The position numbers and the translations under genes are program-made. Positions 1-64,000 of a stretch of DNA of 64,000 nucleotides are shown piece by piece. Within the stretch, counting starts at the first letter, position 1, and every line of letters begins with the position of its first letter. The notes under the pieces are model-generated. The model worked only from the letters and a program-made list of their open reading frames with translations, was not told the DNA's origin and ran no database searches. Origin of the DNA: a virus; IMG/VR virus record IMGVR_UViG_3300034050_000451, positions 124,001 through 188,000 of that record. One strand, written 5' to 3'.

Positions 1-404
1 TTAATCCTAAGTAAAAACTTAGTATCAATTGTATTATTAACACCAGTACCAATAGCTGGTACTAATTGGTAAACCGATAATGTTGTAATTGCAGGTGATG
101 TTACTTTTGGAGTGTATCCTAAATATTGTGATAATGCAATAACATTTTCAATATCTTCCGCATGAACCATTAATGATTCCTTTAACGTATCATCAATGTA
201 ATATGAAAGTGAATCACCTATATACGATGCCATTTCAATGAACATCATACCAGGAGATGATTCATTAAAATCAGAATATGTTTTAGGGAAATAAGTTTTA
301 CTAAACTCTATTAAATTATTTCTAAAGTCCGTAAAATCTTTATTAAGGTATTTTATATCCTTACCCTTATTCTTAAAATTCTTATTTGTTTTAGTTATTG
401 CCAT
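1..404 (-). CDS. Baseplate wedge protein, T4 gp6-like (N-terminal fragment)
   Basis: The frame opens at an ATG at 404 and runs off the left edge without a stop, so only about 134 N-terminal residues are visible. The segment YLNKDFTDFRNNLIEF, followed by SPGMMFIEMASYIGDSL, is the typical start of T4 gp6/baseplate J-type wedge proteins. These join the gp25-like protein in forming the baseplate ring. It lies 6 bp downstream of the gp25-like gene in the same operon, the usual order in contractile-tail phages. Family assignment is from motif recognition; the rest of the protein is outside the window. Confidence 0.75.
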   Translation of the reverse strand, partial: MAITKTNKNFKNKGKDIKYLNKDFTDFRNNLIEFSKTYFPKTYSDFNESSPGMMFIEMASYIGDSLSYYIDDTLKESLMVHAEDIENVIALSQYLGYTPKVTSPAITTLSVYQLVPAIGTGVNNTIDTKFLLRI

Positions 405-410
405 ATTATA

Positions 411-839
411 TTATCCTTGTACATTAAATGTTACTTCATTTAAATCTACACTACCATTAACTTGAAACTTTAGTGAAATATTTATTTGATTCCTATCTTT
501 TAATGCATCTGTTTGTTCAACTACTATATCAGCTATTGTAACATAAGGTAGCCATTGTTCAAATGCCTCATTTATAGCATCCTCAATTTTGCCCTCAATA
601 TCATCATTATTAAAATCAAATAGTATTTCATGTAATCCACTACCAAATTCAGGTTGTAAAATTCTTTCACCTCTTTGTGTTAATAATAAATTTTTTATGT
701 TTGACTTTATTTGGTCGGTTGTATTATATGTTTGAGTGAATCCATTTCCTCCAATTTGAAGAGGCAAAGATATACCTATCGCATAATCATTGTACGTTTG
801 GGTATCTTTTACTATCTTTGAACCTAATTCAATTGCCAT
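411..839 (-). CDS. Baseplate wedge protein, GPW/gp25 family
   Basis: 142 residues, the normal size for the family. It has the GPW/gp25 core: a segment where the chain turns to TDQIKSNIKNLLLTQRGER, then LQPEFGSGLHEILFD. This matches the gp25 lysozyme-like fold that nucleates sheath assembly at the baseplate. It sits between the gp6-like wedge gene and a predicted accessory baseplate gene, all on one late transcript. Alternative identities are unlikely because the RGER..P.FG.GL signature is diagnostic. Confidence 0.9.
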   Translation of the reverse strand: MAIELGSKIVKDTQTYNDYAIGISLPLQIGGNGFTQTYNTTDQIKSNIKNLLLTQRGERILQPEFGSGLHEILFDFNNDDIEGKIEDAINEAFEQWLPYVTIADIVVEQTDALKDRNQINISLKFQVNGSVDLNEVTFNVQG

Positions 840-848
840 ATCTTATAA

Positions 849-1397
849 TTACATTCCAGGTCTCCAACCACCTTTTGATTTATCAAATGCTTTAACTAAT
901 GCTGAGTTATCTCTATTAAGAATTCTATCCAATCCAGCTAATCCAGTTGTTATACCCAATCCAGCTTTAGATGGACCTGAGCTCATATCACCATATCCCA
1001 TTTTTTCTGCTATATTTTGTGCACCCATTGTATGAACATCTGATGTATTAAAATTTAATGTTTTATATTCATCTCCCATTGGAGCCCCAGCGTATGGTGA
1101 TTCCGTATGTTGTGTTCCATTAAATGGCTGTGTTTGGTTTAACACTTCATTCAATAAAGGATTTTTACTTAACATTCTAGTTGGTTGTGGAGTATGTTGA
1201 ATACCCTCACTAACCTCATTATCCATAAATGTTGGTTGAGCAGGTTTTTTAGTTAGAGCTCCTCTTAATTGAGAATTCTCTCTTAATAACTTTTTCATTT
1301 CAGCCTTTACACCTTCTTTAACTAAGGTTGGTAATACGGCTTTTATTTCATCTTTAACAATAATTTGTATTGCTTTTACTAATTTATCAGTATCCAT
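849..1397 (-). CDS. Unknown structural-module protein
   Basis: 182 residues, no family recognised. The N-terminal 45 residues are a charged amphipathic helix (DTDKLVKAIQIIVKDEIK...). The rest is rich in Pro, Asn, Gln and Gly and looks disordered, ending in a basic Gly-Trp tail. The late-type promoter motif lies 27 bp upstream. Its position between wedge and hub genes suggests a virion or assembly-chaperone role; this is inference. Confidence 0.6.
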   Translation of the reverse strand: MDTDKLVKAIQIIVKDEIKAVLPTLVKEGVKAEMKKLLRENSQLRGALTKKPAQPTFMDNEVSEGIQHTPQPTRMLSKNPLLNEVLNQTQPFNGTQHTESPYAGAPMGDEYKTLNFNTSDVHTMGAQNIAEKMGYGDMSSGPSKAGLGITTGLAGLDRILNRDNSALVKAFDKSKGGWRPGM

Positions 1398-1423
1398 ACT
1401 TGTTTAGTTTTTATTCCCTTCAC

Positions 1424-1433
1424 TATAAATATC
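1424..1433 (-). promoter_or_regulatory. Late-type promoter motif
   Basis: GATATTTATA on the coding strand, 27 bp before the ATG at 1397. No TTG/-33 element. One of eight such motifs in the left 22 kb. Confidence 0.6.
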
Positions 1434-1477
1434 TTATTATAATTTTTTGGTTATTGAAGTGATAGGTACGTTATGTT

Positions 1478-2869
1478 CTATTTTTTTACACAAGGAGGTG
1501 GTATAACAAACCCATCATATTTTTTTGGTGCTTTTGAAAATACACCACATCCATTTCTATTAAATCCACCACCACCAGTGTTTCCTTCTATTGTTGTTAT
1601 TGAACCATTTGGTAAAACCGCTGATACAATTCCAATATGATGTGCATGTCCTGTCTTATCTGAATATATTACAGCTGCTCCTAATACTGGTTTAGATGAC
1701 CAATATCCTTTTGATTTTGCCCAAGATTTCCAACTTGCACAAGCTGCTGCTCCGGGTGGAGTTGGTAAACCGGCTTCTTTCCACCAAGTAGTTACAGCAC
1801 CCGCACACCAATAATAACCAGAACCAGATGATTTAACTTTCGCTTGATTATTTAATCCAGCAAATCCAATCATAGCATCAATTCTACCTGCTTTTGGTAA
1901 TTGCCTACCTCCAGTAAAACCACCATAGTTTTTACCAGGTGGAGTACCAGTTTCTAATATACCAATATCCTTTTTGGCCGCATTAACTACCTTAGCCCCA
2001 GCAGGACATTTAGCATCAGTTATTTCAGCCAATGCATCAACTTCCTCTTCAGTTAAATCAACATCAGCTGCGTTTTGTTCACCTGCTTCTAATTCTTCTT
2101 CTTTTAATGTAGCATATTCTGCAGCTGGTTCCCTTTCTTCTAATGAAAGTGTTTCATCATTAGCTTCTATTTCAGCTTCAGCTTTTTCAGCTTGAAATGA
2201 TTCAATTTGCTCAGGTGATAATGTTGTATCAGCTGCATTTTCAACCTTTGCTAATGCTACGGCAGCTGCTGCAGCTATAGCGGGTACTGATACCGATGGT
2301 GAAGATGGTGGTACCATATATCCAGTCCAAGGTAAAATACCCGGAGCTGGTAATGGTGATGGTACGGCTGGGTATAATGATGTAGTTTGTACAACTCCAG
2401 ATACCGTTGTTAAATGAATCGTTGCTGCCAAAATGAATTGGTCAACAATTAATCCAGTATTATCATTTGGTGGTATTGGTGGTTGTGGAGTCCAAACTCC
2501 AGGGTTTACAACCAAATTAGATATAACCGCAACGTTTTGAACCGAACCGGGTGCAGGTATCATTGGTATTGGATAATTGTTCATAATCCCACCGGCCCAA
2601 TAAGCTTGTACACCTTTTCCAAATTCACTAACTAAACTAAAAGCAGGTGAGTTAGATGCTTGTCCTTGATATAATGAAATTTTAAATAAATTTTCCATTA
2701 CAGATGTATTTCCATTTTGAAGAGAAACCATATGAAGTAAATCCTTACCTGCTTTTATGGCTTTATCATACTCAGTTGCCCATAGGTTCGCTACAAAGTC
2801 AATATCCTCTATATTCTCAGGTGAATTTGCTTTATTTAATATGTTTGATTTAAAAGTTGCCCAAGACAT
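1478..2869 (-). CDS. Tail-associated CHAP-domain peptidoglycan hydrolase
   Basis: 463 residues. The N-terminal half resembles a phage structural domain. The middle is an Ala/Glu-rich, probably coiled or flexible linker (about residues 195-290). The C-terminal about 165 residues form a CHAP amidase/endopeptidase: nucleophile Cys in YYWCAGAV, catalytic His in HAHHIGIV, then a TIEGNTGGGG segment typical of CHAP. It would cut peptidoglycan during infection. The gene follows the hub/spike gene directly, with its ATG adjacent to that stop, consistent with a baseplate-mounted lysin rather than a free endolysin. No signal peptide. Confidence 0.8.
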   Translation of the reverse strand: MSWATFKSNILNKANSPENIEDIDFVANLWATEYDKAIKAGKDLLHMVSLQNGNTSVMENLFKISLYQGQASNSPAFSLVSEFGKGVQAYWAGGIMNNYPIPMIPAPGSVQNVAVISNLVVNPGVWTPQPPIPPNDNTGLIVDQFILAATIHLTTVSGVVQTTSLYPAVPSPLPAPGILPWTGYMVPPSSPSVSVPAIAAAAAVALAKVENAADTTLSPEQIESFQAEKAEAEIEANDETLSLEEREPAAEYATLKEEELEAGEQNAADVDLTEEEVDALAEITDAKCPAGAKVVNAAKKDIGILETGTPPGKNYGGFTGGRQLPKAGRIDAMIGFAGLNNQAKVKSSGSGYYWCAGAVTTWWKEAGLPTPPGAAACASWKSWAKSKGYWSSKPVLGAAVIYSDKTGHAHHIGIVSAVLPNGSITTIEGNTGGGGFNRNGCGVFSKAPKKYDGFVIPPPCVKK

Positions 2870-4102
2870 TTATGATGTTTTATTTAGAGTACTTAAAAAT
2901 TCTTTAAGTCTTGATTTAATAGAGTTAAAATCTGCAATATTTGTTGGGCCTGTTGCTGATGGGCCTGATGGTGTTAAATATATTTGTGCTACAATAGCAT
3001 CAATTAATTCTTCCATTAATCCCAATAGAGTTTCTCCTCTAACTAATGATTCCAAATCAACATTACCAATATTAACTTTACCATTATTAGTATTTAAGTT
3101 TATATCCTTATCGTTTGTTAAAACGTTAATATTATCACCAACACTTACTTCAATCCCAAGCTTATTATCAATTGATAATGTACCATCTGAAATAAAACCA
3201 TAATTTTTCTTAGAATAGAAAATCATTTCAGATGTCTTTGCTGAAAATATTAATCTATCAGAATTTATTAGGATTTGATTTCCTTTTAAATCAGATGGGT
3301 AACTTTTAAATGCCGATGGTTTGGTTTCAAAATCAGATGTACCAGAATCAGAAACAGTACCAGGTTGAAATGGTAATTGATATTCGTTACTACCAAATAC
3401 AATTACACTACCATCTCTATTTACATCCTCTTCAGTTGATTTAGTATTATCCTCTTTTAAACTTATTGAGTTTTCAATATTTCTAATAGTAATTGTTGGT
3501 GAGAATGAATTATCAGGATTGTTATATCCAGAAAATCTAATTGATTGTCCGAAACGGCTTTCAATTGTAGTATCACCCTCATATAACTTTAATTTATGCA
3601 AATTACCATTTGCTTTAAAGTATTTACCATATCCATCTAATTCTTCAGATTCAGCATTACTTCTAACTATCCCAGTTGATTGAACTTTTCCATAACTAGC
3701 ACTTTTATTTACAGAACTTTTATCAGTTGGTTTTGCTGATTTTATTGTAGTCTCTTCCGAATTTATATTTGGTGTAGCCGATTTACCAATACGTTCATAA
3801 TACGTTGCACCACCAGCTCCACTTACAATGTTTACAACTTCATTTATAGTTGGTAATGAATTATAATTTAGATTTTTTGGAAAAGCAACAGACTCAGCAG
3901 TTCCTTTATTACTACCACCTTGTGATTTATATTGAATTGCGCCTATATAAATAGCTTTATCACCATTTGGAATTTCTAAATCAGTTAATACAGAATCATC
4001 TGAATTTAAAATTACATGATATACTATACCCGTTGTAGATGTGGGTGCTCCACCCTTACCACCACTTTGATTTGCTCTAACTGATGAATTTCTATCAAAC
4101 AT
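2870..4102 (-). CDS. Baseplate hub/spike protein, gp5/VgrG-like
   Basis: 410 residues. An N-terminal OB-fold-like region carries the ESRFGQSIRFSGYN pattern seen in gp5/VgrG-type spikes. The C-terminal part is a run of short alternating beta segments (ILINSDRLIFSAKTSEMIFYSK and similar, then GKVNIGN), the usual look of a beta-helical spike stem. It ends in a helical tail. The following gene is the CHAP lysin. Such proteins form the central membrane-piercing tip. Assignment rests on repeats and gene order. Confidence 0.65.
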   Translation of the reverse strand: MFDRNSSVRANQSGGKGGAPTSTTGIVYHVILNSDDSVLTDLEIPNGDKAIYIGAIQYKSQGGSNKGTAESVAFPKNLNYNSLPTINEVVNIVSGAGGATYYERIGKSATPNINSEETTIKSAKPTDKSSVNKSASYGKVQSTGIVRSNAESEELDGYGKYFKANGNLHKLKLYEGDTTIESRFGQSIRFSGYNNPDNSFSPTITIRNIENSISLKEDNTKSTEEDVNRDGSVIVFGSNEYQLPFQPGTVSDSGTSDFETKPSAFKSYPSDLKGNQILINSDRLIFSAKTSEMIFYSKKNYGFISDGTLSIDNKLGIEVSVGDNINVLTNDKDINLNTNNGKVNIGNVDLESLVRGETLLGLMEELIDAIVAQIYLTPSGPSATGPTNIADFNSIKSRLKEFLSTLNKTS

Positions 4103-4103
4103 A

Positions 4104-4499
4104 CTACTTTTGTATTTTTTGTTTTAACTCTTCTACATCATTCTGAATAGAATCAATACGTTCTACTTCCTCTTGCACTTCTTCAATCTCTGCTAACAAT
4201 TGTTCTCTTTCGGCTGCTGATAAGAATCCATCCTCACCATCATTCTTTTGATTTGCCAACATTATACGTTGTGCTATTGTTGCTAATTTAATTAATTGGT
4301 CATCATTTCTAACGGATGAATCAATTAAATCTTTTAAGATTGGACCAACTACCGCCATATCACCAGCGTGTCTAATCGTTTTCCTCATTTCAGCAATAAG
4401 TTCTGAAATATGTTTCTTTTTGGTGATTTGGTTCGTGTAAATATCCTCAAATAACCCACTTAGGTTCTTTCCAGGAAATAATTCAAAATCTATTGACAT
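4104..4499 (-). CDS. Unknown coiled-coil structural-module protein
   Basis: 131 residues, highly helical. The last 45 residues (AEREQLLAEIEEVQEEVERID...) are a strong coiled coil. It is the first gene of the hub operon, with a late-type motif 28 bp upstream of the ATG. A tail or baseplate chaperone is possible; no family recognised. Confidence 0.6.
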   Translation of the reverse strand: MSIDFELFPGKNLSGLFEDIYTNQITKKKHISELIAEMRKTIRHAGDMAVVGPILKDLIDSSVRNDDQLIKLATIAQRIMLANQKNDGEDGFLSAAEREQLLAEIEEVQEEVERIDSIQNDVEELKQKIQK

Positions 4500-4526
4500 A
4501 CTTTATTGGTATATATTGTTTATATA

Positions 4527-4536
4527 TATAAATATC
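4527..4536 (-). promoter_or_regulatory. Late-type promoter motif
   Basis: GATATTTATA, 28 bp before the ATG at 4499, leading the hub/lysin operon. Confidence 0.6.
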
Positions 4537-4555
4537 AATAAAGTAAAAAGTGATT

Positions 4556-5350
4556 TTAATTTGAAAGTTTAGTAACTACAATTTTGATTTTAGGAGTATA
4601 TCCGTTTGGTAGGTCTCTTTTAATTCCCTCAAACGATTCTATTTGATTTTCTCTAAAAGTTAGCTTTAAAACTTTGTTTGTTAAATCTAAAAGTAATTGT
4701 GATGATGTAACCATTTTATTGGTATCTCTCATCATATTTAGATTAGAAGAATGTTTGTATAATTTTTTTCTCATCAATGGTAAGATATCATCTACCTTTT
4801 CAGCACGAGTCATCATTTTTTCAGCTGACATTTTCCTTAATTTTGATGATAAGTAATCAGGCCCTTCTATATATCCAGCCCCATGATGTAAGTGTCCGTG
4901 ATTTGTTCTAACTACATCTCCATCAGTATGCAATTCAAACTTAGGATTATGCTTTGATGTTGTTTCAATTGATATCATTTTATGTGGAGTAGATATAAAG
5001 GTATGTCCTTTAATTCCACCATCAAATGTTATAGCTGAATTTACTACATCTTTAATGGTTTTCTTAGATAATGCGGTACGAATCTTATTACCATCTTTAG
5101 AAGGTTTACCACCTTTTTTAACGATTTTCTTTTCGTTCTCATCATACCCAACCATAAGTGCAGTATTAACTAAACCAATACCATACTCATTTAGGCCTTC
5201 AGACCAATCGGTAACAGTATCTCTTAGATATGCAACCTCAACACCATTGATAACAGTGTGAACTATCTCTAATGAGGGTTTATAAGCCCTATCTCTATTT
5301 TTGGCTAATATTTTAGAACCATCGATAGACTTACTAACAATTATACACAT
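4556..5350 (-). CDS. Ntn-hydrolase, C45/choloylglycine-hydrolase-like
   Basis: 264 residues beginning Met-Cys. Cys2 would become the N-terminal nucleophile once Met is removed, as in penicillin V acylase, acyltransferase and bile-salt hydrolase relatives. The KNRDR motif at about residues 17-21 matches the conserved NRD signature, and GLNEYGIGLVN fits the second family block. The predicted reaction is hydrolysis of a linear amide bond; the substrate is unknown. A late-type motif lies 42 bp upstream. Its place beside the baseplate genes is unusual and suggests a virion-maturation or host-envelope role. Confidence 0.7.
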   Translation of the reverse strand: MCIIVSKSIDGSKILAKNRDRAYKPSLEIVHTVINGVEVAYLRDTVTDWSEGLNEYGIGLVNTALMVGYDENEKKIVKKGGKPSKDGNKIRTALSKKTIKDVVNSAITFDGGIKGHTFISTPHKMISIETTSKHNPKFELHTDGDVVRTNHGHLHHGAGYIEGPDYLSSKLRKMSAEKMMTRAEKVDDILPLMRKKLYKHSSNLNMMRDTNKMVTSSQLLLDLTNKVLKLTFRENQIESFEGIKRDLPNGYTPKIKIVVTKLSN

Positions 5351-5391
5351 ATGAGTTTTCCCAATTGGATGGGAGCCGTTTTAATTACTGA

Positions 5392-5401
5392 TATAAATAT
5401 C
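5392..5401 (-). promoter_or_regulatory. Late-type promoter motif
   Basis: GATATTTATA, 42 bp before the Ntn-hydrolase ATG. Confidence 0.55.
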
Positions 5402-5416
5402 TAATTTAAAAATAAA

Positions 5417-5557
5417 TTATCTACCCTGTCCCCTATAAGATTTCTTATAATGCTTAGAGGTTTTTGAATTAGATGTTCTTGTTTTAGAATGAATACCCGG
5501 ATTTGATACTTTTTTCTTTACTCTAATTGTAGTGCTTGTTGAACTTGCTTTTGCCAT
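5417..5557 (-). CDS. Small basic protein, unknown
   Basis: 46 residues, very rich in Lys, Arg, Ser and Thr (KKKVSNPGIHSKTRTSNSKT...), ending YRGQGR. A late-type motif lies 22 bp upstream of the ATG, supporting a real gene. The composition suggests nucleic-acid or virion binding. No family recognised. Confidence 0.65.
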   Translation of the reverse strand: MAKASSTSTTIRVKKKVSNPGIHSKTRTSNSKTSKHYKKSYRGQGR

Positions 5558-5578
5558 AATATATTGAGGTTAATTTTT

Positions 5579-5588
5579 TATAAATATA
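5579..5588 (-). promoter_or_regulatory. Late-type promoter motif
   Basis: TATATTTATA, 22 bp before the small basic protein gene. Confidence 0.55.
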
Positions 5589-5621
5589 TGTATAAATTTG
5601 AAACATCAACTTGACAAAAAA

Positions 5622-5645
5622 AAAGTGATAATTTCTTATCACTTT
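5622..5645 (-). terminator. Rho-independent terminator
   Basis: 10-bp stem AAAGTGATAA/TTATCACTTT with 4-nt loop and U-tract, after the sigma gene on its upstream neighbour side. Confidence 0.85.
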
Positions 5646-5670
5646 ATAAATTTATTTGTAATGTAACATA

Positions 5671-6387
5671 TTAGTATGCGAAAAAGTCCATTTCATCTGC
5701 TTTTGAAACTGTACCATAATCCAAATATTCATTTAACATTCTTATTTGATGTTCCTTCATTACATTAACAACCTTTGTAATATAATGCGTTTTACAATCT
5801 GTCATTTCTCTTATTAAGAGATATAAATGTTTTTTGTTAAAATTTTCAATATTTTGACTTCTACGGAACAATTCTAATATTGCATCTGCAATTTGAATAT
5901 CTCTTTTCTTAGTGAATACATTAGTTAAATTAGTATCCCAATAATTAAGCATTAAATCTTTAAATTCATTATACTCATCACCTCTTTGAGTTTCGTAAAA
6001 ATCATTTTCAGGATTCCAACTTTCAGGCATTTCTGATAATAATGATGTTTTCTTAAATCGTTTGTAATTTGAATTATTATTTAATATTAAATAATTTTTA
6101 GCAACAATAGAAAAATATGAGAATGCTTTTCCCCTACCTTCTTTAAACATATGAATTTTTTGAATTAGAATCGCAACAACTTCACATTGTACATCTTCTT
6201 TAGGTACATCAAAATATGTAAACTTAAATGTGTTTAAAATATTCTCTGCTAATTTTTCAAAGGGATATTGTATCCTATCTTTATATAATTGATTTTTTTC
6301 CCTATCGGAAATTGATTTATTATACGCAACGATAGCATCTTCGGTATCTTGCGTAAAATACATTTTATTTTTTCTTGGTCTTGGCAT
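5671..6387 (-). CDS. Late-transcription sigma factor, T4 gp55-like
   Basis: 238 residues. The segment KGRGKAFSYFSIVAKNYLI-like (about residues 93-113) corresponds to sigma-70 region 2 as found in T4 gp55, where it contacts the core polymerase and the -10 element. The C-terminal helical part would hold a short downstream domain. No region 4 is evident, as in gp55. A terminator (5622-5645) follows. It is the obvious candidate to recognise the second promoter class seen upstream of structural genes. Confidence 0.75.
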   Translation of the reverse strand: MPRPRKNKMYFTQDTEDAIVAYNKSISDREKNQLYKDRIQYPFEKLAENILNTFKFTYFDVPKEDVQCEVVAILIQKIHMFKEGRGKAFSYFSIVAKNYLILNNNSNYKRFKKTSLLSEMPESWNPENDFYETQRGDEYNEFKDLMLNYWDTNLTNVFTKKRDIQIADAILELFRRSQNIENFNKKHLYLLIREMTDCKTHYITKVVNVMKEHQIRMLNEYLDYGTVSKADEMDFFAY

Positions 6388-6389
6388 TT

Positions 6390-6656
6390 CTATAAAGTGT
6401 TTTTATATTTTTCAATAATATCCTTTAGCTCAGTAAATACCGTGCCAACTTCATCATCTGATTCAAATGAACCCCTTAAATCAATTGCTCTCATATCTTC
6501 CAACATGGTTTCAAATTTTTCTAATGTATATTCATTTAATTCATAATAATCCGTTTGCGCCTGTTCAATTTGACTTACTAATTCTATTCCCCTAAGAATC
6601 AGTACCACATTTACAACTAATGATAATAACAGTAAAGTAAATAAGATTGCTTCCAT
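6390..6656 (-). CDS. Small membrane-anchored protein
   Basis: 88 residues. An N-terminal transmembrane helix (LFTLLLLSLVVNVVLIL) precedes an acidic soluble tail. First gene of the operon that continues into the sigma factor, from the host-type promoter at 6673-6703. Function unknown. Confidence 0.6.
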   Translation of the reverse strand: MEAILFTLLLLSLVVNVVLILRGIELVSQIEQAQTDYYELNEYTLEKFETMLEDMRAIDLRGSFESDDEVGTVFTELKDIIEKYKNTL

Positions 6657-6672
6657 ATATTTTATATTTTAG

Positions 6673-6703
6673 TAAAGATACAAAAAATAATTGATATATC
6701 CAA
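6673..6703 (-). promoter_or_regulatory. Host-type promoter
   Basis: TTG-N20-TATCTTTA before the operon leading to the sigma factor. Confidence 0.8.
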
Positions 6704-6710
6704 ATTTATT

Positions 6711-6923
6711 TTAAGCCTCTCCGATTGGGCCGTTGAATAAATTAGAATAATCTATATCATTTCTTTCTATTGTTTTTAATTGATTTTGTAATTTTTGTAT
6801 TTTAGCCAAAACAACTTTATCAAATTTATCTTTATCAATTACATCATTTTCAAATAATTCTTCTAATAAAGTATCTAATATAACTTCTAATGTTATTACT
6901 TTACTTATCAATAATTCTTCCAT
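6711..6923 (-). CDS. Unknown small protein
   Basis: 70 residues, helical and acidic at the N-terminus (EELLISKVITLEVILDTLLEELF). Lies 1 bp before the next gene's stop, so it is translationally linked to the small cluster 6711-7902. No family recognised. Confidence 0.5.
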   Translation of the reverse strand: MEELLISKVITLEVILDTLLEELFENDVIDKDKFDKVVLAKIQKLQNQLKTIERNDIDYSNLFNGPIGEA

Positions 6924-6924
6924 A

Positions 6925-7176
6925 TTAAAATGTTAATGAACCAGTTAATTGTCCAATTGATTTAATAAATTGCTTAAACTCTCTATCCGATTCAGATTCA
7001 TAATCCGTATCTCCAAATGATTTTTTAATTGTATAATCGGTATATCCCATAGCTGATGCCATTCGTACACACATAATTTTAAATTCAAAAATATTCATAT
7101 CATCGGGTACATCAAATGATATGTTCTTTGCTTCTCTATTTAAAGGTTCTTCGGATTTGTATGATAATATTGCCAT
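6925..7176 (-). CDS. Unknown small protein
   Basis: 83 residues. Pattern NISFDVPDDMNIFEFKIMCVRMASAMGY suggests a compact alpha/beta fold. Tightly packed between two other unknown genes. No family recognised. Confidence 0.5.
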   Translation of the reverse strand: MAILSYKSEEPLNREAKNISFDVPDDMNIFEFKIMCVRMASAMGYTDYTIKKSFGDTDYESESDREFKQFIKSIGQLTGSLTF

Positions 7177-7178
7177 AA

Positions 7179-7748
7179 CTATACTAATTGATAACCCTTA
7201 GATATTAAAGATTGTGCGTTTTTAAATTTAATAAACGCCATATCACCATTCGGCCCCTGTAACATTACTTTATCATTTCTACCAGGTTGTTTGGTTGAAA
7301 TTACTTGGGTTGTATATCTACGAAGTTCTGAATTAATATCAATTCCATCAATAGCATCAATTAATCGTTGAGCTAATATACATTCAAATAAACCCATATC
7401 TTCCATAAGGTCTTGTTCGGTTTTCCAAGTTTCCTTATCTGCTGAAAATTCAACTATACCCAAATTATCCGTATTAACTTTAAATGATGTATGTCTAATT
7501 GTTTTTCTTGTTTTTTCTTTGTTACTATCTTTTTCAAAGTACAAAACTAATTTATCAGATTTTTCAGTAACTGTTGGATTTACCAATGTTAATGGTGCAT
7601 CTTCAACTAACCTTAATGTAATAATTCTTTTGTCCATATCCACATCATGTGATGTAAATGAAATACCTTTTAATTTTGATATCTTATTATTATAATCACT
7701 TAGTTCATCATTTGTAACTGGTGATTGTTTAATCAATTTTACTTTCAT
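7179..7748 (-). CDS. Unknown protein
   Basis: 189 residues, mixed alpha/beta with a basic N-terminus. No signal, membrane segment or known motif. Its first 20 bp overlap the end of the upstream small gene. No function can be named. Confidence 0.5.
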   Translation of the reverse strand: MKVKLIKQSPVTNDELSDYNNKISKLKGISFTSHDVDMDKRIITLRLVEDAPLTLVNPTVTEKSDKLVLYFEKDSNKEKTRKTIRHTSFKVNTDNLGIVEFSADKETWKTEQDLMEDMGLFECILAQRLIDAIDGIDINSELRRYTTQVISTKQPGRNDKVMLQGPNGDMAFIKFKNAQSLISKGYQLV

Positions 7749-7902
7749 AATATTCTTTAATTTTATTTTCTAAATACTCAATTGAATCAGAATTTCCTAT
7801 AAATCCCATATACTTTATATAGTAACGAATATTAGTTGGATTTGTTTCTAACTCTTTTTTTAATACATCTAACTCAGGTAAATATTTTGTTATATATGTC
7901 AT
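7729..7902 (-). CDS. Unknown small protein
   Basis: 57 residues (MTYITKYLPELDVLKK...). Start overlaps the stop of the cupin gene by four bases (ATGA), and its end overlaps the next gene, so it fits the operon exactly. Function unknown. Confidence 0.55.
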   Translation of the reverse strand: MTYITKYLPELDVLKKELETNPTNIRYYIKYMGFIGNSDSIEYLENKIKEYYESKID

Positions 7903-8285
7903 AGTAAATCCTCCGGACTTTGTCTATAAATTCTATATGAATCTTCATCAAAATGTTCTGTTGATACTTCAAATATAATTGAGTTATCTTCTAATGCGAT
8001 TAACTGATGAGGTAAACCCCGTTCAATTAAAACTGATTGACCCCTCTCTAATGTAGTACCTTCTAATTTCCCATTTTCAACATCAATCCAATTAAATTGG
8101 AATCTTCCTTCTTGAACATACCAACTTTCTTTTTTAATCAAATGGTAATGCATAGAAAACCTATTTCTATCTTTTGTAAACACTAATAGTTTACCACAAT
8201 ATTCATTGTCATTATGAACCCATAGTTCATAACCCCATTTCTTTTCTACTCTTTTTGGAGTATTGATGTTTACTTTTATTTCCAT
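7899..8285 (-). CDS. Cupin protein, mannose-6-phosphate isomerase-type
   Basis: 128 residues. Opens with VEKKWGYELWV, the start of the type II phosphomannose isomerase/cupin family. The double-stranded beta-helix metal motif is visible as FSMHYHLIKKESWYVQEGR, and a second block as GLPHQLIALED. It probably binds a metal and acts on, or simply binds, a phosphorylated sugar. It overlaps the UV endonuclease gene by one base. Isomerase activity is not provable from sequence. Confidence 0.75.
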   Translation of the reverse strand: MEIKVNINTPKRVEKKWGYELWVHNDNEYCGKLLVFTKDRNRFSMHYHLIKKESWYVQEGRFQFNWIDVENGKLEGTTLERGQSVLIERGLPHQLIALEDNSIIFEVSTEHFDEDSYRIYRQSPEDLL

Positions 8286-9226
8286 TAACTATAACTGTCT
8301 ACTTTTAATAATCCACTATACTCACATATATGCTCTTTACCAATGAATGGTAGTATTGCTAATTCTTTTGCTTTTGCCTCAACCATAATGTCCACATCGT
8401 ACCCATATGTGTTGGGGATTCTATTAATGTAATCGGAATGGGCTTGGTCTTTGATTTTTGTGTTGTTTTCATGTAATGATTTTGATTCTGAATAATGTAC
8501 AACCGGCGTAATTGATTTAGGCCAAGTTGATACGGCTAATTTTAATGCCATTTCCTCTGATAAATCACCAGTACAAAATTTGTGGTGGTGATAATCAAAT
8601 ACAATTGGAATACCAATTATATTATGTATGAACATTAAATCTTTAACTGAGTACATTGATGCTTTATCATCATTCTCAATTGTAAGTCTTTTTCTAACCG
8701 ATGGTGATAATCGTTTGAAGTTTTCACAAAATCGCATCATAGCAGAAATCTTATCACCATACACACCATTACAATGTATGTTAATTTTATTATATGGAGA
8801 TTTTTCCAATCCCATCATATCAAATACTTTACCATGTAGTTCTAAATCAGCAATTGTTTTAAGTACAACTGATTCATTAGGTGAAACTAATACGTTAAAT
8901 GGACCAGGATGGGATGTAATACGAATACCCCAAAACTTAGCAAAATCACCTGCTTTTTTTAATTCACGCTTAATCTCTTTGTAATCTTTTAACTGAGTTA
9001 AATCTAGTTGGTCACCCCACGGAATAAGTGCTGATGATAATCGAAAGAAACTAATTCCATTCAATCGATTCCATTCTAAAATTCTAACAATATCTTTTGC
9101 ATTGAGTAATGCAAGTTCTGACACATAATCCATACCCCTTGCTTCAAAAGTACGTTTAACCATAGTACGATTTGTGGTAACCTGTTTACCCATTGACATA
9201 TTAATACAAGCGTATCCTAATTTCAT
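8285..9226 (-). CDS. uvsE: UV-damage endonuclease (UvsE/UVDE family)
   Basis: 313 residues, the size of bacterial UvsE. Begins LGYACINMSM, the UVDE opening. Further family blocks are GISFFRLSSALIPWGD, a metal-site histidine in ITSHPGPF, ENDDKASMY with the conserved Glu, and FDYHHHKF. It nicks DNA 5' of pyrimidine dimers and some abasic sites in a TIM-barrel with a three-metal centre. Promoter at 9246-9276. It probably gives the phage light-independent repair. Confidence 0.9.
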   Translation of the reverse strand: MKLGYACINMSMGKQVTTNRTMVKRTFEARGMDYVSELALLNAKDIVRILEWNRLNGISFFRLSSALIPWGDQLDLTQLKDYKEIKRELKKAGDFAKFWGIRITSHPGPFNVLVSPNESVVLKTIADLELHGKVFDMMGLEKSPYNKINIHCNGVYGDKISAMMRFCENFKRLSPSVRKRLTIENDDKASMYSVKDLMFIHNIIGIPIVFDYHHHKFCTGDLSEEMALKLAVSTWPKSITPVVHYSESKSLHENNTKIKDQAHSDYINRIPNTYGYDVDIMVEAKAKELAILPFIGKEHICEYSGLLKVDSYS

Positions 9227-9245
9227 AGTTTATTTGTTTTATACT

Positions 9246-9276
9246 CAAATATACGAAATTAATTTGGAATAAACAA
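9246..9276 (-). promoter_or_regulatory. Host-type promoter for UV endonuclease
   Basis: TTG-N20-TATATTTG, 20 bp before the ATG. Confidence 0.85.
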
Positions 9277-9281
9277 ATATT

Positions 9282-10652
9282 TTAATAAGTTTTTGTATCG
9301 AAATCGGTTGGATATGAAGTATCCTTGTCGTTTTTAACATAAGTTAACCAATAGTTAACTGCATTTTGGTCATTTATCCATGCCTTTCTATCACCCCAAT
9401 TGAAATTTGGTTTAGCGTAATAGGGTTTTTCATTTCTAGCGTATTGTGCTCTACGGGATGATTTTGGTGTAAATTCATCAATTAAACCATCACCAGTGTT
9501 ATCATATCCATCAATGGTACCATCACCATCGATATCAATACCACGTCTATTAACATCCTTTATTAAAAAAGATAATTCATCTTCTTCCACATTTGTTGTA
9601 GCGGTACTAGTTTCTTTTTTTTTTACGTCCTCATTATATTGAGAGGCCGCTTTTAATAATTCTTCGTTTGGTTCTGAGGGATTTCCAATTTCATTAAAGA
9701 ATACTTCTGCATCTTTTTCTGATAGAGTTATTGGTTCATCGTATAATCCCAACTCCTCATCGTTTTCCATCATTTCAACCAATGCTTCTTTTTGAGTTTC
9801 CTTTTCATCTGGCTCCTCACCATATAATTCTCTTTTCTGAATTACTTTCTTTACATCATCCTCACCCTTATCAATTTTTAATGCGGTGTTGAATGCAATT
9901 ACTAATGTTACAGCTAATGGGTCAAATACAAATATAATAAGAAGTGCAAACCAGTTAACAATAGTTGACATCGGTTTACCTGTTATTTCAGCCATAAACT
10001 TTAAAGGTCCTACCTCACCAGCCACCTCTGAACTTTGTTGTACATCCAATGCTTTTAATTCTAACTTTGTAATTGAATCAGTCAATACTTCGATTTTTTC
10101 TTCAACTTTGATTCGTTGTTCTTTTGCTTCGTTTAATTGAGTAGTTAATACTCGTCTATTAGCAGATGATGATGATGATAAAATATTACCATTTCTATCC
10201 TTAGATGTTTGTACGTTATTAGACAATCCACCTGATAACGAGCCAATAGTTTGAGTTAATTGAGTTTTCTCTTCATTATAAGATTTCAATTGTTCTTCAA
10301 ATCTATTCTTTTTAAGATTTACAATTTCAGTTTGTTTATCAACAACCCCCAATTGGTCTGCGGTTGTTTGATATGCGGATGTTAGGAACCCATATATACC
10401 AGCTGATGTAATAACGATAAGTACACATACTCCAATCAATAGATAGGTTCTGAGTACTTTGTTTATTTTGTCCCAATAATTATAAAGGAATCCAGCTGAT
10501 ATTAATTTTCCAAATTCTAAAGAACTAGCCATTAGGATTACGGCAGTAGATGCCCCAGCGAATAGCTTGGATAATCCAGTTACCGAAAAGAAAGCCGCGG
10601 CTGATGCTATCAGTAATGCGGAAACTCCTAATAAAATAGTTCTAAATTTCAT
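9282..10652 (-). CDS. Large membrane/coiled-coil protein with EF-hand-like motif
   Basis: 456 residues. Transmembrane helices lie near the N-terminus (about 5-22, 30-60, 72-92) and near 230-255 (WFALLIIFVFDPLAVTLVIAF). Between them is a long extracytoplasmic-looking coiled coil (about 100-215). The C-terminal third is acidic and contains DIDGDGTIDGYDNTGDGLID, matching calcium-binding dockerin/thrombospondin-3-type loops. The layout resembles DUF4407-type membrane proteins. It is co-transcribed from the late-type motif at 10856. Confidence 0.6.
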   Translation of the reverse strand: MKFRTILLGVSALLIASAAAFFSVTGLSKLFAGASTAVILMASSLEFGKLISAGFLYNYWDKINKVLRTYLLIGVCVLIVITSAGIYGFLTSAYQTTADQLGVVDKQTEIVNLKKNRFEEQLKSYNEEKTQLTQTIGSLSGGLSNNVQTSKDRNGNILSSSSSANRRVLTTQLNEAKEQRIKVEEKIEVLTDSITKLELKALDVQQSSEVAGEVGPLKFMAEITGKPMSTIVNWFALLIIFVFDPLAVTLVIAFNTALKIDKGEDDVKKVIQKRELYGEEPDEKETQKEALVEMMENDEELGLYDEPITLSEKDAEVFFNEIGNPSEPNEELLKAASQYNEDVKKKETSTATTNVEEDELSFLIKDVNRRGIDIDGDGTIDGYDNTGDGLIDEFTPKSSRRAQYARNEKPYYAKPNFNWGDRKAWINDQNAVNYWLTYVKNDKDTSYPTDFDTKTY

Positions 10653-10832
10653 TTATGATAATTCAACGATGTTACGAGCTTGCTCTAACAATCTTTCAAT
10701 TTCTTTAGTTAAACGAATTGCATCAGATTGGTTTGATGGTCTTTTTCCTTCTAACATTTCTTGGATAGTTTTTGTTCTATTGTTAATTCCATCCATGTAC
10801 GATAATGCCTTTTCTTTGTATTCAGGTTTCAT
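10653..10832 (-). CDS. Small helical protein
   Basis: 59 residues from the ATG at 10832 (MKPEYKEKALS). A longer frame upstream is rejected because it would run through the late-type promoter motif at 10856-10865. Abuts the membrane/coiled-coil gene. Unknown function. Confidence 0.55.
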   Translation of the reverse strand: MKPEYKEKALSYMDGINNRTKTIQEMLEGKRPSNQSDAIRLTKEIERLLEQARNIVELS

Positions 10833-10855
10833 ATTGTTCTTTTTAATTGTATATA

Positions 10856-10865
10856 TATAAATATC
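10856..10865 (-). promoter_or_regulatory. Late-type promoter motif
   Basis: GATATTTATA, 24 bp before the ATG at 10832. Confidence 0.6.
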
Positions 10866-10877
10866 TAAAAAATAAAA

Positions 10878-10901
10878 AAGGGAGATTATTAATTCTCCCT
10901 T
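10878..10901 (-). terminator. Rho-independent terminator after Hsp20
   Basis: 8-bp stem AAGGGAGA/TCTCCCTT with flanking A/T runs. Confidence 0.8.
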
Positions 10902-10925
10902 CTTAAAACGTAACATATTAAACCA

Positions 10926-11318
10926 TTAAAGTTTAAGCTTAACTTTTTTGGTTTTTTCTTCTTTGGATTTACTTACAATCAATGTTAAGATTCCATCTTT
11001 AATAGATGCTTCAGTCAATTTACCATCATATGGTGATGCAACTGAGAACTCTAAATTAATATCTCTAACAAATCCAGCAGCATCTTTTTTCTTAGATGCT
11101 TTGATTAAGATTTCATCGTTATCAATTGTAATATCGATATCAGATGGGTTGTGTCCTACAACATTAACCGTTATTTTTTTACCACCATCTTCCATCTCAT
11201 CAATATAATATTGTGAGAATATTGGTGAAAAAGATAAACTTGGAGTTGTATTCCACATTGGTTTTTGGTTTTTTGCTATGGATTCCAATAATCCATCAAG
11301 TGTGTTAAAAGTAAACAT
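10926..11318 (-). CDS. Small heat-shock protein, Hsp20/alpha-crystallin
   Basis: 130 residues. The alpha-crystallin domain spans about 40-130: VNVVGHNPSDIDITIDNDEILIKA, then the GILTLIVSK block that corresponds to the conserved G-x-L motif, with a Lys-rich tail. It would act as an ATP-independent holdase. Hsp20 genes are known from T4-like phages. A rho-independent terminator follows at 10878-10901. Confidence 0.85.
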   Translation of the reverse strand: MFTFNTLDGLLESIAKNQKPMWNTTPSLSFSPIFSQYYIDEMEDGGKKITVNVVGHNPSDIDITIDNDEILIKASKKKDAAGFVRDINLEFSVASPYDGKLTEASIKDGILTLIVSKSKEEKTKKVKLKL

Positions 11319-11428
11319 AATTTTTTATTTTTTTGGTTAATATTAATTAAGATATTACCAATATCGTACCAATTCTATTATTATGAAATTTTGTCAGTTT
11401 ATTTTAATAAATTCGGAAATAGTGTCAG

Positions 11429-12115
11429 TTAAAACATTGCTGATACATTATCCATCATACCAGTTGCGTTTCGGTATTCGGTATTTTCCAATCTACAACT
11501 CATATGGTCTGCCCAATGAATTAAATATGGTAACTCAGTTTTTAATTGGAAGTTTTCATCATATGACATGAAGTACTTTTTAGTTGCTTCATTGTATAAT
11601 CCATCAGCCATCATAATACCTAATTGTTCTTTTTGAGTATATTTTATACCATATTGATTTAGTAACCAAAGTGCTCTATCAGTTACATCAAAGTATTGTA
11701 ACTTTGGATTGATATGAAAATACTCTTTCTTATTCTTTTGATGCCACTCCGATGTTTGCGGTAGATAGTATGGTTCTGCTCCATCTCCCAATTTACCCAA
11801 ATCATGGTGGAATGCTGCGAATAACAATTCCTCATCAGTAAAGTTGATATAACCTCCACTTGTTTCAAACATCTTCTTTAATTTATAAGCGTTAGTTGCT
11901 ACATTCATTACGTGGTCTATATAACCACCAACATATGCTGAGTGGAAGTTTAGTTTAGCCGATGCGGGTGCAATTGTTAACTCTATACCTAATTCATTTT
12001 CAGAATACATATGTAGTAATTTTTCCAATCGTTCACCACTAAATACTTTTTTTAGTGCAGCAATAAATCTTTCGTAGTTTTGTTGAAGTTGTTCTTCTGT
12101 GTAGTTCCTAATCAT
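11429..12115 (-). CDS. HD-domain phosphohydrolase
   Basis: 228 residues. HD-domain metal ligands are visible: His in GYIDHVMNVA, the HD pair in AAFHHDLGKLGD, and a later Asp in IHWADHMSCRLE. Such enzymes hydrolyse nucleotide phosphates or cyclic nucleotides; the substrate is not predictable here. It overlaps the next upstream gene by 8 bp. Located among nucleotide-metabolism genes. Confidence 0.75.
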   Translation of the reverse strand: MIRNYTEEQLQQNYERFIAALKKVFSGERLEKLLHMYSENELGIELTIAPASAKLNFHSAYVGGYIDHVMNVATNAYKLKKMFETSGGYINFTDEELLFAAFHHDLGKLGDGAEPYYLPQTSEWHQKNKKEYFHINPKLQYFDVTDRALWLLNQYGIKYTQKEQLGIMMADGLYNEATKKYFMSYDENFQLKTELPYLIHWADHMSCRLENTEYRNATGMMDNVSAMF

Positions 12116-12485
12116 TTTCTATGTATTTATGTGTTAGTGATTTATATAATATTTCTAATTCTTCTTCAGATGAACAAAATCCAAGTCCATCCATATCCAA
12201 CATTTCTATGAAATATTGTCCGGGTTTTAGTCCCATATTTTTTAGTTCTTCCAAATCGCTTGATACGTTTGATACAAACATTGGTGCATATCTATCAATT
12301 CTATTTTTTGGAATTGGTAATGTAAAGAAGTATGGCTCATCTTCATCCTCTTCATCCTCATCATTATCTTTCTTATATTGAGGTTCATCAAACATTTCTA
12401 CATCTTCAACACTATGCTTAACCCAACCTTGTCTTTTAAAAGTTTCTTCGGTTATTGGTGTTAATTTTAATTTTGGCTTTCTCAT
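12108..12485 (-). CDS. Unknown acidic protein
   Basis: 125 residues with an Asp/Glu run (KKDNDEDEEDEDEPYFF) around residue 40. Overlaps both neighbours by a few bases. No family recognised. Confidence 0.5.
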   Translation of the reverse strand: MRKPKLKLTPITEETFKRQGWVKHSVEDVEMFDEPQYKKDNDEDEEDEDEPYFFTLPIPKNRIDRYAPMFVSNVSSDLEELKNMGLKPGQYFIEMLDMDGLGFCSSEEELEILYKSLTHKYIEND

Positions 12486-12994
12486 TGTAATATAATTCGG
12501 ATTGTTTTTTCTAAATTTCTAAACTTACATTTAACTATCATAGTATCTCCTATCATATTATCAATAGGTGCAATAACAGTATTAATCTCACCAGCGGTAC
12601 CACTATAAGATGATGAATTTATTGTTGGTACAATTGCTCCAGCAAAACCAGTAACATATGTTGTATCAACATTTACCCATTGACCATTTGTATTTATAAT
12701 TCTACGAATCATAACATATGCTGTATCATTTAGAGTCCAACTATGTGATGATTCCCAATTAACTAATTCAGGCGGATATGGTTCTTTTCCATTTTTTAAT
12801 AACTTGCCAGTCAATCGATGTATAGTCTGAATTGAATTGGCTGTTGAGTTTAATTGTAGTTTATATAAACCTTCATTTGTGGTATCTAATCTACCATCAA
12901 CACTTAGTGTGTAATTATGAGGTACTTGAATTTCTTCTTTTTCACAAGAAATTAATCCAATTACGGATATTAAAATTAATAGGGTTTTTTTCAT
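12482..12994 (-). CDS. Putative lipoprotein
   Basis: 170 residues from MKKTLLILISVIGLISC, a lipoprotein signal with lipobox ISC. This is why the ATG at 12994 is preferred over a longer frame. The mature part is beta-rich with repeated aromatic/Thr segments. It would be anchored in the cell envelope of the infected host, possibly for superinfection exclusion; that role is inference. Confidence 0.65.
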   Translation of the reverse strand: MKKTLLILISVIGLISCEKEEIQVPHNYTLSVDGRLDTTNEGLYKLQLNSTANSIQTIHRLTGKLLKNGKEPYPPELVNWESSHSWTLNDTAYVMIRRIINTNGQWVNVDTTYVTGFAGAIVPTINSSSYSGTAGEINTVIAPIDNMIGDTMIVKCKFRNLEKTIRIILQ

Positions 12995-13013
12995 TTTTAA
13001 GGTTTTAAAATTA

Positions 13014-13499
13014 TTATAACAATCGTTTAAGAATACTTTCCCAAGTTGGGTACTCATTATATTTTAACTCTTCATAAGACCAACCAAATCGTAACAACTC
13101 TCCACCAAACTCACCAGCACCATTCTTAATACGGTCATCAATAAGATAATCACCCATCAACAAGTCTTTTCGGTGTGTAACAAACATCTTTTTGTGGAAT
13201 AGATTTCCGAAGTGTTTCTCTATCCAAAAACGTTTATCAGTTGCTGCGTCGGGGTTTCCCCAAGGAGCGGCGGTAGCGATAAACAATTCATATTTTCCAC
13301 TTTCAGCCAATTTCTTTACTGCTTCAATAGCTCCTTCCATTGGTGGTGGGGTTCTGAATATTCCTGCAATATGGTCAGGGTTATGTTTGTATCGTTCTTT
13401 TAAGTGTGGGTGGGCTTCGAACCAATCGTTAAATTCTTTCTCTAAATCCACTAAAACTCCATCCATATCGATGTAAACTATTTTTCTTTTCTCACTCAT
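13014..13499 (-). CDS. 5'(3')-deoxyribonucleotidase, HAD family
   Basis: 161 residues. HAD motif I is VYIDMDGVLVDL near the N-terminus, followed by the FRTPPPMEGA stretch characteristic of NT5C-type deoxynucleotidases, motif II in FIATAAPWG, and motif IV DYLIDDR. It would dephosphorylate deoxynucleoside monophosphates. Its own promoter is at 13519-13549. Fits the dNTP-pool control theme of this region. Confidence 0.85.
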   Translation of the reverse strand: MSEKRKIVYIDMDGVLVDLEKEFNDWFEAHPHLKERYKHNPDHIAGIFRTPPPMEGAIEAVKKLAESGKYELFIATAAPWGNPDAATDKRFWIEKHFGNLFHKKMFVTHRKDLLMGDYLIDDRIKNGAGEFGGELLRFGWSYEELKYNEYPTWESILKRLL

Positions 13500-13518
13500 A
13501 TCTCTCAGTCTTATATAG

Positions 13519-13549
13519 TAAATGTACGAATAATATTTGATATTTCCAA
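13519..13549 (-). promoter_or_regulatory. Host-type promoter
   Basis: TTG-N20-TACATTTA upstream of the deoxynucleotidase. Confidence 0.75.
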
Positions 13550-13561
13550 ATATTTTGCCAA

Positions 13562-13792
13562 TTATTTTAGTCTATAATGAAATTTATACCCACAATCCTC
13601 ATCATAATCATCATCCTCAACCACTTTAATCGATTGCCCGATGATTTCTTGGAGTGTTTGAACACTAACCCGGTTCCAATACCCAAATCTAAGGTAGACA
13701 TCGTTACCGCCACCCATTACCTGGTTAATCTCAAATTCACCCAATTGGGTTTCAATCTCTTTTAGTTTAATAATACTCAATCCGTTCATCAT
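13562..13792 (-). CDS. Unknown small protein
   Basis: 76 residues, alpha/beta, start either of two adjacent ATGs. It has its own host-type promoter (13833-13863), implying independent early expression. No family recognised. Confidence 0.55.
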   Translation of the reverse strand: MMNGLSIIKLKEIETQLGEFEINQVMGGGNDVYLRFGYWNRVSVQTLQEIIGQSIKVVEDDDYDEDCGYKFHYRLK

Positions 13793-13832
13793 ATTTTATC
13801 GTTTTAAAGGTTTATGTCTTAATCTTACTATA

Positions 13833-13863
13833 CAAACATACGAATAATATTTGATATATACAA
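13833..13863 (-). promoter_or_regulatory. Host-type promoter
   Basis: TTG-N20-TATGTTTG. About 40 bp further upstream is TTATCAACA (13900-13908), a box also seen near other promoters. Confidence 0.8.
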
Positions 13864-13917
13864 GCCTTTTTTCGTTTATTTTTCAACTTTTTCATAACGT
13901 GTTGATAATCAATAGCA

Positions 13918-13960
13918 TAAAAAAATCCCCACAATTGAACTTAATCAAAGGTAGGGATTA
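13918..13960 (-). terminator. Terminator after phoH
   Basis: Stem AATCCCTAC/GTGGGGATT (one bulge) followed by seven U in the transcript. Confidence 0.7.
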
Positions 13961-13992
13961 AACCTCTAAGGTAGCGCCGTCAAGGAATACTT

Positions 13993-14718
13993 TTATTTTT
14001 TTGAACCAGTTGTTTCTGCAAATTCCATATATGCATCTAATAAGGAATCAACTACTGGGTGTCTATGGTTTTGAAGTAGAGTTAATGAATCCATATCCTT
14101 AATCTTCTTTGCAGCTGATAATAGAAACTTAAACCCACTCTCTCCTCTATATTTTAAATCTACTTGTTGTGAATCTCCACATACAACCATTTTACTTCTT
14201 AATCCCAAACGTGATGTAATCATCTCCATTTGGTCATTGGTACAATTCTGAGCCTCATCTACAATAATAAATGAATCTAAAAATGTTCTACCCCTCATAA
14301 ATGCAAGTGGTACAATTTCAACTTGTCCACTTTCTATAATCTTATCTATTTTTTCTTTATTGTATAATTGATAAAAGTTTGCGTAAATTGGTTGCATCCA
14401 AGGTTCCATCTTTTGATGTAAATCACCCGGTAAGAATCCAATTTCTTCTTTACTTACCGTTGGTCTGGTTATAACAATTTGTTTTACACTCTTTTTGAAT
14501 AACATATCTAATGCCACTTGACATGCCAATAAGGTTTTACCACTTCCCGCCTTACCACTTAATATGGTAATAGCGTTATTTAAAATTACTTCCTTACCTA
14601 CTTTTTGTTCTGCATTTAATTGGAGTTGAAATTTAATAGGGCCCTTCGGTCTTTCTATAATATTCTCTCTAATTTCCTCAGTTAATTTTCTGTGTTTTGC
14701 CGATTGATTCTCTGCCAT
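13993..14718 (-). CDS. phoH: PhoH-like P-loop ATPase
   Basis: 241 residues. Walker A ILSGKAGSGKT at about 49-59, Walker B FIIVDEAQN near 150, and the PhoH-specific TRPTVSKEEIGFLPG and GDSQQVDL blocks. PhoH proteins are ATPases or RNA helicases common in phages, with a poorly defined role in RNA metabolism and phosphate stress. A terminator-like stem lies downstream at 13924-13959. Confidence 0.9.
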   Translation of the reverse strand: MAENQSAKHRKLTEEIRENIIERPKGPIKFQLQLNAEQKVGKEVILNNAITILSGKAGSGKTLLACQVALDMLFKKSVKQIVITRPTVSKEEIGFLPGDLHQKMEPWMQPIYANFYQLYNKEKIDKIIESGQVEIVPLAFMRGRTFLDSFIIVDEAQNCTNDQMEMITSRLGLRSKMVVCGDSQQVDLKYRGESGFKFLLSAAKKIKDMDSLTLLQNHRHPVVDSLLDAYMEFAETTGSKK

Positions 14719-14727
14719 AAATAATTG

Positions 14728-15090
14728 TTAGGTTAAATTCATTTGCTTACGCTTCGGTTTGGCTGGTGTGATATTGGTTAAACGAATTCCTTTTTGAACG
14801 GAAACTATTTTAGCACAAATTTCATACTTTTCCATTCTTTCGCATAATGCTAATAATTGTTGTAACGCTTTCACATAATCTTCCCTTTGAATTACGGATA
14901 CGATTTCCGAATTCTGAAATTCAATTAGTACGATTGATTGTGATTTTGATGATAAGGCTAGTCGAAGATTTTCTAGCACATTTAATAATAGTTCATCACC
15001 ATAATTGTATAAGTACTGGTTTAGTACTTTGTTTTTTATGGATAGGTATTTTCTCCATTCTACACTTGGTAAAGCTTTTTGTTTTCTCAA
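14728..15090 (-). CDS. Unknown protein
   Basis: 120 residues, mostly helical with a basic C-terminus (KPKRKQ). Immediately upstream of phoH and probably co-transcribed. No family recognised. Confidence 0.5.
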   Translation of the reverse strand: MRKQKALPSVEWRKYLSIKNKVLNQYLYNYGDELLLNVLENLRLALSSKSQSIVLIEFQNSEIVSVIQREDYVKALQQLLALCERMEKYEICAKIVSVQKGIRLTNITPAKPKRKQMNLT

Positions 15091-15149
15091 AGTTCCAATA
15101 TGTTAGTGTTACTTATTATAAGTATTCTATAACATTTTATTTAATGTTA

Positions 15150-16127
15150 TTATGATGATATTGGTGAGTTATTATTTGATGTTTGCCCCGTACCCTCTGT
15201 AAGTACACTTTGGGGTTTATCCCATTGTTGTGTATTAATATTCCATTTCCAATCAATATTTTTATCATCGGTTGCGATTTCATTTTGAAAATCACCAGGT
15301 CTACCAAATGGTGGAAATGTAGTTGGGTTATTTAAATTGTTTGGTAATTCACCAGGCAATGGTACTGCACTGTCATATATTTCACCACCAGTATTATATT
15401 TCCATCTACCCAATTTCTTACCACGAATTAATCTATCTTCATATTTTGCTTCAGGTTTTTGTACTACCCAATCAACATATCTAACAATATCATCAATATT
15501 ATAAGTTGGATTCGAACGTGCTTTTCTATAATCACTAACGCTTGGGTCTATACCAAGATTAAAATTAGAGTTTGCAAATAAATTCTTTAATACAAGAACA
15601 CCATTATCGGCAGTTTGATTTAGTTCACTAAAGTGTAATGCCTCTACTTTTTTCTTTATACCATCTAATGTTACTACAACAATAGCAGGTACCTTTGCAG
15701 CGGCTGGAACATAGTATGGATTATTTTGTGAATATGTATAAACCAATTCATCATAAAATGGTTTAGATGTATATAATATTGGATTTGCATCATTTACAGT
15801 TTCCTTTATAGATAGGAAAAACTTAAAAGAAGTACCATCTACAATCTTTATGTTGCTAATATCTATTTTTGGAAAATCTACAAAGTTTTGTTTATATTCA
15901 CCACTTATACGAATAAACCCACTATTGTTGAATTTAGATACAGTACTTTGTTTAGGTGTACCCTCCTCATCTTTAACAAGTCTTATACCAACAAGTTGTT
16001 CTTTACTAATATCATTAGATTCGATAGTAGCACCATCCAATGTAATACGGCTTACTTTCGTTACCTCATCGGTTGAAGTTGCCTTTATGGTTTTGTTTGG
16101 TAGCTGACTTAGTGATTCTATCTTCAT
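15150..16127 (-). CDS. Probable virion protein, unknown
   Basis: 325 residues. Beta-rich N-terminal two thirds and a Pro/Asn/Gly-rich C-terminus with a Gln/Ser/Asn tail, as in phage decoration or tail-fibre-associated proteins. A late-type motif lies only 4 bp upstream of the ATG, so the message may be nearly leaderless. Virion role is inferred from promoter class. Confidence 0.5.
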   Translation of the reverse strand: MKIESLSQLPNKTIKATSTDEVTKVSRITLDGATIESNDISKEQLVGIRLVKDEEGTPKQSTVSKFNNSGFIRISGEYKQNFVDFPKIDISNIKIVDGTSFKFFLSIKETVNDANPILYTSKPFYDELVYTYSQNNPYYVPAAAKVPAIVVVTLDGIKKKVEALHFSELNQTADNGVLVLKNLFANSNFNLGIDPSVSDYRKARSNPTYNIDDIVRYVDWVVQKPEAKYEDRLIRGKKLGRWKYNTGGEIYDSAVPLPGELPNNLNNPTTFPPFGRPGDFQNEIATDDKNIDWKWNINTQQWDKPQSVLTEGTGQTSNNNSPISS

Positions 16128-16130
16128 ACA

Positions 16131-16140
16131 TATAAATATG
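16131..16140 (-). promoter_or_regulatory. Late-type promoter motif
   Basis: CATATTTATA, only 4 bp before the ATG at 16127; implies a leaderless or near-leaderless message. Confidence 0.5.
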
Positions 16141-16141
16141 A

Positions 16142-16582
16142 TTAATCATAATATTCTACAATAACACCAGCTTCTTTAAACATTTGAATTGAACGTTCCG
16201 CCGACTGCTTCCATATCTCAGGCCAAGGTTTTGTAGATGTTCTGAATACTACCTTTATTATTCCAGCTGAAATTATACCTCTAGCACAATCAGCACAACT
16301 AATATCACACGTCATATACATTGTTGTACCTAAAGTAGATACACCAATTCTAGCAGCATTATAAATAGCGTTTCTTTCCGCATGTTCGAACCAAAAGTAT
16401 TTCTCAGGTCTTTCTTGCCTCTCATCAATATCATCGTTTATACCCCTTGGAAATGAGTTATAGCCGGTAGAAACAATTGAATTGTCTTTACCGACTAACA
16501 CTACACCAATCTGAGTTTTGATATCTTTTGATTTAAGTTTTACTTGCTCCGCAATGTTTATGAAATACTCATCCCAATTCAT
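16142..16582 (-). CDS. dCMP deaminase
   Basis: 146 residues. Zinc-binding catalytic motifs HAERNAIYNAA (His and Glu) and CDISCADCARG (two Cys) define the deoxycytidylate deaminase family. It makes dUMP from dCMP for thymidylate synthesis. It overlaps the upstream phosphoesterase gene by four bases. No Shine-Dalgarno sequence is seen. Confidence 0.92.
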   Translation of the reverse strand: MNWDEYFINIAEQVKLKSKDIKTQIGVVLVGKDNSIVSTGYNSFPRGINDDIDERQERPEKYFWFEHAERNAIYNAARIGVSTLGTTMYMTCDISCADCARGIISAGIIKVVFRTSTKPWPEIWKQSAERSIQMFKEAGVIVEYYD

Positions 16583-17274
16583 ATAAATTCAATTTCGTTA
16601 GTTTCTGAATTCCAATCAAATGTGATTGGATTATTAACTTGCTCATATGCTTCATTTAAAACTGAAGCATTAAAGAAGTGAGTACCATTGTGAAATTTGT
16701 AACCATATCCACCATGTATATGTCCGAATACATGAATCTTTGGTGGTTGTTCATCTAACTTTTCTCTAAGTAAAGCACATCCTAAATGTGGTTGACTATA
16801 TGGTGGTCCACTTACATCTAAGTGGTCTTGTGGAGGTCCGTGAGTAATAAGAATATCGGTATCTTTGGGGATTGCTTCCCATTTAGCTTCCAACTCACTA
16901 CCACCTTTAGGTAAGTTAAATGCCCAATCGTAAAATTCAGGTTGCCAAGGGCTACCATAGATTTTAACCATTTGTTCAATATCACTAACTTTAATCCAAT
17001 CATCCTGTAAGTAATCAATCCATTTATATGAATTAAGGATTTCCATTACCTTTTCTGGATGGTCTTCAAACATTCTATCGTGATTACCCGCAATGAATAC
17101 CTTATGATGATAATTATCAATACCATTAAACCATTCACAAAATGAATAGATATCATTTGCATGGTAACCACTATTCATTATATCACCTGCATGAATAAGT
17201 AAATCACCACCAGGTAATTGTTCTGTAAGTTTATAATGCTTTGTATGTGTATCTGATATTAATGTAATTTTCAT
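16579..17274 (-). CDS. Metallophosphoesterase
   Basis: 231 residues. Calcineurin-like motifs in order: SDTHTKH, GDLLIHAGDI, FIAGNHDRMF, LITHGPP and VFGHIHGGYG. All metal ligands are present. Substrate unknown; related small enzymes act on cyclic nucleotides or phosphate ends. Start context AAGTTATG recurs at many genes here. Confidence 0.88.
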   Translation of the reverse strand: MKITLISDTHTKHYKLTEQLPGGDLLIHAGDIMNSGYHANDIYSFCEWFNGIDNYHHKVFIAGNHDRMFEDHPEKVMEILNSYKWIDYLQDDWIKVSDIEQMVKIYGSPWQPEFYDWAFNLPKGGSELEAKWEAIPKDTDILITHGPPQDHLDVSGPPYSQPHLGCALLREKLDEQPPKIHVFGHIHGGYGYKFHNGTHFFNASVLNEAYEQVNNPITFDWNSETNEIEFI

Positions 17275-17282
17275 AACTTATT

Positions 17283-17639
17283 TTATTTTGCCCATTTACC
17301 TCGTTGAACGATTTGAGCGATTATTCCATATACTGATAAATCTTCATAAGTGTCTTGAATTGATTCACCTACTTCATCAGGTTGACCTAATACAACTAAT
17401 TGCTTTAAACGTTGTACCTTATCATTTATTCTGAACCATAATCCAGTTAATGATAGTTTAACATCATCTTTGGATTCTAATGGAGTTCCTACTGAAATAT
17501 TACCCGGTCCATAATTCCTTTGTTTTTTACAAAAGGTAATATACATCTCATCTAATATTGTTTTAAACTCTTCACAAGTTTGAGGGTAAGTTCTTTCACA
17601 AAACTCAACTGCTGTTTCTATTTTTTGCTCGTTATTCAT
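17283..17639 (-). CDS. DUF1599/Nmad1-like protein
   Basis: 118 residues from MNNEQKIE; an upstream in-frame ATG is excluded because it falls inside the promoter at 17664-17694. Contains FCKKQRNYGPGN, GLWFRINDKVQRL and a terminal TYEDLSVYGIIA block, the pattern I know from DUF1599 (nucleotide-modification-associated domain 1). The family is linked by context to phage base modification. Its neighbour is dCMP deaminase. Confidence 0.65.
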   Translation of the reverse strand: MNNEQKIETAVEFCERTYPQTCEEFKTILDEMYITFCKKQRNYGPGNISVGTPLESKDDVKLSLTGLWFRINDKVQRLKQLVVLGQPDEVGESIQDTYEDLSVYGIIAQIVQRGKWAK

Positions 17640-17663
17640 ATAGTGTGTATTATTGTTTAAGAA

Positions 17664-17694
17664 CAAATATACGAATAAAAATCCACATTTCCAA
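17664..17694 (-). promoter_or_regulatory. Host-type promoter
   Basis: TTG-N20-TATATTTG before the DUF1599-like gene; fixes its start at 17639. Confidence 0.85.
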
Positions 17695-17967
17695 ACAAAA
17701 TAAACTTTATTTTCTAAAATGAAAAATAGTTGAAATTTTCTTTACGTTTTGTCAAAGTTGTATATATGTATATAAGAAATAACAATACTCTAAGGTGAAG
17801 CTAATGAGTCTAAACGCTTCGAAACTTCAGGTACCCACTCCTGTTGGATAAGATAAAATTTCCTTTCTACACTTTCAAAAACGCACAGAGACACGGTGAC
17901 ACTGTTACCTGAGTTATTATAATATAGTTTAAAAAGAATAAATTAAAAAAAGACAGAGACAGAGACT
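17695..17967. other. Gene-free structured stretch
   Basis: No convincing gene. Holds a 15-bp near-palindrome GGTGACAcTGTTACC (17895-17909), long-range pairing CAGGTA/TACCTG and GAAGC/GCTTC. A minus-strand open frame lacks an ATG. May be an operator region or small RNA. Confidence 0.4.
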
Positions 17968-18207
17968 TTAGACTACTTCGAAGTTAAATGAATCTATTTT
18001 TTTAACTACCCTATATACCCTAGCGGTTGGGTCATTATTATCCAATTCATCTCTTTTTGATTGAGCTTCTTCGATTGTATCAAACTCATCCAAAGTATCA
18101 TCTGAATTTAATTTGTAAACCCAGATTTGCCTCTTAGCCCAATTTGGGTCACCTGCGTTAACATCGGTTGGTATTAGTTGTTTTTGTACTGCGTATTTTA
18201 CTTCCAT
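17968..18207 (-). CDS. Unknown small protein
   Basis: 79 residues, alpha/beta, with a late-type motif 24 bp upstream of the ATG. No family recognised. Transcription continues into a structured gene-free stretch (17695-17967). Confidence 0.5.
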   Translation of the reverse strand: MEVKYAVQKQLIPTDVNAGDPNWAKRQIWVYKLNSDDTLDEFDTIEEAQSKRDELDNNDPTARVYRVVKKIDSFNFEVV

Positions 18208-18230
18208 TATATTGATGAATTAATTTTGAA

Positions 18231-18240
18231 TATAAATATC
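18231..18240 (-). promoter_or_regulatory. Late-type promoter motif
   Basis: GATATTTATA, 24 bp before the ATG at 18207. Confidence 0.6.
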
Positions 18241-18286
18241 TTATATTATCATTTTTATATATTTCAGACAGGTTGACATAGAAAAA

Positions 18287-18309
18287 TACCACTATAATTT
18301 ATAATGGTA
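18287..18309 (-). terminator. Terminator after helicase
   Basis: 10-bp stem TACCATTATA/TATAGTGGTA (one mismatch) followed by five U. Confidence 0.7.
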
Positions 18310-18344
18310 ATTGTGTCTAATAAGTTTTTATGAATTTACTTTAG

Positions 18345-19721
18345 TTAAATTCCAATCGATTTTAATCTTAAAATCTCATCTTTAACTTTTTGATTAAATG
18401 GTGTCCAGTTAAAATTAGTTAACATCCACTCTCTATATGATATAGGAATTTCTCTAACTTCCTTTCCAGCAAATTTACCAAATGGCATAAATACTTTGTC
18501 ACCACCTGCCGCTTTCTCTTGTGGGGTAGCTTCACCCTCTATATGTAATCCGATTTCACTTAATGGAATGCCTGTTAGTTGTTTCTTACCTTCACCATAC
18601 ATAACCCAATTATTTTCCTCTTCTTTAAAGTAGATATCTTCAACCTTTCCAAATTTAGGAACTGCCCCAACAAAATCAACAACCAATCCTTCAGATTTAT
18701 TTGGGTGAATACGAGTCACCCTACCAACAAACTGATACCACCAACTTAATGATGCGGTAGGTCTGCCGGTTATAATACAATCTAACTCAGGGTAATCGAA
18801 TCCTACTGAAAGAATGTTTACTTGAGTAATACATCGTAATCTACCTGCCTTAAAATCATTGATGATTTCATTTCTTTCAGCGCTTGGCATATCAGAATAT
18901 ACTGCCCTACAACTTGGTATACGGGTTGTTAATTCCTTTGCCTCATCTATTGATGGAACAGCTATAAGGATTGATTTACGTCCGTAAAGTTGTTCAACTT
19001 TTTTAACAATTTTATCACCAATATTTTGTGACTTGTATGCTCTTTTAATAGAAACATCCGAATATTCAGCACCAGTTGTATTATAAACTAAATCACCGGT
19101 ATTAAAATCATATGATTGATATTCTAATCTACTCCAAAATCCCAACTCAACCATTTCTTGAATTTGGGCAACATAGATAATCTTTTTAAAGAAGTTACCT
19201 TTCTTAGAACGATTAGTTAACATTACCAATTTTGAAAATGGTTTAAAATCCTCACCTAAGTTTGTTTGAAGTTTAAGTGGTGTAGCAGTTAATCCTAATG
19301 TATGAACGATACCAGCACCATTTAGGAAGCGCCTAAGCATTCCATTTGGTTCTCTGGGGAATCTATCACACTCATCGATTATAACCTTTGTAATACCCAT
19401 TTCTTTGAACTTACCAGCAACCTTTACAATGGAACCAATAGTAGCATAGGTTACATTACCAATTTCCTTTTCACCCATAGCGGCTGAATAGATTGATGCT
19501 TCTCCTCCCAATGCAATAAACTTATTATAGTTTTGCTCCAATAATTCTTTTGATGGTTGTATTACTAATAATCTCTCACCAACTTCCTTTGCGATAGATG
19601 CGATAACAATCGATTTACCAAATGCCGTTGGGGCAACGATAATCGAAGGTACGGGTTTCTTTTCAGAAAAGTATTCCACACCCCTTCTCACAGGTTCTAT
19701 CTGATTCGGTCTTAACTGCAT
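18345..19721 (-). CDS. DEAD/DEAH-box helicase, UvsW-like, with C-terminal DUF3820-like domain
   Basis: 458 residues. Motif I APTAFGKS, motif II DECD, motif III TATP, then ILSVGFDYPELD and QFVGRVTR of the second RecA-like domain. This is the UvsW/ComFA-like superfamily 2 arrangement used in phage recombination and fork remodelling. The last about 50 residues (FMPFGKFAGKEVREIPISYREWML) match a DUF3820-type module, an uncommon extension. Promoter at 19767-19797 and a 9-bp inverted repeat in the leader suggest regulation. A terminator follows. Confidence 0.85.
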   Translation of the reverse strand: MQLRPNQIEPVRRGVEYFSEKKPVPSIIVAPTAFGKSIVIASIAKEVGERLLVIQPSKELLEQNYNKFIALGGEASIYSAAMGEKEIGNVTYATIGSIVKVAGKFKEMGITKVIIDECDRFPREPNGMLRRFLNGAGIVHTLGLTATPLKLQTNLGEDFKPFSKLVMLTNRSKKGNFFKKIIYVAQIQEMVELGFWSRLEYQSYDFNTGDLVYNTTGAEYSDVSIKRAYKSQNIGDKIVKKVEQLYGRKSILIAVPSIDEAKELTTRIPSCRAVYSDMPSAERNEIINDFKAGRLRCITQVNILSVGFDYPELDCIITGRPTASLSWWYQFVGRVTRIHPNKSEGLVVDFVGAVPKFGKVEDIYFKEEENNWVMYGEGKKQLTGIPLSEIGLHIEGEATPQEKAAGGDKVFMPFGKFAGKEVREIPISYREWMLTNFNWTPFNQKVKDEILRLKSIGI

Positions 19722-19741
19722 TTAAAATAAATAATATTAAT

Positions 19742-19764
19742 TTTACACTATTACATAGTGTAAA
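19742..19764. promoter_or_regulatory. Inverted repeat, candidate operator
   Basis: Perfect 9-bp repeat TTTACACTA-ttaca-TAGTGTAAA just downstream of the helicase promoter, in the leader. No U-tract, so an operator or leader hairpin is more likely than a terminator. Confidence 0.6.
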
Positions 19765-19766
19765 TA

Positions 19767-19797
19767 CAAATATACGAAAAAAAATCCACATTTCCAA
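19767..19797 (-). promoter_or_regulatory. Host-type promoter for helicase
   Basis: TTG-N20-TATATTTG. Confidence 0.85.
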
Positions 19798-19832
19798 ATT
19801 TTTAACAAAATTTATTTTTTTGTCAAAAACGT

Positions 19833-19863
19833 TTGGTTATATTAATAAATTGTTGTATCTTTG
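19833..19863 (+). promoter_or_regulatory. Host-type promoter, plus strand
   Basis: TTG-N20-TATCTTTG before the glycosyltransferase; divergent from the helicase promoter. Confidence 0.8.
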
Positions 19864-19953
19864 TATATTAAATTAATCACTCTATTAAAATAAGTTAATT
19901 ATTAAATACGATTATATTTAAAGGGAACGGGTCTTACCCTATTAATTTTTATT

Positions 19954-20661
19954 ATGAATAAATTATTAACAATCATAATTCCTTGTAAAAATGAGGAATT
20001 ATATATAGGAAGGACTCTTCGTTCAATATCTAAACAAATTGGTATTGGGAATATCAAAATTATAATAGCAGATGCTAATTCAACTGATAATACAATATCA
20101 GTAATAGAAGCATCTAAAATATTATATGGATTAAATATAAAAATTATTGAAGGTGGTTCGGTTTCGGTTGCTAGAAATAAAGGAGCTAGACAAGCAGAAA
20201 CTCCTTTTATTTTATTCTTAGATGCTGATACTGAATTATTAAGTAATGATATTATATATAAAGCTTTAACATCCATTAAAGATGATGGATATTATTTAGC
20301 TACTGGAAAAGTAAAAAGTACATCCTCAACCTTACTATCAAAATTAGCATTTAAATTATTTGTATTTGTTCAAAAGTATTTATTATTCGAAACATTTTGT
20401 ACGGGTCAATTCTTTATGATTAGTAGAGTTAGATTTCTAGCTATGAGAGGATTCGATGAGGAGGTAACCCACTCAGAGGACTATCTATTGAGCAAGAGGA
20501 TAGCCAGGAATCGATTTAAAATTGTAAATGGATATATCGGTCAGGATGATAGAAGATTTAAAAAAATGGGTTATTTTGTATTCTTTTGGTTTTTGGTTAA
20601 GAACTACATCAACAAAAACAATAGGGAGTGGTTTATTAATGATGTAGGTTATTGGAAATAA
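19954..20661 (+). CDS. Glycosyltransferase family 2
   Basis: 235 residues. GT-A fold start LTIIIPCKNEELYIGRTL, the nucleotide-binding IIADANSTDNT, and the DxD metal motif in ILFLDADTEL. It would transfer a sugar from a nucleotide donor to an acceptor, probably a lipid or glycan. A Tyr/Phe/Trp-rich C-terminus may touch the membrane. Plus strand, its own promoter at 19833-19863, and translationally coupled (TAATG) to the next gene. Likely alters the host surface. Confidence 0.8.
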   Translation: MNKLLTIIIPCKNEELYIGRTLRSISKQIGIGNIKIIIADANSTDNTISVIEASKILYGLNIKIIEGGSVSVARNKGARQAETPFILFLDADTELLSNDIIYKALTSIKDDGYYLATGKVKSTSSTLLSKLAFKLFVFVQKYLLFETFCTGQFFMISRVRFLAMRGFDEEVTHSEDYLLSKRIARNRFKIVNGYIGQDDRRFKKMGYFVFFWFLVKNYINKNNREWFINDVGYWK

Positions 20662-21365
20662 TGAAAGTAGAAGCAATGTTTATATCAGATGTCCACTTAG
20701 GTTCTAAGGGATGTAACGCTGATAAATTATTAGAAGTTCTTAAAAAATATAAACCAGCTAAATTATTTTTAGTTGGTGATATCATTGATGGTTGGTTATT
20801 AAAAAAACGAAACTATTGGACTCAAGACTTTACAAATATAATAAGAAAAATTCTTTCTTATTCTAAGAATGGAACTGAAGTAATTTATATTACGGGTAAT
20901 CACGATGAATTCCTACGTTCATATTCATCAACTGAATTGGGTAATATAAAAATTATAGATGAGGTTGAGTGGAACGGATATCTAATAACACATGGTGATT
21001 TATATGATGGGGTTGTACAACTTAAATGGTTGGGTATATTAGGTAGTTGGGGATATGAAGTTGCAATTACCATAGATAGATTCTTAAAGAAACGATTGGG
21101 TTATAAGAAATCATTTTCCAAAATGTTAAAGGATGGTGTTAAACAGGCAGTTAAATTTATTACCGATTTTGAAAATCAACTTGCATATCAATCACATCAT
21201 AGAAATTTAAAAGGAGTTATTTGCGGGCATATTCATAAACCAGATGACAAAAAAATATCCATCAAAGGGATGGATATTCATTATTTAAATTGTGGTGATT
21301 GGATTGAAAATAATTCCTATATCATATATGATAAAGGTGAGTTTGTGTTATGTAAATCTCTTTAA
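20661..21365 (+). CDS. LpxH-like metallophosphoesterase
   Basis: 234 residues from the ATG overlapping the previous stop. Motifs FISDVHLGSK, LVGDIIDGW, YITGNHDEF, ITHGDLYDG and CGHIHKP match the UDP-2,3-diacylglucosamine pyrophosphatase-related group. Paired with a glycosyltransferase it may cut a nucleotide-sugar or lipid precursor. Converges on the minus-strand gene at 21362 with a 4-bp overlap. Confidence 0.8.
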   Translation: MKVEAMFISDVHLGSKGCNADKLLEVLKKYKPAKLFLVGDIIDGWLLKKRNYWTQDFTNIIRKILSYSKNGTEVIYITGNHDEFLRSYSSTELGNIKIIDEVEWNGYLITHGDLYDGVVQLKWLGILGSWGYEVAITIDRFLKKRLGYKKSFSKMLKDGVKQAVKFITDFENQLAYQSHHRNLKGVICGHIHKPDDKKISIKGMDIHYLNCGDWIENNSYIIYDKGEFVLCKSL

Positions 21366-21877
21366 ATATTATCAATTATATAATCCAATGTAGCATCTTT
21401 ACCTTTTAAATCCTTCCAATATTTGGAATTAATAAAGGTAGAATATAGGTTTTTCATATTAGTATCCGCTTCCATTTCCCAAGGTAATTTAACATATGAT
21501 GCAATATCAGATTTCATTAACTTACCATAATCCTTTACATTGATATACTCCTTACCCTTCCATAGGATAGCACTATATTCTTTATTTGGTAAGAGTTCTT
21601 TTTTAACAACCTGCTTAACATGCGTTAGTTCATGTATCATTGATTGTATAACTCTCTTATATGATTGATTTGGATTAAAATGTAAATAAAATTTACCACT
21701 ATTTACTGAGTTTGAATTTAATGATATATCACCAATCATTCCCGCCTTCTCCTTTTTCTTTACTATAATCTTAGCATTAAATCCATACTTATCCATCATA
21801 AATGAAACTACCGATTTTACCAGCAGCGCTTCATGTGGTTTCATCTTCAAAGATGAACCAAATAAATCTTCATTCAT
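21362..21877 (-). CDS. Putative zinc-metalloprotease-like protein
   Basis: 171 residues from the third in-frame ATG at 21877, chosen because a late-type motif covers the first two ATGs and would then lie 25 bp upstream, the spacing seen elsewhere. Contains MIHELTHVKQ, an HExxH zinc signature, and a distal EMEAD that could supply the third ligand. Expressed with virion genes, so it may be a packaged protease. Confidence 0.6.
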   Translation of the reverse strand: MNEDLFGSSLKMKPHEALLVKSVVSFMMDKYGFNAKIIVKKKEKAGMIGDISLNSNSVNSGKFYLHFNPNQSYKRVIQSMIHELTHVKQVVKKELLPNKEYSAILWKGKEYINVKDYGKLMKSDIASYVKLPWEMEADTNMKNLYSTFINSKYWKDLKGKDATLDYIIDNI

Positions 21878-21901
21878 TATAGATTTTAATCGTATCATAT
21901 A

Positions 21902-21911
21902 CATAAATATT
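21902..21911 (-). promoter_or_regulatory. Late-type promoter motif
   Basis: AATATTTATG, 25 bp before the chosen ATG at 21877. Confidence 0.5.
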
Positions 21912-22040
21912 TGCTTTTTTTAAAATCAGTATATATATTATAGAAACCTTGTGGTTAAACCTTCAGTGTCCTTTGAGGCATTTGAGTTGGAGAAATACCA
22001 ACGATTGAAGTTTTAAATACAAATAAAAAAATAAGGAAAT
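21912..22040 (+). other. Structured leader of the plus-strand gene at 22041
   Basis: Contains hairpin GTTGG-agaaata-CCAAC and longer pairing TTCA/TGAA. No -33/-7 promoter is evident. Possible post-transcriptional control. Confidence 0.4.
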
Positions 22041-22868
22041 ATGAAACAATCAGTATGGACGAACAAGTCCAACCCTCAAGCGTTTGTTACGAAAGACAAA
22101 CAAAGATTAAAACAATTCGAAGGTGAAGTATATCTCAAAGATGGAGATGAATACCAAATCGAATTATTCAACCCAACCCAAAATCACATTCTTGCAAAAA
22201 TCAAAATCGATTCCGATTATATATCGGGTGGAGGTATTGTATTAAGACCCGGTGAGAGAACGTTTTTACAACGCTTCTTGGATACGAATAATAAATTTGT
22301 ATTCAGAACATACGAAGTTGATAAAGAAGCAATTGAAGTTGGTGCTACGGCTAATAATGGATATGTAGAAGTAGAGTTCTATAATGAAATTAAAACGCAA
22401 CCATTCAATAATGGAATATTATATGGTAATGGTACCACATATACATTCAATTCAACCGGAACTCCATTAGGAATGTGGAATGGAACAACTACAACCGGTG
22501 GAACATTAACCACAACCACATCAACTAATACGGCAACTTACTCAAATATTAACGCAAGTTATACATCAGGTGTTAGTTCTAGGAGATTAACCGATGGATT
22601 CCTATCGCACGTTAGTGGTATTGTAGAAGATAAATCACTTTCAGAAACAGGAATTACGGAAAAGGGTGGAAAATCATCACAAGAGTTTGAAACATCTGAT
22701 AGAAATTTTCTATCTGTATCATTTCATAACGTAGCATGGAGATTATTACCATTCTCAACGAAACATCTTAGTACAAATGAATTAAATATATTGTATTGCG
22801 GTGGGTGTGGAGCTAAACGAAAGAAAGATTCTCACAAATTTTGTCCACATTGTGGAACACAATATTAA
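22041..22868 (+). CDS. Unknown protein with C-terminal zinc ribbon
   Basis: 275 residues on the plus strand. N-terminal half beta-rich (YLKDGDEYQIELFNPTQNHILA), then a Thr/Gly/Ser-rich low-complexity linker at about 145-185. A treble-cysteine zinc ribbon closes the protein (CGGCGAKR ... FCPHCGTQY). Such a layout occurs in phage structural proteins with metal-binding tips, but no family is certain. A structured leader precedes it and a bidirectional terminator follows. Confidence 0.55.
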   Translation: MKQSVWTNKSNPQAFVTKDKQRLKQFEGEVYLKDGDEYQIELFNPTQNHILAKIKIDSDYISGGGIVLRPGERTFLQRFLDTNNKFVFRTYEVDKEAIEVGATANNGYVEVEFYNEIKTQPFNNGILYGNGTTYTFNSTGTPLGMWNGTTTTGGTLTTTTSTNTATYSNINASYTSGVSSRRLTDGFLSHVSGIVEDKSLSETGITEKGGKSSQEFETSDRNFLSVSFHNVAWRLLPFSTKHLSTNELNILYCGGCGAKRKKDSHKFCPHCGTQY

Positions 22869-22896
22869 TTAGTTATAACTAATCACAAGGTATTCA

Positions 22897-22930
22897 AAAA
22901 AAATCCACTCTATTAAGGGTGGATTTTTCT
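22897..22930. terminator. Bidirectional terminator
   Basis: Stem AAAAATCCAC/GTGGATTTTT between convergent genes, with T runs on both strands. Confidence 0.85.
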
Positions 22931-22937
22931 TTTAATG

Positions 22938-23579
22938 TTAATTATTATCGTTTAACTCTTCTAATTCTTCCAATTGTTTCTGCAATCGGCTAACACTACC
23001 CCATACAATTGAAGCATTCGGGTCTAATTTCTTTATCTCTTCCACCAACTCATTACATTTGCCGGTTTTGAAGAATCGTTCTTCGATACCACGTGACAAT
23101 TCATTTAAATGAGATGGAGCAGATATACTGATTCGTAAATCATAATCACACCATTTGGTTTTATAATCCCATATTAACAATCCTTTAGTTAATTTCCTAC
23201 TCAAATCATGTAAAAATCTATTACGAACTCTCACAATTGAATTATCGGAACCAAATAAGTGTAAGAATCGTAGAAACCATCTAGGACACCATTTAGGTTT
23301 AGCCTCATAATCCATAGCAAGAACCAATGGATATATGGCTTTAAACAAATAACCAGTTCCCTCATATGGAACCGAACCTAAGTAGTGGTACTTCTCATAG
23401 AAATCCTTTGGAAAGAATATAGCACGGATATCATCCCATTTTAAATCTCTAGTATGAATCATTCCTTTCTTTCTACCTTTCCAAAATAGTATGGTATATT
23501 TTAAATTCCGCAACATCTCTTTGAATGTTGGCTTTGTCGGTTCAATATAGAATTTACTATTTTTATTTACCTTACTCAT
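22938..23579 (-). CDS. Unknown protein
   Basis: 213 residues, basic and aromatic-rich (FLRFLHLFGSDNSIVRVRNRFLHDL), with a charged Glu-rich end. No membrane segment is convincing. Start context is AAGTTATG. No family recognised. Confidence 0.55.
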   Translation of the reverse strand: MSKVNKNSKFYIEPTKPTFKEMLRNLKYTILFWKGRKKGMIHTRDLKWDDIRAIFFPKDFYEKYHYLGSVPYEGTGYLFKAIYPLVLAMDYEAKPKWCPRWFLRFLHLFGSDNSIVRVRNRFLHDLSRKLTKGLLIWDYKTKWCDYDLRISISAPSHLNELSRGIEERFFKTGKCNELVEEIKKLDPNASIVWGSVSRLQKQLEELEELNDNN

Positions 23580-23583
23580 AACT

Positions 23584-23856
23584 TTACTTTAATTGATTAT
23601 ATCTTTTATTATTTTTTTTACGTTCCCATTCCATTTCAACATCTACCCATTTTCCCAAAGGACAGGCATCCATCTCCGGTGAATAAACTTTTGCGGTTAG
23701 AAAACATCCACATTCTACACAATGTATATATGGTTGGGTTAATTTAGAATCACAACTATCACATATCTCTATTCGTTTAGCAGCTAATTCAGATTGGATA
23801 TCATTAGGATTAAACATTATACCCCAAGCTTTGAATATCTCCACTATCTTATTCAT
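23584..23856 (-). CDS. Small zinc-finger protein
   Basis: 90 residues. Cysteine pairs CDSCDSK and CVECGCF plus a further Cys in MDACPLGKW form a zinc-knuckle-like core (residues about 33-72). Similar proteins are frequent in phages of Bacteroidota. Role unknown. Confidence 0.6.
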   Translation of the reverse strand: MNKIVEIFKAWGIMFNPNDIQSELAAKRIEICDSCDSKLTQPYIHCVECGCFLTAKVYSPEMDACPLGKWVDVEMEWERKKNNKRYNQLK

Positions 23857-23859
23857 AAC

Positions 23860-24093
23860 TTAATTCATTATTTGTTTACAATCAAACGTTATTTTTTCAT
23901 TTAATTTAGGTAATGTCTTACCTATAAATCGTACTTTCTTCTCCTCACCTGTTTTATCTAACTTAACATATAGATAAGCAGTATCAGTCCAAGAATAAGA
24001 AAGAGTAACAGTTACAACACCAGAACACTTTTCGGCAGCAGGTGTAAATCCATATATAGAGATTAGTATTAATATAACTAATAATTTTTTCAT
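23860..24093 (-). CDS. Small secreted protein
   Basis: 77 residues. N-terminal signal peptide KKLLVILILISIYGFTPAAE with likely cleavage after the Ala pair; two Cys in the mature part could form a disulfide. Probably periplasmic. Function unknown. Confidence 0.55.
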   Translation of the reverse strand: MKKLLVILILISIYGFTPAAEKCSGVVTVTLSYSWTDTAYLYVKLDKTGEEKKVRFIGKTLPKLNEKITFDCKQIMN

Positions 24094-24094
24094 A

Positions 24095-24478
24095 TTATTT
24101 CTTTTCTACAATTTCTATTCGGATACTACCACCCTCATTTAACCATGCGTTTACCTTATATGGGTTTGAATCTACATTTGATGCAGATTGGATATAACCG
24201 GAGAAGTGAGGTTTATCACCATTCTCTATTCCAATTTCATATTGGAGGTCATACGTCTTAGAAGGTTTACCATTCCAATTATCCAAACCCAACGTAACAT
24301 TCATTTTATTAGTTCCATTGATTCGGAGGTGACCGGCTCCTTTGAGTTCTCCTAAAAAGGATTGGTATTCAGCATCAGTAGTAAATGATGGAGATGAACC
24401 ATTTGTTTTTAATAACTTTCGATTTGCACGTAATTCTCTTACTTTGACAATAGAGTACTTTTTAACAGGTTTATTCAT
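24095..24478 (-). CDS. Unknown protein
   Basis: 127 residues, basic N-terminus and beta-rich C-terminus. First gene of the operon driven by the promoter at 24506-24536, with the TTAAACCC-type leader. No family recognised. Confidence 0.55.
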   Translation of the reverse strand: MNKPVKKYSIVKVRELRANRKLLKTNGSSPSFTTDAEYQSFLGELKGAGHLRINGTNKMNVTLGLDNWNGKPSKTYDLQYEIGIENGDKPHFSGYIQSASNVDSNPYKVNAWLNEGGSIRIEIVEKK

Positions 24479-24505
24479 ATCTTAAGGGTTTAAATTTTAT
24501 ATACT

Positions 24506-24536
24506 CAAATATACGAAATTTAATCCATATAAACAA
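24506..24536 (-). promoter_or_regulatory. Host-type promoter
   Basis: TTG-N20-TATATTTG; leader contains TTTAAACCCTTAA. Confidence 0.85.
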
Positions 24537-24540
24537 GCTA

Positions 24541-24703
24541 TTAGTGAATTATTTTTAATCCCCTATTCCCCTTAGAACCCCACCGAATCCCCGTCTATTT
24601 AAAAATTTTTATAAGGTGTCGTAAAAAGAGTTTGTTTGATTTCTATTGATAGTTAGCCACTTGGGTGTCTACCGAGCTATTGGGTTGTCATCTAGCCGCT
24701 CTA
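24541..24703. other. Gene-free stretch
   Basis: No gene seen; the 11-mer CTATTGGGTTG occurs at about 24683 and again at 24717 inside the next gene. Confidence 0.3.
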
Positions 24704-24958
24704 TTATCGAACCCGTCTATTGGGTTGGGTTTCGATTGTTTTGGCAACCTTTACTCCCTTAGTAGGTTGAGGTTCCTCCGCTCCGGTTTTGTAATCACTC
24801 CACTTTAACCCAAAGAATAGGTTAGCCATTGTTCTACGGAACCAATTGGGCTTAGTAGTGAGAGCAAAAGAGATAAAGTAATCCTTATCCCCAATCTTCC
24901 ATTCCCCTATCGGTTTGGGTGAAGGGGCTATACTCATTGTGTTCATTTCGTTTTTCAT
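24704..24958 (-). CDS. Unknown small protein
   Basis: 84 residues. Its start overlaps the end of the upstream gene by up to 74 bp; an internal ATG at 24937 would reduce this. Contains GEWKIGDKDYFISFALTTKP. No family recognised. Confidence 0.45.
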   Translation of the reverse strand: MKNEMNTMSIAPSPKPIGEWKIGDKDYFISFALTTKPNWFRRTMANLFFGLKWSDYKTGAEEPQPTKGVKVAKTIETQPNRRVR

Positions 24959-25196
24959 TTTCTTTATATATTTCGTTCATTATATTAAATACAACCTGGC
25001 AATCTTCATACTCCTCATCCTGAGTTAATTCAGAGAGTAGAGATTCCAAAGATGAATAAGGTATAAGTTCTACAATGGTTGATGGTTTGATAGTTCCCTT
25101 ACGAAACGATTCTAACACCCATCCCAACGATTGTACCCGTATCCACCTTAGCTGTTTAATATCCAGCTCATCCATAGGGTAGAATTTATATATCAT
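24885..25196 (-). CDS. Unknown protein
   Basis: 103 residues, acidic, helical. Overlaps the following gene unusually far, so one of the two ends may be misjudged. No family recognised. Confidence 0.5.
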   Translation of the reverse strand: MIYKFYPMDELDIKQLRWIRVQSLGWVLESFRKGTIKPSTIVELIPYSSLESLLSELTQDEEYEDCQVVFNIMNEIYKENEKRNEHNEYSPFTQTDRGMEDWG

Positions 25197-25235
25197 ATAG
25201 ATAAGTATTCCCTATACTGAGAAATGGAGTAACTA

Positions 25236-25460
25236 TCAAACCACCTCCTTATATACCCTACTCAAATCGTTCAATCTGCTTCTATCCTCAGAGGTATAAA
25301 ACAAATCACCCAATACCCTATTGATAAACTCCATCTCTAATTTATATCCAATAGCAGTGAAATCATTTACCTTATGTATAGGATGGGTTACTTCAATATG
25401 GAGTATCCTATATACCTTACGGAGGTATTCCTTCTGCTTATCGTTTATTGAGTACTTCAT
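25236..25460 (-). CDS. Unknown small protein
   Basis: 74 residues. The ATG at 25460 is preferred over an earlier one because it then begins next to the upstream stop. Helical, no family recognised. Confidence 0.5.
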   Translation of the reverse strand: MKYSINDKQKEYLRKVYRILHIEVTHPIHKVNDFTAIGYKLEMEFINRVLGDLFYTSEDRSRLNDLSRVYKEVV

Positions 25461-25461
25461 C

Positions 25462-25821
25462 TTAATCCTCAAATTCCGGAACTCCGGCCGCTTCTAACAA
25501 TTCAACATCATTTGGTTCAATCCATTGAGCTAACGATTGTAGTTCTACCAACTCACCCAAACTTATACGTTCCTTACGAATCTCTCCCCTTAGATACTCT
25601 AATCTCTCCGTTGGGTTCGAACTATATAGTTTCCAACTTAGGGATTCATCCGTACTCAAATCACAAGCAATCTCTATGTTGTTTAGATTAGTCCATACCT
25701 CATCCGATGTACTACTCGGTTCCCTAAACACATCCGCTAATCCCTTACTCCATATAAATTCCCTTATCACTCTAAGGTCATCCGATATCATCTCTAATCT
25801 ATGCTTCAATTCGTTTTCCAT
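25462..25821 (-). CDS. Unknown protein
   Basis: 119 residues, acidic and helical (ISDDLRVIREFIWSKGL). Overlaps the upstream gene by 23 bp. No family recognised. Confidence 0.5.
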   Translation of the reverse strand: MENELKHRLEMISDDLRVIREFIWSKGLADVFREPSSTSDEVWTNLNNIEIACDLSTDESLSWKLYSSNPTERLEYLRGEIRKERISLGELVELQSLAQWIEPNDVELLEAAGVPEFED

Positions 25822-26257
25822 ATAATACTCTTAAATGATTTAATAATTCTTTATCTACCTTATCGTATCCCTCTATTAGAAGTACTTTCTTTAATTGGTC
25901 TATAATAACATCACCACCAATCTCTCTACTTCCTATACGATAATCCCTTAGTGGTTCTATCCAAGCTAATAGGGTTTCGATTCCCTTTCGTTTATCTTCG
26001 GTTAATTTCATAATACTGTTTTCATTTGGGGTCATTGATTCAATCTCATTGGCAATCGCCAACTTCTCAATCTCATCCAATAGGGATTTATATGTAGCCG
26101 ACCCACTAGCGGCTAGGTACTTACCCCAATCTCTATCTATTGATAGGAGCATTTCATCCAATTCATCCTTTGTTTCCATTTCTTTTATTCGTTTGGCTTG
26201 GTCTAACGCTAATTTAGCATTATCAATACTCATCTGCCTTAATTCATCTGAATCCAT
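25799..26257 (-). CDS. Unknown helical protein
   Basis: 152 residues from MDSDELRQ at 26257, next to the methyltransferase stop. Strongly helical with alternating charges. No family recognised. Confidence 0.5.
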   Translation of the reverse strand: MDSDELRQMSIDNAKLALDQAKRIKEMETKDELDEMLLSIDRDWGKYLAASGSATYKSLLDEIEKLAIANEIESMTPNENSIMKLTEDKRKGIETLLAWIEPLRDYRIGSREIGGDVIIDQLKKVLLIEGYDKVDKELLNHLRVLYGKRIEA

Positions 26258-26258
26258 A

Positions 26259-26801
26259 CTATACTCCTTTAATCCAGCTATGGTCTTTAAATACACCATC
26301 TACCTTATCATCAAATATGATTCCAATAGAGTGTCTTACATTACCCCACCCATAATCATGTCCAGATACGAATCCTCCTTTAGAGATTATAGTACGATAG
26401 TTATCAATATCAAACATCACACCCTGCACTGTATGTAATCCATCTATATACACTAAATCCCATTCCCGTTCCTTTAGTATAGAAAAAGAACGTTCTGATG
26501 TATCTCTAATAGATTTAATATTAGGTATGTCCAACGTATTCCTTAAGAACTCTGAATAGACATCATCAAAAGGTGCGAATGAACAAGCCATATCCGTAAC
26601 ATCATAGTTATCCATATAAGGGTCAACCGAAACAACTTCCTTAAAGTGTTTAGCGAATATCATTGTACTCTCCCCTATATACGAACCAATCTCAATCATC
26701 CTCATTTCCGATGTAGGTCTAATCTCATTAATCCAACGTATCATATCTTCGAGCCCTTCCACCTCATCGGGTGTTCTCATTGTATAGAATTTGTTACTCA
26801 T
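26259..26801 (-). CDS. Class I SAM-dependent methyltransferase-like protein
   Basis: 180 residues. IEIGSYIGESTMIFAKHF is the glycine-rich motif I; SVDPYMDNYD is the acidic motif II end; DLVYIDGLHTVQGVMFDI followed by GGFVSGHDY matches the Methyltransf_24 group, which often acts near glycan biosynthesis. Target unknown. Embedded in a run of small early genes from the promoter at 27428. Confidence 0.75.
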   Translation of the reverse strand: MSNKFYTMRTPDEVEGLEDMIRWINEIRPTSEMRMIEIGSYIGESTMIFAKHFKEVVSVDPYMDNYDVTDMACSFAPFDDVYSEFLRNTLDIPNIKSIRDTSERSFSILKEREWDLVYIDGLHTVQGVMFDIDNYRTIISKGGFVSGHDYGWGNVRHSIGIIFDDKVDGVFKDHSWIKGV

Positions 26802-26895
26802 CCTTACCTTCGTTTTTATAATGTTGGTATGTGAACCAAACGTTAGTCATTCCCCAAACCACCATTAGTGGTAGTACTACCCAATCACCTATCAT
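26794..26895 (-). CDS. Small membrane peptide
   Basis: 33 residues with one transmembrane helix (VVLPLMVVWGMTNVWFTY) and a charged C-terminus. Overlaps both neighbours (8 bp and 1 bp), as typical for coupled small phage genes. Function unknown. Confidence 0.5.
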   Translation of the reverse strand: MIGDWVVLPLMVVWGMTNVWFTYQHYKNEGKDE

Positions 26896-27110
26896 TAGAC
26901 ATCCAATTTACCATTAGGATGAATCACAATATATGTGTATCCATGTACTGAATTAGTTTGAAACAAATCAGCGATATACTTTGCCTCTTCGTAGGTATCC
27001 CATTCTACTGCAATACCCTCTGAATCATTAACCAAATGATATTTCTTAATATTATCGGGTTTATCTAATGTCTTTAGTACTTTGTACTTTATTACCATTT
27101 CGTTTGTCAT
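26895..27110 (-). CDS. Unknown small protein
   Basis: 71 residues, alpha/beta, ending HPNGKLDV. Stop overlaps the following start (TAATG). No family recognised. Confidence 0.5.
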   Translation of the reverse strand: MTNEMVIKYKVLKTLDKPDNIKKYHLVNDSEGIAVEWDTYEEAKYIADLFQTNSVHGYTYIVIHPNGKLDV

Positions 27111-27219
27111 TTTTATTCTCCTTACGTTTTTTATCTCTTTTCATTGCCAATAGGAACCATACGGTTAAACCTGCTGCACAAACACCAGCGATATCATTCA
27201 CTATATCTGATATATCCAT
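27061..27219 (-). CDS. Small membrane peptide
   Basis: 52 residues: one transmembrane helix (IAGVCAAGLTVWFLLAM) then a strongly basic tail rich in Lys and Asn. Starts at the last base of the upstream gene's stop; its 3' end overlaps the next gene by 50 bp, so the tail is less certain. Confidence 0.45.
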   Translation of the reverse strand: MDISDIVNDIAGVCAAGLTVWFLLAMKRDKKRKENKNDKRNGNKVQSTKDIR

Positions 27220-27404
27220 TACTTATGTCTTTTTTCGTATTTAATCTTATTCAATTCAATATCGTTAAGAATCATATCCCTCTTTTTAGTTAGTTGATTA
27301 ATCCTTACACTCCTTCCCCATTTACCAAGCCAATTAACAGGTACCATAGATTCCCACTTTTGTAATTCTTTGTTTACTTCTCTAAGTTCCTTTTTAAGTG
27401 CCAT
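27219..27404 (-). CDS. Unknown small basic protein
   Basis: 61 residues, helical, Lys/Glu-rich at both ends. First gene of the operon 27404 to 24704, from the promoter at 27428-27458. Unknown function. Confidence 0.55.
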   Translation of the reverse strand: MALKKELREVNKELQKWESMVPVNWLGKWGRSVRINQLTKKRDMILNDIELNKIKYEKRHK

Positions 27405-27427
27405 TGTTGATTGGATTTTATATTATA

Positions 27428-27458
27428 CAAATATACGAAATAAATCCGACATATCCAA
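27428..27458 (-). promoter_or_regulatory. Host-type promoter
   Basis: TTG-N20-TATATTTG, heads the small-gene operon 27404 to 24704. Confidence 0.85.
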
Positions 27459-27474
27459 ATATTAGACGTATTTA

Positions 27475-28235
27475 TTTTATCTCATTTCAGATAACCATTT
27501 AGATGGTACCCCCCAAGGGGGTATCTAAGGGTGTCAATCTCCCTACCGGAAAAAAACCAGGCTCGATACGAGAACAGGTAAGAGCCCCTCGTAACACGTT
27601 GACAATCACCTAATTACAAGAAACCTCAGTCCCCCCGTCCTCATTCACAAGCCCTTACCCACGCCCACCTCAAGCGCAGCTTTAACTCCGCCGGTTAAAG
27701 CCCCCACACTCAGGCACTTATCCTCCCTCACCTCCAGCATCTCTTTAGCAGGGGTTTCGGTTAGCCTACCTCACTTAAACCTTTACTTTAGGGTAAAGTA
27801 AAGTTATAGCTTTACTTTTATGTATTAATAGTCAAGTTAAAGCTTTACTTTAGGTACTGCGCTCACTGCGTTCGCTTGAGCTGTATAGCTTGTATCTCTC
27901 TCCCCTATATACTATATGTTGTTATACTCCTATACTCCTATGTATTCTTTTTCTTCTCTATACTACTATACACTATATACCCCTTTATACTATCCGGTAT
28001 ATTACCATTAGGTATATTCTTAGCTATATTATTTTTATCAGATGTGTCCGGCTTCGAGTTCTCCAGGTAAGAATTTCAAACCCATAGGAATATTCCACCT
28101 GCCCCCTACGTTTTATATACGGAGGGATGGAATTTGTTACCCGGTAAGAAAAATGAACTGAACGGATTATTCCACCCTACCCTATTGCATACAAGCGCTT
28201 GGATGGATTTTCTTACCCTGGCAATAGGGCATAAG
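27475..28235. other. Gene-free, structured, repeat-bearing region
   Basis: About 760 bp with no gene and richer G+C than its surroundings. It has hairpin TACCCCC-caa-GGGGGTA (27507-27523), four copies of a CTTTACTTTA-type 10-mer (27781, inverted at 27794, 27810, 27843), a 9-bp long-range pair CCCTATTGC/GCAATAGGG (28180/28221) and CAGGT/ACCTG (28064/28097). Candidate large RNA or replication/regulatory region. Confidence 0.45.
27781..27852. repeat. Four CTTTACTTTA-type repeats
   Basis: Copies at 27781-27790, 27794-27803 (inverted), 27810-27819 (one change) and 27843-27852. Iteron- or operator-like. Confidence 0.6.
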
Positions 28236-28238
28236 AAA

Positions 28239-28260
28239 AGGGGTATATCTCTATACCCCT
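28239..28260 (-). terminator. Rho-independent terminator
   Basis: Perfect 9-bp stem AGGGGTATA/TATACCCCT with a UUUUC tail, downstream of 28307-28519. Confidence 0.8.
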
Positions 28261-28306
28261 ATTTCTCCCTTAAATTAATTAACCCCTTAATTAATAATAT
28301 ATTTCT

Positions 28307-28519
28307 TTAATATAGCTTTGGGACCACTAGCTCCACATAGGCCATTTCGTATGCATCTATATATGGTGTAGAATCTTCTCCAAATCTTCTTTGAAGCTCT
28401 TTAGCCAATCTATCTACCTCATCACCCATTCCTATGGATTCGGATTTAATCCTATACTCATCTACTCTTTCGTATATGCTCTCCAAGTCCCAGCTGTTCA
28501 GCGATTCGTATCCACTCAT
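28307..28519 (-). CDS. Unknown small protein
   Basis: 70 residues, acidic, helical. Followed by a perfect 9-bp terminator-like stem at 28239-28260. Overlaps the upstream gene by 62 bp. No family recognised. Confidence 0.5.
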   Translation of the reverse strand: MSGYESLNSWDLESIYERVDEYRIKSESIGMGDEVDRLAKELQRRFGEDSTPYIDAYEMAYVELVVPKLY

Positions 28520-28751
28520 TTGCGTTCTTTATTATTTTATGTTGTTGTTCTATCATGTGATTGAGGAATACCTCAACCGCTTGTTCTCTACTCCACTTCT
28601 TAGGATATACCAACCTATTACCCATTGGTATATACTCTTTTTTAATAAGCCCACTTCCTTTCGGTTCTTCCAATAGAAACCACTCACCATCTACCTCTTT
28701 GAGATAGAGTAGGTTTTGTTGTTCTCTATTATTAGCTACCTGCTCTCCCAT
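28458..28751 (-). CDS. Unknown protein downstream of tandem RNA element
   Basis: 97 residues from the ATG at 28751 (MGEQVANNREQQ), 16 bp after the second tRNA-shaped RNA element. The longer frame would start inside that element and is rejected. Contains EVDGEWFLLEEPKGSGL. If the RNA element is regulatory, this is its first target. Confidence 0.55.
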   Translation of the reverse strand: MGEQVANNREQQNLLYLKEVDGEWFLLEEPKGSGLIKKEYIPMGNRLVYPKKWSREQAVEVFLNHMIEQQHKIIKNANEWIRIAEQLGLGEHIRKSR

Positions 28752-28767
28752 ATTCACTTTTATTCGA

Positions 28768-28838
28768 GCGGAGAGTTGGAGCCGCCCCAACACCTTCTAC
28801 CTGGTAGGTAGATGTCTTACTCTCAAGACCTCCTCCGC
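28768..28838 (-). ncRNA. tRNA-shaped structured RNA element, copy A
   Basis: 71 nt on the minus strand. 7-bp closing stem (GCGGAGG/TCTCCGC), 2-nt linker, 5-bp arm GTCTT/AAGAC, 1 nt, 5-bp arm with 7-nt loop CTACCAG, 4 nt, 5-bp arm GTTGG/CCAAC with 7-nt loop GGCGGCT. This is tRNA cloverleaf geometry, but the third loop is not a T-loop and the first lacks GG. Same geometry as copy B with compensating stem changes. The ATG of 28458-28751 follows 16 bp later. Confidence 0.75.
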
Positions 28839-28938
28839 AATTAATAGAACGATATCCGGCTTTAGTATCCCACTGCCTTATTGCAGTAGTATTCACACAT
28901 TCGGTTTTATTAGATGTTGGCTTCAACCATTCTTTTGA

Positions 28939-29009
28939 GCGGAGAGATGAAACCGCCTCACCTCCTCCATATTGGTAATATGGCGACTTTCTCTTAAGTC
29001 TTTCTCCGC
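28939..29009 (-). ncRNA. tRNA-shaped structured RNA element, copy B
   Basis: 71 nt, same partition as copy A: GCGGAGA/TCTCCGC, AA, GACTT/AAGTC, G, CCATA-TTACCAA-TATGG, AGGA, GGTGA-GGCGGTT-TCATC. Loops are nearly identical to copy A while the stems differ with base pairing kept, which argues strongly for a functional fold. Confidence 0.75.
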
Positions 29010-29055
29010 AAATATCTTAGTAACGTTAGAGTTCTGTCTCAATCACATCACTATG

Positions 29056-29086
29056 TAAAGATACGAAATTTAATCGATATATCCTA
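29056..29086 (-). promoter_or_regulatory. Host-type promoter (weak -33)
   Basis: TATCTTTA with TAG at the -33 position, spacing 20; would transcribe both tRNA-shaped elements. Confidence 0.6.
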
Positions 29087-29098
29087 ATTAAATCTCTT

Positions 29099-29329
29099 TT
29101 ATTTTATAGAGAGGCCAGCCAATTGGCTCAAACTCTCTGAAAAATCTACACCGGCAATAACATTGCTTTCCTTTGGAACCCCATTAGTTTCCCACTCCCT
29201 ATTAATGAAGTAATCTAACTTACGATGAGCTGAATCAACTCCTCTTAGGTCACCACTAGCTACAGCCTCATTTAGCTGTGCAGTCCAATATTTGATTTTA
29301 GGCCAATAGCCACTTTCATACTTACTCAT
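29099..29329 (-). CDS. Unknown small protein
   Basis: 76 residues, helical, with KIKYWTAQLNEAVASGDL. Leader carries the TTAAACCC-type element. No family recognised. Confidence 0.5.
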   Translation of the reverse strand: MSKYESGYWPKIKYWTAQLNEAVASGDLRGVDSAHRKLDYFINREWETNGVPKESNVIAGVDFSESLSQLAGLSIK

Positions 29330-29354
29330 ATCTTTTATCTTTTAAGGGTTTAAA

Positions 29355-29630
29355 TTAAGAACACATAGCGTTCCATACTAACCACGATGGAGTTCTCTTC
29401 ACTCCGGCCGCTGGTTTAACATTGTTATACTCTGAGGGAACCTCAGCCGTAACAGCTACGTTACCACAATCACTTATCGATAACAACACACTATTGAGGG
29501 TAGAGGAATGGTTATCTGAGAATCTCTTCCCAATCATAGACCTCAACTCATCAATCTTACTACCAACCTGAGTAGTTGTAATACTATTCAACTGCTCATT
29601 CATTCTGTCAATCACACTTAAATTTATCAT
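29355..29630 (-). CDS. Unknown protein
   Basis: 91 residues from MINLSVID at 29630; the longer frame would begin inside the upstream gene. Ends with two Trp and a Cys. No family recognised. Confidence 0.5.
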   Translation of the reverse strand: MINLSVIDRMNEQLNSITTTQVGSKIDELRSMIGKRFSDNHSSTLNSVLLSISDCGNVAVTAEVPSEYNNVKPAAGVKRTPSWLVWNAMCS

Positions 29631-29643
29631 ATCTCTTAGGGGT

Positions 29644-29859
29644 TTAATTAAGTTCAATTTCAACTTCCGAACCATCACTAGCGAATACACTCCTATCGTT
29701 GTAATCAGGTAGGGTTACGTTATAGAAACCTTCGTTGAAATCCGTAAGGGTTACATCCAACCATTCGGTTTCGATTTTATTAGTTTCACAATATACTTCA
29801 AACTGTACCGGGTTCATACCAGCGGTTTCTTTGATTAGTTGTTGTAATGTAATTTTCAT
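29644..29859 (-). CDS. Unknown small acidic protein
   Basis: 71 residues from MKITLQQL. Start 29859 is set by the TTAAACCC leader and the promoter at 29904-29934. Acidic, beta-rich. No family recognised. Confidence 0.55.
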   Translation of the reverse strand: MKITLQQLIKETAGMNPVQFEVYCETNKIETEWLDVTLTDFNEGFYNVTLPDYNDRSVFASDGSEVEIELN

Positions 29860-29903
29860 TTTTAAGGGGTTTAAAGGTTTAATCACTCTCTCAATCTTAT
29901 ACT

Positions 29904-29934
29904 CTAATATACGAATAATAATTGAGACCTACAA
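29904..29934 (-). promoter_or_regulatory. Host-type promoter
   Basis: TTG-N20-TATATTAG. Confidence 0.8.
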
Positions 29935-29964
29935 GCCTTTTTTCAACTATTTTAATAAAAAAGG

Positions 29965-29993
29965 GATAGGACCGGCCTACTGCTGGTCCTATC
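29965..29993 (-). terminator. Rho-independent terminator
   Basis: 9-bp stem GATAGGACC/GGTCCTATC followed by CCUUUUUU. Confidence 0.9.
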
Positions 29994-30004
29994 ACCTAAT
30001 GTTA

Positions 30005-30289
30005 TTAAGCGAACATTTCTTTCTTAATCTCACGAGCCTTCTTTAAAGAAGTAGTGAATTGAGATTGACCTGCTACTCTAACTCTATAAGCTACACGGCC
30101 TGTGGCGTATGTAATCTTTTGAACGTTAGATACTGGTGTTTCATACAAATTCTTAGCTACTGCTTTACGATTAGTAACCTTAGTTGATTTTGCTGATTTT
30201 GTTGATTTTGCCGGTGTGAACTTTACATCACTACCTAGGTTCTTGCTACCTTTGAAGGTAACGTTTGTAACTTTTGACTTATTAGCCAT
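30005..30289 (-). CDS. Small basic, possibly DNA-binding protein
   Basis: 94 residues, highly basic: N-terminal Lys/Ser/Thr-rich repeats (AKSTKSAKSTK), then YRVRVAGQSQFTTSLKKAREIK, which resembles the three-strand-plus-helix AP2-like domain. It could bind nucleic acid. Own promoter (30346-30376) and a strong terminator (29965-29993), so a stand-alone, probably highly expressed gene. Confidence 0.55.
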   Translation of the reverse strand: MANKSKVTNVTFKGSKNLGSDVKFTPAKSTKSAKSTKVTNRKAVAKNLYETPVSNVQKITYATGRVAYRVRVAGQSQFTTSLKKAREIKKEMFA

Positions 30290-30345
30290 AATTGTTGTTT
30301 GGTTGACCTGTACGCCATAAGGTTTTTTGTTTTAATAATGTACCA

Positions 30346-30376
30346 CTAAGATACTAAAAATTTTCCAATCTACCAA
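30346..30376 (-). promoter_or_regulatory. Host-type promoter
   Basis: TTG-N20-TATCTTAG before the basic protein gene. Confidence 0.75.
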
Positions 30377-30383
30377 ATTTATT

Positions 30384-30590
30384 TTAATAGAATAGGGATA
30401 GGGCCGCTCTCATCCCTTCCGTTGTCGATTTGTGAACCGATGATGGGATAGGGTTTAGGGTAGGTGAATCCTTATATTCCTTAAGGGCCGCTTTGATAGC
30501 TCCCTTACGGGTCTTAGCCCATACGGTATTCCAACCTCCACCTTCGAACGTAAACATATACTCTTTTAATTGTATAGTACTCATATTCAA
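30384..30590 (-). CDS. Unknown small protein
   Basis: 68 residues. EYMFTFEGGGWNTVWAKTRKGAIKAAL suggests a small beta-beta-alpha fold. Abuts the upstream gene. No family recognised. Confidence 0.5.
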   Translation of the reverse strand: MNMSTIQLKEYMFTFEGGGWNTVWAKTRKGAIKAALKEYKDSPTLNPIPSSVHKSTTEGMRAALSLFY

Positions 30591-31163
30591 TTATTTAACG
30601 TAAATTAATGCTTTATCAATATTGGTTTGAGGAACTTTGTAACTCAATACCTTTTCAATGGCTTTCTCCAATGTAAGTACTCCCCACACATATTCACCAG
30701 CCATCATACTTTTCAACATACGAACACAATCACCTACTGAACCAAACATTGGTTTGTTGTTAGTATGAACATACTTAACACCAGCTTCGATATCCATTCC
30801 CTTCTCAGTCTTAACACCGGAGTTCTCATAGTAATCGTAAGTCTCATCCCATCCGTTATATTTTCCATATTCGAATTGGTTAGCGAAACGATTGATATCG
30901 TTGTAGGTTTCAACCTCAACCTCTGAACCATTTGGGTTCGATACATAAACATCTAAGGAGTTACCACCAGCGAATGATGATGATTTAACTGAACATACCA
31001 CATTTGGGTATTTTGCTTTAACAAATTGTTTCACCATTGAGGAGGCGATTGGACCACGTCCGTAAACATAAGGGGTAACACCATCATTACGGAACCTAAC
31101 AGAATCAGATGGTAAACTCATTTTGATTCCTTCTACTACTACGTTGATTTTCTTACTTTTCAT
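30591..31163 (-). CDS. Unknown protein, antirestriction/LPD-like
   Basis: 190 residues. Segment MVKQFVKAKYPNVVCSVKSSSFAGGNSLDVYV looks like the beta-alpha domain of large-polyvalent-protein-associated LPD families found in phages. The link is weak. Promoter 31229-31259. Confidence 0.5.
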   Translation of the reverse strand: MKSKKINVVVEGIKMSLPSDSVRFRNDGVTPYVYGRGPIASSMVKQFVKAKYPNVVCSVKSSSFAGGNSLDVYVSNPNGSEVEVETYNDINRFANQFEYGKYNGWDETYDYYENSGVKTEKGMDIEAGVKYVHTNNKPMFGSVGDCVRMLKSMMAGEYVWGVLTLEKAIEKVLSYKVPQTNIDKALIYVK

Positions 31164-31228
31164 CTTTTATTAATTTTAGGGTTTTAAGGGTTTAAATCGG
31201 TGGGAACATCTCTCCCACTCTTACTATA

Positions 31229-31259
31229 CTAAAGTACGACATTTATTTGACATACACAA
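31229..31259 (-). promoter_or_regulatory. Host-type promoter
   Basis: TTG-N20-TACTTTAG; upstream TAATCAACA at 31296-31304. Confidence 0.75.
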
Positions 31260-31317
31260 GCCTTTTGCCATTTATTTTCAAAAAAAGTCGTAACGTGTTG
31301 ATTACCAATGAGATTAA

Positions 31318-31410
31318 TTAGGTAACCAATTCGGCTATAATATACATAAGGCAAAACCATATCACTACGGCTATGATATACATATACTTGTTTAAAAATC
31401 GTTTTATCAT
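31318..31410 (-). CDS. Small membrane peptide
   Basis: 30 residues: a basic N-terminus then one transmembrane helix (MYIIAVVIWFCLMYIIA). Lies between the terminal codons of 31420-31872 and the promoter at 31229. Possible but short. Confidence 0.4.
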   Translation of the reverse strand: MIKRFLNKYMYIIAVVIWFCLMYIIAELVT

Positions 31411-31419
31411 ACGTTTCTA

Positions 31420-31872
31420 TTAAGCGGCTTGTAACTCATTCATTACGAATGATTTACATGAGTGCCATTTGGTATTCATCGATTTCCATATATTCCAGTC
31501 AACCATCTTAGGGAATGCTCCATGCATATCACCAACAGTCAAACTCTCCAATAGATTCTTATCGATACTATTCCATTTACCACCTTTGATGGTTAGGATA
31601 TTAAACCAATAAGATTTTCCATCAATTACTCGTTCCATCTGAACCACAGTGGTGTTCTTACTTAGGTAGTAAGGTAGGTTCTCTATCTTACACTCAACAT
31701 CACCAATGACTGGGAATCCAGCTCTAGCTTTGGCTGTGTAACGGAATCGTTGTTCTTTTCCTAACTCAGTTAAATTACTTACTCCAACGGTGTTTCCGTT
31801 GATTCTCATTGTACCATAGAATACATCACCACTCATAGTGCCTGTATTGATTGTGATTAAGGGGTTGTTCAT
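31420..31872 (-). CDS. Unknown protein
   Basis: 150 residues, beta-rich. TINTGTMSGDVFYGTMRINGNTVGV at the N-terminus. No family recognised. Transcribed from the promoter at 32013-32043 with the small peptide gene upstream. Confidence 0.5.
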   Translation of the reverse strand: MNNPLITINTGTMSGDVFYGTMRINGNTVGVSNLTELGKEQRFRYTAKARAGFPVIGDVECKIENLPYYLSKNTTVVQMERVIDGKSYWFNILTIKGGKWNSIDKNLLESLTVGDMHGAFPKMVDWNIWKSMNTKWHSCKSFVMNELQAA

Positions 31873-31873
31873 A

Positions 31874-32005
31874 TTATTTATTTAAGGGTTTAAAAATCAT
31901 TTCAACTTTAGGGGTAGATTCCAACTCAATTGGGTTGGCTCTCATCCTACACTCATTACCAGTAGCCATCAGAACCATTATCAATATTATCTTTATCTCT
32001 CTCAT
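31874..32005 (-). CDS. Small secreted or membrane peptide
   Basis: 43 residues with a hydrophobic N-terminus (IKIILIMVLMATGNEC) that could be a lipoprotein-like signal. First gene after the promoter at 32013-32043, which places its ATG near the transcript 5' end. Confidence 0.4.
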   Translation of the reverse strand: MREIKIILIMVLMATGNECRMRANPIELESTPKVEMIFKPLNK

Positions 32006-32012
32006 TACTATA

Positions 32013-32043
32013 CTAAAGTACAATAAATTTTTGACATATACAA
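32013..32043 (-). promoter_or_regulatory. Host-type promoter
   Basis: TTG-N20-TACTTTAG; upstream TTATCAACC at 32080-32088. Confidence 0.75.
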
Positions 32044-32107
32044 GCCTTTCACCATTTATTTTTCAAAAAAGTTCCAACGGGTTGATAATCAACCGAATAG
32101 GTTTTGG

Positions 32108-32287
32108 TTAGGTATATACCAATTCCTCTATATCAGATACCGCTAATCCCACCTCATGCGATTCGGAACCTCCACCCTCTACCTCATCACAGGCCAGCTG
32201 ATAGAATTCCAATATCTCATCCTTATAAATCGGATGTAACCTAATCAGTTTAGTAACGTACTCTCTTAACTCCATTAGTGTGTTCAT
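32108..32287 (-). CDS. Unknown small acidic protein
   Basis: 59 residues, acidic. Its ATG overlaps the stop of the upstream gene (ATGA), supporting translation. No family recognised. Confidence 0.5.
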   Translation of the reverse strand: MNTLMELREYVTKLIRLHPIYKDEILEFYQLACDEVEGGGSESHEVGLAVSDIEELVYT

Positions 32288-32493
32288 AGTACTGGATATC
32301 CTTTAACAATGTTAACAATCGCTTGAATCTTTGGTGATGTGGCTCCTTCCAATTCCTTATATAGGTACCCATCAAAAAGTCCGTAGAGTTGGTTCATCAA
32401 ATGAAATCCCTCCACCTCACCAATTAAATTTAAAACGGCTTCCCTAACCTCTCCGGTCATATGGGCGTGTCTGTCGAATCGTGTGTAACTCAT
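32284..32493 (-). CDS. Unknown small protein
   Basis: 69 residues, helical. Middle of the operon starting at 33381. No family recognised. Confidence 0.5.
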   Translation of the reverse strand: MSYTRFDRHAHMTGEVREAVLNLIGEVEGFHLMNQLYGLFDGYLYKELEGATSPKIQAIVNIVKGYPVL

Positions 32494-32500
32494 ATCTTAA

Positions 32501-32575
32501 TTATTTTCGTTTTCGAAGTTCGGTGTTGATTGAAGCAAGGTACATTACCGTTACTATTAATAGGAATATTATCAT
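32501..32575 (-). CDS. Possible membrane micro-peptide
   Basis: 24 residues with a single hydrophobic helix (IIFLLIVTVMYLASI) and basic end. Fills a gap between coupled genes. Marginal. Confidence 0.3.
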   Translation of the reverse strand: MIIFLLIVTVMYLASINTELRKRK

Positions 32576-32585
32576 CTCTTTTCGT

Positions 32586-32828
32586 TTATTTTTTCAACCA
32601 TAGGTTATATACATAATCATAAGAAGTTTCCAGCTCATCAGCAAGACCATCGAACAATCTCTCTCTCACCAAACTATCCCAAACACCAATGTATTCGTAC
32701 ACATCACCACCAACAATCAGCTGGTTCAATAACCCAGCAAAGGTTGCTGTTTCACTAAGTTCCATTCCTAATCCATCTGAATTACAATCTGATGGGAAAT
32801 TCTCTAAATAAAATTCTTTAATCTTCAT
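32586..32828 (-). CDS. Unknown small acidic protein
   Basis: 80 residues, acidic, helical, with TTAAACCCC-type leader before the ATG. No family recognised. Confidence 0.5.
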   Translation of the reverse strand: MKIKEFYLENFPSDCNSDGLGMELSETATFAGLLNQLIVGGDVYEYIGVWDSLVRERLFDGLADELETSYDYVYNLWLKK

Positions 32829-32839
32829 ATCTAAGGGGT

Positions 32840-33103
32840 TTAGTTTTTACGTTGTCCTAATTTTCGTGTACCATATTCAATGGTTACCTGAGTATATGCT
32901 ACTTCGTTCTCAAACATATACTTGTCCATTGAAACACTACCTTCTCTGGTCCATCTTTCAATGGTTTCATTGTTTTGTAGTTTTAGAAAAACATCTTCAG
33001 CTACTGTAATAGATTCTCCTTTTTTAAGGTACGTTGTTTCGATATTGTGAGTGTACTCTTTAATATCCTGCTTTGCTACTAAAATAAATTCTCTATGTAT
33101 CAT
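32840..33103 (-). CDS. Unknown small protein
   Basis: 87 residues. Beta-rich pattern FILVAKQDIKEYTHN...LKKGESITVAEDVF like a small SH3-type barrel. Unknown function. Confidence 0.5.
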   Translation of the reverse strand: MIHREFILVAKQDIKEYTHNIETTYLKKGESITVAEDVFLKLQNNETIERWTREGSVSMDKYMFENEVAYTQVTIEYGTRKLGQRKN

Positions 33104-33114
33104 ATCTAAGGGGA

Positions 33115-33381
33115 TTAATATTGAATCATTGAAACCGGTACGTTGTAAGAAGCATATCCACCAACCACTCTTAGGTTAGCTTTGGTTCGGTTAATCTTAA
33201 CAACCTCCAACTCCCTACCCTGCAACTTAGGATGGTTTACTTTAACTTTCATACCAACTTCCAATCCTATTTTCTTTTCTAAGGATTCAATGGTACGTTT
33301 CTGTTTAATCAACTGAACAACCATTTGGTTGATACTTCTTAGCTCTTCTACTGATAACTTTGATAATTGTGAATAGTTCAT
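33115..33381 (-). CDS. Unknown small protein, KOW-like
   Basis: 88 residues. N-terminal helix, then VGMKVKVNHPKLQGRELEVVKINRTKANLRV, which resembles a KOW/SH3-type RNA-binding motif. First gene of the operon from the promoter at 33430-33460. Confidence 0.5.
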   Translation of the reverse strand: MNYSQLSKLSVEELRSINQMVVQLIKQKRTIESLEKKIGLEVGMKVKVNHPKLQGRELEVVKINRTKANLRVVGGYASYNVPVSMIQY

Positions 33382-33429
33382 CTTTTATATTTTAAGGGTT
33401 TAAATTAATCTCTCTCTCAATCTTATACT

Positions 33430-33460
33430 CAAATATACAAAAAAGAATTGGATTGCACAA
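33430..33460 (-). promoter_or_regulatory. Host-type promoter
   Basis: TTG-N20-TATATTTG heading operon 33381 to 32108. Confidence 0.85.
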
Positions 33461-33643
33461 GCTTTTTGCCATTTATTTTTCCATTTTGATAGACTTTTTT
33501 TCCACATTTTTTGGTGGAGTTCAAGCCCATTTTTGCATGCCGGGGTTCATTTTCGTCTATGGTCAAACGAAATCCAAATCGCTCCCAACGGGATATTAAT
33601 TTTCAGCAGTATCAGAATAGGTTCTCTCCCACCCACCAGCCCT

Positions 33644-33674
33644 TAAAGATACGAAGAATTTCTCACATTTCCAA
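33644..33674 (-). promoter_or_regulatory. Host-type promoter without an obvious gene
   Basis: TTG-N20-TATCTTTA reading into about 180 bp with no gene before the next promoter. Confidence 0.7.
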
Positions 33675-33719
33675 ATAAAGTTATCAACAGCCAATTGTGG
33701 ATAAATAAAGTTATCAACA
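33673..33719. repeat. 17-bp direct repeat flanking a DnaA box
   Basis: AAATAAAGTTATCAACA at 33673-33689 and 33703-33719 (period 30). Confidence 0.8.
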
Positions 33720-33774
33720 CTCATAAGCCATTGAGGATGAGCCCGTTATGAAATTCTTTGTTCATAACTTTATT

Positions 33775-33804
33775 TTGCTATGTGAAATATTTTTTGTATC
33801 TTTG
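33775..33804 (+). promoter_or_regulatory. Host-type promoter, plus strand
   Basis: TTG-N19-TATCTTTG; divergent from the promoter at 33644. Confidence 0.7.
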
Positions 33805-33810
33805 TACCCT

Positions 33811-34104
33811 TTTAGCCCCGTTTTTAGCTATCGCCAGGGTTTGTCACCATTGGCTTGGGATTCCGTAATGGGATTGGGATGGGATTGCTCGGAGAAGTGT
33901 GGTAAAACCATAGGGAGAAAAGCTAGGAGCTAAACACATCCCCCCTTAAGCTTCTCAACCCGGTTGATAGGTTGCTTTTCCACATCCTCTTTTCAACAAT
34001 GTGGTAAGTGGTGGGAATTTGTGGGAGAAAGTGGTAAGGATTCATTGACATTAGGTGTTAATACCTCTTTATATCAAAATCAAGGAGCCCCTTTGGGTGG
34101 GGCT
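33811..34104 (+). ncRNA. Candidate small non-coding RNA
   Basis: About 290 nt bounded by a plus-strand promoter and a stem AGCCCC/GGGGCT. Longest ATG frame is under 10 codons. Located at the DnaA-box cluster, so a replication-control RNA is conceivable. Confidence 0.5.
34086..34104 (+). terminator. Terminator-like stem
   Basis: 6-bp stem AGCCCC/GGGGCT followed by only a short U run. Confidence 0.55.
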
Positions 34105-34180
34105 TTCGGTGTAGTTAAATTTTCGGGGGTATCACAATAGCGATTTGAGAGTGGTGTAGCTTGAGTGTGTAAGGGTTTCG

Positions 34181-34333
34181 TTAGCCCTCTATCTCTTCTA
34201 CTAGTATTTCCTTTATCTTATCTATCTTCTCTCTTACTTCTTCCATTTCTTCTTTTCCTTCTACTATCTCTTCTATTTCCATTAGGGTGAATAGTATCTT
34301 TAATAAGACCTTTTGGTTTTGATTTGTTTTCAT
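34181..34333 (-). CDS. Small coiled-coil protein
   Basis: 50 residues, almost entirely a charged helix rich in Glu, Lys and Ile. Clear ATG, no recognisable promoter. Unknown function. Confidence 0.5.
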   Translation of the reverse strand: MKTNQNQKVLLKILFTLMEIEEIVEGKEEMEEVREKIDKIKEILVEEIEG

Positions 34334-34493
34334 CTGAGTGGGGTGTTAGTGAGTTAGTACTTCCCTTATATATAGGGAGTTCTTTTGATTTTTGTTTATT
34401 CTCTATACGTTATGTATCTATACTACTACTATTACTATTCTTAGCTGATTTATTTTTATCATTGGTTTCACAGCTCCAGTTTGGATTGGACAT
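34334..34493. other. Gene-free stretch
   Basis: AT-rich, no gene or promoter recognised. Confidence 0.3.
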
Positions 34494-34521
34494 TAAAAAA
34501 CCCACCTTTTCGGGGTGGGTT
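34494..34521 (-). terminator. Rho-independent terminator
   Basis: 8-bp stem AACCCACC/GGTGGGTT with six U. Confidence 0.9.
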
Positions 34522-34530
34522 AGGATTCGT

Positions 34531-34725
34531 TTAAATATCCGTTTCATTCTTATAGTGATTTTCATAATAATCTTCACTCATTAGAATTCCACCTATCATT
34601 TGGTTTATAACCACAGCTTCATTCCAGCTATTATATTTGTAGACATTTGTATCCTTTACAATTACCCAATTTTTTTGTTGAGTAATATCCCGCCTATCCA
34701 TCCAATTCCATTCGTTACTACTCAT
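34531..34725 (-). CDS. Unknown small protein
   Basis: 64 residues, Asn/Trp/Tyr-rich. Stop is followed by a strong terminator. Start overlaps the upstream gene stop by one base. Confidence 0.5.
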   Translation of the reverse strand: MSSNEWNWMDRRDITQQKNWVIVKDTNVYKYNSWNEAVVINQMIGGILMSEDYYENHYKNETDI

Positions 34726-35450
34726 TATAATGTTCGATTCATATTTTCAATTAATTCCATAAACCCCCATTGAAATTTCCTTCCAGAGTACATATGAATA
34801 TAGGAGTTCATTCTACCTAGTCCAAAATCCTTCCATCCTTCACCATTTGCTAGTAACTTAAGCGATAGCTGCTCCATTATCAATTCCGGCAGTACTAACC
34901 GATTCCCAGTTTCCCTTGATTTTTTGAAATAGAATTCCTTAATAGCATAGAATGTATCCATATACAATTTCATATGCTCAGGGTTCTTAAACGATAGTAA
35001 CCCTACGTTATGAGCTCCATCCCATATTGGACTCCAATGTGGAAAAATCTCTTTGATTCCCCATTCATCAAATACTTGAATATTATTTGCATAGTACTTA
35101 TCCCCAATTTCACCATCGTTAAAATCATATAGTACATCGTAACTATCAGGTATGATAAGTGGTTCTGCTAAAAACACATCCCCATCCATATGAATAAAAT
35201 CACCGGTTTCTCTTTTCATTGCTTCAAACTTCGGTTCGCACCATAGGTAATTCTCAGTATTCTTTTCCAAAAACTTCACTTCATTTACAAAATTCCCCAA
35301 TTCGTTAGCTCCCCTTTCATCCGTATAAAGTGTAATTGGATGAAATCTTCTAGCCATTTTGATTGAACATTGAAACAATTCCAATTGCCCTTTGATATAA
35401 GGTTCACCAAATCCGTTTGGTGTTGTTGTTAAGGTTTGTACTATTCTCAT
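34725..35450 (-). CDS. Glycosyltransferase-like protein
   Basis: 241 residues. ITLYTDERGA near residue 40 and FIHMDGDVFLAEPL around 88 form the nucleotide-sugar and DxD metal site of a GT-A-type enzyme; WDGAHNVGLLSF and a late HMYSGRK block support this. Probably adds a sugar to a host glycan. Neighbouring sugar genes lie 3-6 kb away. Confidence 0.65.
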   Translation of the reverse strand: MRIVQTLTTTPNGFGEPYIKGQLELFQCSIKMARRFHPITLYTDERGANELGNFVNEVKFLEKNTENYLWCEPKFEAMKRETGDFIHMDGDVFLAEPLIIPDSYDVLYDFNDGEIGDKYYANNIQVFDEWGIKEIFPHWSPIWDGAHNVGLLSFKNPEHMKLYMDTFYAIKEFYFKKSRETGNRLVLPELIMEQLSLKLLANGEGWKDFGLGRMNSYIHMYSGRKFQWGFMELIENMNRTL

Positions 35451-35581
35451 TCTATTGGTTCTTTACATTGTGGACATACAGTTGGTGTTTTTGTATAGAA
35501 TACGTTACCGCATTTCTTACAAACTTTCATTTCATCATCACGCCATTCCAAATCTGGGTATCCTATATCTGAATTATTCAT
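35447..35581 (-). CDS. Small zinc-ribbon protein
   Basis: 44 residues with two CxxC pairs (CKKCGN and CPQCKE), a zinc ribbon. Overlaps hemA by 8 bp and the glycosyltransferase by 4 bp. Unknown role. Confidence 0.6.
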   Translation of the reverse strand: MNNSDIGYPDLEWRDDEMKVCKKCGNVFYTKTPTVCPQCKEPIE

Positions 35582-36587
35582 TGTTAATAATATACTTTTT
35601 CACAAATTCAACCCCATTGTTGATTTGTAGTTCAAATTTATCCAATCTTACCTTCATTATATCCTTAGCTTTTGGTATCTCACCTTGCCTCATTTTCAAA
35701 GTTGCATCCTTTACCTTAGATAATCCATCCACATCAATCAGTTTTATATTCGATTGAGTTCCAATCAGCGGGTCCACATTTTGTGGTACTGATAAATCGA
35801 TTATAACTTTGGTACCTTCCACATCATTAAAATTTATGATATGATAGTCCGCATTGGTTGCTACTATAATGATATCAGCCAATTTAATATACCTTTGGAG
35901 GCTTGAATATCTATCACTTTTTACATCCAATTGTTTTGCTATCTTATCTGATAACGATTCAGTTCGATTCAATAACGTAATTTCGTTGGTATCCAATTCC
36001 GTAATGATATTTCTCATTGTGGCTCTACCCATCTTACCAGCACCAATTACCAAAATCGTTTTGTTCTGAATATCGGTTACATTTTCCTTAATATATTCAA
36101 CAGCTGCGTTTGATACTGATACTGAACCCTCTGATATTTTAGTTTCTGAACGTATTGTTTTAGCTATCGATTGTGCAAAGTTGGTTATCTTTTCAAAATA
36201 CCCACCCAACTTAGCTGAAATACCTGCCATTCTAAGTGCATCCTTAATCTGACCAGCCACTTCATAATCACCCAATAACTGAGAGTCCATTCCAGATGCA
36301 ACTTCTACTAAATGTTCAAAACATTCCCTATCATTAATGTAATATGCTTCTCTTTTGAATAGTTCCATATCACCATCACCTACCAAAAGTTTCAAAAGTT
36401 CATCCTCTGGTTGGTCAAATGAATAGATTTCAGTTCTATTACAAGTTGAAATGATAAAAAAATGAAATAATCCGCTATTAGAATACCTTTCTAAAATAGC
36501 AGATTCAGTTAGTGCAAATTTACTTCTTACAGATAACTCAGTTTTTTTATAACTAATACCAACACAATTTAGTGGTTTAAATATCAT
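35574..36587 (-). CDS. hemA: Glutamyl-tRNA reductase
   Basis: 337 residues. ISTCNRTEIYS carries the catalytic Cys at residue 49; SGMDSQLLGDYEVAGQIK is the family block around the conserved Gly-Glu region (here Asp-Tyr-Glu); VIGAGKMGRATMRN is the NADPH site. GluTR reduces glutamate on tRNA(Glu) to glutamate-1-semialdehyde for heme and tetrapyrrole synthesis. Bacterial enzymes are about 415 residues; here the C-terminal dimerisation part is shortened. A phage copy is very unusual. The phage also encodes tRNA-Glu(UUC). Confidence 0.9.
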   Translation of the reverse strand: MIFKPLNCVGISYKKTELSVRSKFALTESAILERYSNSGLFHFFIISTCNRTEIYSFDQPEDELLKLLVGDGDMELFKREAYYINDRECFEHLVEVASGMDSQLLGDYEVAGQIKDALRMAGISAKLGGYFEKITNFAQSIAKTIRSETKISEGSVSVSNAAVEYIKENVTDIQNKTILVIGAGKMGRATMRNIITELDTNEITLLNRTESLSDKIAKQLDVKSDRYSSLQRYIKLADIIIVATNADYHIINFNDVEGTKVIIDLSVPQNVDPLIGTQSNIKLIDVDGLSKVKDATLKMRQGEIPKAKDIMKVRLDKFELQINNGVEFVKKYIINNE

Positions 36588-36787
36588 TCTTCATTAAGGT
36601 ATTTGATAAGATTAATAATTGTAATTGTGAAAAAAACCGGCCATACAATAACCATCAAAGCTCTTTCAAAATTATTAAATTGTAATTCATCATCACCTCC
36701 TCTTGATAGGAGCCAATCATAAAACATAGTAAATCCAAATCCTAAAACTAAATATATTAAAATTTCTTGTCCATATTGTAACATCAT
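36584..36787 (-). CDS. Small membrane protein
   Basis: 67 residues from the ATG at 36787. Two transmembrane helices (ILIYLVLGFGFTMFYDWL; ALMVIVWPVFFTITIINL). Its end overlaps hemA by four bases. Unknown. Confidence 0.55.
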   Translation of the reverse strand: MMLQYGQEILIYLVLGFGFTMFYDWLLSRGGDDELQFNNFERALMVIVWPVFFTITIINLIKYLNEE

Positions 36788-36789
36788 AA

Positions 36790-36981
36790 CTAATACTTTT
36801 TTGTTAAATTTTCCACATCCCACATTTGTTGTGAGATTTCAATTTTTCTTTCTAATTGTATAATAGCTTCTTTTTGAGCTTGAATATACTCCTGCATTAA
36901 ATAAATTTGGTGTTTTAATCTACCATTTTCTTCATCCAATTCCCGTTTATCTTTGAAGTATTTTTTAATTTTTTCTATCAT
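36790..36981 (-). CDS. Small coiled-coil protein
   Basis: 63 residues, basic N-terminus and a long coiled coil. Sits between the IMPDH-like gene and a membrane protein. Function unknown. Confidence 0.5.
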   Translation of the reverse strand: MIEKIKKYFKDKRELDEENGRLKHQIYLMQEYIQAQKEAIIQLERKIEISQQMWDVENLTKKY

Positions 36982-38055
36982 TTATAGTAAGTGAGGTTTG
37001 CCTTCAGTTAATCCGGCGTTAGTTACTTGAACCCATTTTGGGCTGAATTCAGATATTGAATTTGCACCACCATAAGATAGTGCCGATTTTACTCCATCCA
37101 ATAATCCATTTATTACATATTTTACTCCACCTTTATAAGGTATAATAGTTGATTCACCTTCTACGTTTCTAGCTGCCTGTCCATGTGATACCTTAGTTTC
37201 TAATGATGCTGAACCTCTATAACGTTTATACAATCCGTTTCCTTTTTCAATAATTTGACCGGGTGATTCATCAGTTCCAGCAATTAGTGAACCAATCATA
37301 ACACAATCTGCTCCAACCGCTAACGCTTTAGCAATATCACCACTTCCTCTAATTCCACCATCAGCCATAATTGGTACATTTGATATCGTAGCGATATCCT
37401 CAATACAACTTACATTTGGTACACCAAACCCAGTTTTGATTCGAGTAGTACAAAGTGAACCTCCACCAATTCCAACTCTCAATCCATCTGCCCCAGCTGA
37501 TTCTAATGCTACAGCTGCCTCAGCAGTTGCGATATTACCCGCAATGATATCCACCTTTTCAAATAGTGGATTTTGTTTACACCATACAATCATATCGATT
37601 ACATTTTGGTGATGTCCATGCGCTACATCGATAACCAAAATATTGGCACCAGCTTCTACCAATTTAGTAGCTCTTACCTTATCTTCTCCCTGAACACCAA
37701 TTGCAGCCATAATTGGAATTTGTTTAATTTCAGCATGCCAATCATCATACATAATTCCCCAATCTTCATATGGACCACCAAACCCATCACCATAGATTTT
37801 ATAGCTTAACATTTTAATTTGTTTAGCTTGCTCTTCAATTGACATAAATCGGTGAATACATCCAACACCTCCCATTAGAAACATTTTGAATGCCATATCT
37901 AATTCACACACCGTATCCATTGGGGATGCTACTAATGGATTCATTAATCCATATCGTCTACTTACCAATGTATTTAGATTAATGTTTTGGCGGGAGTTTA
38001 CGTTTGAATACGCTGGTACCAATTGGATATCATCGTATGTAAGTGATTGTTTCAT
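36982..38055 (-). CDS. IMP dehydrogenase/GMP reductase family protein
   Basis: 357 residues, TIM barrel without the CBS pair of full IMPDH. LTYDDIQLVPAYSNV, NPLVASPMDTV, and the catalytic loop GGGSLCTTR with its Cys are present, as is MADGGIRGSGDIAKAL. The C-terminal NVEGESTIIPYKG block is closer to GMP reductase than to IMPDH. It would balance guanine and adenine nucleotide pools. Which reaction it performs is open. Confidence 0.85.
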   Translation of the reverse strand: MKQSLTYDDIQLVPAYSNVNSRQNINLNTLVSRRYGLMNPLVASPMDTVCELDMAFKMFLMGGVGCIHRFMSIEEQAKQIKMLSYKIYGDGFGGPYEDWGIMYDDWHAEIKQIPIMAAIGVQGEDKVRATKLVEAGANILVIDVAHGHHQNVIDMIVWCKQNPLFEKVDIIAGNIATAEAAVALESAGADGLRVGIGGGSLCTTRIKTGFGVPNVSCIEDIATISNVPIMADGGIRGSGDIAKALAVGADCVMIGSLIAGTDESPGQIIEKGNGLYKRYRGSASLETKVSHGQAARNVEGESTIIPYKGGVKYVINGLLDGVKSALSYGGANSISEFSPKWVQVTNAGLTEGKPHLL

Positions 38056-38070
38056 GTAACTTTTTGGTTT

Positions 38071-38280
38071 TTATTTTGTTTGATAAACTAAGGTATCCAA
38101 TTCAGTAATAGGAGCGTTCATAAGTTTTCTATAAACTCTACATCCAAATTTCTTACGGGTTGATGCAGATTCACTATCCGCATATCGTTGTGCTATAAAT
38201 TGAGAATCACAAACTGCTACTAAGTAACAACGTCCGTTTAAATCACCACCCTCATATGCTAATATTACAAATGTTTCCAT
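38071..38280 (-). CDS. Unknown small protein
   Basis: 69 residues. First gene after the promoter at 38298-38328, with an AAGTTATG start. No family recognised. Confidence 0.55.
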   Translation of the reverse strand: METFVILAYEGGDLNGRCYLVAVCDSQFIAQRYADSESASTRKKFGCRVYRKLMNAPITELDTLVYQTK

Positions 38281-38297
38281 AACTTATTTTATTTATA

Positions 38298-38328
38298 CAA
38301 ATATACGAAAAATTATCGATATCTACAA
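38298..38328 (-). promoter_or_regulatory. Host-type promoter for hemA/IMPDH operon
   Basis: TTG-N20-TATATTTG; leader nearly identical to those at 62773 and 63424. Confidence 0.85.
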
Positions 38329-40035
38329 GCTTTTCGATAAAATTTCTTCAACAATTTGAATATCTTCGGGATAATCAACTGCATGGGATTGGTTATCTAA
38401 CATAACCATTTTAATTTTATGCCCCATCTCTAAAAATCTAATGATTTCAATATCCTCATCATATTCTAATGGAGTTTTTTTACCAAAACTACTAAATTCT
38501 TTAAGGTGCTCTCTATTAAATGCGTATATACATACCTGCTTTTTGGGATGGTTACCATTACCTGTTTTGGTTCCGGGTATTGGATTCCTAGACATATAGA
38601 TTAACTCATCATTTAAATTGGTAATTACTTTTGGTATTTTCTTATCCTCTACATTTTCATGTTTGTTTAAATAAGACATACAATTTACAATATGGTTTGG
38701 ATATTTCAACTTAGCTTGAATTACCTTATCAATATCAGTTGGGTCCAATAATGGTTCATCACCTTGGATATTTATAATAATATCAGCATCAATTTCCATT
38801 GTTGCTTCAGCAACTCTATCAGTTCCAGTTAAACAAGAATCTGAAGTTAATATTACATTATATCCATAGCTGTTAACTAAATCTACAATTTCTTCATTTT
38901 CAGTTGCTATATACACATTTTCAATTCCAACTGAATTCTTAGCTATTTCAGCAACCCAAATAATCATTTCTTTATTTTGGATTTTTGCTAATGGTTTTCC
39001 TGGGAATCTTGAAGATTTGTATCTTGCTGGAATAACAACTGCTATTTTTGGTTTTAATGTTTTTTCAATCTTTGAATAATCGTAAGTTTCTGAATTTTCA
39101 ATATCCAATAAAATATTCTCTATTCTATTTGGATTTAAAAATGAAGATTGTAATGTTTGTGGATATAATGGATGAATGTGCTTCATTCCACTTATCATAT
39201 AATTGTGAGTAAATCCCCAATTGTGAGTTATATGTAATGGAATCATCCAATCCGTTAAAACTTTATGAAGTGGTGATGAATTATATAATTTGAATTTGTA
39301 TTGCAAATATGTAACTAATTGTTCGGTCTTTACGTTTCCAACACCCCTACCCATTCCTAATAATGTACCATCCAACCACACTACACCTTCCTCTAAAGCA
39401 GATATACAATTAGCGAATGCTAATCCAATGTTATCATGTGTATGAATACCAATATCACATCCAAATTCTTTAAAAATTTTAACAATTTCTTTTACTTTAC
39501 TTGGTTCAACATTACCATATGAATCAGCAAAATATAATGCTATTGGATTAACATTTACTAATTTACTAAAATCTCGCATTTCATCATCCGATAACATAGA
39601 AATACTCATCAAATTTATCATCAAATCATATCCTTTATTTTTTATATGATTTGCAATTCCAATTGAGTGGGTTATTTCAGAATGTTTTATTGCCAATCTA
39701 CAAATTGAAAATGGTGAATCGGATTTTTGATGAATAATATTATCAATCAATGCAAAATCAATAGAATCTCCTTTAATAAAATCTTTAGCATCAATCATAA
39801 ATGCTAATTTAGAATTTAGTGGTAATCTATATTCTAATATTTCCCAAATAAATCTATCATTACATTTTCTAAATTGCCCACCTTTTAGTGGTGATTTATA
39901 ACCAATCTCAATAACATCCACACCAGACGTATCCAATGAAAATACTAAATCTTTAACCATTTTTGGTTCAAAATTCCAATTGGTATAGTATCCACCATCT
40001 CTTAAAGTACAATCTAAAATTTTAACCTTTTTCAT
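38323..40035 (-). CDS. Fusion: DRE-TIM aldolase plus KdsB-type CMP-sugar synthetase
   Basis: 570 residues in two parts. Residues 1 to about 310 open with KILDCTLRDGGYYTNW, the DRE-TIM metallolyase/aldolase signature, with FADSYGN and GIHTHDNIGLA metal motifs. Residues about 335-570 start IAVVIPARYKSSRFPGKPLA and include NIQGDEPLLD, as in CMP-Kdo synthetase. The N-part would make or break a C-C bond in a keto-sugar; the C-part would activate it as CMP-sugar. One continuous frame, no frameshift. The next genes encode a HAD phosphatase and a GT29-like transferase. Confidence 0.85.
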   Translation of the reverse strand: MKKVKILDCTLRDGGYYTNWNFEPKMVKDLVFSLDTSGVDVIEIGYKSPLKGGQFRKCNDRFIWEILEYRLPLNSKLAFMIDAKDFIKGDSIDFALIDNIIHQKSDSPFSICRLAIKHSEITHSIGIANHIKNKGYDLMINLMSISMLSDDEMRDFSKLVNVNPIALYFADSYGNVEPSKVKEIVKIFKEFGCDIGIHTHDNIGLAFANCISALEEGVVWLDGTLLGMGRGVGNVKTEQLVTYLQYKFKLYNSSPLHKVLTDWMIPLHITHNWGFTHNYMISGMKHIHPLYPQTLQSSFLNPNRIENILLDIENSETYDYSKIEKTLKPKIAVVIPARYKSSRFPGKPLAKIQNKEMIIWVAEIAKNSVGIENVYIATENEEIVDLVNSYGYNVILTSDSCLTGTDRVAEATMEIDADIIINIQGDEPLLDPTDIDKVIQAKLKYPNHIVNCMSYLNKHENVEDKKIPKVITNLNDELIYMSRNPIPGTKTGNGNHPKKQVCIYAFNREHLKEFSSFGKKTPLEYDEDIEIIRFLEMGHKIKMVMLDNQSHAVDYPEDIQIVEEILSKSL

Positions 40036-40039
40036 AAAT

Positions 40040-40423
40040 TTATTTTATATACTTTATGTGTTCTAATGTATCTGTCCAATTTTTAAAAGTAAATCCTTTA
40101 TCATCCACATAAACAAATGCGTTTGGTTTACCCCAAACTACATCCGAAATGTATTGTTTAAAATTATAAGATTCCAACCAATCCCAAATTAACTCAGTTC
40201 CTGTTTTATCATTAATCAATGGTCTGTTTGGGTTTGATTTGCAACTGAATATTACTATTTTATAATTATCACTTAGATACTTCAACGCAGTTTCAGTTCC
40301 TTCCATTGGTTCACCATATATAGTACCATCAAAAAATCCTTTAGAATCATTATGAATTACTCCATCAAAATCTAATGCAACTACCTTTTTAGATTTTTCC
40401 AAAAACTCAGCAAAATCTCCCAT
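40040..40423 (-). CDS. HAD-family phosphatase
   Basis: 127 residues. Motif I VVALDFDGVIHND, motif II IVIFSCKSN, motif III/IV VYVDDKG. Small HAD without a large cap. In this gene order it could remove phosphate from the keto-sugar before CMP activation, like KdsC in Kdo synthesis; a nucleotidase is the alternative. Confidence 0.75.
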   Translation of the reverse strand: MGDFAEFLEKSKKVVALDFDGVIHNDSKGFFDGTIYGEPMEGTETALKYLSDNYKIVIFSCKSNPNRPLINDKTGTELIWDWLESYNFKQYISDVVWGKPNAFVYVDDKGFTFKNWTDTLEHIKYIK

Positions 40424-41017
40424 TTATATTAAAGTTATGTTTGAAATATTTTTAAGTATATTAAACTCATAATTAATATTATGAGCCGGTCCAACTATAC
40501 CCGCTTTCTTAGCTTCTGCAACTTCATCATATGTGGGGTCATAATAGTGACCTGTTTTATTTCCATCAAACCCAATCAAATGAACATTTTTATTAAAAAA
40601 TAAAGATAAATTTAATGCTAATGAGGTTCCAGATGTTAACCTAGCAGTTGATTCATTCATATATGGATGCGAAACATTTAATAATCGAGTGTTGGGTTGT
40701 ATATGTAAAATTTCTCTTTTACTGTTACCACGTATTTCCGATGTAGTAAATAACTGAGTTTTGTTTACATATTTTTCAAAATTAGGTAGCATGTATTTTG
40801 TATGTGGTAATGTAAAATCACTACAATGGAAAGATATTGCTGATACTTTTGTTCCAACATCACCCTCATACCCTTCTATTTGAAAATCATTAAACCTAAT
40901 TACACATTCATACGAATCTATAAATTCCCCTTGATTATCCATTTTACCATTACCAACTAATAGTACAGTATCTGGAAAACTTTTAAATAAAGATTGTACC
41001 GAATCGTATTTTTGCAT
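40424..41017 (-). CDS. GT29-like sialyltransferase
   Basis: 197 residues. VLLVGNGKMDNQGEFIDSYE followed by VIRFNDFQ resembles sialylmotif L, and TSGTSLALNLSLFF with HLIGFDGNKTGHYYDP resembles sialylmotif S and its VS-type His. It would use a CMP-activated acidic sugar, matching the CMP-sugar synthetase domain next door. Shorter than animal enzymes and without a membrane anchor. Confidence 0.75.
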   Translation of the reverse strand: MQKYDSVQSLFKSFPDTVLLVGNGKMDNQGEFIDSYECVIRFNDFQIEGYEGDVGTKVSAISFHCSDFTLPHTKYMLPNFEKYVNKTQLFTTSEIRGNSKREILHIQPNTRLLNVSHPYMNESTARLTSGTSLALNLSLFFNKNVHLIGFDGNKTGHYYDPTYDEVAEAKKAGIVGPAHNINYEFNILKNISNITLI

Positions 41018-41025
41018 ATCCGATA

Positions 41026-41433
41026 TTATTTAAACCATCCGATTTTCTTTCCTTCTTTTTTACGTCTATCGTATTCCTCAACTGAACCCGGATATCTAAA
41101 TGCCCATACCCCAATCAATATGAATGTAAATGCTGCATATCCAACAATTCTAAGTGGAACTGTAAAGTACATTGATATAAGTGAAATACTCATTACAATT
41201 ACCATCATAATTCTACCTTTGTTTGGATACACCCTTTTGGTTTCCCAATTGGTTAGGTATTTTCCAAAGATTTTGTGTTCATGCAACCACTTATCCAATT
41301 CAGGAGATGATTTTGAGAATGCCCAAGCGGCCAAAAGTGCGAAGAAAGTTGTAGGTACACCCGGAGTAATCACTCCAATGTATGCACAACCTACGAATAA
41401 AAGCCCCAAGGCTCTCCATAACCATTTTTTCAT
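41026..41433 (-). CDS. DUF454 (YbaN-like) membrane protein
   Basis: 135 residues with three to four transmembrane helices. GVITPGVPTTFFALLAAWAFSKSSP is the DUF454 signature, followed by the WL.....FG.YL motif (KWLHEHKIFGKYL). Function of the family is unknown. Located between the sugar genes and the lysis-like genes. Confidence 0.8.
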   Translation of the reverse strand: MKKWLWRALGLLFVGCAYIGVITPGVPTTFFALLAAWAFSKSSPELDKWLHEHKIFGKYLTNWETKRVYPNKGRIMMVIVMSISLISMYFTVPLRIVGYAAFTFILIGVWAFRYPGSVEEYDRRKKEGKKIGWFK

Positions 41434-41438
41434 ATAAA

Positions 41439-41621
41439 TTATCGTTTAAGTATAAGTACTAATGCTAAAATAAATAGAACTATTCCAATTGGTATCCAAA
41501 GAGGAGCAGTTACCCACCACCAAGACCAATCAATATAGTTTGTTAATTTTAAAGTCATAAAGATTAGGAATAATATCATACCCAATCCGATTCCGTTGCT
41601 GTTATTATTTGAATTTGCCAT
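41439..41621 (-). CDS. Small membrane protein, possible holin
   Basis: 60 residues, two transmembrane helices (MILFLIFMTLKLTNYI; LWIPIGIVLFILALVLIL) and a short basic tail. It precedes the glucosaminidase by 1 bp, an arrangement compatible with a holin, though this is inference. Confidence 0.55.
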   Translation of the reverse strand: MANSNNNSNGIGLGMILFLIFMTLKLTNYIDWSWWWVTAPLWIPIGIVLFILALVLILKR

Positions 41622-41622
41622 T

Positions 41623-42189
41623 TTAATTAAAATATTGTTTTAAATTATTAGTTTCGATAGTTTTCTTTAATACTTCAACATATCTTTTATCCGAAGCGTA
41701 ACTATTAGAAAGGTATTGGTAGTATTCTGCTTCAGTATTTATTGTTGCCAAATACCTACATTGGTAAAATGCGTAATCATAAACTGATTCTCGCCAACTT
41801 TGATAAAATGCGTGATTGTTCTGAGTTCCACCAGCAGTAGTTACTCTCTGCTTAGCTTCTTTCATTCCAAATAGGTTATGGTTTTCTTTGAAAATATTAC
41901 TTTTCCACTTACCAGTTTCAATCATAGACTGAGCCATTACAATATGTGGAAACTTAACGTTTAATTCCTTTAAAAGTTCAACCAATTTATCTTCACTAAA
42001 TTTATTTTGCTCAGCGGTCATATTCAATACAATCAATTCCTTTTCATAATTTTCCAATGATTGAATTTTAGCATACCTACCAATTGTAAATGAAATAGCT
42101 ACTAAACTAATACAAGTTAGTATAACCATTTTAACTGTTTTCAAATCTTTTTTGAATACTAAGTTTGTTCTATCGTACTTATAAATCAT
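41623..42189 (-). CDS. Glucosaminidase-type endolysin with N-terminal anchor
   Basis: 188 residues. An N-terminal transmembrane or signal-anchor helix (VKMVILTCISLVAISFTI), then a FlgJ/LytG-type glucosaminidase domain: MAQSMIETGKWKSNIFKENHNLFGMK and YQSWRESVYDYAFY. The catalytic Glu lies in the IETG block. It would cut the glycan strand of murein for release. Candidate holin gene adjacent. Confidence 0.85.
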   Translation of the reverse strand: MIYKYDRTNLVFKKDLKTVKMVILTCISLVAISFTIGRYAKIQSLENYEKELIVLNMTAEQNKFSEDKLVELLKELNVKFPHIVMAQSMIETGKWKSNIFKENHNLFGMKEAKQRVTTAGGTQNNHAFYQSWRESVYDYAFYQCRYLATINTEAEYYQYLSNSYASDKRYVEVLKKTIETNNLKQYFN

Positions 42190-42192
42190 AAT

Positions 42193-42444
42193 TTATTTTT
42201 TTAATTTACCATTAATGTACTGAGTTCTTAATGATTTAGCCTCAATGTATTGAGTTCGTAATTCGTTAAGAACTTCAGCTTGAATTTCATCATAATAACC
42301 TTTAGTTTCAATATCGGTTATCATTTCCCTTACCGTTTGAACTGTACTTGTCCAATCTTCCATTTGTTCATCACGCAACCATTCATCCAAATCAAATAAG
42401 AATTTAGATTGCTTTCTATCTAAAAAAATGGTTTTTTTACTCAT
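42193..42444 (-). CDS. Unknown small acidic protein
   Basis: 83 residues, helical. The C-terminus repeats LRTQYIEAKS/LRTQYINGK, a short tandem duplication. No family recognised. Confidence 0.5.
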   Translation of the reverse strand: MSKKTIFLDRKQSKFLFDLDEWLRDEQMEDWTSTVQTVREMITDIETKGYYDEIQAEVLNELRTQYIEAKSLRTQYINGKLKK

Positions 42445-42553
42445 TAATTTTTAATAATTCACATAACTTATTATAGGTTGCCTGCCCAGATGAACTCAAC
42501 CTATCATAATCCCATCCCAACTCTTCAATTAAATCTTTAATATCAGCTAACAT
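42437..42553 (-). CDS. Unknown small protein
   Basis: 38 residues, acidic helix. Overlaps both neighbouring genes by 8-11 bp (ATGAGTAA type), supporting coupling. Confidence 0.45.
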   Translation of the reverse strand: MLADIKDLIEELGWDYDRLSSSGQATYNKLCELLKINE

Positions 42554-42836
42554 AACATAACTTATTTGCTATTAGTAAAATCGTTTCCTCATCTTCTTTA
42601 GTAAGTCTCCAACTATTACCTAATAGTTTAGATACAGCTTCATCAAATGCATCACCATCGATTGAATTATTTGTTTCCGATAACCCTTTTGGAGTGAACC
42701 CCTCACTATAAAGTTCATCTACCAACTCCATTGCTTCAGCCAATTTTAATTTCTCAGCTTCTAATTTGTTTTTTTCATTTTCCCAAAACTTTTGTTTTTC
42801 TTCTTGGGATAGAGTTTTCCATTCTTCTAATTTCAT
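42543..42836 (-). CDS. Unknown helical protein
   Basis: 97 residues, charged coiled N-terminal half (EKQKFWENEKNKLEAEKLKL). No family recognised. Confidence 0.5.
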   Translation of the reverse strand: MKLEEWKTLSQEEKQKFWENEKNKLEAEKLKLAEAMELVDELYSEGFTPKGLSETNNSIDGDAFDEAVSKLLGNSWRLTKEDEETILLIANKLCYVS

Positions 42837-42853
42837 AATTTATATTTTAAAGG

Positions 42854-43312
42854 TTACCAACTTGCGTTATATTCAAAATCATCCGCTATCTCATCAGTCA
42901 AAATATCTTCTAAATACACAATAGTATTTAAGATACTCTTAAAGTACCATTCATCATATTCAGTTCCACCAAAGAAAAATCCACTAGATGATGGTAGTAA
43001 TGTACTAGCTAAATCATTATCAGCTTCAACTTGTTTACATACATCCAATAACTCTTCTAATTTTTCTCTGCTTACATAAGAAGATTGACACTCATCAATT
43101 CCATTCTGAACATTCTGAACGAACCAATTGTGGATTTGATTTGCCTTTCGCCAATATGCAACCTCTTCAACAATAAACTTAACACGCTCCGGCTTGATTC
43201 TTTCATCAACTTTACCACCGGTTTTAACTTCCACATCCATACGGTGTTCTGGTTTGTAATAATCACCACTACGAACATAACTCTTTTTGTACAAATAACT
43301 GTCTAGTCCCAT
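42854..43312 (-). CDS. Conserved phage-type protein, unknown
   Basis: 152 residues starting MGLDSYLYKKSYV, with VAYWRKANQIHNWFVQNVQNGID and SGFFFGGTEYDEWYF. This pattern is familiar from many phage proteins of unknown function. Start context AAGTTATG. Confidence 0.7.
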   Translation of the reverse strand: MGLDSYLYKKSYVRSGDYYKPEHRMDVEVKTGGKVDERIKPERVKFIVEEVAYWRKANQIHNWFVQNVQNGIDECQSSYVSREKLEELLDVCKQVEADNDLASTLLPSSSGFFFGGTEYDEWYFKSILNTIVYLEDILTDEIADDFEYNASW

Positions 43313-43318
43313 AACTTT

Positions 43319-43516
43319 TTATTTTAATGCGTTTAATAATTTTTTATAATCTATACCAATAACACCCAACAGACCCATAGTTCCGGCCATAACTGCAACT
43401 GCCATCTCATTTAAAGGTCCTGCAAAGTGGATGTAGTTCTGAATTGTTCCGTTCATTATACCATAGAAGATATAAAATGAACATACTGCGATTAAAATTG
43501 CTTGATAATTTTTCAT
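43319..43516 (-). CDS. Small membrane protein
   Basis: 65 residues, two transmembrane helices (ILIAVCSFYIFYGIM; MAVAVMAGTMGLLGVIGI). Holin-like size but no context to prove it. Its promoter at 43556-43586 starts the operon running to the sugar module. Confidence 0.5.
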   Translation of the reverse strand: MKNYQAILIAVCSFYIFYGIMNGTIQNYIHFAGPLNEMAVAVMAGTMGLLGVIGIDYKKLLNALK

Positions 43517-43555
43517 ATTTTAGGGTTTTAATTAATTACTCTCTTAATTACTTGT

Positions 43556-43586
43556 CTAATATACAACAAATATTCGATATAAACAA
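43556..43586 (-). promoter_or_regulatory. Host-type promoter
   Basis: TTG-N20-TATATTAG; nearest promoter upstream of the sugar module. Confidence 0.8.
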
Positions 43587-43598
43587 GCTTTTTTGTCA

Positions 43599-43973
43599 TT
43601 ATTTTGTAATTAAACTCACTTTAATATCTTCAAGTAAGTCCAATTGGTTACGAAATACATCCTTTTCGAATGCCTCTCTATCAATATCCATAGATTCCTG
43701 TACCCTATTTATTAGAATAGTACTAAAATTGGATGAAATTGAACGTTCGAAGGAGAATTTATGGTTAGTAATAGCTATGTAAAAATCATTAATAACTATA
43801 TAGTATTCCATACGTCTGTTACTAACATAGTACTTACCAAAGCCAGGTGACATCATAAAATCGGTATCTTCTTGCTCACACATTAGGTTTACAATATCCG
43901 AAAGTAATTGTTCGGTTTCACCTAATTTATAAGGTGGTTTAATAATATTTTTTATTTTGGTTATAATATTCAT
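43599..43973 (-). CDS. Unknown protein
   Basis: 124 residues, alpha/beta. Overlies the upstream control region of the next promoter. No family recognised. Confidence 0.5.
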   Translation of the reverse strand: MNIITKIKNIIKPPYKLGETEQLLSDIVNLMCEQEDTDFMMSPGFGKYYVSNRRMEYYIVINDFYIAITNHKFSFERSISSNFSTILINRVQESMDIDREAFEKDVFRNQLDLLEDIKVSLITK

Positions 43974-43985
43974 AGGGATTTTGGT

Positions 43986-44243
43986 TTAAATGTAACAATT
44001 TACATTGGTTAATGCTAATAATTTAATGACTCTAAGGTTATCCATATCAGCCCTACTAACTGCCTCAACCAATTTGTTATCACAAACTGCTTCAACAAAT
44101 CCTCCACCACTCATAACACCATCTCTATGCATCATAATGGAAACCATTATATCCACATTGTGGTTTGAAACCTCAACTTGCCAGTCTTTAGCGAACTGAA
44201 TAGCTGCATTTTTGTACTTTTCTCTTAATTCTAAATAATCCAT
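43986..44243 (-). CDS. Unknown small protein
   Basis: 85 residues, helical with VSIMMHRDGVMSGGGFVEAV. TTAAACCCC leader and promoter 44291-44321 in front. No family recognised. Confidence 0.5.
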   Translation of the reverse strand: MDYLELREKYKNAAIQFAKDWQVEVSNHNVDIMVSIMMHRDGVMSGGGFVEAVCDNKLVEAVSRADMDNLRVIKLLALTNVNCYI

Positions 44244-44290
44244 TTTTTTACGTTTTAGGGGTTTAATTATTAATTCTCAATCTTTATATT

Positions 44291-44321
44291 CAAATATACG
44301 AAATCTTCCTGATATAACCAA
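44291..44321 (-). promoter_or_regulatory. Host-type promoter
   Basis: TTG-N20-TATATTTG with TTAAACCCC leader. Confidence 0.85.
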
Positions 44322-44329
44322 GCTTTTGG

Positions 44330-45121
44330 TTAATTATTTTCATACACACTAAATGGTGAATTCATTGGGATAATGAACTTATTGTTGGAAGTGTCAATTT
44401 TGTTTCTAACTTTTTTGAATTTCAATCCAACTATAACGTTTTGCTCATCCAAATATCTCATATCATATGCATCACCATCAATTACATCATATCCACTCCA
44501 TTTAGTTGGTAATTGTTTACCTTCAAATACCATAGCTACCCTACCTTTACCTTCCCTTAGTAGATTTACACAATCAATCATATTATACCCTGAAAATGAG
44601 TAGGTTAAATCGTAATTAGAGTACTTTTCTAGCAATCTAAATCGTTTTGATACCTTTGTGTAATCATAGAAAGAAACATCAGGAAACCACTCCAAAATGT
44701 TCTTATTATCCAATTTAAAGGTAGTTGGGTCTAAATCTGAGGTTCCATTCAATCTAACTGAGAATCGTAATCCACTACGTTCAGCTTTCTCTTTTTCTTT
44801 ACCAATTTCATAGATTAACCAACCCATAAAAAATTCCCTGTCCTCAAAGAATAGTTTTGTTTTTTTGATGCGGGCCTGATTAATTTGGTTCTTATGGATA
44901 TCGATTTTATTCCTACCAGACTCATTCAAACAAGCAGCGGTACATTCATCCGTTCTCATTGGACAAACCTCATATCCACTTGACTTAGCGGGTGCTAAGT
45001 ATATAATGTAGGTTGATTCATTATACTTTAATCCTTTAGCCATCTTAGAAGATGAATTAACACTACCAAGATAACTTAATCCGGTTAGTTTCTTTGCTTG
45101 AGATAAATTTTGAAATTTCAT
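44330..45121 (-). CDS. GP88-like phage protein
   Basis: 263 residues. YIIYLAPAKSSGYEVCPMRTDECTAACL with GR and KTKLFF..R..FMGWL matches the GP88-type family found in many phages, with three Cys in a possible metal or cluster site. RLNGTSDLDPTTF follows. Biochemical role unknown. Confidence 0.7.
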   Translation of the reverse strand: MKFQNLSQAKKLTGLSYLGSVNSSSKMAKGLKYNESTYIIYLAPAKSSGYEVCPMRTDECTAACLNESGRNKIDIHKNQINQARIKKTKLFFEDREFFMGWLIYEIGKEKEKAERSGLRFSVRLNGTSDLDPTTFKLDNKNILEWFPDVSFYDYTKVSKRFRLLEKYSNYDLTYSFSGYNMIDCVNLLREGKGRVAMVFEGKQLPTKWSGYDVIDGDAYDMRYLDEQNVIVGLKFKKVRNKIDTSNNKFIIPMNSPFSVYENN

Positions 45122-45149
45122 TTACTATTAATTTTAGGGGTTTAATTGA

Positions 45150-45365
45150 TTATCTATATAATGTTACAATACTACCGAAGTAACTATCAAATACCTCAAG
45201 TAGGTTTTCATAATCACCACTCCTCATTTCAGAACAAATTTCTTCAGAATTCATTCCTAATTGTTTTGCCAGATTTGATGCGGTTCCCAATAAGTAAAAA
45301 GCGTTACCCTGTGGACCGGTTAAATCAATTGTAATTCCTGTTTGTTTTGGTTTTTCTAAAATCAT
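45150..45365 (-). CDS. Unknown small protein
   Basis: 71 residues. TIDLTGPQGNAFYLLGTASNLAKQLG is a pattern repeated in small phage proteins. Start context AAGTTATG. Function unknown. Confidence 0.55.
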   Translation of the reverse strand: MILEKPKQTGITIDLTGPQGNAFYLLGTASNLAKQLGMNSEEICSEMRSGDYENLLEVFDSYFGSIVTLYR

Positions 45366-45385
45366 AACTTTATTTTTTTTAATTA

Positions 45386-45730
45386 TTAAATACCTTGCTC
45401 TCTGCGTAAATCATACTCTTCCTTTTCAGCTTCCGAATACTCAACAACCTTTAAGTAAGGTTGAAAATCAGTTTCGTAATAACCTCGAAATCCAGCGAAG
45501 AATAACATCTCATCGATGAACAATTTTCGAACGTAAGTCATATCGGATGAACCAAATCCCTGGTCTTCCGGCCAATCGGAATATTCATTGGCAACTATCT
45601 CCAATGAATTAAAAACAGCATCAGCATAAGTGAATCCGTTTTTAGAAGGGAATCCTTTTCTGATAACATCGTAACCTTCTACTAATGAAGAGGTTTCGTG
45701 AACAAAAGCTAAATTAAATGGTAAACTCAT
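45386..45730 (-). CDS. Unknown protein
   Basis: 114 residues, acidic. First gene of its operon with promoter 45776-45806 and TTAAACCC-like leader. No family recognised. Confidence 0.5.
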   Translation of the reverse strand: MSLPFNLAFVHETSSLVEGYDVIRKGFPSKNGFTYADAVFNSLEIVANEYSDWPEDQGFGSSDMTYVRKLFIDEMLFFAGFRGYYETDFQPYLKVVEYSEAEKEEYDLRREQGI

Positions 45731-45775
45731 ATTTTTAGGGTTTTAAGGTTTTAAGTATCTCTCAATCTTTATACT

Positions 45776-45806
45776 CAAATATAGGAAATTAATTTGGATT
45801 GCACAA
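45776..45806 (-). promoter_or_regulatory. Host-type promoter
   Basis: TTG-N20-TATATTTG. Confidence 0.85.
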
Positions 45807-45857
45807 GCCTTTTGCCAATTATTTTCAAAAAAAGTTATTAACATTTTGGCATAAAAA

Positions 45858-45884
45858 ATAACTCATTGAAAATCAATGAGTTAT
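45858..45884 (-). terminator. Rho-independent terminator
   Basis: 12-bp perfect stem, 3-nt loop, U6 tail. Confidence 0.92.
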
Positions 45885-45903
45885 AAATTACTTATAATTT
45901 GTC

Positions 45904-46050
45904 TTACTTAGATTTTGATTTAGTTTGGTCCTCAATTACCAAAGAATCATACTCTTGTTGGAGTTTCTGAATCTCAGCTTTGTTAGCCTTTTTATCCTTG
46001 CTTAACTTTAATTTTAGTATTTTTTCAGTAATTTCTTGATTGCGTTCCAT
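45904..46050 (-). CDS. Small coiled-coil protein
   Basis: 48 residues, charged helix. Followed at once by a perfect 12-bp terminator stem (45858-45884), which supports a real gene end. Confidence 0.55.
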   Translation of the reverse strand: MERNQEITEKILKLKLSKDKKANKAEIQKLQQEYDSLVIEDQTKSKSK

Positions 46051-46054
46051 AGGT

Positions 46055-46633
46055 TTAAATATAATTTTCTGGATTAAGTTTCATATCTTCAATAACATCA
46101 ATATGAGATTGTTTATGCATTTCTAAAATATCATGCATCTCATCATATAACTTTTGTCTAGCTTCCTCACCAGCCTCTTCATCATCTCCCCAAAAAACAT
46201 CAGTATCATATTCATCGATATCTACAAATTCAGTATCATCATATTCCTCTGATGTGTAATATACTCCAGCAAAGTTATAACCTTCATCTTCAAATGTGTT
46301 GTGAACAATTACATCTGATTTAATTTTTCTTAGATTATCTGCAAATCTTTCAATCCAACCATTAATCGGGTCCCATGCTGATGTAACTCTAACAACGGGT
46401 TCGTCTGGTGAATCATCTTCAATAGAACCATATAACCATTTAGCACCAGTATTATCACAATACCAATTCCTATCATATTCCAATGGTGTATCATCTCCAA
46501 ATACTCTTTTAGTAAGTGCTTCGGTTTGAACATCCCACTCACCATCTTCGGTTTGAAATACTCTTTTAATTTCTGCAAGAACATCTTCGTTTGAGTTCTG
46601 AATAACAATGTAATTTTCTATATTATTTGCCAT
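46055..46633 (-). CDS. Api92-like unknown protein
   Basis: 192 residues, very acidic C-terminal half. NNIENYIVIQN at the start and WYCDNTGAKWLYGSIEDDS fit the ferredoxin-like Api92 group seen in phages and plasmids. Function unknown. Confidence 0.55.
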   Translation of the reverse strand: MANNIENYIVIQNSNEDVLAEIKRVFQTEDGEWDVQTEALTKRVFGDDTPLEYDRNWYCDNTGAKWLYGSIEDDSPDEPVVRVTSAWDPINGWIERFADNLRKIKSDVIVHNTFEDEGYNFAGVYYTSEEYDDTEFVDIDEYDTDVFWGDDEEAGEEARQKLYDEMHDILEMHKQSHIDVIEDMKLNPENYI

Positions 46634-46639
46634 AACTTA

Positions 46640-47209
46640 TTATTTATTTAAAAATCCTATTACTTTTTCTTTAATCCCACTTTGTTTGATACCTTCATTA
46701 CTTCTAGCAGTTAGTACAAAGTTATCAAGTCCATGTCCTTGATTGTATTCCGGACTCATATTAAGGTCATCTATTGCAACCCATGTTTCAATTTCAGAAT
46801 TTAATTCCAAATACTTTTCAATCTCCAATATTCTTTTTTTACTATACCAACCCTTCCAACTGAAAAGTGCATCGGATTCTGAATCCCAATCACCTAAATT
46901 TGGTGTGAATGCTAACGGTCTTTTACTAATACCTTGCTCAATATAGTAATCACCCAACTCTTCTAATGTAGCATGTAATTTCCAATCCGAACTAACAATT
47001 ATTTCAGCACCAGTTTCCTCAAGTACTTCATTCAATACCTTAATAGCTTTTTCATCGAAATTATCCAACCTTACATTCACCGGGGCTTCTTTTTGAATTA
47101 AAGATGAGTTTGGATTATCCGAACGATACTTACTCCATTTCTTACTTCTACCTCCCCAATTGTTAGAGAGGCAAATTACACCATCATTATCTAAAAATAT
47201 AACTTTCAT
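46640..47209 (-). CDS. HAD hydrolase of the RNA-repair-associated type
   Basis: 189 residues. Motif I VIFLDNDGVICL (DxDG), motif II IIVSSDWK, motif IV WVAIDDLN. Resembles the HAD domain described in 'Swiss army knife' RNA-repair proteins, which removes phosphate from RNA ends. It overlaps the cytidylyltransferase gene by one base and lies 3 kb from the RNA ligase and kinase. Confidence 0.75.
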   Translation of the reverse strand: MKVIFLDNDGVICLSNNWGGRSKKWSKYRSDNPNSSLIQKEAPVNVRLDNFDEKAIKVLNEVLEETGAEIIVSSDWKLHATLEELGDYYIEQGISKRPLAFTPNLGDWDSESDALFSWKGWYSKKRILEIEKYLELNSEIETWVAIDDLNMSPEYNQGHGLDNFVLTARSNEGIKQSGIKEKVIGFLNK

Positions 47210-47694
47210 TATTTCATTTTTTTAATACTATCCAACAATTCGGGATATTCCAATAGTAATTTTGGATTATTTTTCAAAGTTTGAATTGTAATATCATTCT
47301 TTAACTTAGTAGTACTCCAACCATGTGCTCTTGATGTGAATATAACTTTAGGTGTTAAGTTATCACCGGTAAATCGTTTACCAATATAATCCTCACCCAA
47401 TATTCTAACATCAGGTTTAAAAAACTCAATTAATTGTATAAGCTCTTCTTCAGTTTGATAAGTATAAACCGCATCAACTGATTCTAATTCCATTAAAGTA
47501 TTATATCTTTCAGCACGAGGTACAACGGGTGTATATTTATTAGCCCTATCAATAGATGGGTCATTTTGTAGAAACACCATAAAGTAATCACAATGCTTTT
47601 TTGCAGTTTGAAAGGTGTAAACGTAACCTGGATGAATGATATCGAAGTTACCTGCGGTAAATCCTACTATCTTTTGTTCTCCGTTTATAATCAT
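47209..47694 (-). CDS. Cytidylyltransferase-like nucleotidyltransferase
   Basis: 161 residues. TAGNFDIIHPGYV corresponds to the HxGH site and RAHGWSTTKLKN to the terminal RTxGISTT block of glycerol-3-phosphate cytidylyltransferase and RfaE-type enzymes. It would link a nucleotide to a phosphorylated alcohol or sugar. Substrate unknown. Confidence 0.8.
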   Translation of the reverse strand: MIINGEQKIVGFTAGNFDIIHPGYVYTFQTAKKHCDYFMVFLQNDPSIDRANKYTPVVPRAERYNTLMELESVDAVYTYQTEEELIQLIEFFKPDVRILGEDYIGKRFTGDNLTPKVIFTSRAHGWSTTKLKNDITIQTLKNNPKLLLEYPELLDSIKKMK

Positions 47695-47695
47695 T

Positions 47696-47845
47696 TTATT
47701 CTTTGTTTATAATCTCCCACTTAAAAGGAGGTCTATTTCTTTGATACTCACGCATTGACCAATCAATATCATCAGTTTTTAATGTTATTAATTCTGGTTG
47801 TGGGTTGTTATAATCCAACCAAGTGATTTTAATAATGTAATTCAT
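47696..47845 (-). CDS. Unknown small protein
   Basis: 49 residues, alpha/beta, Trp-rich. Ends 1 bp before the next start. No family recognised. Confidence 0.5.
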   Translation of the reverse strand: MNYIIKITWLDYNNPQPELITLKTDDIDWSMREYQRNRPPFKWEIINKE

Positions 47846-47848
47846 ACT

Positions 47849-47953
47849 TTAAAATTTACCCCATTGGGATTTATGTCTATTTTCTTCAGCTATCTTAAAA
47901 CCCAACCAAATATCCTTAAAGAATGATTTGATATTATTAATTATTTTGTTCAT
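47849..47953 (-). CDS. Unknown micro-protein
   Basis: 34 residues, basic helix (IINNIKSFFKDIWLGFKIAEE). It lies directly behind the promoter at 47958-47988, leaving almost no leader. Supported by position. Confidence 0.45.
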   Translation of the reverse strand: MNKIINNIKSFFKDIWLGFKIAEENRHKSQWGKF

Positions 47954-47957
47954 ATTA

Positions 47958-47988
47958 CAAATATACTAATTATTTTTTAATTATCCAA
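47958..47988 (-). promoter_or_regulatory. Host-type promoter
   Basis: TTG-N20-TATATTTG 5 bp from the ATG of the 34-residue gene. Confidence 0.75.
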
Positions 47989-47990
47989 AT

Positions 47991-48335
47991 TTATTTCCAA
48001 AATATCTGTATTCCTATTAATATTGCTGCTAAAATCAATGATATACCTGTTTTTGCATTAATACCCTCATTCATAAATATAAATGTGAGAATAGCAAACG
48101 TAATCATCCCACCAGCTTGCCCTATAAATCTTCCCGGCCATAATTGCCCATCAAAGTGTTCAGCAACCAAAGAAGTTCCTTTAATAAAAATGTAAGATAT
48201 TAAGGTCCCACCCATTAGAGATATTAAGAATGGATTACGTTTGAACCAAGGCCAAACGAATTGCCCATTGGTTTGTATCCAAATTATACATTGGGCTATT
48301 GTAAATAATATAACTCCCCAAATTAGGTTTTTCAT
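47991..48335 (-). CDS. Small multi-pass membrane protein
   Basis: 114 residues, four hydrophobic helices, resembling a half EamA/DMT-type transporter or small drug-resistance fold. Transport function is not demonstrable. Confidence 0.6.
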   Translation of the reverse strand: MKNLIWGVILFTIAQCIIWIQTNGQFVWPWFKRNPFLISLMGGTLISYIFIKGTSLVAEHFDGQLWPGRFIGQAGGMITFAILTFIFMNEGINAKTGISLILAAILIGIQIFWK

Positions 48336-48344
48336 ACAATCATT

Positions 48345-48656
48345 TTATTTATGAGATGAAAACCCTTTTATGGTACGGCCATCTTTTTCCAATTTAGTTT
48401 CGATATCTTCTAATCGTTTATCAAAATCATCCAAAGATGTATTGATATTATTTAGTGCGGAATTTATATCTGTAAATCCTTTATTAACATCATCTACTAT
48501 TGTATAATCATTTTCTTCTAATTCTTCCAATTTTCCACCATTGACTGGTATTTTGGGTTTAGATGTTCTAACAATTAAAATGGTTAACATTACTATTGGT
48601 GCAAATATTAATAATACTATAAATATTGCTACGATTGTATTGAATATTTCTATCAT
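48345..48656 (-). CDS. Membrane-anchored coiled-coil protein
   Basis: 103 residues. One N-terminal transmembrane helix (TIVAIFIVLLIFAPIVMLTILIV) and a C-terminal coiled coil (INSALNNINTSLDDFDKRLED). Unknown. Confidence 0.55.
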   Translation of the reverse strand: MIEIFNTIVAIFIVLLIFAPIVMLTILIVRTSKPKIPVNGGKLEELEENDYTIVDDVNKGFTDINSALNNINTSLDDFDKRLEDIETKLEKDGRTIKGFSSHK

Positions 48657-48660
48657 GCTT

Positions 48661-49272
48661 TTAAGTTATAAATTCAGTATCTTTCTTTAAGTCAACATAG
48701 ACTCCTTTATAAATACCTTCATTAAATTTATTAATAACCTTTTCAACCAACATTGTTGGAGTACCTGTTATTTGGTACAATCCATCCATTAGTTTAATGA
48801 CATCTCTAGTTGAATCTATTGGATTAATTGGTGTAATTGTTTCTACTTCCAGTACACCATCTATATATTTTTGAAATTTTAAATAATTTTTAATTATTAA
48901 CATATTATCACTGTTAATTTCAACAACTACACCCTTTGATAAATCTCTGAATGTGTTCCATAAATACCAATTAACACATTTTAAATCAACTAATATTCTA
49001 TTCTTAAATGCCAATCTATATCCATCATCTAAAATTTCTTTCAATTTAGGTAAATCGGGACTATCAGATACCAAACAAACATCAGCATCCCAAGTTTTAG
49101 GATTTGATGGGTTGTTTAAATACTCAGCAAATCCACCAGCTAAATAAACTTCATATTCAGATAAATCATGCAGCTCTGATAGTTCTTTGTACCACATAGT
49201 TAATGTGTACAACTCAGGTCTACCCCACACAAGGGTAGTTGTTAAATTATCAAATCTACAAAAAAAATCCAT
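48661..49272 (-). CDS. Nucleotidyltransferase-fold protein
   Basis: 203 residues. VYLAGGFAEYLNNPSNPKTWDADVCLV looks like the GG/GS plus DxD site of pol-beta-type nucleotidyltransferases; ILVDLKCVNW may supply the third acidic residue. It is 0.5 kb from the CCA-adding enzyme. Activity not provable. Confidence 0.5.
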   Translation of the reverse strand: MDFFCRFDNLTTTLVWGRPELYTLTMWYKELSELHDLSEYEVYLAGGFAEYLNNPSNPKTWDADVCLVSDSPDLPKLKEILDDGYRLAFKNRILVDLKCVNWYLWNTFRDLSKGVVVEINSDNMLIIKNYLKFQKYIDGVLEVETITPINPIDSTRDVIKLMDGLYQITGTPTMLVEKVINKFNEGIYKGVYVDLKKDTEFIT

Positions 49273-49433
49273 TATCTATTTTTAATACCTTTGTTTTTAC
49301 CGGCAATTATAGATTCTAATTTATCAGTTAGTTTTTCAATAGTATCTGAATTTCCTTGATTACCTTTCAGTTTCTCAGTTTTAATTGTATTGGTAAGTAA
49401 ATTAATCACTTCCTCTTTTTTCTTATCGTTCAT
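49272..49433 (-). CDS. Unknown small basic protein
   Basis: 53 residues, Lys-rich helix. Overlaps both neighbours by 1-11 bp. No family recognised. Confidence 0.5.
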   Translation of the reverse strand: MNDKKKEEVINLLTNTIKTEKLKGNQGNSDTIEKLTDKLESIIAGKNKGIKNR

Positions 49434-49728
49434 ACAGTTTGTTTAAATATTCAAATACTTTTTCTGAAAATAATGTATTGTACACATCACTTCCTATTTC
49501 AGATGCTTCAACTATGATACCTGATTTTGCATAATTCAATGCATATGCGATATCGTATTGTGAATATATTGGTTTTGCTCTATCAAGCTCTTCATTAATC
49601 ATATTGATAAAATCATCTGATTTTAACCACTCATCATACTCAGCATCTCTTAAATCAGCATTGTAAATATATCCTTCCAATTCTTCCTCTGGAATACTAT
49701 TAATCATAAATTCTTTTGTTCTACCCAT
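49423..49728 (-). CDS. Unknown protein
   Basis: 101 residues, acidic and helical. No family recognised. Confidence 0.5.
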   Translation of the reverse strand: MGRTKEFMINSIPEEELEGYIYNADLRDAEYDEWLKSDDFINMINEELDRAKPIYSQYDIAYALNYAKSGIIVEASEIGSDVYNTLFSEKVFEYLNKLYER

Positions 49729-49766
49729 TTTTATTAATTGTTATGTTATACTCTAATATACAAATT

Positions 49767-50504
49767 TTATACTTTTTCGTTTGTTGGTTTTAACCACATA
49801 CCATCTTTAAATATTAGGTTTAAAAAACCAGGGATGATTTCATCTACATCCATAAGTAATCTAAGACTTTTTGGTGTATCATATTTCATCATCTTCATTA
49901 ACTCTTCTCTAATTCTTTCACCACTAACAGTTTGTTCTAATTTCTTTAGGATGTTAGGTTGTTTCATTGCTTCCCAAATATCATCACTCATAACAAAATC
50001 CTTTGTGATTGTAAATCTTAATGCTCTTAGAATTCTCAAAGGGTCATCCATCATAGTTTGTTTAGCTGGTAATGGAGTTCTTAATAAACCTATTTTTAAA
50101 TCATCAATTCCACCAAATATATCTATAAGGTTTCCATCAATATCCTCAGCCATAGCGTTTAATGTAAAATCTCTTCTAAGTAAATCATCTTCCAATGTTC
50201 CCAATTCTAAGATTGGTCTACGAGTTCCCTCAACATATCCAACTTCCTTTCTTGCCATTACGAAATCAGCAACCATCCCAGAGTATTTATGTTCTTTTGG
50301 GAACTTAGCTCTGATAGTAAAACACTCAGGTGTACTTAGGAATATTTCAAAATCATTTACAGTCATCCAATCTGTCATTATTTGAAATCCACTCTCTACA
50401 GTCCAATCTAAGTTGTCCAAAACAAATGTGAAGTCAATATCTTTTGTATCAACCCCTAACAACCTATCTCTAACACAACCCCCTACTTTGAATATCTTTG
50501 GCAT
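49767..50504 (-). CDS. cca: tRNA nucleotidyltransferase (CCA-adding type)
   Basis: 245 residues. KVGGCVRDRLLGVDTKDIDFT is the class II poly(A)/CCA polymerase signature with the catalytic DxD; RRDFTLNAMAEDIDG and DPLRILRALRF follow in order. The enzyme is shorter than cellular ones (about 400), lacking the C-terminal body and tail. None of the tRNA genes here encodes CCA, so this enzyme would complete them. Its promoter is at 50528-50558. Confidence 0.88.
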   Translation of the reverse strand: MPKIFKVGGCVRDRLLGVDTKDIDFTFVLDNLDWTVESGFQIMTDWMTVNDFEIFLSTPECFTIRAKFPKEHKYSGMVADFVMARKEVGYVEGTRRPILELGTLEDDLLRRDFTLNAMAEDIDGNLIDIFGGIDDLKIGLLRTPLPAKQTMMDDPLRILRALRFTITKDFVMSDDIWEAMKQPNILKKLEQTVSGERIREELMKMMKYDTPKSLRLLMDVDEIIPGFLNLIFKDGMWLKPTNEKV

Positions 50505-50527
50505 AACCTATCTTTTTTATTACATAG

Positions 50528-50558
50528 TAAATATACAAAATATAATTGATATATCCTA
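50528..50558 (-). promoter_or_regulatory. Host-type promoter for cca
   Basis: TATATTTA with TAG at -33, spacing 20. Confidence 0.65.
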
Positions 50559-50572
50559 ATATTTTAAAAGAA

Positions 50573-50599
50573 AAAGAGCAACTATTTTAGCTGCTCTTT
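50573..50599 (-). terminator. Terminator after RNA ligase
   Basis: 8-bp stem AAAGAGCA/TGCTCTTT plus U run. Confidence 0.85.
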
Positions 50600-50604
50600 A
50601 TCAA

Positions 50605-51750
50605 TTAGTGAGAATCTCCCACATCATTTTTCTCTCCATAAATAAGGTAGTCAGGGTTTATAACCTTAGCTACTTTATTACGTTCACCTGTATGGTATTT
50701 GATTACAATTCCTTCATGTGGAACCTTAGTACCTTCAATCATATTTTTAAATACGAATTTATCTTGCACCTCTTGCGACCAATTTCCAAAATGTAATATT
50801 TCAACATAAGGTAATTGTAATATATCTTTAATCATCAATTTAGAATTGATAGGACTTAAATACTCACCATTCTCCTTTACATCGAATCCTACAAACTCCA
50901 TTTCTGTCAAACCATAATCATAGTTCTTTTGAATTCCGGCCCCATAGATTTCTCCATAGATTGTGATTCCATCTCCAATTTCTGGTTCCATTGAATTACT
51001 TTTAACGTATTCCCATAACCTCTTTTTGATTTCATATTTATCCGCAATTTGGTACCAAACATTGGTATCATAGAAACCTTGAGAATCCGAACCCTTTTCT
51101 ACATTATGTGAACCAACTACAAATTCATACCCAATCCACTTATCAGCAAACCCAATGAACTTCTTAACCTTATCCCAAAATGATAATTTAAGTTTCTTAA
51201 CAATACCATATCTAGCATTAGTACCATGTATCTTACGAGTAATTTCAACGGTATCTTCTTCAGTAAACATTCCATCCACATTTTTTAGGTTTGGGAATTT
51301 ATAGTAGATGTGGAAGTTTGGATTGTCTTGGTATCTAATCTTTCTACCTCCGGCTAATTGGATTTGTTTAACTGGTGGTTCGTATTTAGTAATTCCTAAG
51401 AATTCCATACAATCATCACCTTCGCCTAAATCAAAATCACCCATAGTAACTCTACCACGTAGGTATTTCATTGGGATAATTAAACATTCAGAATAAACAC
51501 CTCTTAATTTTACAGTCCTAACTCTATTACCTTTACGAAGATAGTTAGTTACACCCATCTCTTCAGAAAGTTCTTCAGGTATAACCGCATCAGTTGTAGC
51601 AATGATTGTTTCATCACCAATAGTAAACTCTCCCTTCTTAGTGATTGCATTCCAACCACCAGCAACTACCAATTCGATGTTATCAGCACCCTCAATTGGA
51701 TTTACTTCTTTGATTTTTGCTATGTAGCAAACTGAATTTTCGTTTTTCAT
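50605..51750 (-). CDS. RNA ligase
   Basis: 381 residues. The nucleotidyltransferase core carries the lysine motif I as ITRKIHGTNARYG, then YGEIYG (motif IIIa), HEGIVIKYH (motif IV) and KVINPDYL (motif V with Lys). An additional about 150-residue N-terminal domain (EVNPIEGADNIELVVAGGW) resembles that of the DRA2417/Rnl5-like group. It would seal RNA nicks, for example in cleaved tRNA anticodon loops. A terminator follows. Confidence 0.85.
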   Translation of the reverse strand: MKNENSVCYIAKIKEVNPIEGADNIELVVAGGWNAITKKGEFTIGDETIIATTDAVIPEELSEEMGVTNYLRKGNRVRTVKLRGVYSECLIIPMKYLRGRVTMGDFDLGEGDDCMEFLGITKYEPPVKQIQLAGGRKIRYQDNPNFHIYYKFPNLKNVDGMFTEEDTVEITRKIHGTNARYGIVKKLKLSFWDKVKKFIGFADKWIGYEFVVGSHNVEKGSDSQGFYDTNVWYQIADKYEIKKRLWEYVKSNSMEPEIGDGITIYGEIYGAGIQKNYDYGLTEMEFVGFDVKENGEYLSPINSKLMIKDILQLPYVEILHFGNWSQEVQDKFVFKNMIEGTKVPHEGIVIKYHTGERNKVAKVINPDYLIYGEKNDVGDSH

Positions 51751-51753
51751 TTC

Positions 51754-52167
51754 TTATAATTTTATTTCAAATCTATTTCTCATTCTTTCAACTGCTTCAG
51801 TTGGAACACCATGTTGGTTTACACCACCATGTCTATTCTCAACTACTAATGAGTAAACCTGATATCCATAGGTTTTTGCTAAGGTAAAATATATATCCAT
51901 CTCCCATTTTTGAGTAAAAGTGTTAGATACTACTATTTTTCTATAAAATTGGTCATTAACTAATGAATCCTTCATATAAGTTTCTACTGTATTTCTACAA
52001 AACTCATGTGCATCTTTTAGTTTAGAACCATCGAAGTTATAGTTACCTTCCTTATCATAAAAATACTTATCAGCTTCACATACTAAGAAATCACTTTCTA
52101 CTATTGAATTTGCTAATGTTGATTTACCACTACCTGGCAATCCTCTTAATAAAAATAATTCTTTCAT
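51754..52167 (-). CDS. P-loop polynucleotide kinase-like protein
   Basis: 137 residues. Walker A LLRGLPGSGKST at the N-terminus, CEADKYF and DAHEFCRNTVE as in the AAA_33/Pnkp-type kinases, VVSNTFTQKWEM, and a terminal basic lid. It would phosphorylate 5'-OH RNA ends. It sits 3 bp from the RNA ligase. Confidence 0.8.
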   Translation of the reverse strand: MKELFLLRGLPGSGKSTLANSIVESDFLVCEADKYFYDKEGNYNFDGSKLKDAHEFCRNTVETYMKDSLVNDQFYRKIVVSNTFTQKWEMDIYFTLAKTYGYQVYSLVVENRHGGVNQHGVPTEAVERMRNRFEIKL

Positions 52168-52170
52168 AAC

Positions 52171-52833
52171 TTACTTTTTATAGTTTTCTACAATTGTATG
52201 ATGGTCTTTATCTAAAAATCCATCAATAGGTTGTTTATCTAATATTCTAACAATATCACTCATACTAATTGGTGATAAGTTGTTACCATCTACACCAACA
52301 TCCATAACTTTACCTCTACCAACTCTTCGGTTAGGTGGTAAGTGAACGTGTCCATGTAAGTGAGGAACTCCCTTACCTAAACCATCCCAACTTGCTATTG
52401 GGTAGTGCATACACACAAAATGAGTTCCATCATGTTTACCACTACCATCGGGCCATTTGATACTCAAATCTAAATATTGATGAACTGAACTGAATATCTC
52501 AGCGATACCATCTCTATTGTTAGCTATGTGGTGGTCGTGGTTACCTAATACTAAGTGAATGTTTTGACAAACAATTCGGTTTCTAAATTCAGCGATTGAA
52601 TCAAATCCACCAAAAGACCAGTCACCTAAGTGAATTAAGATATCATCTTGTCCAACTACTGCATTGATATTATTAACTAATACGGCATTCATTTGGTTCA
52701 ATGTATCGAAATCTCTGAAATGGTTTGCACCAGCTCTATCCCATTGTGTTGTTCCTTTACAAATGTTAGCATGGTTATAGTGGGTATCACTTGTGAACCA
52801 TACTTTTTGTCCTTTATTTAGTAATATCTTCAT
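52171..52833 (-). CDS. Metallophosphoesterase
   Basis: 220 residues. FTSDTHYNHANI, ILIHLGDWSFGG, LVLGNHDHH, CMHYPI and HLHGHVHLPP contain all calcineurin-like metal ligands. Together with kinase and ligase it could remove 2',3'-cyclic phosphate or 3'-phosphate from cut RNA; that substrate is an inference. Confidence 0.85.
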   Translation of the reverse strand: MKILLNKGQKVWFTSDTHYNHANICKGTTQWDRAGANHFRDFDTLNQMNAVLVNNINAVVGQDDILIHLGDWSFGGFDSIAEFRNRIVCQNIHLVLGNHDHHIANNRDGIAEIFSSVHQYLDLSIKWPDGSGKHDGTHFVCMHYPIASWDGLGKGVPHLHGHVHLPPNRRVGRGKVMDVGVDGNNLSPISMSDIVRILDKQPIDGFLDKDHHTIVENYKK

Positions 52834-52835
52834 AA

Positions 52836-52982
52836 CTATCTATCTTTTAATCGTTTGAATACTGCTTTTATGTTTGGTTCTTCTAATTTAAGTTTCAAAG
52901 ATTGCCATTTTGATTCTAAGAAATCATTGTACTCTTTCTCAGTTTTGAAACCCATTCTTTTCCAGTCCATTGTAGTTTTCAT
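52836..52982 (-). CDS. Unknown small basic protein
   Basis: 48 residues, basic helix. First gene of the RNA-repair operon, 19 bp from the -7 element at 53001-53008. Unknown function. Confidence 0.55.
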   Translation of the reverse strand: MKTTMDWKRMGFKTEKEYNDFLESKWQSLKLKLEEPNIKAVFKRLKDR

Positions 52983-53000
52983 ATCTCTTAATCTTATACT

Positions 53001-53031
53001 CAAATGTAGTAAAAATTATTGACATATACAA
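53001..53031 (-). promoter_or_regulatory. Host-type promoter for RNA-repair operon
   Basis: TTG-N20-TACATTTG upstream of 52982 to 50605. Confidence 0.8.
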
Positions 53032-53061
53032 GCTTTTTGCCGATTATTTTCAAAAAAGTTA

Positions 53062-53478
53062 CTAACTTCTATACCTTAAATCATTTTGCCTGTAAACACT
53101 TAATACTGAACCCTGTCCATGTGTTATTGCGAACTGATAACCATAATAATCATAGATAGTTGATGGGAAATTCTCAGTTAAACTATCTATTGGTTCAATT
53201 TCAGTTCCATAATTTTGAGCCAATTCCCACATCAAATCCATAATATGTAATGGTTTATCTGAATATGTATTATAATGCCTTTCATCGTACTTACTTTGTT
53301 TCTCTAAAACATCCAGCATTAAGTAATCAAATGTAGAATCATCACAAACACCATATCTTTGTAATAGTTTATTTGCTCTTTCCAATTGGATTCTATCCTT
53401 TAAGGCAAGTTTAGTAAAATAATCTACCATTGCCTTTTCACCTTCTGGACTTTTCATATATACCAATACGTCTTTCAT
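53062..53478 (-). CDS. Unknown protein
   Basis: 138 residues, helical and acidic. Ends in YAITHGQG-like beta segment. Overlaps the upstream control region of the promoter at 53001. No family recognised. Confidence 0.5.
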   Translation of the reverse strand: MKDVLVYMKSPEGEKAMVDYFTKLALKDRIQLERANKLLQRYGVCDDSTFDYLMLDVLEKQSKYDERHYNTYSDKPLHIMDLMWELAQNYGTEIEPIDSLTENFPSTIYDYYGYQFAITHGQGSVLSVYRQNDLRYRS

Positions 53479-53481
53479 AAG

Positions 53482-54096
53482 TTATAATGAATTAGGATAG
53501 TAAAGTAATGTTGGATTTTTCTTTTGAATATCCGGTATCTCCTTACCACGTTCTTTTATTTGTTTATTAAATTCCATAACATCAAATCGTTTGGTAATCA
53601 AATGAACTCCATTTTTTGTTGGAATCTTTGTGATTATCTTACCACCATCATTTGGCTTAACCATCTCAATGATATTTGAAATCATATTTTGTATATGTTG
53701 TGATGTAGTATCAACATCAACAATCCATCTCTTCTCTTGTGTTTTTATTTGTCCAACAACTGAATCGAATAATCCCTTTTGATTATGGTTACCATTCTGA
53801 ATACGTTGTGCCAAATCAACCATCATACTAAGTGATACATCAAAGTGATTTTGTTTCTGAACGTGAATGTAAGCTCTTGCCTTAAACATCTCACACATTT
53901 GAACAATCTCATCCCATCTACGGTCCAAATGGTCAATACTCTCAATACAATAAGTTTTGATTGTCCTTACTGATTGATGATTATCTCTTTCTCCTTCAGG
54001 TTGGTCCTTCTTTCGTTTGAAAACATATAACATATAAAAGTCACCCCGCTTTTCAAAGTTCAATAATGGCTTAATTAATTCTAAATTGTTTATCAT
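53482..54096 (-). CDS. Unknown protein, primase-like hint
   Basis: 204 residues. RAYIHVQKQNHFDVS and RWIVDVDT look like acidic metal-binding strands seen in some archaeo-eukaryotic primase folds, but other motifs are missing. Function open. Confidence 0.45.
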   Translation of the reverse strand: MINNLELIKPLLNFEKRGDFYMLYVFKRKKDQPEGERDNHQSVRTIKTYCIESIDHLDRRWDEIVQMCEMFKARAYIHVQKQNHFDVSLSMMVDLAQRIQNGNHNQKGLFDSVVGQIKTQEKRWIVDVDTTSQHIQNMISNIIEMVKPNDGGKIITKIPTKNGVHLITKRFDVMEFNKQIKERGKEIPDIQKKNPTLLYYPNSL

Positions 54097-54100
54097 AACT

Positions 54101-54403
54101 CTAAATTAAATGTAATAATATATAAGAAAGTTTATATCCAGCAAACGCACCTAATGCAGATGGAATTGGGAATACAATAAGTTGTCCGAAATCGGTAACA
54201 TATTTAGGTCGATTTACAATCTTACCCATAAAAAAGTAATAAACTAAATATCCAATGAATACTGCTATATCAGTTCTAGTTGCGATAAATACAACTAACA
54301 TTGCTCCTAAGAATCCAAAGATAAAGTTATCTCTAACACCTTCCCATATTTCTTGTGTGGTGCAATCTTTCCATTCCTTAATAATCTTTTTATACTTACT
54401 CAT
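54101..54403 (-). CDS. Small membrane protein
   Basis: 100 residues from MSKYKKIIKEW; an upstream ATG lies inside the promoter 54421-54451 and is rejected. Three hydrophobic helices, unknown family. Confidence 0.55.
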   Translation of the reverse strand: MSKYKKIIKEWKDCTTQEIWEGVRDNFIFGFLGAMLVVFIATRTDIAVFIGYLVYYFFMGKIVNRPKYVTDFGQLIVFPIPSALGAFAGYKLSYILLHLI

Positions 54404-54420
54404 ATCAATTAATTTTAAGT

Positions 54421-54451
54421 CAAATATACAAAAAAAAATCGATATCTCCAA
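54421..54451 (-). promoter_or_regulatory. Host-type promoter
   Basis: TTG-N20-TATATTTG. Confidence 0.8.
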
Positions 54452-54489
54452 AGAAATACCGATTTATTTTTAATTAATTTTAACCAGTT

Positions 54490-54876
54490 TTATCCGTTGT
54501 GATTATGTATATCAGATTCTTTAAAAATAAGGAATAAACCCATTGCTAATAGTATAGCTGATAGGATAATTCTATAAGGTGATTGAATCATAGCTCCATT
54601 CACACATTGTAACGAAAACAAACCAGCGGTATATATAGCTGTACTTTGTGGATACAATGCGTTGATGCGTTTAAATGTATTGGTTAACGAAAACCATAGT
54701 ACACCCAATAACAATATAACTCCAACAAATATTAGTGCCGGTAGATTTAACCCAACCCCAACTGCAATAACCATAACAGTTATTAGGGATAGAAATAAAG
54801 CTAACAGGTTTCTTAGAAAAAAAGTGGTACCACTAATTGTACCATTGAACTGAAAATACTTTTTGATTGCGTTCAT
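54490..54876 (-). CDS. DUF805-like membrane protein
   Basis: 128 residues, four transmembrane helices. Begins IKKYFQFNGTISGTTFFLRNLLALF, the DUF805 opening (Y..F.GR..R..F). Function of the family unknown. Confidence 0.65.
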   Translation of the reverse strand: MNAIKKYFQFNGTISGTTFFLRNLLALFLSLITVMVIAVGVGLNLPALIFVGVILLLGVLWFSLTNTFKRINALYPQSTAIYTAGLFSLQCVNGAMIQSPYRIILSAILLAMGLFLIFKESDIHNHNG

Positions 54877-55105
54877 TTATTTGGATAGGAATTTATTAAT
54901 GAGGTGTGGGTTTGAATCAGTAATCAAAAGATAACCAGGTTTCAAAGAAGGTTGAATTTCGTTGATGGTGGGCGACAGTTGACTCTAAAATGGTTGAATG
55001 TTGTGTATCTTTCGTTATCGTAATCGTTCATCCGCTATGTGCCTCATAGTTGGCTTGTAAGATTATATTAAGAAAACTTCATCTCCCCCATTCCCTCAAT
55101 ATCTT
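54877..55105. other. Gene-free stretch
   Basis: 230 bp, no gene, tRNA or promoter recognised. Confidence 0.3.
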
Positions 55106-55534
55106 TTAGATATTCGTATTTGAATTATGAATATCTAATTCGTTTTGAAGTTTCTCAACGTGCTCTTCGTATTGTTTAATGACTGCATCACGTTCGATTA
55201 CATTCATTTCCACCTCTTTTACAGATACAACACTACCATATCTTTCAGTTTGTTTACCCTCAGAAACATCCATCTTTTTTAATTCTTTGATGATTCCTTT
55301 GATTTCCGCCATTTGGAAGATTTTATCATACACCGGAGCGTTTGCTCTATGTAATCTTGCTTTCAATTGAACCAACTCATCGGTTAATTCAGCAATATCC
55401 TCTAATTTTTTCTTCACACTATATCTACGAGGATTCCCCTCTTCAATAGAGTTTTGTGTTTGTAGGATTCTATAACACTCTTTAATTTCTGCCACCAACT
55501 TATTTTTGGCTTTAAGGGCTTGCTTTACGTTCAT
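55106..55534 (-). CDS. Coiled-coil protein, DIP1984-like
   Basis: 142 residues, helical throughout, with KKKLEDIAELTDELVQLKARLHRAN as in the DIP1984 family, and IKQYEEHVEKLQNELD near the end. Weak assignment. Confidence 0.5.
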   Translation of the reverse strand: MNVKQALKAKNKLVAEIKECYRILQTQNSIEEGNPRRYSVKKKLEDIAELTDELVQLKARLHRANAPVYDKIFQMAEIKGIIKELKKMDVSEGKQTERYGSVVSVKEVEMNVIERDAVIKQYEEHVEKLQNELDIHNSNTNI

Positions 55535-55550
55535 TTTTTTATGATTTTAT

Positions 55551-55934
55551 TTATTGGTTTCTATACATTTTTACAAAATCCTCCAAATCGGATTGAACTT
55601 TGTTAATCCTATCGAATGCGGCTTTAACCTCCACACCTGATACAATCTTATCTCTGAATTTATTTTCTAATTCATCAATTGTTCTTTTTAATAATTCGAT
55701 TTGAGATATTGTAAACTTTACTTCATCTGTTGATATCTTATTAACTCTATTAATCTCACCATCTATACGTTGATTAACTAACCTATCTCTGGATGATATT
55801 TCCCTATCCAATTCATCAATTAAATCCTCCAATTGGTTGATTTCTTTTTGTAATTTTCTACCTTTATAAAAGCTAAAACCAAATAGACCTATTGAAAATC
55901 CAAAACTCAGTAAAATTAAATTTGTGTAATCCAT
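55551..55934 (-). CDS. Membrane-anchored coiled-coil protein
   Basis: 127 residues. One N-terminal transmembrane helix (LILLSFGFSIGLFGFSF) then a long coiled coil. Last protein gene before the tRNA array. Confidence 0.55.
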   Translation of the reverse strand: MDYTNLILLSFGFSIGLFGFSFYKGRKLQKEINQLEDLIDELDREISSRDRLVNQRIDGEINRVNKISTDEVKFTISQIELLKRTIDELENKFRDKIVSGVEVKAAFDRINKVQSDLEDFVKMYRNQ

Positions 55935-55964
55935 GCTATCTTAAATTAAATTATTAATATTTTG

Positions 55965-56050
55965 CGGAAAGAGTAGGATTCGAACCCACGATACCTTTCA
56001 GTATGCCGGTTTTCAAGACCGGTGCAATCGACCAACTCTGCCATCTTTCC
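55965..56050 (-). tRNA. tRNA-Ser(UGA)
   Basis: 86 nt, class II with long variable arm; 7-bp acceptor, anticodon loop CTTGAAA, T-loop TTCGAAT. No CCA encoded. Confidence 0.95.
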
Positions 56051-56057
56051 TCTTTTG

Positions 56058-56129
56058 TAGTCCCACCGGGAATCGAACCCGACTTTTCAGGATGAAAACC
56101 TGATGACCTAACCGATAGTCGATAGGACC
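56058..56129 (-). tRNA. tRNA-Glu(UUC)
   Basis: 72 nt. Anticodon loop reads TTTTCAT, anticodon TTC. First pair G-U. No CCA. Potential substrate donor for the phage glutamyl-tRNA reductase once charged. Confidence 0.93.
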
Positions 56130-56271
56130 ATATAAATGTGAGCCAAACTTATGTACTTAGTGGGTGTACTCCGTTTATACTACTCTCACATTCAAATCAG
56201 TAGTGTGATGTTAATGGTTGAAAGATATTTACCTTCCTTTCGGCCTACCATCGTGGCCCATGCGTTTGTGG

Positions 56272-56344
56272 AGCGAATAGCAGGAATCGAACCTGCATCT
56301 CCAACTTGGAAGGATGGAGTAATAAGCCATTATACGATATTCGC
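56272..56344 (-). tRNA. tRNA-Gly(UCC)
   Basis: 73 nt. Anticodon loop CTTCCAA; one U-U mismatch in the anticodon stem. Its 5' end borders the large structured RNA, so both are probably cut from one transcript. Confidence 0.9.
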
Positions 56345-57226
56345 TTATATACGATGAGAATACTCGTTTTAATGAACCAGCTTTATAAGGGTTATTGGTT
56401 GCCTTAATTTCCACTTCCTTTTGAGAAGTACCAATTCAATGTGGGTAAGTAATGTCCTACCACTCATAAAGTTACAAACTACTCTCTTTGTAGTCCACCT
56501 CTTCGAATCTGCCGACCCGATTAACACCTCGCGATGCTAGAAGTTTTTCGAAAGAATCACATTTCCCTTGAGAGGATTTGTGGCAGGGAACAGCTCCCTA
56601 CTATGTACACACCTTTCGTCTGCAACTGGTAACCTCTTTCTCTAGTTTGTTTTTTGATTTTGCGTCAATAGGCAAATTGAGTTTTGGTTTGTAGATAAAT
56701 TCAAGTAGTGGATTACCACTAGCTCCGCCCCATTTTGAAGAACGGAATACTATACTACTCGATACGTTATCTCTAACGTCATACTTTAAGATTACTTCAG
56801 TACCCACTCTTTGGTGAGAGGTAGGTAAGGATGATAACAACACCACTTGTACTTCATCATACCTTTCGGTTTTAAGTAACCTTTAATATTGAATCACGCA
56901 ATGATAAGGAGAGATTAAGTCCTCACTTCTTGCATTAATTCTATGGGTTATTTTTATTGGTGTTCCCACCTCAACTGAAGTATCTACAATACCCCAGTCA
57001 TCATTCCATTTCGCTACGGAGTTACCCTCACTACATTCAGGAACAATGATATCCCACTTGCCTACTCAAGCTCCATCCGAAGATGAAACCGCAAACCCCT
57101 CTAAACCAAAGAGATTCACTTTATCCTACTTTCGTAGTTTATTTAACGACCATAGGCGGCCGTTATACACTATGTAGAACAAGTCTACTATGTGCAATAT
57201 TTTCAATACTTTCAAAGAACTAATTT
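56345..57226 (-). ncRNA. Large structured RNA between tRNA genes (candidate GOLLD/ROOL class)
   Basis: About 880 nt without a convincing gene, transcribed from the promoter at 57234-57264. It holds many perfect short hairpins: 57174-57188, 57126-57137 (RNA loop GAAA), 56764-56779, 56706-56721, 56585-56599, 56478-56494 and 56413-56429. Open frames present have no ATG and are interrupted. Size, dense hairpins and location beside tRNA genes in a phage fit the GOLLD and ROOL RNA classes; identity is inferred, not shown. Confidence 0.6.
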
Positions 57227-57233
57227 TCTTTTT

Positions 57234-57264
57234 CAAAGATACGAATAATTTTTCAATTATCCTA
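57234..57264 (-). promoter_or_regulatory. Host-type promoter for large RNA and downstream tRNAs
   Basis: TATCTTTG (-7) with TAG in place of TTG (-33), spacing 20. Confidence 0.65.
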
Positions 57265-57299
57265 ATCTTTTTTTAATTATTTTTCAATAATTTATTTAG

Positions 57300-57372
57300 T
57301 TGCGGGAGAGGGAATCGAACCCCCGACCTCAAGGTTATGAGCCTTGCGAGCTACCGCTGCTACTATCCCGCT
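57300..57372 (-). tRNA. Initiator-like tRNA-Met(CAU)
   Basis: 73 nt. The first and 72nd bases are A and A, unpaired, the hallmark of initiator tRNA; anticodon loop CTCATAA as in tRNA-fMet. The anticodon stem has two G-C pairs next to the loop instead of three. No CCA. Confidence 0.8.
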
Positions 57373-57421
57373 ATATATGTTTAAGAACTTAATTTTCAAC
57401 TTCTATGTATATAAGTATATA

Positions 57422-57429
57422 CAAATATA
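57422..57429 (-). promoter_or_regulatory. Isolated -7 element
   Basis: TATATTTG upstream of the initiator tRNA, but no TTG at the usual distance. Weak. Confidence 0.3.
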
Positions 57430-57473
57430 CCAAAACGTAAAAAAAATCGAAAAATAATTTAATTTTTTTATTG

Positions 57474-57547
57474 TGGACCAGAATGGATTCGAACCATTGA
57501 CCTACGCATTATGAGTGCGGTGCTCTAACCAACTGAGCTACAAGTCC
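57474..57547 (-). tRNA. tRNA-Met(CAU), elongator-type
   Basis: 74 nt. Paired first base, loop CTCATAA. Elongator Met most likely; tRNA-Ile with modified C34 cannot be excluded. Confidence 0.88.
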
Positions 57548-57682
57548 AAAACGAGAGAGGGTTCGGGTCTTTCAAGGTTTCTGATTAAGTGCAATGAGTG
57601 ACGTCTTTCTACTATAAACCTTTTTTCGAAAATTAATACACTCTACCTCTTAATTACAGCTTCACTCCCTCTCTATTTTTTA

Positions 57683-57868
57683 CTACTTTGCGTCTGCTTC
57701 AGTAGTAATTTCTGCTACAGTTGAATCAGTTGCGATTACAGCTGATGAATCCGTTGCTACTGCAGTTGAGTCTGTTGTTGACGTTTCTGTGTTTGATTGT
57801 TTGTTTCCACAAGATGCCATAACTACCGTTACTGCTACTACTGTTAAAATTGCCATTACTTTTTTCAT
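57683..57868 (-). CDS. Small lipoprotein
   Basis: 61 residues from MKKVMAILTVVAVTVVMASC, a lipoprotein signal with lipobox ASC. The mature part is a Thr/Ser/Ala/Asp-rich acidic tail (TDSTAVATDSS). The longer upstream frame is rejected. Start context AAGTTATG. The only convincing protein gene in the first part of the tRNA array; envelope role possible. Confidence 0.7.
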   Translation of the reverse strand: MKKVMAILTVVAVTVVMASCGNKQSNTETSTTDSTAVATDSSAVIATDSTVAEITTEADAK

Positions 57869-57926
57869 AACTTTTGTTTTAATTGTTTTAAATTGATAAA
57901 TAAACATAGGAACCTACCTATATTTG

Positions 57927-58021
57927 TAATCATAATTGGATTCGAACCAATTCCAGCTTTACAATAAAGAACCTTTCGATTCAACCTTTGTGAGGTGCCG
58001 CCAACCAATGGCCTTATGATT
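57927..58021 (-). tRNA. Aberrant tRNA-like gene (95 nt, anticodon unresolved)
   Basis: Perfect 7-bp acceptor (AATCATA/TATGATT) and a perfect T-arm with loop TTCGAAT. The interior is too long and gives no normal anticodon arm: a GCC/GGC D-like stem, then two competing hairpins. Either a decayed tRNA, one with an insertion, or a tRNA-like RNA with another role. Confidence 0.55.
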
Positions 58022-58037
58022 ATTTAAATGAACTATA

Positions 58038-58068
58038 CAAATATACGAAATGTTTTTCACAATTCCAA
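58038..58068 (-). promoter_or_regulatory. Host-type promoter in tRNA array
   Basis: TTG-N20-TATATTTG, reading toward the 95-nt tRNA-like gene and the lipoprotein. Confidence 0.75.
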
Positions 58069-58089
58069 ATATTTTTTCATTTATTTTTG

Positions 58090-58163
58090 TGGAGGATATC
58101 GGAGTCGAACCGATGACCCCCTGCGTGCAAGGCAGGTGCTCTAGCCAGCTGAGCTAATCCCCC
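58090..58163 (-). tRNA. tRNA-Ala(UGC)
   Basis: 74 nt, loop CTTGCAC, T-loop TTCGACT. No CCA. Confidence 0.95.
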
Positions 58164-58260
58164 ATTAATCACATCGTACCGGCATTCTGGTTCTCGCTAA
58201 CAGAAATTCCATCTCATTTAACCCAGTCTGTGCGATGTGGGTACCGGAGGATGTGATTTG

Positions 58261-58339
58261 TAGTCAGAGCCGGATTCGAACCGGATAAGCAACCACTTTA
58301 TTGGATTCGGGAACCGTCCCTCATTACGCCCATCTGACC
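58261..58339 (-). tRNA. Aberrant tRNA-like gene (79 nt, anticodon unresolved)
   Basis: Good acceptor (GGTCAGA/TCTGACT, one G-U) and T-loop TTCGAAT. The centre forms CGT/ACG and GGGA/TCCC hairpins but no 5-bp anticodon stem with a U33 loop. Second such case within 350 bp. Confidence 0.5.
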
Positions 58340-58414
58340 ATTTTAAACATCCAGTCTGACCTTCCAGACAGTACAAGTCGGTATTAATTTCACGTGCCGT
58401 TTTGTAGTGAATGT

Positions 58415-58657
58415 TTAATATCCTATTTGTTCTTTAATCTCCCATTGCTTTTCAATAGAAATTCTTTCAATTCTCTCTACTGGTACAAACCCATCCAATC
58501 CCTTATCTTTAACATCTTCAAAATGTTCGATAGTATCTAAACGAAATCCGAACTTATATCTGATGTATTGGAACTTTTCACCATCCCAATATGCAGTATG
58601 GTTATTTCTGCAAAATCCATTGTACCAACCTTCTTTCATTTCAATTTTTGGTATCAT
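58415..58657 (-). CDS. Unknown small protein
   Basis: 80 residues, MIPKIEMKEGWYNGFCRNNHTAYWDGEKFQYIRYKF and onward: a compact beta-rich protein with many aromatics. Lies between tRNA genes. No family recognised. Confidence 0.6.
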   Translation of the reverse strand: MIPKIEMKEGWYNGFCRNNHTAYWDGEKFQYIRYKFGFRLDTIEHFEDVKDKGLDGFVPVERIERISIEKQWEIKEQIGY

Positions 58658-58671
58658 ACTTTTTGTTTTAG

Positions 58672-58745
58672 TGAACCCATCAGGAATCGAACCTGAAACC
58701 TACACATTAGAAGTGTGTTGCTCTATCCAATTGAGCTATGGGTCC
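58672..58745 (-). tRNA. tRNA-Arg(UCU)
   Basis: 74 nt, loop TTCTAAT. No CCA. Confidence 0.95.
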
Positions 58746-58959
58746 AAATTCACACTCTATTTTATCCAACTACAAGTGTGGTGGTTGTCCCCATAGCGGG
58801 CCCATTGGGCCTTTGATTGGGTTAGGAATAAACCAATTAAACTCTTTCGGAGCAGATGGTTAATCTGGATAGAGCCTTTCCCTATCAGAAGTCCCATATG
58901 GCCATCACACCACTTCTCATCATATTGGACATACTATCCGTTGTATGTTACGGAACGTG
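58746..58959 (-). other. Gene-free spacer in tRNA array
   Basis: Contains hairpin GGCCC-att-GGGCC and GATAG-N9-CTATC; minus-strand open frames lack a start or are under 45 codons. No function assigned. Confidence 0.4.
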
Positions 58960-59031
58960 CGGTCTCACCGGGAATCGAACCCGGCATACCGCCGTGACAG
59001 GGCGGCGTTATAGCCGATTAACTATGGGACC
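58960..59031 (-). tRNA. tRNA-Asp(GUC)
   Basis: 72 nt, loop CTGTCAC, discriminator G. One acceptor mismatch. No CCA. Confidence 0.93.
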
Positions 59032-59117
59032 AAAAGTGATAGGTGACCCTCCTATCGTGAAATGATATATCATTTCTTTTCTTTATAGAATCCGAAGATA
59101 CTGTAGGAACATTTTTG

Positions 59118-59190
59118 AGCCTCCGGTCGGGCTCGAACCAACCACCTGCTGATTACAAATCAGCTGCTCTACCAAATGAGCTACGGAGGC
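59118..59190 (-). tRNA. tRNA-Thr(UGU)
   Basis: 73 nt, loop TTTGTAA. No CCA. Confidence 0.95.
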
Positions 59191-59351
59191 AAAATTAGGA
59201 AAGCTACCTGATATCTTTACAGCCGAATTAGGTACGGATTTCTACATTTAGAATGTTCCTCAAATTCAAACCCCTTTTATGTCCGTACTATGTGGAGGAT
59301 AAAAAACCACATTAGTTGATAAAAAATGAATTCTTCACCTCTTTCCTATTG

Positions 59352-59436
59352 TACCGATGGGCGGACTCGAACCGCCACGAGCATTACTACCCAAGGGATT
59401 TTAAGTCCCTCGTGTCTACCATTTCACCACATCGGC
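59352..59436 (-). tRNA. tRNA-Leu(UAA)
   Basis: 85 nt, class II, loop CTTAAAA, long variable arm. Promoter at 59488-59518 lies just upstream. Confidence 0.95.
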
Positions 59437-59487
59437 ATTTTAGATTTTCAACATGTCAAAGAACAAAACTGTCTCTCTTTTACTATG

Positions 59488-59518
59488 TAAAGATACAACA
59501 TAATTTTGAATTATACAA
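59488..59518 (-). promoter_or_regulatory. Host-type promoter for tRNA-Leu group
   Basis: TTG-N20-TATCTTTA with AAGC before the TTG. Confidence 0.8.
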
Positions 59519-59546
59519 GCTTTTTTAAAAACTTTTATAATTTTTG

Positions 59547-59913
59547 TGGAGGTGGCGAGAGTCGAACTCGCGTCCAAATACGGATTTAATAAACATCATT
59601 CACAAGCTTAGTACATTTTTCTTAATGTACAAAATAGATAAAGATTTATACATTCATTATCATTAATGTTTCCAACTCGATTTCGGGTTCAGTTGGGTTC
59701 CACCTGAGTTCACATTCTATTTTAAGTCCCACGATGTGTGCGGGAGGGATTATGCTGCTACAGCGTAATCGGCACCAACGAAAGACATAGCATCTTCGAA
59801 GGTCATTGTAGATAATTCTACTGCGTTTATTGTTCGATAGGTATTTACGGATTTCCATCTAACCCGGCTTGCAACTTACCAATTCATCGTACCTGTCAAA
59901 ACCAGGCACCCCC
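59547..59913 (-). ncRNA. ssrA: tmRNA (SsrA)
   Basis: 367 nt. The 5' GGGGGTG pairs with 3' CACCTCC to close the tRNA-like domain; the 3' part has the tmRNA T-arm GAGTTCGACTC after GGACGC, and the 5' part has GGTTTTGACAGG. The tag frame (59750-59824) would resume at GCA, encodes 24 residues ending GADYAVAA, then TAA. The AA end is the typical protease signal. No CCA. Its own promoter is at 59946-59976. Confidence 0.9.
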
Positions 59914-59945
59914 ATAAATCAAAGAACTTATCTTTTTTGATACTT

Positions 59946-59976
59946 CAAATATACAAAATCTTTTTGGTATTTCCAA
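59946..59976 (-). promoter_or_regulatory. Host-type promoter for tmRNA
   Basis: TTG-N20-TATATTTG, about 33 bp before the mature tmRNA 5' end. Confidence 0.8.
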
Positions 59977-59996
59977 ATTTAATTTCAATTATTTTG

Positions 59997-60070
59997 TGAC
60001 CCCGAATGGATTCGAACCATTGACTCCCTCATTAAAAGTGAGGTGCTCTAACCAACTGAGCTACGAGGTC
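59997..60070 (-). tRNA. tRNA-Lys(UUU)
   Basis: 74 nt, loop CTTTTAA. No CCA. Confidence 0.95.
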
Positions 60071-60076
60071 ATTCTG

Positions 60077-60146
60077 AGGTTAAGGTTGGAATCGAACCAA
60101 CTCCGTAGATTTTGCAGACCTACCGGCCTCCAAGACCATCCTAACC
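60077..60146 (-). tRNA. tRNA-Cys(GCA)
   Basis: 70 nt, loop CTGCAAA, discriminator U as usual for Cys. No CCA. Confidence 0.92.
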
Positions 60147-60150
60147 ATTC

Positions 60151-60603
60151 CTATCTACAAGTGTAATCTGCTGCCCTTGTTGCGATTTGCATATCAGGTT
60201 TAAGATTAACTTCATATCCTAATGAGTTTGCCCAACCCTTTGTAGATTGTACTAACTTAGAAGAGTAATGCTTTTCATTTAAGTTGTAATCTAAATCAAT
60301 CTGAATAGTTACACCTAAGTTACTCCTTAACCATTCAGCCACTTCAATAGAATATTCAGTTTCTTTCCACAATCTTGTCCACTTATCTAAAATCTTATCT
60401 ACTTTTAGTTTGTGATTAATATAGTGTACACCTGTATTACCATACCTATACGCAATTACAATTGAATATGATGTACAATCTGATAAGTTTTGAGAATCAC
60501 ACCCAATATGAATATCCGCATGTGGACATTCTTTTAATATATCAATCGTATGTTGTACGATATCTACCACTTCCCCATTTACTTTTCTAAAAACTTTTAC
60601 CAT
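60151..60603 (-). CDS. RNase H-like nuclease, DUF458/YkuK family
   Basis: 150 residues. DIHIGCDSQNLSDCT gives the first acidic strand of the RNase H fold, and KPDMQIATRAADYTCR at the end matches the YkuK (DUF458) terminal motif. Predicted metal-dependent nuclease; location inside the tRNA array suggests an RNA substrate, which is inference. Confidence 0.8.
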   Translation of the reverse strand: MVKVFRKVNGEVVDIVQHTIDILKECPHADIHIGCDSQNLSDCTSYSIVIAYRYGNTGVHYINHKLKVDKILDKWTRLWKETEYSIEVAEWLRSNLGVTIQIDLDYNLNEKHYSSKLVQSTKGWANSLGYEVNLKPDMQIATRAADYTCR

Positions 60604-60629
60604 TACTATTAATATTAATTATTAAATTG

Positions 60630-60702
60630 TGGAGGTGAGTGGAATCGAACCACTTCCTCTGGATTTTCAGTCCAGCGCTTCTACCAAGTTAGCTTCACCT
60701 CC
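60630..60702 (-). tRNA. tRNA-Phe(GAA)
   Basis: 73 nt, loop CTGAAAA. No CCA. Confidence 0.95.
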
Positions 60703-60707
60703 TTTTG

Positions 60708-60778
60708 CACGGGTAGAAAGATTCGAACTTCCATCTAAGCTTTTGGAGAGCCGTATGCTACCATTGCACCATACCCGT
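60708..60778 (-). tRNA. tRNA-Trp(CCA)
   Basis: 71 nt, loop CTCCAAA, discriminator G. No CCA. Confidence 0.92.
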
Positions 60779-60784
60779 ATTTTG

Positions 60785-60856
60785 TACACTTAGAGAGATT
60801 CGAACTCCCATTATCCGGTTCGTAGCCGGAGGTTCTATCCGTTGAACTATAAGTGC
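60785..60856 (-). tRNA. tRNA-Arg(ACG)
   Basis: 72 nt, loop CTACGAA; A34 would need deamination to inosine to read CGN. Confidence 0.93.
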
Positions 60857-60860
60857 ATTG

Positions 60861-60942
60861 TACCCAAGGAGAGACTCGAACTCTCAAGCCTTTCGGCCAC
60901 GGTTTCTAAGACCGCTGTGTCTACCAATTCCACCACTCGGGC
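60861..60942 (-). tRNA. tRNA-Leu(UAG)
   Basis: 82 nt, class II, loop CTTAGAA. No CCA. Confidence 0.95.
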
Positions 60943-60948
60943 ATTGTT

Positions 60949-61023
60949 GGGTGATTAATGGGATTCGAACCCATCCTATCAGAATCACAATCTGACGTGC
61001 TAACCGCTAACACTATAAACACC
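60949..61023 (-). tRNA. tRNA-His(GUG)
   Basis: 75 nt, loop TTGTGAT, discriminator C. The base at -1 is U, so G-1 must be added after transcription or obtained otherwise. Confidence 0.92.
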
Positions 61024-61090
61024 ATGTTGTGTATAATATATTATCCATTTACCCCATATATCTGAGTTTTATATAATATATTGTACATTG

Positions 61091-61160
61091 TTGTGTGTAT
61101 GAGGTTCGAACTCATTTGGTCATCCTTATGAGAGATAACTCTTTTCCACTAAGCCACACA
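61091..61160 (-). tRNA. tRNA with CAU anticodon (Ile2 or Met)
   Basis: 70 nt, loop CTCATAA; short D-arm and a weak seventh acceptor pair. As a third CAU tRNA it may be Ile2, read after C34 lysidine modification, for AUA codons. Confidence 0.7.
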
Positions 61161-61348
61161 ATTTAAAAGAAGTATAACCAGAATTTTGTGTAAACCTATC
61201 ATTTGTCTTTTTGCCCCAACCTTGTCCGAATTGCTCACCTTCATAGACTATTTTGGGTTGCATCCTCAGTAGTAAAACGAATTTCTTCTCCTACTTTAAG
61301 CAATGATGTTCTGAGTTTCCTCTCCGTAGAGCGATAGGAACTTCTTTG
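61161..61348 (-). other. Gene-free spacer in tRNA array
   Basis: Minus-strand frames look coding in short stretches but none has a convincing start or end; one runs into the adjacent tRNA. No assignment. Confidence 0.35.
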
Positions 61349-61436
61349 CGGAGAGTATAGGATTCGAACCTATGGAACCCTTACGAGTTCAACACCTTAG
61401 CAGGGTGCCGCTTTAAACCAACTCAGCCAACTATCC
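61349..61436 (-). tRNA. tRNA-Ser(GCU)
   Basis: 88 nt, class II, loop CTGCTAA; one acceptor mismatch. No CCA. Confidence 0.93.
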
Positions 61437-61441
61437 AATTG

Positions 61442-61515
61442 TTGGTAATATAGGAATCGAACCTATAACCTTTCGCGTATCAGGCGAATGCTCTAACCAA
61501 TTGAGCTAATTACCA
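61442..61515 (-). tRNA. tRNA-Ile(GAU)
   Basis: 74 nt, loop CTGATAC. The discriminator A is followed by CA; no full CCA. Confidence 0.95.
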
Positions 61516-61593
61516 ATAAGTTGCAGGATATCGCTTAACCTGCGGTGTTGATATCATTACACACCTTTGATGTTACCACCAGCGATTTTTTTG

Positions 61594-61677
61594 TGGGAGC
61601 AGAAGGATTCGAACCTACTACCTATGCGGGTTACCAGATTTACAGTCTGGCGCCTAACCAATTCGTGCGTTACTCCC
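61594..61677 (-). tRNA. tRNA-Tyr(GUA)
   Basis: 84 nt, class II as in bacterial Tyr tRNAs, loop CTGTAAA. Confidence 0.94.
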
Positions 61678-61783
61678 AATGGCGTTCCATATTACTCACA
61701 TCTGATAACCATATTGGGTTACCCACTTAATCTTACAACAGCTTTAAACTGAGAGATTGTAAGAATGTGTATGGAACATTTTG

Positions 61784-61857
61784 TAGAAGATATAGGATTC
61801 GAACCTATGACCCTTTGGATGTAAACCAAATGCTCTAACCAACTGAGCTAATCTTCT
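61784..61857 (-). tRNA. tRNA-Val(UAC)
   Basis: 74 nt, loop TTTACAT. No CCA. Confidence 0.94.
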
Positions 61858-61862
61858 ATTTG

Positions 61863-61938
61863 TCTAGATGGTAGGATTCGAACCTACGTGCTCTCGCGTC
61901 CAAGGCGAGCGAGAAAAACCTGACTCCTCTACATCTAG
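61863..61938 (-). tRNA. tRNA-Pro(UGG)
   Basis: 76 nt, loop CTTGGAC. Starts with C1-G72. No CCA. Confidence 0.93.
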
Positions 61939-61944
61939 TTATTG

Positions 61945-62015
61945 TTATCCCTCGAGGACTCGAACCTCGACTGCCTGAATCAAAGTCAGGTGTCCTGCCA
62001 TTAGACCAAAGGATA
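61945..62015 (-). tRNA. tRNA-Gln(UUG)
   Basis: 71 nt, loop CTTTGAT. No CCA. Confidence 0.94.
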
Positions 62016-62052
62016 ATTTGTGTTACCAATATTTCAAAGAACTATACTTTTG

Positions 62053-62124
62053 CGGGGAGGGAGAATTTCGAAATCTCGACCTGATGATTAACAGTCATCT
62101 GCTCTTCCTCTGAGCTACCACCCC
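62053..62124 (-). tRNA. tRNA-Asn(GUU)
   Basis: 72 nt, loop CTGTTAA, discriminator G; T-loop TTCGAAA. First tRNA of the array. Confidence 0.93.
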
Positions 62125-62136
62125 AATAAATTAAAA

Positions 62137-62169
62137 AACCCCTAACTAAATTTTCATCAGTTAGGGGTT
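62137..62169 (-). terminator. Rho-independent terminator upstream of tRNA array
   Basis: 11-bp stem AACCCCTAACT/AGTTAGGGGTT and six U; separates the array from the gene at 62204. Confidence 0.92.
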
Positions 62170-62203
62170 CTTAAATACTTTACTATTTAATCTCTACATT
62201 ATA

Positions 62204-62329
62204 TCATTCAAATATAATATCCCCTAACTTTGTATACGGTAATCTATTATCCGATTTGCGAATCGCACAATTACCAACCCAACTAAACGTTGATTGATTA
62301 AGGCCCATATGTTGTATTAGAGTTTTCAT
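62204..62329 (-). CDS. Unknown small protein
   Basis: 41 residues from MKTLIQHMGLNQ; upstream ATGs are rejected because they approach the promoter at 62390-62410. A perfect terminator follows. No family recognised. Confidence 0.55.
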   Translation of the reverse strand: MKTLIQHMGLNQSTFSWVGNCAIRKSDNRLPYTKLGDIIFE

Positions 62330-62389
62330 TTTTATGAATGTTATATGTTTATATATATTGTGTTTTTTATTTAACGTTGTAAATATACG

Positions 62390-62410
62390 AATAATATTTG
62401 AATTAAACAA
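62390..62410 (-). promoter_or_regulatory. Host-type promoter
   Basis: TATATTTA at 62390-62397 with an upstream TTG at 62408. Confidence 0.65.
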
Positions 62411-62436
62411 GCTTTTTTTTATTTTTTTTTATTTTT

Positions 62437-62772
62437 CTACAAAACTTCGGTTAAAATTCTCCATTCTTTTAGCGTATTACCATCAAATGTAACCTCTACT
62501 GGTTTATTTTTGAGTTTATCTACACTATCTACTTTAGCTTCTTTTAAGAGTTTAGAAACGTATCTCATTGTTTCATCATATGATTTACTTCTGTCCTCTT
62601 CAGTCCATTTAGTATGTTCAGTACATTTGATTTGTTCAGAATCCCAATTTCCTTTGAAATCACCAACTCCCCAACCACCATCACCCAATGTGAAACTGAT
62701 ACCTAACATACATCCCTGATATCCACCAAGTCCAAATGAAACTGCTTCTATTTTTCCTAGTCTCTTTTCCAT
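62437..62772 (-). CDS. Unknown phage protein
   Basis: 111 residues. EAVSFGLGGYQGCMLGISFTLGD with WGVGDFKGNW is a pattern common to small conserved phage proteins. Start AAGTTATG, promoter 62790-62820. Confidence 0.65.
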   Translation of the reverse strand: MEKRLGKIEAVSFGLGGYQGCMLGISFTLGDGGWGVGDFKGNWDSEQIKCTEHTKWTEEDRSKSYDETMRYVSKLLKEAKVDSVDKLKNKPVEVTFDGNTLKEWRILTEVL

Positions 62773-62789
62773 AACTTATTTTATTTATA

Positions 62790-62820
62790 CAAATATACGA
62801 ATAATATTTGAATTAAACAA
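62790..62820 (-). promoter_or_regulatory. Host-type promoter
   Basis: TTG-N20-TATATTTG. Confidence 0.85.
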
Positions 62821-62823
62821 GCT

Positions 62824-63423
62824 TTATTTAATATTAATATTCCAACTGATTGAAATACGTGGTACTTCGGTTGAAGTGTACTCTAAAGTCCCATGCATTA
62901 ACCACGATGGGAAAGATATAAGTAAACCTTCTTTTGGTTGGATATGTAATTGAGGTGCCAACTCCTGATTTGTATTATTTGGTAATAACTTAACCAATGT
63001 GTTTATCGGTGAATCTATAACAAACTCACCACCTTTATCATTTTCCAAATCAACATACAATACGGCTGAGAACCCATTCGATGGTTGCCCAGCTCCCAAA
63101 TGGTCATGCATCTCTTGATAACATCCCTTAGTTCCAATCGTCATCCAACAATCATCTACTGAAAATTTGGTTGTAGTAAATTCACCATCTACTAAATACT
63201 GAGATGTGTGATGTAATATCAAATCCTGCAAATAATCAGGGTAGAACTTCCGTTCAACTTCACAAAATATGTTTGTTCTCGTATTACACTTCCATTGGTT
63301 TGTATTAAACAAATCATCATTTTCCTTTATGTACTTATACACATCTGCTTTCAATCGATGATGTAATTCCGCATCAATTCTGTCAAAGTATATTGGTGTT
63401 GGGAATAGGTTTTGTATTGGCAT
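62824..63423 (-). CDS. 2-oxoglutarate/Fe(II) oxygenase
   Basis: 199 residues. MHDHLGAGQ (HxD iron ligands) and SWLMHGTLEY (third His) with a RISISWN terminal Arg for oxoglutarate binding give the 2OG-FeII_Oxy_5-type fold. FPTPIYFDRID at the start is also typical. It would hydroxylate a protein or small molecule; the target is unknown. Promoter 63441-63471. Confidence 0.85.
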   Translation of the reverse strand: MPIQNLFPTPIYFDRIDAELHHRLKADVYKYIKENDDLFNTNQWKCNTRTNIFCEVERKFYPDYLQDLILHHTSQYLVDGEFTTTKFSVDDCWMTIGTKGCYQEMHDHLGAGQPSNGFSAVLYVDLENDKGGEFVIDSPINTLVKLLPNNTNQELAPQLHIQPKEGLLISFPSWLMHGTLEYTSTEVPRISISWNINIK

Positions 63424-63440
63424 AACTTATTTTATTTATA

Positions 63441-63471
63441 CAAATATACAAAAATTAATTCACATATCCAA
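63441..63471 (-). promoter_or_regulatory. Host-type promoter for oxygenase
   Basis: TTG-N20-TATATTTG. Confidence 0.85.
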
Positions 63472-63476
63472 ATAAA

Positions 63477-63505
63477 AAACCCAACTTTTTTTAGGAGTTG
63501 GGTTT
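63477..63505 (-). terminator. Rho-independent terminator
   Basis: 10-bp stem AAACCCAACT/AGTTGGGTTT with U run. Confidence 0.9.
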
Positions 63506-63524
63506 TTAAAAATGATTTGATAAT

Positions 63525-63809
63525 TTATTTTGTTTTTAATTCATTTATTGCATCTTCAACATACTTATCTCTTTGTTGTTGTAGATATTCAATTCGGTCT
63601 AATAGAATTTGTTTATCTTCTTTATCAGTTTGTTGGATATATGTTTTTTGCTCTTCGTATAGTTTTTGCCAATATGCAACCCTCTCTTCCATCATTCTAC
63701 CTTGATACCATATAATTCCTATCATAAGTACAATAGTAAATGATTGCTCTTTTAACTTAGAAAAGAATGTATCTGTAAATCCAGATATTGGACTGGTTGA
63801 TTCTTTCAT
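63525..63809 (-). CDS. Membrane-anchored coiled-coil protein
   Basis: 94 residues. One transmembrane helix (FTIVLMIGIIWYQGRMM) and a long charged coiled coil. Spanin- or holin-associated roles possible but unsupported. Terminator follows. Confidence 0.55.
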   Translation of the reverse strand: MKESTSPISGFTDTFFSKLKEQSFTIVLMIGIIWYQGRMMEERVAYWQKLYEEQKTYIQQTDKEDKQILLDRIEYLQQQRDKYVEDAINELKTK

Positions 63810-63830
63810 ATTATATAGTTTTATTTATAC

Positions 63831-64000
63831 ACAATGTAAGTGTTTGTGTCTTTACCATTAAATGGTTGATTTATTGGATAATATATAAAACCACCTTCAT
63901 TAACAAATGGTAGGTACATTGAGTTTAATGTATTAATTATATCATCATTTATTTTTCGCCACCAAATATCCATTACTACAATATCATACATTTTTGTAGG
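63831..64000 (-). CDS. Fragment of unknown gene, possibly methyltransferase-like
   Basis: Open to the right edge, so only the last about 56 residues are seen, ending TYIVYK. YDIVVMDIWWRKINDDIINTL with NEGGFIYYP looks like the end of a class I methyltransferase fold. Weak. Confidence 0.4.

Follow-up and report, generated by a model that had tools for sequence, protein, structure and literature searches.

A phage family of tRNA-Gly-like RNAs tied to the DNA-modification gene mom, and its candidate role as a glycyl donor

We describe a family of small phage RNAs that have the cloverleaf geometry of tRNA, carry the complete set of bacterial tRNA-Gly identity elements, and occur together with genes of the Mom family of DNA-modifying enzymes. 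The family was previously unlisted, and it is new to Rfam 15 and to the searched literature. Each of its members is probably a dedicated, non-translational tRNA-Gly, and Mom, at least in these lineages, would be a glycyl-tRNA:adenine transferase through which the RNA would feed DNA hypermodification.

The window analyzed here is a 64,000-nt stretch of viral DNA that corresponds to bases 124001–188000 of the 270,865-bp virus record G000. Two 71-nt copies of the RNA lie on its minus strand: copy A (28939–29009), which is transcribed first, and copy B (28768–28838), separated by a 100-nt spacer (28839–28938) and repeating with a 171-nt period. A preliminary description made from the letters of the DNA had proposed two such copies and their fold, and both were confirmed. 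From the 5′ side, each copy has a 7-bp closing stem, 2 nt, a 5-bp arm with a 6-nt loop, 1 nt, a 5-bp arm with a 7-nt loop, 4 nt, and a 5-bp arm with a 7-nt loop, followed by the other side of the 7-bp stem. The minimum-free-energy z-scores are –3.1 for copy A and –3.4 for copy B, with equally good folds in 0/200 shuffles. The copies are 68% identical. According to the preliminary description every stem differs between them with pairing kept; the changes are indeed compensated, but the closing stem differs only at its last pair, which is G·U in one copy and A-U in the other. The reported absence of the D-loop and T-loop consensus of tRNA was borne out: the D-loops are AAGAGA (copy A) and GAGAGU (copy B), the T-loops GGCGGUU and GGCGGCU, with neither G18G19 nor TTCRANY. 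The middle loop, in contrast, had been mistaken for a non-tRNA element. It is an anticodon loop of the form Y-U-ACC-A-R (UUACCAA in copy A, CUACCAG in copy B) with the glycine anticodon ACC, and U33 is present in both copies. The earlier description also missed that the acceptor end and U73 match the bacterial tRNA-Gly identity set. The copies are followed by T-C-A-A and T-C-G-A (U73 plus C, then A-A or G-A), much as at the 3′-ends of the real tRNA genes of the same phage.

Neither copy was called by ARAGORN in its default mode or matched by Rfam, and a BLAST search with the region found no relevant match among GenBank phages. A snoRNA match that Rfam returned over the region at a permissive threshold was rejected as chance. 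The metazoan-mitochondrial mode of ARAGORN called both copies tRNA-Gly(acc), with a background of 6 calls per 1000 shuffled copies. Covariance models of the family scored copy A at 96 bits (model R1) and 83.7 bits (R3), and copy B at 97.1 and 78.7 bits, respectively. By eye, the 100-nt spacer resembles the 69-nt spacer of marine jumbo relatives (GAATGGTTRAAG ... TGGGATA ... GCCG). A frame is open over both copies and the spacer (28732–29015, minus strand), with no upstream start codon. Just upstream of copy A, at 29055–29065 on the minus strand, lies CGTATCTTTAC, a possible phage promoter element; with one mismatch allowed the window has 5 occurrences, always on the minus strand, against 1.1 expected.

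Besides these copies, the record encodes 25 ordinary tRNAs, a tmRNA and a GOLLD RNA (RF02032, 257 bits; 56351–56762, minus strand), the latter located between tRNA genes of the cluster that holds the 25 tRNAs and the tmRNA. The phage also has an ordinary tRNA-Gly(UCC) (56269–56344, minus strand) with the acceptor end of the two copies (GCG...CGC-U) and a normal T-loop, UUCGAUU; it is matched by family models R1–R3 at 31–35 bits, the model built from the two copies giving 34 bits. Among the tRNAs of the phage (55964–62124, minus strand) it alone encodes a full CCA, nearly all others having N73-C followed by other bases. Several minus-strand protein genes of the window are also of note. Glutamyl-tRNA reductase HemA (35574–36587; GlutR_N, E 7e-31) is another enzyme that diverts an aminoacyl-tRNA from translation. 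An IMP dehydrogenase/GMP reductase (36982–38055, E 8e-101) and a fusion of an HMGL-like aldolase with a KdsB-like cytidylyltransferase (38323–40035) are unusual metabolic genes for a phage, and an RNA ligase (50605–51750; PF09414, E 2e-14) possibly repairs cleaved tRNAs.

About 75 distinct relatives were found in viral contigs by pattern scans and covariance models; scan matches were filtered by the models or by a pairing test, and relatives were added stepwise. The unrelated 11.7-kb contig L027 yielded a divergent homologue (81.6 bits), and after it six further homologues were added, giving finally 84 member loci. Of the helix cells in an alignment of 65 distinct sequences, 97.5% are paired, compared to 36–47% with partners slid. 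The covariation score of this set is 0.767 (0.07–0.14 when slid), a value reached in 0/500 shuffles, and in 17 of 23 pairs both partners have changed. Acceptor pairs 1 to 4 are invariant in the same set, an invariance partly imposed at the positions that the search pattern fixed (GCGG, A8, G10, AGAG, CCA and GGC). We also assembled a separate set of 41 distinct RNAs by way of similarity between Mom proteins, with a tolerant model; this set does not rest directly on the pattern, and in it, positions 3 and 4 are changeable. Loci L334 and L340 make up a second subclass, whose D-loop is GAAAAA and whose T-loop, UGCAAGU, is near-canonical. The preliminary description, to which no known class came to mind, had named a lack of covarying homologues or an Rfam hit as what would speak against it: the homologues covary, Rfam 15 has no entry matching the family, and the view that no known class applies holds for Rfam 15 and the searched literature. 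Four candidates of the first pattern scan (L001 and L003–L005) proved to be glycine/proline-rich repeats left unscored by the model and were dropped. A pattern scan of genome contigs yielded 7 chance matches and no family member, so the family has no named host; the member contigs are metagenomic and carry no host assignment. In one contig, a freshwater-1 RNA (RF02979; L243, 74–135, minus strand) sits in a tRNA cluster that also contains a family member.

Bacterial glycine identity is set by U73, G1-C72, C2-G71, C35 and C36, and G10-Y25 with G45 is part of the tRNA-Gly consensus (PMC9976931). The five identity elements are present in 75/75 members and 41/41 Mom-found RNAs, making the set expected of a GlyRS substrate complete in the family. 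Within the Mom-found RNAs, G1, C2, G71, C72, U73, C35, C36, G10 and C56 all occur in 41/41, and G45 in 36/41. The anticodons of the 75 members (CCC in 39, UCC in 24, ACC in 12) are all glycine anticodons. Positions associated with decoding behave differently. U33 is present in 42/75 members, absent in 33/75, and found in 16/41 Mom-found RNAs; G18G19 occurs in no member, the D-loop being AAGAGA or GAAAAA; T54, Psi55 and A58 are replaced in nearly all members, positions 54–60 (standard numbering) reading G-G-C-R-G-Y-U in nearly all and UGCAAGU in L334 and L340. Compared with canonical tRNA (RF00005), the family thus has the geometry (7 / D-arm / 5+7 / variable / 5+7 / 7 plus N73, with a 4-nt variable region and a 6-nt D-loop) and lacks the TTCRANY T-loop, the G18G19 D-loop and a constant U33. 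It falls below the Rfam gathering score for RF00005 and draws no default ARAGORN call.

Many of the RNA-bearing phages also have an ordinary tRNA-Gly, and in the marine jumbo relatives a canonical tRNA-Gly(GCC) is located 8 nt from two family RNAs. With the identity set kept, the decoding marks lost and a canonical tRNA-Gly nearby, the RNA looks built for glycine charging and not for decoding. Judging by sequence, it would be charged with glycine; from its structure and its Mom linkage we infer that it may bind EF-Tu weakly and be used by a non-ribosomal transferase. The notion of a tRNA mimic in the preliminary description is borne out by these features. A degenerate tRNA-Gly that still decodes, as mitochondrial tRNAs do, or a tRNA pseudogene in decay, would share the exact tRNA geometry, the glycine anticodons, the 34-bit similarity to the real tRNA-Gly of the phage and the location in tRNA clusters seen in some phages. 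Against them stand the loss of U33 in those 33 members, the conserved alteration of the D- and T-loops, the compensatory changes, which exclude decay, and the normal tRNA-Gly in the same genomes; the Mom linkage would also go unexplained. We regard either as very improbable.

The linkage to Mom was examined in both directions. In L027, the RNA adjoins a Mom-family gene (PF25680, E 6e-34), and the partner protein belongs to this family with E-values down to 1e-53. The record that holds the window has two Mom genes, at record positions 258827–259510 and 260006–260671, about 106 kb from the RNAs; they match PF25680 with 152.5 and 150.7 bits (curated cut-off 27.1). Outside the window species, Mom was present in 7/8 member records first tested, the eighth being a 6-kb scrap, and three further fragments of the window species (40–169 kb) did not include Mom. 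A batch of 50 RNA-bearing records contained Mom in 33 cases, compared to 0/50 control records that match the same patterns by chance (Fisher p 7e-14, with clade members not independent of each other; G008 is in both this batch and the earlier eight). The 17 Mom-less records are fragments of 21–107 kb whose RNAs are jumbo-phage-like, while 7/7 records of at least 160 kb in the batch have two or three Moms. The frequency of Mom among GenBank phage records is about 0.6% (tblastn). A 1:1 relation of RNA copies to Mom genes was ruled out by G003, which has three Moms and one RNA.

For the reverse direction, 80 loci were picked solely by similarity to the Mom of the L196 clade. The RNA is located directly 3′ of the Mom domain and on the same strand in 59/80 of them, which amounts to 59/59 complete loci of the clade (at least 50% identity); in the three in-clade misses the contigs end in or just after mom. 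It was found in 0/18 sister loci of this clade and nearby in only 3/79 loci picked by similarity to the L027 Mom. Eighteen sampled GenBank Mom phages, including Mu and A511, gave no convincing RNA, with one weak 24-bit match in Cassita. On the Mom tree, RNA-bearing proteins fall on several branches, so placed that 6 changes are needed, 5 of them forced. Mitochondrial-mode ARAGORN calls were equally frequent beside Mom and in control flanks (5 and 5), so that by itself this mode carries little weight; both glycine calls beside Mom, at L334 and L340, are R3 matches. We conclude that the RNA nearly always implies Mom, and that the converse fails.

The small phages have the RNA against mom on the same strand. 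In 59/59 main-clade loci the stop codon comes after the RNA, which places the RNA inside the mom open frame, and it lies within the mom frame in five loci of other clades as well. Four loci have the RNA 5′ of mom with the frame open into or through it, and the RNA is in frame with mom in every linked locus examined. A single transcript could therefore yield only one of the two, either full-length Mom or the excised RNA. The inclusion of the RNA in the mom transcript of small phages speaks for a cis-regulatory tRNA mimic, a fold that Mom or GlyRS would bind to tune mom expression in the manner of tRNA-like synthetase leaders. However, the RNA is 3′ of mom in most loci and 5′ in some, flanks it on both sides as identical copies in L334, and stands tens of kilobases off in the window phage and the jumbo relatives, often in tRNA clusters; the fixed 5′-leader position of a thrS- or T-box-type leader is not seen. 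In large phages it is unlinked to mom; 20/34 such loci have a tRNA gene within 1 kb, which in each case shares the strand of the RNA. Both the unlinked copies and the varying placement speak for an RNA that acts in trans. Cis-regulation is accordingly unlikely, and the riboswitch-like leader of the preliminary description is disfavoured by the same distances and placements.

Tight Mom linkage together with the trans arrangement of large phages would suit an uncharged RNA as well, serving as a cofactor, scaffold or inhibitor of Mom that, for example, keeps Mom off host DNA. We hold this to be rather unlikely, as it leaves unexplained why U73, C35, C36, G1-C72 and C2-G71, which sit at two ends of the molecule far from each other, are fixed while U33 drifts. 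The preliminary description had also considered a decoy. Such an RNA would lure host enzymes that cleave tRNA-Gly, or stand in for the cleaved tRNA as a protected substitute, in a counter-defence set with mom; Mom itself is a counter-restriction gene, and the window phage has the RNA ligase at 50605–51750. But variation is seen at positions 32, 33, 34 and 38 of the anticodon loop, which is the usual target, whereas the acceptor end and U73 are fixed, and the neighbour is one particular gene, mom, rather than a varied defence set. A decoy would explain neither the tie to Mom nor the retention of the charging determinants, and we give it very little weight. As a whole, the preliminary interpretation is partly supported.

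Mom of phage Mu converts adenine to N6-(carbamoylmethyl)adenine, a glycinamide. To our knowledge, the donor of the glycinamide group has been unresolved since the modified adenine was described. A 2020 proposal for Mom reportedly involves acetyl-CoA and iron. Glycyl-CoA has been suggested as the acyl donor (PMC7824862). A literature search for Mom with tRNA or glycyl-tRNA, covering mainly open-access journals, gave nothing relevant. The position of the RNA beside mom, with charging marks fixed and decoding marks released, points to a glycyl-tRNA donor, a proposal that can be tested with few purified parts.

From the observed RNA family, its identity elements and its tie to Mom, we infer expression, charging, transfer and rearrangement as follows. 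The RNA would be transcribed and trimmed in tRNA fashion, its CCA being encoded or added, and charged by host GlyRS through G1-C72, C2-G71, U73, C35 and C36. Its altered D- and T-loops and lost U33 may let it avoid elongation factor and ribosome, mark it for selection by Mom, or both. Acting in trans as glycyl donor to the Mom-type enzymes of the phage, it would deliver the glycyl group to Mom, a GNAT-fold acyltransferase, for transfer to adenine N6 in phage DNA. The N6-glycyl adenine could then rearrange: in a Smiles-type shift via a five-membered ring, its free amine would attack C6 and yield exactly the known glycinamide-adenine, which shields DNA from restriction enzymes. Since the RNA is absent from Mu and the other sampled Mom phages, and seldom seen near L027-like Moms, Mom chemistry there would need host tRNA-Gly.

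The L027 Mom, as modelled by AlphaFold (pLDDT 87), has Mu Mom (8bv8) as its best fold match, followed by acyl-CoA GNATs, and no aminoacyl-tRNA transferase is present among the best 50 matches. These fold matches neither favour nor rule against a tRNA donor. The annotated Mu protein has isoleucine at position 124, so its numbering differs from that of the inactive mutant S124A (8bv8).

The closest known counterparts are the non-proteinogenic tRNA-Gly of S. aureus, donors for the pentaglycine bridge, in which positions 18 and 19 are replaced (PMC4052509, PMC9976931). They are likewise withdrawn from translation and hand glycine to a non-ribosomal acyltransferase, as proposed for the phage RNA, which shares their replacement of G18G19. 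They have an otherwise ordinary architecture and serve cell-wall enzymes, while the phage RNA has a short D-loop, an altered T-loop and a lost U33, is phage-encoded and is tied to a DNA-modifying enzyme. The GNAT toxin TacT reads glycyl-tRNA-Gly through U73 and G71 (PMC9976931) and acetylates the glycine on the tRNA; in our proposal, the glycine would be moved from RNA to DNA. Mu Mom and its relatives (PF25680; PDB 8bv8) belong to the same protein family as the partner of the RNA, and an adenine glycinamide is expected as product here too, but no such RNA is present in Mu or in the remaining GenBank Mom phages sampled, and the donors proposed in print are acyl-CoAs. The tRNAs of metazoan mitochondria (the ARAGORN -mt / ARWEN models) resemble the phage family in combining a cloverleaf with non-canonical D- and T-loops; they decode, whereas the phage family drops U33 and is accompanied by canonical tRNA-Gly in the same genome.

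If it is a natural non-decoding tRNA, the RNA may be of use in engineering. If the proposal is true, it would be, as far as we know, the first aminoacyl-RNA used for DNA modification. These phages would then have removed an adaptor of translation from translation to supply the hypermodification of their DNA.
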